From positions 1 through 34,739 of the forward strand of contig CANRNO010000009.1 in the NCBI GenBank assembly GCA_947632065.1: a stretch of 34,739 nt of DNA, given 5' to 3'. Shown piece after piece: positions 1 through 34,739 of this stretch. The stretch's first letter is position 1, and every line of letters starts with the position of its first letter. The stretch comes from an uncultured Bacilli bacterium. Its GTDB lineage: Bacteria; Bacillota_I; Bacilli_A; RF39; UBA660. The notes below the pieces were generated by a model. It was not told the origin of the DNA, made no database searches, and worked only from the letters and a program-made list of their open reading frames with translations. The position numbers were made by a program, and so were the translations under genes.

Positions 1-63
1 CATTTTTTAGGTTTTAACCATTTTTATTTGTTGATAATGGATAGCTTTACAAATCTCCACACT

Positions 64-80
64 TTGGAAACGCTATCAAA
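64..80. promoter_or_regulatory. candidate cre (CcpA-binding) site
   Basis: TTGGAAACGCTATCAAA fits the cre consensus WTGNNARCGNWWWCAWW at every position; lies just upstream of the predicted rpmE promoter. Confidence 0.4.
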
Positions 81-93
81 GTAAGTTAAATGC

Positions 94-122
94 TTGCAAA
101 AGATAAGAAAGTCTGCTATACT
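94..122 (+). promoter_or_regulatory. sigma-A type promoter for rpmE
   Basis: TTGCAA (94-99), 17-nt spacer, TATACT (117-122). Confidence 0.7.
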
Positions 123-182
123 ATGGTTGCTTATTTATTTTCTATGGCGAAAAAATTTGTCATGGCGGAAGGAGTGAGACTT

Positions 183-404
183 ATGAAAAAGGGAATACAT
201 CCAGAAGTTAAAGATTGTAAAGTTACTTGTGTATGTGGAGAAACTTTCACTACTAAGTCAACTAAGGATGAAATTCATGTTGAAGTTTGTTCAAAATGTC
301 ATCCATTTTATACAGGAGAACAAAGTAGAACTTCACGTGCAGGACGTGTAGATAAATTCAACAAAAAATACGGATTTGATAAGAAAAATGAAACAGAAGC
401 TTAA
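183..404 (+). CDS. rpmE: 50S ribosomal protein L31
   Basis: [45 protein letters not shown], with zinc-type cysteines; SD GGAAGGAG upstream of ATG 183. The listed ORF start at 90 overlaps the promoter. Confidence 0.95.
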
Positions 405-420
405 TTGCTTCTTTTTTATT
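395..420 (+). terminator. intrinsic terminator after rpmE
   Basis: AGAAGC-TTAATT-GCTTCT followed by T-run. Confidence 0.8.
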
Positions 421-474
421 TTTTAAATTAAGAGATTTTAATGTTATAATAAATATATGAAATAAGGTGGTTAA

Positions 475-1266
475 ATGTTTGATGATATAAATAAAAAGAT
501 AAAAGATTGGGATAAATTTTATATTTTAACTGATTTTGACAGGACTTTAACAAAAGGTAATAGTGAATCTTCTTGGGGTGTTTTATCTAAAAGTAATTTA
601 ATAGATAAAGATTATATAGAGACAAGAGGAAAATTATATGAATATTATAGACCGTATGAAGTTGATTTAACAATGGATTATAATACTAAAAATAGACTTA
701 TGGTAGAATGGTGGAGTAATCATATAAAGTTACTTGTTAAATATAAATTTAGAGAAGAATATATTGAAAAAGTTATAAGAGATACAAAAGTGTTATCTTT
801 TAGAAAAGGAGTAGTAGAATTTTTCAATAATATGCATAATAACAATGTACCAATTGTAATTGTTTCTGCTGGGATAGGTAATTTTATAGATGAGTTTTTA
901 AAACAAAATGGTATTATGTATGATAATGTTTATATAATTTCTAATTTTATTAAATTTGTAGATGGTATTGCGGTAGGAATAGAAGGTAATATTATTCATT
1001 CACTTAATAAAAACGAAGAATGTATTCCTGATTCTGTTAAAAATATTATTAAAGATATAGAAAATGTTGTTGTAATTGGGGATGGTGTTGATGATGTTAA
1101 GATGGTAGATGATGAGAAAAGGAGTGATGCTTTAAAAATTGGTTTTTTAACTGATGATACTAAGGATAAAAGAGATGAGTTTTTGAAAGTGTTTGATATT
1201 GTTTTAGATACTAATGGTAACTTTGATGATATAATGAAAGAGATAGATATTTTTAAATTTAATTAA
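475..1266 (+). CDS. HAD-superfamily hydrolase related to cytosolic 5'-nucleotidase III / pyrimidine 5'-nucleotidase (UMPH-1)
   Basis: TDFDRTLTKG nucleophile motif, YEVDLTMDYNTKNRLMVEWW, IVIVSAGIGNFIDEFLKQNG, IISNF, VVVIGDGVDDVKMVD. Confidence 0.75.
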   Translation: MFDDINKKIKDWDKFYILTDFDRTLTKGNSESSWGVLSKSNLIDKDYIETRGKLYEYYRPYEVDLTMDYNTKNRLMVEWWSNHIKLLVKYKFREEYIEKVIRDTKVLSFRKGVVEFFNNMHNNNVPIVIVSAGIGNFIDEFLKQNGIMYDNVYIISNFIKFVDGIAVGIEGNIIHSLNKNEECIPDSVKNIIKDIENVVVIGDGVDDVKMVDDEKRSDALKIGFLTDDTKDKRDEFLKVFDIVLDTNGNFDDIMKEIDIFKFN

Positions 1267-1281
1267 AAAGAGGTGTATGAT

Positions 1282-1728
1282 ATGAAAATTGGAATAGCAA
1301 GTGATCACAGAGGTTATAATTTAAAAGAGTTTTTAAAACAAAACTTATTAGATTATGAAATAGTAGATTATGGTACAGATAGTGAGGATTCAGTAGATTA
1401 TCCTGATTATGGATTTTTACTTGGAGAGAAAGTAGCAAGTGGTGAAGTATCTTTTGGAATTGCAATTTGTGGTTCTGGTATTGGTATTAGTATTGCTTGT
1501 AATAAAGTAAAAGGCATTCGTTGTGCTAAAGTGTCTAGTGTTTGGGATGCACAAGTGACTAGATGTGATAATGATGCTAATATTGTTGCTTTGTCTGCTA
1601 ATACTGATAGTAGTGAAGCTTTAGAAATAGTTAATACTTTTTTAACTACAGAAGCATCTGCCTTAGAGCGTCATAGAAAGAGAATAGAAAAAATTAAAAA
1701 GTATGAGGATGAACATTATGAGTGTTAA
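1282..1728 (+). CDS. rpiB: ribose-5-phosphate isomerase B (RpiB/LacAB family)
   Basis: MKIGIASDHRGYNLKEFL, YPDYG, GIAICGSGIGISIACNKVKGIRCA, NIVALSA; ATG 1282 preferred over GTG 1273 because of SD AGAGGTG. Confidence 0.92.
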   Translation: MKIGIASDHRGYNLKEFLKQNLLDYEIVDYGTDSEDSVDYPDYGFLLGEKVASGEVSFGIAICGSGIGISIACNKVKGIRCAKVSSVWDAQVTRCDNDANIVALSANTDSSEALEIVNTFLTTEASALERHRKRIEKIKKYEDEHYEC

Positions 1729-1915
1729 GTTTTTAATTTATTTTTTTGTTTCTCTTTTAGTAATATGGTCTATGGAAGCAGTTAATATTAATGGTATTTT
1801 TAAAAAAAATAGAGTAGTGAAAGCCCAAGTGTTTTATGTTCTTCTTGCACTTTCTATGATATATTTAGTTACTAATTTTATAATGGATTTATTTACTTCT
1901 TATAATTTTTTCTAA
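1718..1915 (+). CDS. small membrane protein, DUF1146 (YwzB-like)
   Basis: Two TM segments, pattern IYFFVSLLVIWSMEAVNINGIFKKN...YLVTNFIMDLF; start overlaps rpiB stop. Confidence 0.6.
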   Translation: MSVKFLIYFFVSLLVIWSMEAVNINGIFKKNRVVKAQVFYVLLALSMIYLVTNFIMDLFTSYNFF

Positions 1916-1965
1916 AAATTGAATAAAAAAAATTTTATGTGCCAAACTCTTAATGAGGTGAGAAA

Positions 1966-2646
1966 ATGAAAAGAAGAAAATTAAAACAAGGAGTTTGGAT
2001 TAGTCTTTATTTAGTGTTAATTGTAGGAATAGTTGCGAGTGCTTTTGCACTTAGAAATGCAATGAATAGTGTTCCAAGTAATGATGATAATCTTGACTAT
2101 GTATCTAGTTCTATTTTAGATGAAGATGTCCCTGTAATTAATGAAGTATCTAAAATGGGTAAACCTTATACTGCTGAGGGTGTTAGTATTGCTAAGAGTT
2201 ATTATGATTATCAAGCAGATGCTGCAGAACAAGAGAAATCTATTGTTTATCATGATAATACATATATGCAAAATTCAGGAGTAGATTATGTTTTAGATAA
2301 TGTCTTTGATGTAGTTAGTGTCTTAGATGGGACAGTTACAAATGTTAAAGAAGATGAACTAGTTGGAAAGACTGTAGAGATTAAACATGATAATGACTAT
2401 GTTACTGTATATCAAAGTTTATCAGAAGTTTCTGTAAAAAAAGGGGATACTGTTAAACAAGGAGATGTAATTGGTAAGAGTGGTACAAATGAATTAGATA
2501 GTGAGGTAGGAAATCATTTACATTTTGAGTTATATATAGGTGGACAAGTTGTTAATCCTGCAAATTATGTTGATAAAGAGATAAAAAAAGATACAACTAA
2601 AGATGATACAAAACAAGATCAAACAGATAAAAATACTAGTGAATAG
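1966..2646 (+). CDS. spoIIQ: SpoIIQ-like protein, degenerate LytM/M23 domain
   Basis: N-terminal TM; VTVYQSLSEVSVKKGDTVKQGDVIGKSGTNELDSEVGNHLHFEL; Lys/Asp/Thr-rich tail; first catalytic His replaced (NSGVDY); next to spoIIID-mbl. Confidence 0.8.
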   Translation: MKRRKLKQGVWISLYLVLIVGIVASAFALRNAMNSVPSNDDNLDYVSSSILDEDVPVINEVSKMGKPYTAEGVSIAKSYYDYQADAAEQEKSIVYHDNTYMQNSGVDYVLDNVFDVVSVLDGTVTNVKEDELVGKTVEIKHDNDYVTVYQSLSEVSVKKGDTVKQGDVIGKSGTNELDSEVGNHLHFELYIGGQVVNPANYVDKEIKKDTTKDDTKQDQTDKNTSE

Positions 2647-2666
2647 AAGCTTAATGCTTCTTTTTT
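2645..2666 (+). terminator. intrinsic terminator after spoIIQ
   Basis: AGAAGC-TTAAT-GCTTCTTTTTT; contains the TAG stop. Confidence 0.8.
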
Positions 2667-2710
2667 CATAAAATAAATTCTTATTTATATAATTAAATAG
2701 GAGTGAATAT

Positions 2711-2926
2711 ATGAAAGAAATAATAAAATTAAGAGTTATTAAAGAAGCAGAGAGGATTGTTGAAAGTAGAAAAACATTAAGAGAGCTTGCACATGAATTT
2801 GGTATTTCAAAGAGTACACTTCATAAGGATATGCAACAGAAGTTAATACATCTTGATGAGTCTTTATATAGGGAAGTTCAGAAGGTTTTTAGGGAACATT
2901 TAGAGTCAAGATACTTAAAGAAATAA
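2711..2926 (+). CDS. spoIIID: sporulation transcriptional regulator SpoIIID
   Basis: IKLRVIKEAERIVESRKTLRELAHEFGISKSTLHKDMQQKL HTH; followed by mbl. Confidence 0.9.
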   Translation: MKEIIKLRVIKEAERIVESRKTLRELAHEFGISKSTLHKDMQQKLIHLDESLYREVQKVFREHLESRYLKK

Positions 2927-2996
2927 AAAAAGTATAAAAAAATAATATAAAATGAAGATTTTATGGTAAAATAATAGGGAGAAAAGGAGGAAAAAG

Positions 2997-3992
2997 ATGT
3001 TAGCGAAGAATATAGGGATCGATTTAGGAACAGCAAATGTGCTAATTTATATAAAAGATCAAGGGATTGTGCTAAATGAGCCTAGCATTGTGGCGATAGA
3101 TACTGAGACTAAGAGGGTAATCGCTGTTGGACGTGAAGCAAATGATATGTTAGGAAGAACTCCAGGTAAAGTAAAGGCTATTAAGCCTATGAAAGATGGA
3201 GTTATTGCAGATTTTGAAATAACAGAAATTATGTTAAATACTTTTATTAAAAAGATAAAAGCTAAATCTATTTTTACTCGTCCTAAAATACTTATTTGTT
3301 GTCCATCTAACATTACTCCTGTTGAGAAAAATGCGATTAGAGAGGCTGCAGAGAGAACTGGTGCTAAAAAAGTTTATATTGAAGAAGAACCTAAGGTTGC
3401 AGCAATTGGTGCTGGTATGGATATTTCTAAACCAAGTGCTAATATGGTAATTGATATTGGTGGAGGTACTACTGATATTGCGATTTTATCACTTGATGAT
3501 ATTGTTAATTCTACTTCACTTAGATGTGCTGGTAATGTATTTGATCAAGATATTATAAAATACATTAAAGAAAAGTATAAACTATTAATAGGAGATCCTA
3601 CTGCAGAAGAGATTAAGATTAATTTTAGTAATGTATTTAATCCTAGTAAGAAAGAGACTAGAGAGATTAAGGGAAGAAATTTAGTTACTGGACTTCCACA
3701 TACTATTACTATTACACAAGATGAGATAAGAGATGCTTTAAAAGAAAGTATTTATAAAATTATAAAAGCAACTACTAATGTTTTAGAACAAACTCCTCCT
3801 GAGTTATCCGCAGATATTGTGGATAAAGGAATTGTTCTTACTGGTGGGGGTGCAATGATTGCTGGACTTCCAGAACTTTTATCTAAAGAATTAGAAGTAC
3901 CTGTTTTTATTGCGGATGATCCTCTTACTTGTGTTGCTAATGGTACAGGAGTACTTCTTGATACACCTGAAAAATTAGAAGAATCAGATTAG
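2997..3992 (+). CDS. mbl: MreB/Mbl family rod-shape actin homologue
   Basis: NIGIDLGTANVLIYIKDQGIVLNEPSIVAID, VIDIGGGTTDIAILSL, GIVLTGGGAMIAGLPELL; downstream of spoIIID. Confidence 0.93.
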   Translation: MLAKNIGIDLGTANVLIYIKDQGIVLNEPSIVAIDTETKRVIAVGREANDMLGRTPGKVKAIKPMKDGVIADFEITEIMLNTFIKKIKAKSIFTRPKILICCPSNITPVEKNAIREAAERTGAKKVYIEEEPKVAAIGAGMDISKPSANMVIDIGGGTTDIAILSLDDIVNSTSLRCAGNVFDQDIIKYIKEKYKLLIGDPTAEEIKINFSNVFNPSKKETREIKGRNLVTGLPHTITITQDEIRDALKESIYKIIKATTNVLEQTPPELSADIVDKGIVLTGGGAMIAGLPELLSKELEVPVFIADDPLTCVANGTGVLLDTPEKLEESD

Positions 3993-4012
3993 ACTGTGTC
4001 TAGTCTTTTTTA
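3991..4012 (+). terminator. intrinsic terminator after mbl
   Basis: AGACT-GTGTCT-AGTCTTTTTT. Confidence 0.65.
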
Positions 4013-4162
4013 TTGACAAGTATGAAGTTTTTTGGTAGGATAGGTATTCCAATTTCAAATTCGAGTAAGTCTTTTGATTAAATTTATATCTTTTTCTTTT
4101 ATATAGAAATAATCTTTGATATAATTTAATTGAAATATGTATTCGGAAATGGGGTAGAATAT

Positions 4163-5251
4163 ATGCAATATGAAGTTTTAAGTGCTTTAAAAATAATAGG
4201 TGTTACGTTTTTGTTTTCTGTTGCAATTATGCCTATTATGAAGAAAATTGCTTTTCATGTTGGGGCAATTGATGAACCAAGAAATACGGAAGGAAATAGA
4301 CATATTCATAAAAGACGTGTTCCTAAACTTGGTGGTGTTGGAATCTTTTTATCATTTTTGTTTGGGTATATGTTGTTTGGAGAACAAAGTTTAAGAATGA
4401 ATTCTATTTTAATTGGAAGTTTTATTGTTGTTTTAACTGGAATAATAGATGATATTAAACCTATTAGAGCATATCAAAAACTTTTAGGACATTTAATAGC
4501 AGCATCTGTTATAGTGTTTTATGGTGGAATACTTTTAAGTGATATTACAGCTTTCGGATTTTATATTAATTTTGGATATTGGGCATATCCTATTACTATA
4601 TTTTTTATAGTTGCATGTACAAATATTATTAATTTGATTGATGGTCTTGATGGGCTTAGTGGTGGTATTTGTTGTATATTTTATGTAACAATTGGAATTA
4701 TTGGTTTTTATCAAGCAAGATATGGAAGTTTAGTTATGTTACTTACATTTATAATGCTTGGTTCTACAATAGGTTTTTTAGTACATAATTTTTATCCTGC
4801 GAAGATATTTGCTGGAGATTGTGCTACATTTATGGGATTTATTATATCTATAATAACATTGTTAGAATTCAAAGGTGCAGCATTAACTTCTTTATTTGTA
4901 CCTTTAATGATTTTGGGTATTCCTATAATGGATACGTCTTTTGCAATTATTAGAAGACTTCTTAAAAGACAGCCTATTTTTGCACCTGATAAAGAACATA
5001 TACATCATCAACTTTTAGGAATGAACTTTTCACAAAGAACAACAGTATTAATAATTTATGGAATTAATATTTTATTTGCTCTTGCCTCTATTCTTTATAT
5101 TTTAAAAGATCCTGTTATGGGTAGAGTAATATATATAATTTTATTTATAATAGTAGCGTGGTTTGTTTTTAGAACAACAATTATATCAGAAAAAAATAAG
5201 AAAATAACTGATAGAATTAGATCTAAATTGAAAAGACGTAAAGCTAAGTAG
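4163..5251 (+). CDS. MraY/WecA/TagO-family glycosyl-1-phosphate transferase
   Basis: Multi-TM; HKRRVPKLGGVGIFLSF, GIIDDIKPIRAYQKLLGHLIAA, NIINLIDGLDGLSGG, FAGDCATFMGF, HIHHQLL. Confidence 0.9.
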   Translation: MQYEVLSALKIIGVTFLFSVAIMPIMKKIAFHVGAIDEPRNTEGNRHIHKRRVPKLGGVGIFLSFLFGYMLFGEQSLRMNSILIGSFIVVLTGIIDDIKPIRAYQKLLGHLIAASVIVFYGGILLSDITAFGFYINFGYWAYPITIFFIVACTNIINLIDGLDGLSGGICCIFYVTIGIIGFYQARYGSLVMLLTFIMLGSTIGFLVHNFYPAKIFAGDCATFMGFIISIITLLEFKGAALTSLFVPLMILGIPIMDTSFAIIRRLLKRQPIFAPDKEHIHHQLLGMNFSQRTTVLIIYGINILFALASILYILKDPVMGRVIYIILFIIVAWFVFRTTIISEKNKKITDRIRSKLKRRKAK

Positions 5252-5282
5252 TAACTACAAACCAGGGGGTAGTTGCTTTTTT
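5251..5282 (+). terminator. intrinsic terminator
   Basis: GTAACTAC...GTAGTTGC then TTTTTT. Confidence 0.7.
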
Positions 5283-5320
5283 AGATATGGATAATGCAGT
5301 ACTTAGAAAGGAAGGTAAAC

Positions 5321-6055
5321 ATGATAAACTTTATCCTATGCGAAGAAGAAAAAGCATTTTCGGATTGTTTATATGGAATTATTTTTAAATTCTTTATGAA
5401 TTATGATATTGAATATAATTTTATTAGATGTTGTAGATATGATGATGAATTTCATGATATAGCTAGAGATGATAATGAATTTAAAGTTTATTTTTTAAGT
5501 AGAAAAATAGAAGATGAGTCTGGTATAGAAGTTGCAAGAAGAATAAGAGAAGAATATCATGATTGGACTTCTATAATTATAATTGTAGATTCTAGTAATG
5601 CTTATAAATATAGTGCATTTAGTGCCAGACTTCAGATTTTAGATTTTGTAAATAAGACAGAAGATTACGAAAAAATAGTTAAAGAAGATTTGGAAAAATG
5701 TATTAGTGTGTATGATAGAAGACCTAAATGTTTAAAAATTAAATCTCATAATATAATGAATTTTGTTGAATATAAATATATTATATTTATAGAAAAAGAA
5801 CAGGAAAGTAAAAATTGTATTATTAAGACTACATATGGTGATAAAATTTATCATGGTACACTTAATCAATTAGAGGAAGAATTAAATGATAATAGATTTA
5901 TAAGGACACATAGAAGTTTAATTGTGAATGGTGATTATATAGATTATTATGATATTAAAGAAAATAAGATAGTATTTAAAGATGGAACATTTTCGTTTTT
6001 AGTTTCTAGAGGAAAAAAGAAAGAAGTTTTAGATTATATTGCGGTTAATCAATAG
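5321..6055 (+). CDS. AgrA/LytR-like response regulator with LytTR DNA-binding domain and degenerate receiver
   Basis: N-terminal FILCEEEKAF; VYFLSRKIEDESGIEVARRIREE; C-terminal RFIRTHRSLIVNGDYIDYYD...LVSRGKKKEVLDYI (LytTR). Confidence 0.8.
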   Translation: MINFILCEEEKAFSDCLYGIIFKFFMNYDIEYNFIRCCRYDDEFHDIARDDNEFKVYFLSRKIEDESGIEVARRIREEYHDWTSIIIIVDSSNAYKYSAFSARLQILDFVNKTEDYEKIVKEDLEKCISVYDRRPKCLKIKSHNIMNFVEYKYIIFIEKEQESKNCIIKTTYGDKIYHGTLNQLEEELNDNRFIRTHRSLIVNGDYIDYYDIKENKIVFKDGTFSFLVSRGKKKEVLDYIAVNQ

Positions 6056-6063
6056 TCTTAAAA

Positions 6064-6070
6064 TGTCGAA
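6064..6070 (+). promoter_or_regulatory. candidate 0A-box (Spo0A site)
   Basis: TGTCGAA heptamer in intergenic DNA upstream of the cold-shock gene. Confidence 0.25.
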
Positions 6071-6237
6071 TAAAAATATGGAATTTACTAAAAATTAACA
6101 AAAATTACCAAAAAAGTTATTTAATTAACTATTTAAGGATATTTGTGAATAAAGACCTTTTCTCATGCTAAAGTGGTATTAACGTCTATCAAGTGTGTTT
6201 GATGGATAAAAATAGAGTGAAGGAGAGGTGGAAGTTG

Positions 6238-6456
6238 ATGATAAGTAGAGTCAAATGGTTCAATAATGAAAAAGGATATGGATTTATTGAATACAAAGAT
6301 AATAAAGATGTATTTGTACATTATTCTGCTATTCAAACAGATGGATATAAAACATTATCTGAAGGACAATTAGTTAGCTTTAAATTAATTGAAACTGTTA
6401 AAGGCTTACAAGCGTTGAATGTAACTCTAGTTGAAGATAACGTAACCACAAATTAA
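6238..6456 (+). CDS. cold-shock protein (CspA family)
   Basis: [31 protein letters not shown] 6238 after SD GGAGAGGTGG. Confidence 0.93.
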
Positions 6457-6467
6457 TGTGGTTTTTT
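6444..6467 (+). terminator. intrinsic terminator after cold-shock gene
   Basis: AACCACA-AATTAA-TGTGGTTTTTT. Confidence 0.8.
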
Positions 6468-6516
6468 CTTTTCTTTTATGTTATACTCAAAATACATATA
6501 CAAGGAGGAGATGTTT

Positions 6517-7050
6517 ATGGAAATAATTATTAGAGGAGACAAATTAAAAGTTACAGATTCAATGAAAGAATACATTGAAGAAAAGATTGCTAAGTTAGAT
6601 AAATATCTACAAAATAGTGATGAATTAAGAGCTACTGTTGTTGTTAAAGTTAGGAATCATAATCAAGTAGTTGAAATTACTATTCCACTTAAATCTTTAA
6701 TATTAAGAGCAGAAGAGAGTCAAGAAGATATTTATGCTGCAGTTGATTTAGCTTTAGATAAATTAGAAAGACAAATTAGAAAGAATAAGACTAAGCTTCT
6801 TGCTAGACAAAGTAAGAATACTAATCTTATAGGTTTTTCTTTTGATAATGTAGATGAAATAGAAGAATCAAGTGAGAAAATTGTTAAAAGAAAAACTATA
6901 GAAGTTAAACCTATGAGTGAGGAAGAGGCTATTTTACAACTTGAGCTTTTAGGTCATCAATTCTATATGTATAAAGATAGTGAGACTATGAAACCTGTTG
7001 TTATTTATAAGAGAAAAGATAATGGTTATGGAATAATCGAATCAGAATAA
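6517..7050 (+). CDS. hpf: long-form ribosome hibernation promoting factor
   Basis: MEIIIRGDKLKVTDSMKEYIEEKIAKLDKY plus C-terminal VKRKTIEVKPMSEEEAILQLELLGHQFYMYKD; SD AAGGAGG; immediately upstream of secA. Confidence 0.92.
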   Translation: MEIIIRGDKLKVTDSMKEYIEEKIAKLDKYLQNSDELRATVVVKVRNHNQVVEITIPLKSLILRAEESQEDIYAAVDLALDKLERQIRKNKTKLLARQSKNTNLIGFSFDNVDEIEESSEKIVKRKTIEVKPMSEEEAILQLELLGHQFYMYKDSETMKPVVIYKRKDNGYGIIESE

Positions 7051-7080
7051 GAGAAATATCTTTTATTCTTTTTTCTTTTT
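7044..7080 (+). terminator. intrinsic terminator after hpf
   Basis: AGAATAAGAG-AAATAT-CTTTTATTCT then T-rich tract; contains the TAA stop. Confidence 0.75.
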
Positions 7081-7112
7081 TGTTATAATAATTGAATGAG
7101 GAGATGATTCTT

Positions 7113-9605
7113 TTGAATATATTAAAAAAATTATTTGATCATGAATATAAAGAATTAAAAAGATTTACAGCACTTGCAGATAAAATAGAAGAATTAAATG
7201 ATGATATGCAGAAACTTACTGATACTGAGTTGACTGCTAAAACAGAAGAATTTAAGAAAAGACTTAAAGATGGAGAAACTTTAGATGATATTTTAGTTGA
7301 AGCATTTGCAGTTGCTCGTGAAGCTGCTTTTCGTGTAATTGGAGAAAGACCTTTTTATGTTCAACTTTTAGGAGCACTTGCTATTCATTATGGTAATATT
7401 GCTGAGATGAAAACTGGTGAAGGAAAAACTTTAACAAGTGTTTTACCTGCTTATTTAAATGCTTTAACAGGAGAAGGAGTTCATATTGTTACAGTTAATG
7501 AATACTTAGCAGGAAGAGATGCTGAATGGATGGGTGGAATTCATCGTTTCTTAGGTCTTACTGTTGGAGTTAATACAAGAGATTTAAGTCCAAAAGAAAA
7601 ACAAGAACAATATAATTGTGATATTTTATATTCAACTAATAATGAAATTGGTTTTGATTATTTAAGAGATAATATGGTTGTAAAAAGTGAAGACAGAGTT
7701 CAAAGACCTCTTAATTTTGCTATTATAGATGAGGTTGATTCTGTTTTAATAGATGAGGCAAGAACACCACTTATTATTTCTGGTGGTCAAATGTCTAGTG
7801 CTAATCTTTATATAGATGCTGATAGATTTGCTAAAAGTCTTAAAAAAGAAGAAGATTATATATATGATGAAAAAACTAAAAGTGTTAGTTTAACAGAAAG
7901 TGGAAGCGATAAAGCTGAGAAAATGTTTTCTGTAGACAATTTATATGATTTAAATAATGCTACATTAGTACATTATATTAATCAAGCACTACGTGCTAAC
8001 TATTCTATGAAGTTAGATATCGATTATGTTGTACAAGATGGAGAGATTGTTATAGTAGATCAATTTACTGGACGTTTGATGAAAGGAAGAGCTTATTCTG
8101 ATGGACTTCATCAAGCAATAGAGGCTAAAGAGGGAGTAAATATTAATGAAGAGACTAAGACTCTTGCTACTATTACTTTCCAAAACTTATTTAGAATGTA
8201 TAAGAAACTTTCTGGTATGACTGGTACTGCTAAGACAGAAGAAGAGGAATTTAGAAATATTTATAATATGTATGTTATAGAGATTCCTACTAATAAACCT
8301 GTAATACGTATTGATGCACCAGATTTAGTGTATGCTACAAAAGAGGCTAAATATAAAGCTATAGTTGCAACTGTTAAAGAATGTTATGAAAAAGGACAAC
8401 CTGTTTTAATTGGTACAATTGCAATTGAGACTAGTGAACTTATAAGTAAACTTTTAAAGAAAGCAGGTATACCTCATGAAGTATTAAATGCTAAGAATCA
8501 TGCAAGAGAAGCTGAGATAATTGCTGGTATTGGACAACATAAGTCAGTAACAATTGCTACTAATATGGCTGGACGTGGAACTGATATTAAGTTATCAGAT
8601 GAAATTAGAAATTTAGGAGGACTTTTTGTTTTAGGTACTGAACGTCATGAATCTCGAAGAATAGATAATCAGTTACGTGGACGTTCTGGTCGTCAAGGAG
8701 ATCCTGGATATACACAATTCTTTGTTTCTATGCAAGATGACTTGATGGTTCGTTTTGGATCTGATAGAATTATGAATTTAATGCAGACTATGGGACTTGG
8801 GGATCAAGCTATTCAAAGTAAAACATTTACTAAGTCTATTGGAACTGCACAAACTAGAGTTGAAGGTAATAACTTTGATATTCGTAAACAATTACTTCAA
8901 TATGATGATGTAATGAATAATCAAAGAGAAATTATATATGCTAGAAGAAATGAAATATTAGATAAAGAGTCTATTCATGAGACTACACTTGATTCTATGA
9001 GACATCATATTGAAGATTTAGTAAAATCTCATTTAGCACCTGAAGGTGAAATTACAGAAGATGATATTATAGAAATTACTGAGACTGCTAATGAAGATTT
9101 ACTTAGACAAGATATAGATGTGGATTATTTTGATAGTTTAGATGCAGATAAAATCATTGATAAGCTTTATAAATTAATAGTCTCAGAATATGAGGAGAAA
9201 ATTAAAGATATTCCAGAAGAAGTAAAAGATGAGTTTGAAAAAGCGATTTCTTTACAAGTAATAGATCGTTATTGGATGGAACATATTAATACTATGTCTC
9301 ATTTACGTGAAGGAATACATTTACGTGGATATGCTCAAGAAGATCCATTACGTGCTTATACAATGGAAGGTTTTGATATGTTTGATGGAATGATGCAGAG
9401 AATTGATAAAGATATTACAGTTTTCCTATTAAAAGCACAAATCCAACAAAATATAGAAAGAAAAGCAGTTGCTAAGAAAACTACTACTAATGAGGCTAAA
9501 GATACATCAAGTAAGCCAAAACCTAAAAGAGTAAAAAAGATAGGACGTAATGATCCATGTCCATGTGGGTCAGGAAAAAAATATAAACATTGTCATGGTA
9601 AATAA
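7113..9605 (+). CDS. secA: preprotein translocase ATPase SecA
   Basis: [65 protein letters not shown]-terminal SEC-C zinc motif [21 protein letters not shown] 7113 fits the SD best. Confidence 0.97.
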
Positions 9606-9623
9606 TTAATAATATATTAAAAT

Positions 9624-9657
9624 AAAGGTGTGAATATAAAGTTGTTTGCACCTTTTT
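9624..9657 (+). terminator. intrinsic terminator after secA
   Basis: AAAGGTG...CACCTTTTT. Confidence 0.65.
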
Positions 9658-9742
9658 AAAATTGAATTTATTTCATAACTTTATATAAAATATAAATAGT
9701 GTTATAATGTTTGTAGAGATTTAAAATATGAGGTGTAGTTTA

Positions 9743-10345
9743 ATGTCTAAAATTTCTAATGTAATAACTATGTTAGAGTTATTACAATCTGGTAGAAAAT
9801 ATAGTATAAGTGAATTATCTAATATTCTGGAAGTATCAGAGAGAATGATTAGAATATATAAAGAAGATTTAGATAAGGCTGGGATTTATATTGATTCTAT
9901 AAGGGGTCCATATGGTGGATATGTATTAAAACAATCAATTCATATTCCGGTTACTAAATTTAAATTGGAAGATGCAGAACTATTAAATAAATATATAGAT
10001 TTAGAACAAAATAAAGAGATAAAAGAAAAACTTATATCTCTTCAAGATAAAATTAAAGGTGCTTATATTTTAAATGAACAAGTGGATAAAAAACAAGATT
10101 TAAAAGAAGAAATAGGTAAAAAATATAATATTTTAACAAGAGCAATTAAGGAAAAAAGAAAAGTTTGTATATTATATTATTCTTATGGTACAGGAGAAAA
10201 TGAAAGAGTTATAGATCCAATAGAAATGTTTTTATTTCAAAATGGTTGGTATTGTGCTGCTTTTTGTGAAATGAAAAATGATATGAGGCATTTTGAATTA
10301 AAAAGGATAAAAAAATGTGAGTTATTGAATGAAAAATTTGAATAG
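9743..10345 (+). CDS. HTH transcriptional regulator with WYL-type domain
   Basis: MSKISNVITMLELLQSGRKYSISELSNILEVSERMIRIYKEDL (HTH); AIKEKRKVCILYYSYG...FLFQNGWYCAAFCE...RHFELKRIKK (WYL). Confidence 0.8.
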   Translation: MSKISNVITMLELLQSGRKYSISELSNILEVSERMIRIYKEDLDKAGIYIDSIRGPYGGYVLKQSIHIPVTKFKLEDAELLNKYIDLEQNKEIKEKLISLQDKIKGAYILNEQVDKKQDLKEEIGKKYNILTRAIKEKRKVCILYYSYGTGENERVIDPIEMFLFQNGWYCAAFCEMKNDMRHFELKRIKKCELLNEKFE

Positions 10346-10395
10346 ACGAAATATTACCTCTTTTTAAGTTATATTAGATTTGAAAGGAGATAATT

Positions 10396-11319
10396 ATGGA
10401 AAAAAATATGAAAGTTAATTTTGATTTTTTGAAAGAAAGGGTAGTTGATTCATTAGATCATAGTGATTTAGAATTTATTAGAAGTGAGTTATCTAAATTA
10501 TCTGATGCAACTATATTTAGTGGTGTTGGAGGATCGAGTGTAGTAAGTGAATTTGGTGCAAAGGTTATTAATAAAAAGAATGGTATTATAACAGTTAATA
10601 TGGAACCAAGGGATTTTATATATTCTAATAGTAATTTATTTAAAAATGTGGTGTCTTGTAGTTATAGTGGAAATAATTATGGAGTGGAATTATCTTTTTT
10701 AAATTCATTGAAAAAGTATTTATTATCTAATAATTCATTTGATGATAATAATGTAACTAATTTAACATATAGTACTACTATTGATAAAGAAAGAAGTTTT
10801 ATATCACTTGGAGCTACATTGATTCCAGTAAGTATATTAATGGATTATTATTTGGAAGGAAATAATAATTTAATAGTAGATTTAATAAAAGAAGTTAATT
10901 TTGATTTTGATATAAAAAGTGATATATATGAAATATTTAGTGGACGTGATACAAGTACAGCAGCAAAATATTTAGAATCGACTATGGTAGAATCAGGGAT
11001 AGGAATACCTATTGTTCATGATAAATATTCATATTGTCATGGAAGAAGTACTTTGGGAGTTAGTTATGATTGTTCAGCAATTTATTATAATAGAAATACT
11101 GAATTTGATAAAATTATGTTAGAAGAATTAAAAAAATATTATAAAACAATTATAATAATAGATTCTAAATTTCAGGATCAGGTATTAGATGATTATTATA
11201 TGCTTATTCAAAGTATGTATTTGACTAAGTATATAGCAAATAAAAAGTCAAAAGATTTATCTAAAGTTGAGTATTCCCCTATAGTGAAAAAACTTTATAA
11301 ATATAATGGTAAAATATAA
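10396..11319 (+). CDS. SIS (sugar isomerase)-domain-like protein, function unknown
   Basis: SDATIFSGVGGSSVVSEFGAKVI...VVSCSYSGNNYGVELSFLNSL. Confidence 0.55.
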   Translation: MEKNMKVNFDFLKERVVDSLDHSDLEFIRSELSKLSDATIFSGVGGSSVVSEFGAKVINKKNGIITVNMEPRDFIYSNSNLFKNVVSCSYSGNNYGVELSFLNSLKKYLLSNNSFDDNNVTNLTYSTTIDKERSFISLGATLIPVSILMDYYLEGNNNLIVDLIKEVNFDFDIKSDIYEIFSGRDTSTAAKYLESTMVESGIGIPIVHDKYSYCHGRSTLGVSYDCSAIYYNRNTEFDKIMLEELKKYYKTIIIIDSKFQDQVLDDYYMLIQSMYLTKYIANKKSKDLSKVEYSPIVKKLYKYNGKI

Positions 11320-11333
11320 ATAAGGAGTGTTTT

Positions 11334-11948
11334 ATGAATAGTAAAGAAAAGATAATGGAATTAAAAAAATTATCTCAAAAGGATAGAAATAATATATCTT
11401 ATGAAGAACTAGTTAATCTTATAGATAATTTATCAGAAAAAGAGATAATTGAGGTAAGTAAGATTTTTGGATATCCTGTTTTTACTAGATTATGTATGGG
11501 AAAGTTAAGACACAAATTTGTTTTGTTGCAAGATGGTGCGGCGGCAATTATTCTTAATGATAAAGGACAAATATTATTGCAAAGTAGATCTGATCGTGAT
11601 AAGTGGGGACTTCCTGGTGGATGTCAGGAACTTGGAGAAAGATTTGAAGATACAATTATTAGAGAGATAAAAGAAGAGACTAATCTTGATGTAGAAGAGA
11701 ATGATTTAGAACTTATTGATATTGTATCTGGTATGTCTAGAAGGAATTATTATCCTAATGGTGATGTTGTTATTAATAATACTGTTTTGTATCTTGTTAG
11801 AAATTATACTGGAGAGTTAAAATGGAATGAAGAATCTAAGTGTATGAAATTTTTTGATATAGATAATTTACCTATTAATCAACATGATTATGATTTGATA
11901 GAAAAATATATTGAAATGGAGAAAAGATATGAGAAAGTTAAAAATTAA
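11334..11948 (+). CDS. NUDIX hydrolase
   Basis: Intact Nudix box [24 protein letters not shown]. Confidence 0.9.
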
Positions 11949-12162
11949 AGGTGTATATAAACATTTTAAGGGTCATTATTATATTGTTGAGGATTTAGCA
12001 ATTTCTTCTGAAACTGGTAAAGAAGTAGTTATTTATCGTGGTTTATATGGTGATATGAAGCTTTGGGTTAGAGATTTAGAAATGTTTTTAAGTAGAGTGG
12101 ATTATGATAAGTATCCTAATGCTACTCAAAAATATAGATTTGAATTACAAGATATAGACTAA
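11929..12162 (+). CDS. DUF1653 family protein
   Basis: [52 protein letters not shown]; overlaps end of NUDIX gene. Confidence 0.8.
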
Positions 12163-12182
12163 TATTTAATTAGTCTTTTTTT
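12156..12182 (+). terminator. intrinsic terminator after DUF1653 gene
   Basis: GACTAAT-ATTTA-ATTAGTCTTTTTTT; includes the TAA stop. Confidence 0.8.
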
Positions 12183-12235
12183 AATAAAGTATGTTATAAT
12201 TTATATGAAGATTTAAAATTACTGGAGTGATATAT

Positions 12236-13885
12236 GTGAAAAAGAATTCTTTTATGGAAGGTAGTTTTATTGCAACAATAGCTATAATCTTTGTTAAGAT
12301 ATTAGGAATGCTTTATGTTATACCTTTTTATGCTATTGTGGGGCCTAAGGGTGCTAGTTTATATGCTTATGCTTATACAATTTATAATATATTTTTAGAT
12401 ATAGCATCTGCTGGACTTCCTATTGCGATAAGTAAACTTATTAATGAATATAATACTTTGGGTCAAAAAGAAGCGAAAGTTCGTACTTATAAAATAGGTA
12501 CTATTATAGTGGGGATTTTGTCTTTAGTATCTTTTATAATTGTGTTCTTTTTTGCTAAAGCAATAGCGATTGCAATACTTGGAGATTTATCTGGTGGAAA
12601 TACAATTGAAGATGTAACACTTGTTATTAGGGCTATATCATTTTCTATTTTAGTTATTCCTTATCTTGCAATTTCTAAAGGATATTTACAAGGACATCAT
12701 TTTATAACACCTCCTTCAGTTAGTCAGGTTTTAGAACAAATTGTTAGAATTATAGTTTTACTTGGAGGATCATTTATAGTTATTAAGATGCTTCATTATA
12801 ATGTATCTATAGGAGTTGCGATATCTTTACTTGGAGCATTCTTTGGTGGAATAGTTGCTTGTCTTTATATACGTAGTAAGATAAGAAAAAATAAAGAACA
12901 ACTTGATATGGGTGTAGAAATGCCAAGAGATAATATTTCTAATAAAGAGATTGTAAAAAAGATTATTACTTATTCTATTCCTTTAATTATTATGGATACA
13001 GCAGTTAGTATTTATCATTTTATAGATATGGTTTTAATTATTAGAACTTTAGATTATTTAGATTTTGCTGCTTCAGATGTTGAACTTATTACTAGTTCTA
13101 TTGTTACTTATGCTCCAAAGATTAATATGATAATAGCATCTATTGCAACTGGAATGTCTGTTAGTTTAATTCCTACAATAGTTTCTAGTTATGTTAAAAA
13201 AGATTGGAAGGATGTTAATAATAAATTAAATAAGGCTTTACAAATGATATTTATTATTTCTATTCCTATGGCTGTTGGTATATCTTTACTTGCAAGACCT
13301 ATATGGGCAATTTTCTATCAACCTAATTATTATGGTACTACTATACTTGCTTTATCTATTTTTACAGCGATACTTACTAATACTTTTGTTGTTACTAATT
13401 CTGTTTTACAAGGACTTAATAAATTTAAAGCACTTTATATTTGTATTTTTACAGGATTTATTACTAATGCTCTTTTAGATGTTCCTTTAATGTTGTTATT
13501 TTCTAAGCTTGGTCTTCCTGTATATTATGGTGCGATAGTAGCAACCTTTATTGGTTATAGTTTAACTATATTTATGGTTTTATGTACTCTTCATCAAAAA
13601 CAAGGACTTTCTTATAAAAGGACATTTAAACTTTTATTTAAGTCTTTAATACCACTTACTTTAATGATTTTAGTTGTATGTCTTCTTAAAGTGATAATTC
13701 CACTTAATATAGCAAGTAAACTTAGTTGTATTATGTATGTTGCAGTCATCTCCATAGTAGGTGCTTGTGTATTTTTATATGTATCTTATAAAATGAAGAT
13801 ATTACAAGATATATTTGGTACTAAATTTATAAATAAGATTGTAAAGAAAATTACTTTTGGAAAAGTTAAATTAAAAAGCAGTTAA
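12236..13885 (+). CDS. MOP-superfamily flippase, MurJ/SpoVB-like
   Basis: About 14 TM segments; SFMEGSFIATIAIIFVKILGMLYVIPFYAIVGPKGASLYAYAYTIYN, ISKGYLQG; GTG start at 12236 with GGAG SD. Confidence 0.82.
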   Translation: MKKNSFMEGSFIATIAIIFVKILGMLYVIPFYAIVGPKGASLYAYAYTIYNIFLDIASAGLPIAISKLINEYNTLGQKEAKVRTYKIGTIIVGILSLVSFIIVFFFAKAIAIAILGDLSGGNTIEDVTLVIRAISFSILVIPYLAISKGYLQGHHFITPPSVSQVLEQIVRIIVLLGGSFIVIKMLHYNVSIGVAISLLGAFFGGIVACLYIRSKIRKNKEQLDMGVEMPRDNISNKEIVKKIITYSIPLIIMDTAVSIYHFIDMVLIIRTLDYLDFAASDVELITSSIVTYAPKINMIIASIATGMSVSLIPTIVSSYVKKDWKDVNNKLNKALQMIFIISIPMAVGISLLARPIWAIFYQPNYYGTTILALSIFTAILTNTFVVTNSVLQGLNKFKALYICIFTGFITNALLDVPLMLLFSKLGLPVYYGAIVATFIGYSLTIFMVLCTLHQKQGLSYKRTFKLLFKSLIPLTLMILVVCLLKVIIPLNIASKLSCIMYVAVISIVGACVFLYVSYKMKILQDIFGTKFINKIVKKITFGKVKLKSS

Positions 13886-13897
13886 TACTGTTTTTTT
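13873..13897 (+). terminator. intrinsic terminator
   Basis: AAAAAGCAGT-TAAT-ACTGTTTTTTT overlapping the stop codon. Confidence 0.7.
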
Positions 13898-14015
13898 ATA
13901 TTGTTTTTTTAAATATTTAATATTAAAAAAAGGTATTTTCTATTTTTTTTCTTTAGTTTTATAATATTATGCAATCTGAGGATGATAGATTAAATTTATG
14001 AAGGGAATGACTATT

Positions 14016-14489
14016 ATGACTATAGAGGAAAGAAATAGAGAAATCGATTCTATGAAGTTAACAAGAGATTCTAATAATATTTTAGAATTTGGCGATATAG
14101 AAAATGCTATTTCTAAAATTAAGACTAATCCTGATAATTATGATTACGAGTTAAAAAAGCTATTAGTTGAAAATTTATATGAAAATATTAAATTTATTAG
14201 TGGTTTAGATAAGAATAGATTATTCTTTGAAAAAATAGGAATTAATAATAATATGTCTCTTGATAGTGAAAAAGATGTTGAAGTTCTTTATAATTTTTTA
14301 GTTAATTTGGTTAATAGTTATAACAGATTTGCGATTACTTTTGCTTTTTATAATCATAAGAGTCAAGAAGAATATCGTAAGAGTTTAGATGATAAAAATA
14401 ATGAATTAGAAATAACAGAAGATACATTTTGGTATTTTGCATCAGAATGGGAGTTTTTAAATTCTGTTATTGATGTAAATGAAGAGTAA
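14016..14489 (+). CDS. hypothetical protein, first gene of aminotransferase/ATP-grasp operon
   Basis: 163-aa ORF (158 aa from ATG 14016); no recognised motif; 17 nt upstream of aminotransferase. Confidence 0.65.
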   Translation: MTIEERNREIDSMKLTRDSNNILEFGDIENAISKIKTNPDNYDYELKKLLVENLYENIKFISGLDKNRLFFEKIGINNNMSLDSEKDVEVLYNFLVNLVNSYNRFAITFAFYNHKSQEEYRKSLDDKNNELEITEDTFWYFASEWEFLNSVIDVNEE

Positions 14490-14506
14490 AATAAGGGGAT
14501 GATGAT

Positions 14507-16027
14507 ATGAAAACTAATTCAACTGCATTAGAAAAGTTTATCGAAAATCATCAATATTTAGAAACTGAAACAAGGGGACTTCCTGATTTAGGACAAAGTA
14601 TGAATAATGATACTTTTTCTAAGGATGTAAAAAAAGTAGAAGATGCTATGTCTCTTTATGGAAATAATTTATATCGTTTGGAAGATGAAAGAATAAAAGG
14701 GATGGAAACACGTTCTTTAGGTGGAGGAAGTCCTATGAAAACTAAGGTTTTTCCTCCTGCTAAAGAAGCAATGTTAGATGTTATTATGCTTGATGATATG
14801 TCAGAATACCCTAAAGCTGCAGGAGATAAAAATTCAAGAAAGAAAATTACAGAATATCTTAAAAGAGAAGGATTTGAAAGTCCTAGAGGAATAAATGAAG
14901 ATAATGTAATTTTTACTGTTTCATCTACTCAAGCATTTAATAATATAATATCTTTAATTGCAAGGAATCATGATGTTGTTTTGATGACTGGACCTAATTA
15001 TGGACTTTTTACTTTTGTACCTGAGAGAAGTAGTGGTGCAACTGTTGAAATACTTCCTTTAAGTGAAGAAGATGATTGGTATGTTAATCCAGAAAAACTT
15101 GCAGGAAAAATAGATGAGATTAATTTAAGACTAAAAAATGAATATGAGGGTAAACTTCCTTATACTCCTAAAGTAGTAGCGTTCTTAAATGAGAATCCAC
15201 ACAATCCTTTAGGAACTGTTATGAATGATAAAAATAAAGAGATTTTAGAAAAAATTGGGGATGTTTGTCTTGAAAAAGGTGTTTTTGTTATCGATGATAT
15301 TATTTATAGGGATTTAACATATGATAGAGATAATTTATCACTTCCTATGATGCATAATAGTAAATATTTTGATAATACAATTACTATTACAGGTCTTTCT
15401 AAGAGTTATGGGCTTGCTGCTATAAGAGCTGGAATGATAATTGCTAGTGAACCTATTATTAGGGGTATTAGAAATAATATTTTTCAAACTATGGATTCTT
15501 ATCCAATTATTCAAACTAAAGCACTTGAAGGAGCATTTAATGCTAGTGATAAAAGATATAGGGAATATGATAAGTATTTTAAACCTATTATAGATGAATA
15601 TAAATATAGACTTGAGATGTTAAAAGGACTTATTGAAGGAATAGATTTTATAGAAGATAAAAATGTTCGTAGGGCAGTAGAAGAAGAAATTAGAAAATAT
15701 GCTAGTAATGATTTTAATATAAATGAAGTATTAGATGGTATTCCAGGAGTTAGCTTTGTAAATAAAACAATACCACAATCAGGTTTCTTTGCACTTTTAG
15801 ATTATACTAATTTAAAGGGAAAATCTTTTGATGGTAAAGTAATATTTAATGATAAAGATCTTTTAGAGTTTTTGTATTCACAAGAAAAAATTAAATTAAT
15901 AGGTGGAAGATCTATTTCTTGGCCTAATGAAGATGAGATAATTGGAAGAGTTACTACTGCTCTTGATAAAGATAAATTAGTAGATTCAATGGCAGCTATG
16001 AATAAGAGTTTAAGAAAGTTAAGGTAA
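14507..16027 (+). CDS. PLP-dependent class I/II aminotransferase-fold enzyme, extended (506 aa)
   Basis: NENPHNPLGTV, VFVIDDIIYRDLTY, ITGLSKSYGLAAIRAGMIIA (PLP-Lys motif). Confidence 0.88.
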   Translation: MKTNSTALEKFIENHQYLETETRGLPDLGQSMNNDTFSKDVKKVEDAMSLYGNNLYRLEDERIKGMETRSLGGGSPMKTKVFPPAKEAMLDVIMLDDMSEYPKAAGDKNSRKKITEYLKREGFESPRGINEDNVIFTVSSTQAFNNIISLIARNHDVVLMTGPNYGLFTFVPERSSGATVEILPLSEEDDWYVNPEKLAGKIDEINLRLKNEYEGKLPYTPKVVAFLNENPHNPLGTVMNDKNKEILEKIGDVCLEKGVFVIDDIIYRDLTYDRDNLSLPMMHNSKYFDNTITITGLSKSYGLAAIRAGMIIASEPIIRGIRNNIFQTMDSYPIIQTKALEGAFNASDKRYREYDKYFKPIIDEYKYRLEMLKGLIEGIDFIEDKNVRRAVEEEIRKYASNDFNINEVLDGIPGVSFVNKTIPQSGFFALLDYTNLKGKSFDGKVIFNDKDLLEFLYSQEKIKLIGGRSISWPNEDEIIGRVTTALDKDKLVDSMAAMNKSLRKLR

Positions 16028-16033
16028 TTTATT

Positions 16034-16924
16034 ATGAAAAAAATATCTTTAGTATCATCTGATAAATGGATAAATAAAATAAAGGAAGATAAAAATTTAA
16101 AATATGAACTTAAAAGAATTGGAATGGATGCTTCTATTATTTCTTGGCAAAGTGATAATATAGAGGAAGATACTGATTTATTGGTATTAAGATCTGTATG
16201 GGGATATCAGAATTATTATAAAGATTTTAAAGAGTGGTTAATTGATTTAAAAAATAGAAATATTCCTATTATAAATAATGTGGATATTGTTTTAGATAAT
16301 ATTAATAAAGAAAAACAATTTAATATATTGTCTAAAAATGATATTAAAACTATAGATACTTGTTTTGTTAAAAATGAAGAGTTTGATAAAAAGTTATTCA
16401 CAGAAATTGTGGATAAAAATATATTTGGAAAAAAGTTAGTTTTTAAACCTACTATATCTGGAAGTGGAGAAAATACTTTTTTATATGATGGTTCTAATGG
16501 TGATGAAATTTTTAGTAATCTTAGAAGTTTTTTAGATAAAAATAAAGATAGTAATGTTATGGTTCAACCATATGTTTCTAATATTAGTCATGGAGAGTAT
16601 TCTTGTATTTTTATAGATAGAAAACTTACTCATACTATGTTAAGATTTCCTGGAATATTTAGTAAGAAAATAAATCCATATGAAGTGGAAAATGTAGCAG
16701 ATGATGTTTTGGCTTTAGCACATAAAGTAGAAAAAATAGATGAATTTAAAAACTATTCTTATATGAGAGTTGATATAGTGGAAGATGATGATTGTGCTAA
16801 GATAATGGAAGTTGAACTTGCTGATCCTGATTTACTTACTAAATACTTAGATTCTAAAAAACAGGCTGAGGTTATTAAGAAATTTGCTAAAACTATAAAA
16901 GGTAAAACCCTAAATTTTAGGTAA
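16034..16924 (+). CDS. ATP-grasp ligase, DcsG/RimK-like
   Basis: DLLVLRSVWGYQNYYKDFKEWL, KEKQFNIL, KLVFKPTISGSGENTFL, VMVQPYVSNISHGEYSCIFID, MRVDIVEDDDCAKIMEVELADPDL. Confidence 0.75.
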   Translation: MKKISLVSSDKWINKIKEDKNLKYELKRIGMDASIISWQSDNIEEDTDLLVLRSVWGYQNYYKDFKEWLIDLKNRNIPIINNVDIVLDNINKEKQFNILSKNDIKTIDTCFVKNEEFDKKLFTEIVDKNIFGKKLVFKPTISGSGENTFLYDGSNGDEIFSNLRSFLDKNKDSNVMVQPYVSNISHGEYSCIFIDRKLTHTMLRFPGIFSKKINPYEVENVADDVLALAHKVEKIDEFKNYSYMRVDIVEDDDCAKIMEVELADPDLLTKYLDSKKQAEVIKKFAKTIKGKTLNFR

Positions 16925-16936
16925 TTTTACCTTTTT
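16901..16936 (+). terminator. intrinsic terminator ending the aminotransferase/ATP-grasp operon
   Basis: Outer stem GGTAAAA/TTTTACC with nested CCTAA/TTAGG, then TTTTT; overlaps the last codons and stop. Confidence 0.7.
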
Positions 16937-16978
16937 GTGTTATAATATTATAGTAATTTAATTGCGGAGGGGAAATAT

Positions 16979-17866
16979 ATGGATAATTTTAATTTTAATT
17001 TATTTAAATATTTCTATTATGTTGTTTTATATAATGGTGTAACTAATGCTTCTAAAAATTTAAGTGTTGCTCAACCTTCACTTAGTTTAAGCATTAAAAA
17101 ATTAGAATCAGAACTTAATGTAACATTGATTGATAGAAGTAGTTATCAATTTAAATTAACAGAACAAGGACAAAAGTTATTTGAAGTTTTAAAACCTGCT
17201 TTTGATACTATTTCTGAAAGTATAAATTTTAAAAATGATGAAAATAAATTTTTAGAATTAAATATTGGTATAAATCAAAGTTATGGAAAAGTTATTTTAT
17301 CAGAGGTATTAAAAAAGTTTAGAAAAAAATATCCTAAGGTAAAAATAAATATTGATTTATATCAAGAAGTAGATAAAGATAAAGCTAAAGGTGAATATGA
17401 TATTGTTATTGATAATATTTTATATTTAAAAGAAATAGAAGATGTTAATCCATTGGTGCTTGCTAAAATACCAAATTATTTTGTTTGTGGTAATACGCTT
17501 TATGATGAATATGGAGAAATAAGAGATATTAAGGAATTAAATATTTTACCACTTGTTTCTTATAAACCATCTTTAAAAACAGGTAAATTTAGAGAACTTT
17601 GTTATAAATATAATGTTAAATTTATTGAAATCGCAAGTGTTAATGAATCAGATTTATACTTTAGTTTATTAAAAGAAAATATAGGTATTGGTTTTTCTAA
17701 CAAATTATTATTAAAAGAATATATTGATGAAAAAGATTTATTTATACTTGATTTAGATGTTGATACATTTGATGATGAAATTGCTTTAGTTGATTTTAAA
17801 AATAATACTTTTACTAAAGAATTAATAGAGATATTGAAAAAGTATGTAGTAGAGGAGTTGAAGTAG
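16979..17866 (+). CDS. LysR-type transcriptional regulator
   Basis: N-terminal wHTH NASKNLSVAQPSLSLSIKKLESELNVTLIDRSSYQFKLTEQGQKL. Confidence 0.92.
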   Translation: MDNFNFNLFKYFYYVVLYNGVTNASKNLSVAQPSLSLSIKKLESELNVTLIDRSSYQFKLTEQGQKLFEVLKPAFDTISESINFKNDENKFLELNIGINQSYGKVILSEVLKKFRKKYPKVKINIDLYQEVDKDKAKGEYDIVIDNILYLKEIEDVNPLVLAKIPNYFVCGNTLYDEYGEIRDIKELNILPLVSYKPSLKTGKFRELCYKYNVKFIEIASVNESDLYFSLLKENIGIGFSNKLLLKEYIDEKDLFILDLDVDTFDDEIALVDFKNNTFTKELIEILKKYVVEELK

Positions 17867-17867
17867 A

Positions 17868-18371
17868 ATGGAACTTTGGGATTTATATGATAGTGATTTA
17901 GAAAATACACATAAAAGTATACCTGCTAAAAGTAAAGTACCTGATGGCTTTTATCATTTGGCACTTGAAATTTGGATTGTTAATAAAGATAAAAAAGTTT
18001 TACTTGTTAAGAATTCTATTGACTATTCTAGAAGATATCCTGGAAGTTGGAGTTGTGTAGGAAGTAGTCTTTTATCTCCTGAGGATCCTAATGAGGCACT
18101 TGAGAGAATAATAGATCAAAAAATAGGTGTAAAAATTCCAACAGATAATAAAATTATGTTGGATCCTGTAAAAAGAGATCCTCATGGATATGCATATATA
18201 ACTTGTATATTATTTAGTGATGTTAATATAGAAGATATTAATTTTAAAGATGGAAATTCTACTAAAGCAAAATTTGTTGATAAAAAAGAATTATTAAAAA
18301 TGTGTGATAATGGAGAAATTGCGTATTATTTAATTTCTCGTATGAATGATATAGTTGATTATTTGGATTGA
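17868..18371 (+). CDS. NUDIX-fold protein with degenerate Nudix box
   Basis: FYHLALEIWIVNKDKKVLLVKNS...PGSWSCVGSSLLSPEDPNEALERIIDQKIGV. Confidence 0.75.
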   Translation: MELWDLYDSDLENTHKSIPAKSKVPDGFYHLALEIWIVNKDKKVLLVKNSIDYSRRYPGSWSCVGSSLLSPEDPNEALERIIDQKIGVKIPTDNKIMLDPVKRDPHGYAYITCILFSDVNIEDINFKDGNSTKAKFVDKKELLKMCDNGEIAYYLISRMNDIVDYLD

Positions 18372-18380
18372 GGTGAGGAT

Positions 18381-19763
18381 ATGTCAGATAAAGAAATATT
18401 TTCAAATTATAAAAATTATTTAGATAAAGAAGTTGTACTAGAAGGTTGGATAAAGAATCATCGTAAACAAAAAGAATTTGGTTTTATATCTTTTTCAGAT
18501 GGAACTTTTTTTACTCCTATTCAAATAGTTTATGATAATAGTTTAGATAATTTTTTTGAAATTGAAAAATATCATATAGGTAGTTCTATTAAAGTTAGAG
18601 GAATAGTAGTTAAATCTCCGAAGGAAGGACAAGATTTTGAAATAAAAGCTAAAAGTATAGATTTGATTGGAGATTGTAGTGAAGATTATCCTATTCAACC
18701 AAAAAGACATAGTAGAGAATTTTTAAGAGAACAGGCTTATCTTAGACCTAGAACTAATTTATTTCAGGCAGTATTTAGAATAAGAAGTAAAGCTGCTTTT
18801 GCGATACATCAATATTTTCAAGAGAAGAATTTTATTTATCTTCATGCACCACTTATTACTGCTAGTGATTGTGAAGGCGCTGGAGAAATGTTTCATGTTA
18901 GTAGTTTAAATTTAGATAATATTCCAAAAAATAAAGATGGAAGTGTTGATTATAGTAAAGACTTTTTTGGAAAAGAAGCATCACTTACTGTATCAGGACA
19001 ATTACAAGCAGAAACGTTTGCTCTTGCTTATAAAAATGTTTATACTTTTGGACCTACTTTTAGAGCAGAAAATTCTAATACTAAAACACATGCTGCTGAA
19101 TTTTGGATGATTGAACCTGAAATGGCATTTTGTGATTTAGAAAAAGATATGGATGTTATGGAAGATATGCTTAAATATGTAGTTAAATATGTTTTAGAAA
19201 ATTGTAAAGAGGAAATTGATTTTTGTGATAAATTTGTTGAAAAAGGGCTTAAAGATAAACTTAATAATTTAATAAAAACTAAGGCTGTTAGAATAACTCA
19301 TAAAGATGCAATAGATGAGTTAAAGAAATCAGGTAAAAAGTTTGAATTTGAACCTGAATATGGAGAAGATTTAGCAAGAGAACATGAGAAATATCTTACT
19401 GAAGAAAAATATAAATCACCTGTATTTGTTTATGATTGGCCTAAAGATATAAAGGCATTTTATATGAGATTAAATGATGACTCTAAAACAGTTGCGGCAG
19501 TTGATTTGTTAGTACCAGGTTCAGGAGAGTTGATGGGTGGATCTCAAAGAGAAGAAAGATATGATGTGTTAGTAAAAAGAATGAAAGATATGAATGTATC
19601 TTTAGATGAACTTGATTGGTATTTGAATCTTAGATTGTATGGAGGATGTGTTCATTCTGGATTTGGTATGGGATTTGAAAGACTTGTTATGTATTTAACA
19701 GGAGTTGAAAATATTAGAGATGTTATTGCATACCCTAGAACTCCTGGTAATTGTGAATTTTAA
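18381..19763 (+). CDS. asnS: asparaginyl-tRNA synthetase
   Basis: N-terminal OB fold; TVSGQLQAETFALAYKNVYTFGPTFRAENSNTKTHAAEFWMIEPEMAF; YGGCVHSGFGMGFERLVMYLTGVENIRDVIAYPRTPGNCEF. Confidence 0.96.
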   Translation: MSDKEIFSNYKNYLDKEVVLEGWIKNHRKQKEFGFISFSDGTFFTPIQIVYDNSLDNFFEIEKYHIGSSIKVRGIVVKSPKEGQDFEIKAKSIDLIGDCSEDYPIQPKRHSREFLREQAYLRPRTNLFQAVFRIRSKAAFAIHQYFQEKNFIYLHAPLITASDCEGAGEMFHVSSLNLDNIPKNKDGSVDYSKDFFGKEASLTVSGQLQAETFALAYKNVYTFGPTFRAENSNTKTHAAEFWMIEPEMAFCDLEKDMDVMEDMLKYVVKYVLENCKEEIDFCDKFVEKGLKDKLNNLIKTKAVRITHKDAIDELKKSGKKFEFEPEYGEDLAREHEKYLTEEKYKSPVFVYDWPKDIKAFYMRLNDDSKTVAAVDLLVPGSGELMGGSQREERYDVLVKRMKDMNVSLDELDWYLNLRLYGGCVHSGFGMGFERLVMYLTGVENIRDVIAYPRTPGNCEF

Positions 19764-19771
19764 TTAATAAA

Positions 19772-19797
19772 AGAAACTAGGTAATAGTTTCTTTTTA
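19772..19797 (+). terminator. intrinsic terminator after asnS
   Basis: AGAAACTA-GGTAA-TAGTTTCTTTTT. Confidence 0.8.
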
Positions 19798-19845
19798 GTG
19801 TTAAGTTTGTTAAAATATTGGATATTGAAAGAGAGATGATAATTT

Positions 19846-20406
19846 ATGAAAAAGTTAATGATAGATTTAGATGATACTATATGTACAGATGGATATTTGA
19901 AAGTATTAAATGAATATTTTAATACAAATTATACATATGAAGATTTAGATGATTACTATGTAGAAAGTTTAGTACCTGATGATAGACTTGATGAGTATTT
20001 AGATTATTTTTATACTATAAATGTTTATGATTATGTTGATGTGGTTCCTAATGCGATAGAAGTTATTGAAAAGCTTTCTAAAAAGTATGATGTTTATATT
20101 TGTAGTGCTTATGTTGATAGAAGAAGACCTAAACTTAGTGGAGTTGCGGCAACATTAAAACATAATTGGATAATTGATAATTTACCATTTATTGATCCTA
20201 AAAAAATAATTTTTACTGGAACTAAAGATGTGATTGCTTGTGATATAAAAATAGATGATAAATATTCTAATTTAAAAGGTTATGGAGATGTTAAATTATT
20301 ACTTGATGCATATCATAATAGAAATTATGATGAGGAAAAATTAAAGGAAAGAGGCATAAGACGTGTTAAGGATTGGAAGGAAATAGAGAAAATATTATTA
20401 GATTAA
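19846..20406 (+). CDS. 5'(3')-deoxyribonucleotidase-like HAD phosphatase
   Basis: MKKLMIDLDDTICTDGYLKVLNEYF, VYICSAYVDRRRPKLSG, KHNWIIDNLPFIDPKKIIFTGTKDVIACDIKIDDKYSNL. Confidence 0.75.
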   Translation: MKKLMIDLDDTICTDGYLKVLNEYFNTNYTYEDLDDYYVESLVPDDRLDEYLDYFYTINVYDYVDVVPNAIEVIEKLSKKYDVYICSAYVDRRRPKLSGVAATLKHNWIIDNLPFIDPKKIIFTGTKDVIACDIKIDDKYSNLKGYGDVKLLLDAYHNRNYDEEKLKERGIRRVKDWKEIEKILLD

Positions 20407-20407
20407 T

Positions 20408-20487
20408 AAAAAAAGAGCAGTAGTCCATTTGGACTAGTGCTCAATCTATATACAGGGGATCTTCACATTAATTAGTGAACCTTCCCC
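20408..20487 (-). ncRNA. candidate minus-strand small RNA (two hairpins, 3' intrinsic terminator)
   Basis: Minus strand reads GGGGAAGGTTCACTAATTAATGTGAAGATCCCC, linker, GAGCACTAGTCC-AAAT-GGACTACTGCTC, TTTTTTT; a 12-bp stem with one mismatch and 7 Us. No T-run follows either hairpin on +. Confidence 0.5.
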
Positions 20488-20596
20488 ATTCATATAATAT
20501 GTAAAATGGGTAAAAAAATACTTATTTTTTTATTATTTTTTGTAAAAGTTGATATAATATAAATATAAAATCTTAAATTAGAAATGGGGAGTTGTT

Positions 20597-21692
20597 ATGG
20601 ATATTAATGAGCTTAGAGATAATTTATATAATGTAGAGAAAAAATTAAAAGAATTATGGAGGTCTCTTTGACTGTGACAATAAAGAAATAAAGATAAAAG
20701 AGTTAGAGAGTGAAGTTAATAAAGTAGATTTTTGGGATGATAAAGAACATTCTTCAGAGGTATTAAAAAATATTAGTGAACTTAAGGATATTGTTTATAC
20801 TATTAAAAAGTTATCAACTAAAGTAGAAGAAGAATTAGAATTAATTTCTTTATTAGAAGAAGATGCAGATGAAGAACTTGAAAATAGTATTTTAAATGAT
20901 GGAGCAGTTTTACTTAAAGAATATGAACAAGTAGAGTTACTTCTTTTATTAAACGGAAAGTATGATAAAAATAATTGTATTGTAGAAATTCATTCTGGTG
21001 CTGGGGGAACTGAAGCATGTGACTGGGCAGATATGCTTTATCGTATGTATACTAGATGGTGTTTAAGTAAAAATAAAAAAATTGAAGTTTTAGATATACA
21101 AGATGGAGAAGAAGCTGGTATTAAGAGTGTTTCCTTTTTAGTTAAAGGTGTTTATAGTTACGGATATTTAAAAAATGAAAAAGGTGTTCATCGTTTAGTT
21201 AGAATATCTCCATTTGATTCTAATAAGAGACGTCATACTTCTTTTGCATCCGTTTCAGTTACTCCAGAAATTGATAAAAATATAGAATTAGAAATTAATG
21301 ATAAAGATTTAAAAATAGATGTTTATAGATCTTCTGGATGTGGAGGACAAGGAGTTAATACAACTGATTCTGCGGTTAGAATTACACATCTACCTACTGG
21401 GATTGTTGTTACTTGTCAAAATGAGAGAAGTCAGATTCAAAATAAAGAACAAGCTATGAAAGTTTTAAAGAGTAAACTTATTATTTTAGAAGAAGAGAAA
21501 AAAGAAAGAGAACTTTCTAATATAAAAGGAAATCAACTTAATATAGATTTTGGTTCTCAGATTAGAAGTTATGTATTACATCCTTATAAAATGGTTAAAG
21601 ATCATAGAACTAATGTTGAGACTAGTAATGTTACAAAAGTTTTAGATGGTGATATTGATTTATTTATAGAGTCTAATTTAAGGAAAGGGTGA
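20597..21692 (+). CDS. prfB: peptide chain release factor 2, programmed +1 frameshift
   Basis: ATG 20597 frame reads to TGA 20669-20671 in ...TGG AGG TCT CTT TGA C; +1 shift continues DCDNKEIKIKELESEVNKVDFWDD...SGAGGTEACDWADML...RSSGCGGQGVNTTDSAVRITHLPTG. Confidence 0.96.
20656..20672 (+). promoter_or_regulatory. prfB programmed frameshift signal
   Basis: GGAGG SD-like element, TCT spacer, slippery CTT followed by TGA C. Confidence 0.93.
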
Positions 21693-21696
21693 TTAT

Positions 21697-22581
21697 GTGT
21701 TTAATTTTTTAAAGAAAGAAAAAGCTGAGGATATTTTAGAAGAGATAGATAAAAAAGAAATTGTTAAACGTTATGTTACTTTTTGTATTGGTTGTTTAAT
21801 AGTTGCGATAGCATTTAATTTGTTTTTAGTTGATAATGATTTAGTACCAGGTGGTGTTGGTGGTATTGCGATTATTTGTAAAAGATTGTTTGGTATTAAT
21901 GCATCAGTATTAATTTTAATAGTAGATTTACTTTTACTTCTACTTTCTTATATATTACTTGGAAAAAAACAGACAAGAGGATCAATACTTGGATCTTTAC
22001 TCTTTCCACTTTTTGTAGAGATGACTGCTAATATAGGTAATTATATTGATATTGATACTTCACAACTTTTACTTTCTTCTGTATTTGGTGCAGTAGTATA
22101 TGGTTTTGGAGCAGGTATTATATTTAAAGCAGGATTTACAACAGGAGGTACAGATATTTTAAATCAGATAATTTCTAAATATGCTAAAATTAGTATAGGA
22201 AACAGTATGCTTTTAAGTGATGGTTTAATTGTTTTAGTATCAGGAATTATATTTGGTGCAACTAAATTAATGTATGGTATTATTATTCTTTATATAATTA
22301 GTTATATGGCTGATAAAGTTATTTTAGGTATTTCTGATTGTAAGGCTTTTTATATTGTTACAGATAAAGATCAAGAAATAAAGGAATTTATTTTAAAATA
22401 TATGAATCGTGGTGTTACTGTATTTAATGCTAAAGGTGGGTATACTAAGACTAGACAGAATGTACTTCTTTGTGTTCTTAGAACAAAAGAGTATTATAAA
22501 TTAAAAGAAGGTATACATGAAATAGATCCGGATGCATTTTTTGTAGTAACAGATGCATACGAAGTTTTTGGGGTTGAATAA
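21697..22581 (+). CDS. YitT/DUF161 + DUF2179 family membrane protein (copy 1)
   Basis: DLVPGGVGGIAIICKRLFGI, GFTTGGTDILNQIISKY, C-terminal FYIVTDKDQEIKEFI...DAFFVVTDAYEVFG. Confidence 0.88.
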   Translation: MFNFLKKEKAEDILEEIDKKEIVKRYVTFCIGCLIVAIAFNLFLVDNDLVPGGVGGIAIICKRLFGINASVLILIVDLLLLLLSYILLGKKQTRGSILGSLLFPLFVEMTANIGNYIDIDTSQLLLSSVFGAVVYGFGAGIIFKAGFTTGGTDILNQIISKYAKISIGNSMLLSDGLIVLVSGIIFGATKLMYGIIILYIISYMADKVILGISDCKAFYIVTDKDQEIKEFILKYMNRGVTVFNAKGGYTKTRQNVLLCVLRTKEYYKLKEGIHEIDPDAFFVVTDAYEVFGVE

Positions 22582-22582
22582 T

Positions 22583-23467
22583 ATGAATGAAAAATTAGAA
22601 AATTTTGATTTAGAAAATATTATGGATATTATTAAAAAAAGGCGACTAGTATCTAGATATGCTACTATGATATTTTGTTTATTTTTATCATCTATTATAT
22701 TTAATCTTTTAACTCTTCCTAGTAATATAGTTACTGGTGGTGTTAATGGTTTGGCAGTTATATTTAATTATATAACAGGAGTTAGACCAGCTATAATTAT
22801 TTTTGTAATATCTATTATACTTTTATTTTTAAGTTATATTTATTTAGGGTTTGAAAGAACTAGTGGTACTATAGTTGCGACTATTATTTATCCTATATTT
22901 GTACAACTTACATCAGGTATAGGTAATTATATTTCAATAGAGACTAATGATTTGTTAGTTATTTCAGTATTTTTAGGTGTTATACTTGGTATTTTAAATG
23001 GATTTATTTGTAGGACTGGTTTTAGTGGAGGAGGACTTCCTGCGATAAGTCAGATACTTCATGAAAAATTTAAGATTGCTGTTGGTAAATGTACTTTTTT
23101 TGTTAATGGTATAGTTGTACTTCTTGGAGCAAGTATTTTTGGTTGGACTATGGTTTTATATTCTATAATAGTTTTATATATTAGTGGACTTATGATGGAT
23201 AAAGTAGTATTAGGTATTTCTTCTAATAAAGCATTTTATATTATTACAAGTGAGAAGAAAAGAGTAGAAGATTTTATAGTTAAAGTTATGCATCATACAG
23301 TTACAGAATTTCCTGTAAAGGGTGCATTTTTAGAAAAAAGGAGAACTTGTTTTATGTCTATTATACCTACAACTGAGTATTTTAGATTTAAAGAGGGTAT
23401 AGAAGAGATAGATTCAGATGCATTTTTTGTAGTATGTGATGCTTATCAAGTAGAAGGAGGAAAATAG
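22583..23467 (+). CDS. YitT/DUF161 + DUF2179 family membrane protein (copy 2, paralogue)
   Basis: IVTGGVNGLAVIFNYITG, GFSGGGLPAISQIL, AFYIITSEKKRVEDFIVK...DAFFVVCDAYQVEGG. Confidence 0.88.
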   Translation: MNEKLENFDLENIMDIIKKRRLVSRYATMIFCLFLSSIIFNLLTLPSNIVTGGVNGLAVIFNYITGVRPAIIIFVISIILLFLSYIYLGFERTSGTIVATIIYPIFVQLTSGIGNYISIETNDLLVISVFLGVILGILNGFICRTGFSGGGLPAISQILHEKFKIAVGKCTFFVNGIVVLLGASIFGWTMVLYSIIVLYISGLMMDKVVLGISSNKAFYIITSEKKRVEDFIVKVMHHTVTEFPVKGAFLEKRRTCFMSIIPTTEYFRFKEGIEEIDSDAFFVVCDAYQVEGGK

Positions 23468-23531
23468 TTTTCTTCTTCTTTTTTTCTTGGCTTTGTGTTA
23501 TAATAATTATTAATTTTTAGGAGGTTTTATT

Positions 23532-24071
23532 ATGAATGTATCAGAACATATAACAAATATTTTAAATTATTATAAGGATAATCCTGAATGTGATCCTAAT
23601 GTATATGAGTATATTGAGGTTTGTGGAGATTTAGCTAAATACTTAAATGATATTGATAGTGAAATTCTTGGTAAAATGGTTCGTTATAAATTTGAAGGAT
23701 TTAGTGAAATGTTTTTTCATAAACTTATTACTTGTGGAATAGATGTAGATAGTGAACATCCTTTGTATAGACTTTGTAGTGATAGTAAAAATTATGGATT
23801 AGCAAAAGAAATATTACCAGATCAAGAATTACTTAAAAAGTTAGGTGGAGTATCTTTTTATATATTACAACAACAAAGAGATGTAGAAAAGAAAATTATA
23901 GATTCATTTACTTATGATAATGAAGGAGAATTTAATGATTTAGTTGTGATGGATAAAGTTTTTTCTAAATCAAATAAAGAAGATAATTCTCCAAGAGAAG
24001 AATTAATGTTATTTATAAGTTCTCAGTTTAAAGAAGAATATAAAATAGGAAATATTAAAGGTAAAAAGTAA
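23532..24071 (+). CDS. hypothetical protein
   Basis: 179-aa ORF, extended -10 and GGAGG SD upstream, terminator downstream; family not recognised. Confidence 0.7.
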   Translation: MNVSEHITNILNYYKDNPECDPNVYEYIEVCGDLAKYLNDIDSEILGKMVRYKFEGFSEMFFHKLITCGIDVDSEHPLYRLCSDSKNYGLAKEILPDQELLKKLGGVSFYILQQQRDVEKKIIDSFTYDNEGEFNDLVVMDKVFSKSNKEDNSPREELMLFISSQFKEEYKIGNIKGKK

Positions 24072-24094
24072 GATTTTATATCTTCTTTTTTTTT
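24070..24094 (+). terminator. intrinsic terminator
   Basis: AAGAT-TTTAT-ATCTT followed by C and a long T-run. Confidence 0.6.
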
Positions 24095-24103
24095 GGTTTA
24101 TTT

Positions 24104-24110
24104 TGTCGAA
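24104..24110 (+). promoter_or_regulatory. candidate 0A-box (Spo0A site)
   Basis: TGTCGAA about 30 bp upstream of the ftsE -10. Confidence 0.25.
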
Positions 24111-24167
24111 GTTTGTTTTACTTTTTATTTTATTATGTTATAATGTTAATACTAAGGTGGTGTTAAA

Positions 24168-24863
24168 GTGGATTTAATAAGACTTAAAAATATATATAAG
24201 CAGTATAAAAATGGAGTTACTGCAATTTATGATGCAACTATTTCTATTAGGAAGGGTGCATTTGTTTTTGTTATAGGTGGTTCTGGTAGTGGAAAAAGTA
24301 CACTTATAAAAATGCTTTATCGTGAAGAAAAACCAACTTCAGGACAAATTGTTGTTGGTGGTGTTAATGTTGCTAAACTTAGAAATAGTAAAGTATATAA
24401 ATTACGTCGTAAGGTAGGAATAGTATTTCAAGATTATAGATTACTTCCTAAACTTACAGTATATGAAAATGTAGCTTTTGCAATGGAGGTTATTGGTGCT
24501 CCTAAAAAGATGGCTAGACATCAGACATTAAAAGCTTTGGAACTTGTAGGATTAAAGAATAAAGTACATAATTATCCTAATCAACTTTCTGGAGGGGAAC
24601 AACAAAGAGTTGCGATTGCAAGAGCTATAGTTAATAATCCTAAACTTTTACTTTGTGATGAACCTACTGGAAACTTAGATCCGGAGAGAAGTAAAGAAAT
24701 TATGGAAGTACTTGAGTTAATTAATGAGAAACGTGGAACAACTATAATTATGGCTACTCATGATAAAGAAATAGTTAATAGAATGAGAAAGCAAGTTGTA
24801 ACCCTAAAAGATGGAAGAATAATTAGTAATGAAGAGGAGGGTACATATAATGAGGTTGTTTAG
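24168..24863 (+). CDS. ftsE: cell division ABC transporter ATPase FtsE
   Basis: GGSGSGKSTLIKMLYREEKPTSGQ, FQDYRLLPKLTVYENVAFAMEV, LSGGEQQRVAIARAIV, LLCDEPTGNLDP; overlaps ftsX. Confidence 0.96.
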   Translation: MDLIRLKNIYKQYKNGVTAIYDATISIRKGAFVFVIGGSGSGKSTLIKMLYREEKPTSGQIVVGGVNVAKLRNSKVYKLRRKVGIVFQDYRLLPKLTVYENVAFAMEVIGAPKKMARHQTLKALELVGLKNKVHNYPNQLSGGEQQRVAIARAIVNNPKLLLCDEPTGNLDPERSKEIMEVLELINEKRGTTIIMATHDKEIVNRMRKQVVTLKDGRIISNEEEGTYNEVV

Positions 24864-25749
24864 AATGTTAGGAAGAAGTTGCAGAGATGCATTTAAAAGT
24901 GTATTTCGTAACTTTAGTTTGTCACTTGCATCTATTTCATGTATAACTATTACTCTTATTATTGTTGCGATTGCAATAGTAGCATCTTTTAATGTAGAGA
25001 ATTTTACTAAAGAAATAGAAAAAGATTTAACAATAGTAGTATTTATGAAAAATGATGCAACAGAAGAAGAAATTAATGAAGTTAAAGATAAAGTTCATAA
25101 TATGAGTAATGTTGCTAAAATTGATTTTGAAAGTAAAAAAGAAGTCAAAGAGGAAATGAGTAAGGAAAGCGAAGTATTTAAGACTGTTATGGATGGATGG
25201 AGTGAAGAAGAGAGTCCTTTAAAAGATACTTTTAGATTAAAAGTTAAGAATGTAGAAAAGATAGGAAAGACTGCTAAGAAAATTCAAAAAATGGATAAAG
25301 TAGCAACTGTTAAATATGGAGAAGGAATGGTTGATCAACTTGTTAGTGCATTTTCTTCAATAGAAAAAGTTGCTTATGGAGTTGTAATAGCACTTGTTGT
25401 AGTTACAGTATTCTTAATTATAAATACAATTAAATTAACAATATTCTCAAGAAAAAGAGAAATATCTATTATGAGACTTGTTGGTGCAAATAACTTTACT
25501 ATAAAGATGCCATTTATTATAGAAGGTATGATACTTGGTATAATAGGTTCTATAATTCCAATAATTCTTATAACTTATGGATATCTTGCTTTTTATAATT
25601 ATTTTGATGGATATTTATTTACTGAATTAATTAAACTTATTAAACCAGAACCATTTATTTATTCTGTATCTGGTATAGTTGTATTAATTGGTATTTTAGT
25701 TGGTACTTTAGGTTCAAGTAGTGCAGTTAGAAAGTATTTAAAAGTGTAG
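24850..25749 (+). CDS. ftsX: cell division ABC transporter permease FtsX
   Basis: Four-TM FtsX architecture; VEKVAYGVV..INTIKLTIFSRKREISIMRLVGANNFTIKMPFIIEGMILG. Confidence 0.95.
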   Translation: MRLFRMLGRSCRDAFKSVFRNFSLSLASISCITITLIIVAIAIVASFNVENFTKEIEKDLTIVVFMKNDATEEEINEVKDKVHNMSNVAKIDFESKKEVKEEMSKESEVFKTVMDGWSEEESPLKDTFRLKVKNVEKIGKTAKKIQKMDKVATVKYGEGMVDQLVSAFSSIEKVAYGVVIALVVVTVFLIINTIKLTIFSRKREISIMRLVGANNFTIKMPFIIEGMILGIIGSIIPIILITYGYLAFYNYFDGYLFTELIKLIKPEPFIYSVSGIVVLIGILVGTLGSSSAVRKYLKV

Positions 25750-25757
25750 GTGATTAT

Positions 25758-26981
25758 ATGAAAAAAGGAATAGTTAGCATAGTAGTTGTCTCTATATTTT
25801 TATCATATTTAATTGCACCTATTGAAGTTAGTGCTAAAACACTTAGTGAGTTTGAAGCAGAGGTTGCTAAATTCACTGCAGAACTTCAAGCAAAGCAAAA
25901 TAAAATCGCTAAAAATGATGCTGAGGTTGCACAAATAACTAAACATATTTCTGAATTACAAGCACAAGTAAAACAAATAGAAAATGATATCTCTAGATTA
26001 CAAAATGAAATTGAGGAAAGTAATAAAGAGATTAAGAAAAAAGGAAAAGAAAGTAAAAAAATAATTGAATATTATCAATTATCAAATGGAGAAAATTCTT
26101 ATTTAGAGTATATTTTTGGATCTACTAGTATTACAGATATGATTTATAGAATTTCTATGGTAGAACAACTTACTGAATATAATGATAAAGTAATGAAAGA
26201 GTTAGATGCTCTTATAAAAAAGAATAAGACACAACAGACGCAACTTGGTAGTAAAAAAGAAGAACTTGGTAAAGTTCAAGAAGAATTAAAGTCTGAACGT
26301 GAAAGAATTAATGCTGATACACAAGCTGTTAGGGATACTATGCCTAGTGTTCAAGAGCAAATTAAAGCTGCTAAGGAAAATGTTGCTTATTTGAAAAAAC
26401 TTGGTTGTGGAAAAAATGAGGATGTTCAAAGTTGTATATACAGAGTTAATCAATCATCAGGAGGAGCTTCTGTTCCTAGTTCTGGTTCTACACTTCGTCC
26501 TATTACTAATGGTATTAGACAAGGTGGACTTGGTTCTTATTCAGGACATACTGGTCAAGATATGACTAGTCCTAATAAAAAGGGAGAAACTATTTATCCA
26601 ATTGCAAACGGTTATGTAATATATCAAGATCATGATAATTGTACAACTGGTGGTTGGTGTGGATATGGTTGTAATGGAAATGCTAATATGATTGTAATAA
26701 GACATAATATTAATGGAAGATATATATATGCTAGTTATCTTCATTTGAGTCAAGTTTATGTAGGTGCTGGACAACAAGTTTCTGCTTATACTCCTCTTGG
26801 AAAAATGGGTAATACTGGTTGTACATCTGGTAGTGATGAAGGAGGTACAAGTATACATTTACATTTAGAACTTGCAACTTGTCATTATTATGGTGGAGGT
26901 TGTACTTATAATGGGTATAAATCTCAAATTATAAATCCTACAAGTTATGTATCATTCCCAGGTAGATGGAGTAATAGATAA
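25758..26981 (+). CDS. secreted coiled-coil M23 (LytM) peptidase, EnvC/PcsB-like
   Basis: Signal peptide, long coiled coil, LytM residues SGHTGQDM and IHLHLE; directly downstream of ftsX. Confidence 0.9.
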   Translation: MKKGIVSIVVVSIFLSYLIAPIEVSAKTLSEFEAEVAKFTAELQAKQNKIAKNDAEVAQITKHISELQAQVKQIENDISRLQNEIEESNKEIKKKGKESKKIIEYYQLSNGENSYLEYIFGSTSITDMIYRISMVEQLTEYNDKVMKELDALIKKNKTQQTQLGSKKEELGKVQEELKSERERINADTQAVRDTMPSVQEQIKAAKENVAYLKKLGCGKNEDVQSCIYRVNQSSGGASVPSSGSTLRPITNGIRQGGLGSYSGHTGQDMTSPNKKGETIYPIANGYVIYQDHDNCTTGGWCGYGCNGNANMIVIRHNINGRYIYASYLHLSQVYVGAGQQVSAYTPLGKMGNTGCTSGSDEGGTSIHLHLELATCHYYGGGCTYNGYKSQIINPTSYVSFPGRWSNR

Positions 26982-26986
26982 TTATT

Positions 26987-27024
26987 AGTAAGAGAACTAT
27001 AAAGTGAAGTTCTCTTACTTTTTC
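26987..27024 (+). terminator. intrinsic terminator
   Basis: 12-bp perfect stem AGTAAGAGAACT / AGTTCTCTTACT then TTTTT. Confidence 0.9.
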
Positions 27025-27090
27025 TTTCTAAAAATATTGTAACTTTTTTTTGATTTGTAGTATAATTAAGTTAGGATTGGAGGAGAGAAG

Positions 27091-27786
27091 ATGAAAAAAT
27101 ATTTAGCAGAATTCATTGGTACTTTTGTACTTACTTTTGTTGGATGTGGTGCTGCTGCACTATCTGGCGGAGTAGAAGGAGTGCTTGGTGTTTTAGGAAT
27201 TGCTATGGCTTTTGGACTTTCTATAGTTGTTATGGCTTATTCAATCGGAAACATTTCTGGTTGTCATATTAATCCAGCAGTTTCACTTGCTATGTGGATT
27301 AATAAAAAAATGGAAGGACGCGACTTTATTGGTTATGTAGTTAGTCAAGTTTTAGGTGCTATTGTTGCTGCTGCTTTATTAAAATTAATAGGTAGTATGT
27401 GTGATCCAATAATTACTGGACTTGGAACTAATGGATATGGTTCACTTTCTTATGTACGTCTAGATATGATAGGTGCATTTATTATTGAAGTAGTATTAAC
27501 TTTAATATTTGTACTTACAATATTAGGTGTTACTTCAAAGAAAGAAAATACTTCTGTTACAGGTATAGTAATTGGTCTTGCTTTAGCATTTGTTCATATC
27601 ATTGGAATTCCTTTAACTGGAACTAGTGTTAATCCTGCAAGAAGTTTAGGACCTGCATTATTTGCTGGTGGAAAAGCACTTTCACAAGTATGGCTATTTA
27701 TACTTGCTCCTTTAGTAGGAGCAGTCATTGCTGCATATCTTTGGAAGTATCTTTCTAAAGAAGAGAAAAAAGAAAAGAGTAAATAA
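27091..27786 (+). CDS. aquaporin / MIP family channel
   Basis: Two NPA motifs: HINPAVSLAMW and SVNPARSLGPALF. Confidence 0.95.
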   Translation: MKKYLAEFIGTFVLTFVGCGAAALSGGVEGVLGVLGIAMAFGLSIVVMAYSIGNISGCHINPAVSLAMWINKKMEGRDFIGYVVSQVLGAIVAAALLKLIGSMCDPIITGLGTNGYGSLSYVRLDMIGAFIIEVVLTLIFVLTILGVTSKKENTSVTGIVIGLALAFVHIIGIPLTGTSVNPARSLGPALFAGGKALSQVWLFILAPLVGAVIAAYLWKYLSKEEKKEKSK

Positions 27787-27790
27787 TTTT

Positions 27791-27820
27791 AGTACAAGCT
27801 TTTAACTTGTACTTTTCTTT
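27791..27820 (+). terminator. intrinsic terminator after aquaporin
   Basis: AGTACAAG-CTTTTAA-CTTGTACTTTTCTTTT. Confidence 0.8.
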
Positions 27821-27858
27821 TGTTATGATATACTTATTATAATAAGGGAAGTGTTAGT

Positions 27859-29259
27859 ATGAAGTTTGTGAGTAAAATTATTAGTTTATCTTTGACATTA
27901 GTTTCAGCTTTTACTGTTTATATGGTATATAAATTAAATATAATACCTTCGAAATATTTTTGGCCAATTGTAGGTATTTTTTCTTTTATTGTTTTAATTT
28001 TAGACTTTAAACTTATTAGAAAGAAAACTAAAGGATTTAGTAGATTCTTTTTTATGTTAATATCGGTTGTTTTTACTGCTGGATTAATATATTTACTTAC
28101 TTATATAAATGCTACATATGATTTTATGAATAATTTAGTTTTTAAAGATTATGAGTTTGCAACTTATGATGTGGTAGTTAAAACTAACTCTTCTTATAAG
28201 AAAATAGGTAATTTAAAGAATAAGGAAATTGCTTCTCTTTCTAATGATAAAAATTATGATCAAGTAAAAATGCTTATAAATACGAACATACCATTTAAAG
28301 AGAAAAAGGTTGATGAAGTTTCTAAATTGGTTTCATTATTTAATTCTGATGGTATACCTTCTTTTGTAGTAGAAGATAATCATTATGAGTTACTTAAAGA
28401 AGAATATCCTGAACTTAATAATACTAGTAAAGTTATTAAAACTTATAAAGTAATTGTTAAAAAAGAAAAGATTAAAGATAATAAAGATATTAGAGATCCG
28501 TTTATTTTATATATTAGTGGTATTGATAGATATGGAAAGATATCTAATGTTTCTAGAAGTGATGTTAATATTTTAGCGGTTGTTAATCCAAGTAAAGAAA
28601 AAATATTATTAGTATCTATTCCTAGAGATTATTATGTTTCATTATATGGTACTGATTCTAAGGATAAACTTACACATGCTGGAATGTATGGTATTGATAC
28701 TAGTGTTAAGACTATTAATAATTTACTTGATGTTGATATTGACTATTATTTAAGGCTTAATTTTTCTACTTTAACTAAATGTATAGATTTACTTGGTGGT
28801 GTTGATATTTATTCTGATAGAGCATTTACTTCTTATGTAGATGGATCTATTAGAGTAGAAGAAGGAGTTAATCATATGGATGGAAAGACTGCTTTAGCTT
28901 TTGCTCGTGAAAGACATGCATATGAAAGTGGAGATAGACATAGAGGAGAAAATCAACAAGAAATTATTAAAGCTATAATTGGTAAAATTACAGATAAAAA
29001 GAACATTACAAAGTTTAAAGATATTTTATCTTCTTTAGATGGTACGTTTGAGACTAGTATGTCTTATAAAAATATTACTAATTTGGTTAAAATGCAACTT
29101 GATAAAAATATAGATTGGAATATAGAATCTATAAGTTTAGATGGTAAGGGAAGTATGATGCCTACTTATAGTATGGGGCAGAGAAGACTTTATGTAATGA
29201 TTCCGGATAATGACTCAGTTGAGGATGCAACAAAAAAAATAGATAAATTATTAAAATAA
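27859..29259 (+). CDS. LytR-CpsA-Psr (LCP) family protein
   Basis: SRSDVNILAVVNPSKEKILLVSIPRDYYV, LTHAGMYG, LNFSTLTKCIDLLGGVDIY, ALAFARERHAYESGDRHRGENQQEII. Confidence 0.93.
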   Translation: MKFVSKIISLSLTLVSAFTVYMVYKLNIIPSKYFWPIVGIFSFIVLILDFKLIRKKTKGFSRFFFMLISVVFTAGLIYLLTYINATYDFMNNLVFKDYEFATYDVVVKTNSSYKKIGNLKNKEIASLSNDKNYDQVKMLINTNIPFKEKKVDEVSKLVSLFNSDGIPSFVVEDNHYELLKEEYPELNNTSKVIKTYKVIVKKEKIKDNKDIRDPFILYISGIDRYGKISNVSRSDVNILAVVNPSKEKILLVSIPRDYYVSLYGTDSKDKLTHAGMYGIDTSVKTINNLLDVDIDYYLRLNFSTLTKCIDLLGGVDIYSDRAFTSYVDGSIRVEEGVNHMDGKTALAFARERHAYESGDRHRGENQQEIIKAIIGKITDKKNITKFKDILSSLDGTFETSMSYKNITNLVKMQLDKNIDWNIESISLDGKGSMMPTYSMGQRRLYVMIPDNDSVEDATKKIDKLLK

Positions 29260-29306
29260 AATTATAAATATAAAAAAATTGCCAATAATATAAGTGGTGA
29301 TTTTTT

Positions 29307-30746
29307 TTGAAAGATTATAGTATATGGAATGATGGAGTTAATTTTTTAAAATGTGATAAATTAGATAAAAATATTAATGTAGATGTTTTAGTTATTGGAG
29401 GAGGTATTACTGGAGTTAGTTGTTGCTATCAACTTATGAATACAAATAAAAAGATTGCTTTAGTAGAAGCAAATAAAATTGGTAGTGGTATAACTTCAAA
29501 AACTACAGGTAAGCTTACTTTTTTACAAGATGGGATTTATTCTTCTATTAAAAATTCTTCTAATATTGATAATGCTAAATTGTATTATGAAGCACAAAAG
29601 GATGCTATAAAGATAGTAAAAGATATTGTTAAAAAAGAGAAGATAGATTGTAATTTAGAGAAAAATAGTTCTTATCTTTTTTGTTGTGATGATAGTAAAA
29701 TAAAGAGTATTAAAAATGAGAAAAAAATACTTGAAGGTTTTGGTTGTGAAGTAGGAGAAATTGATAAATTACCGGATGGAGGTAAATGTTGTTATGGAAT
29801 AAAAGTAGAAGATACATATTGTTTTCATCCTCTTAAATATTTAGAAGGAGTAAAAAAAGTTCTTTTAGATGGTGGTATTAAAATATATGAGGATACTAGA
29901 ATATATTCTATTAATAATTTTAATAATTATTATATTTGTAAATCTGATAAATATAGTATTCATGCTAAAGAGGTTGTGTTAGCTTTACATTATCCTTATT
30001 TTACTGTTCCATTTTTTATGCCTTTTAAAGTTCATTTGAAAAAGTCTTATGTTAGTGCTTTTATTGAAAAAGATAGTTTAAAGTTTAATGCAATAAGTTT
30101 AGATAAACCAGTTAAATCTATTCGTTATTATAAAGATAAAAAAGATTGTTATAAAATATTTTTATATGGGTCTCGTAATTTGGCAATGGATGTTAATGAT
30201 AAGAAGCATTTTGATAAGTTTAAAGAGTTTAACTATAATTATAAATATTTATGGTCTAATATAGATATAATTACAGGAGATTATATTCCTTATGTTGGAG
30301 AGATTATGAAAGGATTATATATTGCGACAGGTTATAATACTTGGGGTATGACTAATAGTGCTATTGCATCTGTTGTAATTAGAGATTTGATAGGCAAAAA
30401 AGAAAATAAATATATTAATCTTTTTAATCCTAAAAGAGGAGTTAATATTTTATCTTTACCTCTTGTTTTTGGAAGTAATGCTAAAAGTTATATTGAATCT
30501 ATGATTAATAGTAATAAAAGTTTTTATGAAAGTGTTAGAATAGAAAATATTGATGGTAAGAAAGTAGGTATTTATAATGATGGTAAAAAAGAGTATAAAG
30601 TGTTTATAAAATGTCCTCATATGGGATGTAATTTGGTTTTTAATGAAGTTGAGAAGACTTGGGATTGTCCTTGTCATGGATCTAGATTTTCTGTATCAGG
30701 TAAGGTTATTAATGGACCTAGTAATTTTGATATAACTTATAAATAA
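29307..30746 (+). CDS. FAD-dependent (DadA-like) oxidoreductase with C-terminal Rieske [2Fe-2S] domain
   Basis: VDVLVIGGGITGVSCCYQLM; SGITSKTTGKLT; C-terminal CPHMGCNLVFNEVEKTWDCPCHGSRFSVSGKVINGP; TTG start. Confidence 0.9.
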   Translation: MKDYSIWNDGVNFLKCDKLDKNINVDVLVIGGGITGVSCCYQLMNTNKKIALVEANKIGSGITSKTTGKLTFLQDGIYSSIKNSSNIDNAKLYYEAQKDAIKIVKDIVKKEKIDCNLEKNSSYLFCCDDSKIKSIKNEKKILEGFGCEVGEIDKLPDGGKCCYGIKVEDTYCFHPLKYLEGVKKVLLDGGIKIYEDTRIYSINNFNNYYICKSDKYSIHAKEVVLALHYPYFTVPFFMPFKVHLKKSYVSAFIEKDSLKFNAISLDKPVKSIRYYKDKKDCYKIFLYGSRNLAMDVNDKKHFDKFKEFNYNYKYLWSNIDIITGDYIPYVGEIMKGLYIATGYNTWGMTNSAIASVVIRDLIGKKENKYINLFNPKRGVNILSLPLVFGSNAKSYIESMINSNKSFYESVRIENIDGKKVGIYNDGKKEYKVFIKCPHMGCNLVFNEVEKTWDCPCHGSRFSVSGKVINGPSNFDITYK

Positions 30747-30780
30747 AATAATATTAGTTGTGTTCTAATATTATTTTTTT
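30747..30780 (+). terminator. intrinsic terminator
   Basis: AATAATATTAG / CTAATATTATT, 11-bp stem, then T-run. Confidence 0.85.
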
Positions 30781-30810
30781 TGTTATAATAAAAAAGAAAG
30801 AGGAGAGGTT

Positions 30811-31377
30811 ATGGAAAAGAATGTAGAATATAAAATTACTTTAAAGAACTTTTTTAGACACTTACATACAATTAATTATCATCGTATGAAAGTTTTTCTT
30901 TTATGTTGTAAAGCTGGTATTCCTTGGAGAGGATTTGTTCATGATTTATCTAAATATAATCCTGTTGAGTTTTTTGAAGGAGTAAAATATTTTAGCGGTA
31001 ATAGAAGTCCTATTAATAATTGTAAAGAGGTTAATGGATATAGTAAGGCATGGCTTCATCATAGGGGACGTAATAAACATCATTATGAATATTGGTATGA
31101 TTATGAAACTATTTTAAAAGCACCTATTATTCCTTATAAATATTTTGTAGAAATGGTATGTGATTCTATGGCTGCTGGAATTGTTTATCAGGGTAAGAAA
31201 TGGACTAAGGATTATCAACTTAAATATTTTCTTAAAACAAAGGATATAGCTAAGTTAAATCCTAAAATGGAAAAGTTACTTATTAGGATTTATACAGATA
31301 TTAGCAAAGAGGGAATTGATGCGGTTATAAATAAAAATAATTTGAGAAAACTATATGAAGAGTATACTAAGGAGTGA
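30811..31377 (+). CDS. DUF5662-like protein (HD-type motif)
   Basis: HDLSKYNPVEFFEGVKYFSG, AWLHHRGRNKHHYEYW. Confidence 0.65.
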   Translation: MEKNVEYKITLKNFFRHLHTINYHRMKVFLLCCKAGIPWRGFVHDLSKYNPVEFFEGVKYFSGNRSPINNCKEVNGYSKAWLHHRGRNKHHYEYWYDYETILKAPIIPYKYFVEMVCDSMAAGIVYQGKKWTKDYQLKYFLKTKDIAKLNPKMEKLLIRIYTDISKEGIDAVINKNNLRKLYEEYTKE

Positions 31378-31381
31378 TTTT

Positions 31382-31900
31382 ATGAAGGTTATGTGTATAT
31401 CTGATATACATGGTAATATAGATAAACTTAATTTAGCACTTGAAAAATATAGAGAAGAGGGATGTGATAAATTAATTATTTTAGGGGATTTTTTTAGTTA
31501 TTATCCATCTTTTAAGAATGATGAAATAGTAGATGTTCTTAATAATATGGCATCATCTATTATCGCAGTAGAAGGTAATTGTGATTCTTCTATGAATTTA
31601 GATAAGTTTAATTTTACTTTAGGATATTTAAAAACTGTAGATGTTAATGGAATTGGTGTTACTATTACTCATGGTCATGTTTTTAGTCATAAAAGATTTC
31701 CAGAAGTAGTTGGTAGAATATTTATTCAAGGACATTCTCATAAAAGTATGCTTGATGAAGTTGATGGAGTAGTGCTTGCTAATCCAGGTTCTATATCTTT
31801 ACCTAGAGGTGGAAGTGTTAGTAGTTATTTGATTATAGATGATAAATATATTTATTTGAAAAAGTTAGATGGAGAAGAAATAAAGAAAATAAAAATATAA
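31382..31900 (+). CDS. YfcE/MJ0936-type metallophosphoesterase
   Basis: MKVMCISDIHGNIDKL, LGDFF, VEGNCDS, ITHGHVFSHKR, GHSHKS, NPGSISLPRG. Confidence 0.92.
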   Translation: MKVMCISDIHGNIDKLNLALEKYREEGCDKLIILGDFFSYYPSFKNDEIVDVLNNMASSIIAVEGNCDSSMNLDKFNFTLGYLKTVDVNGIGVTITHGHVFSHKRFPEVVGRIFIQGHSHKSMLDEVDGVVLANPGSISLPRGGSVSSYLIIDDKYIYLKKLDGEEIKKIKI

Positions 31901-31909
31901 GGAGAAATT

Positions 31910-33379
31910 ATGAAGGAAATAGAAAAATTATATGATTATCAAAATAAAATAAATGAGAAAAAATATATTACTAGTATATTAGGATGGGATTTGAATGTTA
32001 ATGCTCCAAGAGAGACTAAAAAATATTTAATAGATGTAGAAGCTAATAGTTCACTTGATGTTTTTGAAATGCAGACAAGTAGTGAATATGAAAAATTAAT
32101 TGATGATGTAATTAATAGTTCGGATTTTGAAAGCCTTAGTAGAGAAGAAAAAGTTTGTATTAGAGAATTAAAAAGAAAATATGAATTAAATAAAAAAATA
32201 CCTAAGGATTTTTATCATGAGTATACTAAACTTTGTAGTACTGCTAATTCTGTTTGGGAAGATGCTAAGAAGAATAATGATGTAGATATGTTTATGCCTT
32301 ATTTAGAAAAGATTGTTGATATGACTAAAAAGTATTATAGATATTTATATCCTGATGGTAATTTATATGATGCAATGCTTAATGAATATGAAAGAGGTAT
32401 GAAAGTAGAAGAGATAGATGCATTGTTTGAAAGTTTAAAAGAAAAATTAATACCTTTAATAGATAAAATATCTAATAAAGAAAATAAACAATATAAAAAA
32501 GAATTTAGTGAAAGTACTCTTAAAGAATGTGGAGAGTATTTACTTAATTATATAGGATTTGATTTAGAACGTGGAGCATTAGGTGTTTATCCTCATGGAT
32601 ATACTGATAAATTATCAGTAGATGATGTTAGAATTGCTTTTTCTAAAATAGATGATCCTACTCAGTTTGTATCAACAATAATTCATGAAGGTGGACATGG
32701 TATTTTAGAACAAAATATGGATAAAAGAATAGTTACTTTTGATAATGGGTTTTTAGATAATCTTTATGGATTACATGAGAGTCAATCTAGATTTTTTGAA
32801 AATATTTTAGGACGTAATATAAATTTTTGGATTCCAATTTATGATGATGTTAAAAAAATATTAGATTTAGATATTGACTTAGAAGAATTTGTTTCTATTT
32901 TAAATCAAGTAAATAAAGGTTTTGTTAGAACGGATGCTGATGAGGTTACATATTGTTTGCACGTTATTTTAAGATATGAAATAGAAAGAGATTTATTTAA
33001 TGGTAAATTAAAAGTCTCAGAACTTCCTGAGGTATGGAATAAAAAAATGAAAGAGTATCTTGGTGTTGAAGTAGTAGATGATAGTAAAGGTATTTTACAA
33101 GATGTTCATTGGTCACAAGGTTCATTTGGATATTTTCCATCATATTTGTTAGGTAGTATTTATGATGGTATGTTTTTAAATATTATAGAGGATAATTTAG
33201 GTAGTGTTGATGAGATATTACGTAATGGAAAAATAAAAGATATTACTAATTTCTTAATTGAAAATATTTATAAGGATGCAGGTACTTATACTTCTTCTGA
33301 GGTAATTGAAAAACTTAGTGGAAAGAAAATAGATTCCAAATATTTAATAGATTATTTTTATAAAAAGTATTTAAAATAA
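31910..33379 (+). CDS. M32 family metallocarboxypeptidase (thermostable carboxypeptidase 1-like)
   Basis: HEGGHGILEQN zinc motif, DEVTYCLHVILRYEIERDLFNG, GILQDVHWSQGSFGYFPSYLLGSIYDG. Confidence 0.93.
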   Translation: MKEIEKLYDYQNKINEKKYITSILGWDLNVNAPRETKKYLIDVEANSSLDVFEMQTSSEYEKLIDDVINSSDFESLSREEKVCIRELKRKYELNKKIPKDFYHEYTKLCSTANSVWEDAKKNNDVDMFMPYLEKIVDMTKKYYRYLYPDGNLYDAMLNEYERGMKVEEIDALFESLKEKLIPLIDKISNKENKQYKKEFSESTLKECGEYLLNYIGFDLERGALGVYPHGYTDKLSVDDVRIAFSKIDDPTQFVSTIIHEGGHGILEQNMDKRIVTFDNGFLDNLYGLHESQSRFFENILGRNINFWIPIYDDVKKILDLDIDLEEFVSILNQVNKGFVRTDADEVTYCLHVILRYEIERDLFNGKLKVSELPEVWNKKMKEYLGVEVVDDSKGILQDVHWSQGSFGYFPSYLLGSIYDGMFLNIIEDNLGSVDEILRNGKIKDITNFLIENIYKDAGTYTSSEVIEKLSGKKIDSKYLIDYFYKKYLK

Positions 33380-33472
33380 AAGAAAAATAACATTATTAAT
33401 AAAAATAAATTCCAAATATTTAAATTTAATGATATAATACATTTAAGCGTTATTAGAAGTTAGGAGAGAATT

Positions 33473-34630
33473 ATGGAAAAAGTAGAATTAACAATTTTAA
33501 TGCCTTGTTTGAATGAAGAAAGAACATTAGAAGTTTGTATAAAGAAGGCACAAAAGTTTTTAAAACGTTATAAGGTTAAAGGGGAAGTATTGATTGCCGA
33601 TAATGGTAGTACAGATAAATCTATAGAGATTGCTAAAAAGAATAATGCTCGTGTTATTAATGTCGAGGAAAAGGGTTATGGTGCAGCTTTGATTGCTGGT
33701 ATAAATGCTGCATATGGTAAATATGTAATAATGGGAGACTGTGATGATTCATATGACTTTTTAAATCTAGATTTGTTTGTTGATCGTTTACGTGAAGGAA
33801 ATGATTTAGTTATGGGAGATAGATTTAAAGGTGGTATTGAAAAAGGTGCTATGCCTCCTTTACATAAATATATTGGTAATCCTGTTTTATCATTTATAGG
33901 GAGATTATTTTATGGAAGTAAAGTAAAAGATTTCCATTGTGGTCTTAGAGGATTTAATAGAGAAAGAATATTACAATTAAACTTACAATGTCCAGGTATG
34001 GAATTTGCAAGTGAAATGGTTGTTAAAGCAGAATTAAATAAATTTAAAATTTCTCAAGTACCAACTACATTAAAAAAGGATGGTAGAGATAGAAAACCTC
34101 ATTTGAATAGTTTTAGAGATGGATATCGTCATTTACGTTTTCTTATTATTAATACACCTAAGTGGTTATTCTTAATACCTAGTATGATATTAATGGTAAT
34201 AGGAATTTTAGGAATAATTTTACTTGCAAATGGTCAATTTAATATTACTTCAAATGCTAGTGTTGGAATTCATACTATGCTTTATAGTAGTAGTTTTATA
34301 ATTATAGGAGTTTTATTATTTGGATTTTATATTTTAGATAAATTATATTCTTATAATGTTGGTTTCATATTAGAGTTAGATAAGTTTACTAACAAAATTG
34401 TAAAAACTAATTCATCATTTTTAATCATTTTTGGATTACTTTTAATATTAGGTGGAATAGTTATGAGTGTTATTTCTTTGATAAAATGGAAGAATGTATC
34501 TTTTGGAACACTTAATCCAGAACTATTTATGCCAAGTGTTATTATCGCAAATAGTCTATTAGTAATTGGATTTGAAATTGTTTTTATAAGTTGTTTAATA
34601 AGTATAATGAAGATAAAAATAAAGAAATAA
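33473..34630 (+). CDS. GT2 family glycosyltransferase with C-terminal TM region
   Basis: ELTILMPCLNEERTLEVCIKKA, LIADNGSTDKSIEIAKK, GYGAALIAGINAAYGKYVIMGDCDDSYDF, then TM helices. Confidence 0.9.
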   Translation: MEKVELTILMPCLNEERTLEVCIKKAQKFLKRYKVKGEVLIADNGSTDKSIEIAKKNNARVINVEEKGYGAALIAGINAAYGKYVIMGDCDDSYDFLNLDLFVDRLREGNDLVMGDRFKGGIEKGAMPPLHKYIGNPVLSFIGRLFYGSKVKDFHCGLRGFNRERILQLNLQCPGMEFASEMVVKAELNKFKISQVPTTLKKDGRDRKPHLNSFRDGYRHLRFLIINTPKWLFLIPSMILMVIGILGIILLANGQFNITSNASVGIHTMLYSSSFIIIGVLLFGFYILDKLYSYNVGFILELDKFTNKIVKTNSSFLIIFGLLLILGGIVMSVISLIKWKNVSFGTLNPELFMPSVIIANSLLVIGFEIVFISCLISIMKIKIKK

Positions 34631-34639
34631 TTTATAATT

Positions 34640-34667
34640 AAAACCGTTATGAAAATAATGGTTTTTT
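34640..34667 (+). terminator. intrinsic terminator after glycosyltransferase
   Basis: AAAACCGTTAT-GAAA-ATAATGGTTTT (one G-T wobble) then T-run. Confidence 0.85.
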
Positions 34668-34670
34668 ATT

Positions 34671-34739
34671 ATGGAAAACATCAGTTTTCCATTTAAAACC
34701 ACCAGCTATGCTGGTGTGAATAGTAAAGGGCTCCGCCCA
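34671..34739. mobile_element. candidate end of an IS200/IS605-type element (truncated by window edge)
   Basis: Three consecutive hairpins: ATGGAAAAC-ATCA-GTTTTCCAT, CACCAGC-TAT-GCTGGTG, GGGC-TCC-GCCC; locally GC-rich and unlike the rest of the window. Confidence 0.5.

Follow-up and report, generated by a model that had tools for sequence, protein, structure and literature searches.

The 34,739-nt stretch of DNA analysed here (the window), from an uncultured RF39 bacterium, carries two hairpins between a nucleotidase-like gene and prfB, and these raise the question of whether they belong to a neighbouring gene or constitute a gene of their own. The original prediction was of an orphan small RNA on the minus strand. 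Judged from sequence, positions 20487–20408 of the minus strand hold a genuine small RNA gene that had not been catalogued before and that is conserved within a single clade of uncultured gut bacteria. The features of the locus are as follows.

19846–20406, plus strand: nucleotidase-like gene, convergent with the RNA (ORF list; not conserved beside the RNA in relatives).
20408–20487, minus strand: small RNA of ∼80 nt (covariance models R1 and R2; single copy; 5′ end at 20487 placed from promoter spacing, 3′ end at about 20408).
20408–20442, minus strand: intrinsic terminator, comprising a hairpin (20415–20442) and a U7 tract (20408–20414) (sequence; 61/64 relatives).
20443–20454, minus strand: linker UGUAUAUAGAUU (alignment; loci L333–L336).
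20455–20487, minus strand: 5′ hairpin with AGG/GA internal loop (fold; alignment of 40 distinct sequences).
20492–20501, minus strand: −10 element CATATTATAT (clade form CATANNNTAT), sporulation sigma-E/K type (64 distinct loci).
20514–20521, minus strand: −35 element GTATTTTT (clade consensus GTATATT; own-genome pattern match 20493–20521; 63 aligned promoters).
20597–21692, plus strand: prfB (release factor 2), divergent neighbour (sequence).

Both hairpins lie in the 20408–20500 gap, as predicted, and the order proposed for the minus strand was confirmed: 5′ hairpin, UAUAGAUU linker, then a terminator stem with one mismatch and seven Ts. The 5′ hairpin (20487–20455) reads GGGGA-AGG-UUCAC, a loop of 8 nt, then GUGAA-GA-UCCCC. 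The terminator hairpin (20442–20415) is GAGCACTAGTCC-AAAT-GGACTACTGCTC, with a single C-C mismatch, and is followed by TTTTTTT at 20414–20408. On the plus strand, as had been stated, the terminator hairpin is not trailed by a T-run but continues into AATCTATATAC. Folding energy on the minus strand had a z-score of −5.2 (0/200 shuffles were equally good), and on the plus strand one of −6.7. Because the plus strand folds as well, the strand is not set by folding alone; a T-run on one side only, together with the promoter and the pattern of conservation, sets it. The linker is predicted to be only partly unpaired, with a mean unpaired probability of 0.41, which counts against its pairing in trans. 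A K-turn was considered for the internal loop, which we take not to fit one. The RNA is present once in the host genome, and a repeat element was rejected on this ground.

Relatives of the RNA carry the marks of selection on structure. An alignment of 40 distinct sequences has 99.5% of the stem cells of the 10-pair 5′ hairpin paired, and four pairs show changes on both sides, a number reached in none of 500 shuffles; the covariation for which the original prediction had asked is thus present. In the outer stem the double changes are G-C/A-U, and in the inner stem A-U/G-C/U-A and U-A/A-U, the last coming from one diverged sequence. The covariation is real but modest, since the outer stem is for the most part invariant. 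At 61 of 64 loci the linker is followed by a hairpin of −6 kcal/mol or lower with a T-rich tract, as compared with 1.3% of shuffles, and under a looser hairpin definition its arms occur in 54 different versions; such drift of sequence under a constant function is what marks a terminator. The linker core AUAGAU is identical throughout the 41 sequences of the alignment, among them the diverged form of genus g5 (L333–L336), which combines a GAGGAACCAAAAAACGAAGGUUGUUUUGUUCCUC hairpin and an unchanged linker with the same promoter type and divergence from prfB. A small peptide was rejected: the window copy holds a 15-codon frame, which loop indels and stop codons break in the aligned relatives.

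The 5′ hairpin and linker were found by BLAST of 98 genomes in seven beyond the host. A covariance model of this portion (R1) detected one copy each in 20 of the 195 genomes of the host's family. A second model (R2), which adds the −10 region and includes one diverged member, found single copies in 37 of the 385 genomes of the host's order, three of them diverged g5 members absent from model building. A pattern scan of named genomes returned at least 118 stretches, and R1 accepted 53 + 29 of these, that is, at least 82 contigs, at 49 bits or more. Among the matches listed, the accepted contigs are almost all gut metagenome-assembled genomes labelled Bacilli, Bacillales, Tenericutes, Erysipelotrichaceae or similar, and Candidatus Onthousia faecavium is among the carriers. 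Pattern matches in Streptomyces and other unrelated organisms scored below 20 bits or not at all with R1, and a phage origin was rejected because the two viral-contig matches failed the covariance model. In a PrfB tree built by a quick method, all 22 sampled carriers fall on one side of a branch with support 92, as against 27 non-carriers, these being model-negative genomes among which very diverged copies could escape. Carriers thus form one clade in this tree, and a single change suffices to explain the distribution. For the window and six related loci, Rfam gave no family over the RNA at gathering cut-offs and, at E-values up to 10, sub-threshold matches of which none was credible, in agreement with the original failure to recognize a known family; a literature search found no description of the prfB-adjacent RNA. 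Elsewhere in the window, at 142–174 on the plus strand, an L31-Firmicutes ribosomal protein leader (RF03156, 37 bits) lies upstream of the L31 gene.

The position of the RNA is nearly constant on one side and variable on the other. Among the matches listed, 50 of the 53 named loci have a divergent prfB and none has prfB in the same direction as the RNA; in 46 of the 53 the prfB N-terminal match lies 171–241 nt from the RNA. At L052, L077, L076, L059 and L069, prfB is ∼800 nt or 4 kb off, or not found in the stretch, and the RNA and its promoter persist; at the last three the RNA is no longer beside prfB. The adjacency is therefore probably an inherited position rather than a requirement. Past the 3′ end, the nearest gene comes from a wide range of families; at 57 of 61 loci it is convergent, and a same-strand downstream gene occurs in only four of the 61. 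The convergent, variable 3′ neighbour and the divergence from prfB indicate that the RNA is neither a leader, which the original prediction had already doubted in the case of prfB, nor the 3′ UTR of the nucleotidase gene. A ribosomal-protein leader was ruled out on the same evidence. What was found is a free-standing unit, with its own promoter (63/64), its own terminator (61/64) and no coding sequence. In the window, prfB itself carries the classic +1 frameshift site of prfB autoregulation (AGG...CTT TGA C, 20666–20672), because of which the ORF list gives only the downstream part of the gene (21033–21692).

Ahead of the RNA, 63 of 64 distinct loci carry CATANNNTA at a distance of 14–15 nt from the stem (0.3% in shuffles), with a GTATATT-like −35 about 20 nt further upstream, giving the consensus GTATATT-N13-CATANNNTAT; CATA and TA are in place in 63 of the 64. 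The TATTAT box at 20494–20499, originally taken as −10-like, is real, but is only part of the longer conserved CATATTATAT (20501–20492). The −35 had been called poor, and it is indeed not sigma-A-like, but a conserved −35 of a sporulation-type promoter exists; the original prediction missed this promoter, and also that the RNA almost always diverges from prfB. In genus g5 the −10 is CATACACT or CATAAACT. The Bacillus subtilis sigma-E −10 consensus is CATACAHT, which we take CATACACT to fit. Relative to CATA, a G occupies −20 in 53 of 63 aligned promoters, −18 to −16 is mostly ATA, with −18/−17 mostly A/T, and C at −17 occurs in none of the 63. ATA in the −35 is a hallmark of sigma-E, sigma-K using AC (PMC3789822), and sigma-E promoters combine it with a CATA-type −10 (PMC3789822; PMC517825). 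Both sigma-E elements are present here, by motif; the AC of sigma-K is not, and the −10 is common to the two factors, so that sigma-K appears less likely than sigma-E.

Other genes of the clade served as controls. spoIVA and sigK carry CATANNN-type −10s. In the ssp genes, which are controlled by sigma-G in other bacteria, the element is CACAWTCTAT, and the RNA does not follow this pattern, having CATA where ssp has CACA. The ssp upstream regions (L233–L253) are very uniform, with a sigma-G-like GTAT-N16-CACAWTCTAT usable as a clade-specific marker. When parts of three genomes were searched with the promoter matrix, genes for LysM, collagen-like, YqfQ-like (below the Pfam cut-off) and rubrerythrin proteins were among the best look-alikes upstream of protein genes; their scores fall far short of those of the promoters of the RNA itself, and unrelated genes appear in the list too. 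In the host genome, total matches to the promoter pattern were about as many as with a reversed-pattern control, and the RNA was one of two clearly intergenic matches. The second intergenic promoter-like site in this genome, GTATATAT...GCATATAATA (L198; G000 C1:103147–103176), is followed by a TTGACA/TATAAT promoter.

The hosts carry the corresponding sporulation genes. The host genome encodes SigE adjoining SpoIIGA, plus SigK; SigE and SpoIIGA score below NCBI equivalog cut-offs, yet are the best matches and lie side by side. SpoIVA and SASP genes are present in all 20 R1 carriers of the family set, but SpoIVA occurs in 171 of the 195 family genomes, so its co-occurrence with the RNA is not discriminating. 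SpoIIIAA (TIGR02858), sought as a sigma-E control, was not convincingly detected in the 20 carrier genomes, which, beside SpoIVA and SASPs, suggests a reduced sporulation set. RF39 bacteria are predicted to sporulate with altered regulation, markedly unlike their relatives (PMC10868615). The prfB-adjacent RNA is, on the evidence of its promoter and hosts, probably a spore-formation RNA.

The promoter, the compensated structure, the linker, the sequence-drifting terminator and the restriction to a single clade all support the orphan minus-strand gene originally proposed. We favour, with fair confidence, a free-standing RNA of the mother cell, most likely under sigma-E, the linker of which would act in trans. 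A mother-cell sigma factor, sigma-E more probably than sigma-K, would direct RNA polymerase to initiate at about 20487 from GTATTTTT/CATATTATAT, and transcription would end at the terminator after 20415, freeing a structured RNA of ∼80 nt. The stable 5′ hairpin may protect or present the RNA, and UAUAGAUU, perhaps together with the AAGG strand of the internal loop, would pair with its candidate targets, most likely a single sporulation mRNA or a small set of them. A search of ∼40% of three genomes for exact complements of the linker close to start codons showed no enrichment over control and no conserved ortholog pair.

The main functional rival to mRNA pairing is protein binding: a structural RNA would serve as decoy or scaffold through its AGG/GA internal loop. 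The negative target scan speaks for it, as does the alignment, in which the 5′ hairpin and internal loop are less variable than the apical loop; the g5 form, however, retains the outer stem and linker and lacks the AGG/GA loop at that position, and we regard protein binding as possible but doubtful. A broader proposal, which we think unlikely, is that the RNA, gained once and kept by 22/22 sampled descendants, is a clade-defining mother-cell RNA and forms an integral part of the control of a reduced sporulation programme, working in a mode other than mRNA pairing, e.g. protein binding. The same small RNA might instead be transcribed by housekeeping sigma-A during growth and have nothing in particular to do with sporulation, as the promoter is AT-rich and contains, in 59 of 64 loci, TATATT or TATTAT, one mismatch from TATAAT. 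Yet the first −10 position is strictly C, CATA-N3-TA is kept in 63 of 64 loci, TTGACA is absent (most promoters match it at three of six positions) and several loci have weak sigma-A hexamers, e.g. CATAGGATAT and CATATGCTAT; transcription by sigma-A is thus improbable.

Two further explanations would tie the locus to its neighbours. The RNA or its promoter could act in cis on prfB, for instance if divergent transcription adjusted prfB expression during sporulation, as the recurrent divergent arrangement and spacing noted above would allow. The RNA and prfB do not overlap, however, the RNA and promoter persist where prfB is distant or not found in the stretch, and carriers form one clade, so that adjacency may be inherited; we consider such action rather improbable. 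Little credence can be given to the view that the hairpins serve only the nucleotidase gene, as its 3′ UTR or as a bidirectional terminator. The terminator hairpin does lie directly past its stop codon, but the plus strand has no T-run, and the convergent genes come from many unrelated families beside a promoter, hairpin and linker that persist. A sporulation-linked, trans-acting RNA of the mother cell remains the reading that we prefer.

The RNA is compact and unusually well conserved, and it occurs in uncultured gut bacteria that carry spore genes. The covariance model and promoter marker are ready for use on gut metatranscriptomes, without cultivation. Few sporulation small RNAs are known to us, and hardly any with a proven late-stage role. 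By its promoter motif, the RNA is a new family within a kind already known, from a group with predicted divergent sporulation regulation (PMC10868615).

Three comparisons place it among the sporulation small RNAs. CsfG, a small non-coding RNA of Bacillus and other endospore formers, is under sporulation sigma control, and its target is unknown (PMC9147052). Both are conserved small RNAs of spore formers with sporulation-type control, here by promoter motif, but CsfG is forespore-specific and depends on sigma-F/G, whereas the prfB-adjacent RNA has a mother-cell-type promoter, is shorter and differs in anatomy; going by the description of CsfG the two would be distinct, and the present RNA matches no Rfam family of any kind. 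Bvs196 of Bacillus velezensis is a sporulation-specific, independently transcribed RNA with reported mRNA binding (PMC9147052), and shares with the present RNA, as read from sequence, a sporulation-type promoter of its own; it differs in being a 294-nt forespore RNA under sigma-F/G, as compared with ∼80 nt and a sigma-E/K-type promoter. The B. subtilis yocG-yocH intergenic RNA (sigma-E) and SurC (sigma-K) are both mother-cell small RNAs (PMC9147052), and by promoter motif the prfB-adjacent RNA belongs to the same mother-cell sigma-E/K class. Compared by description, they have other hosts, whereas the prfB-adjacent RNA was found only in one mostly uncultured clade of gut Bacilli.
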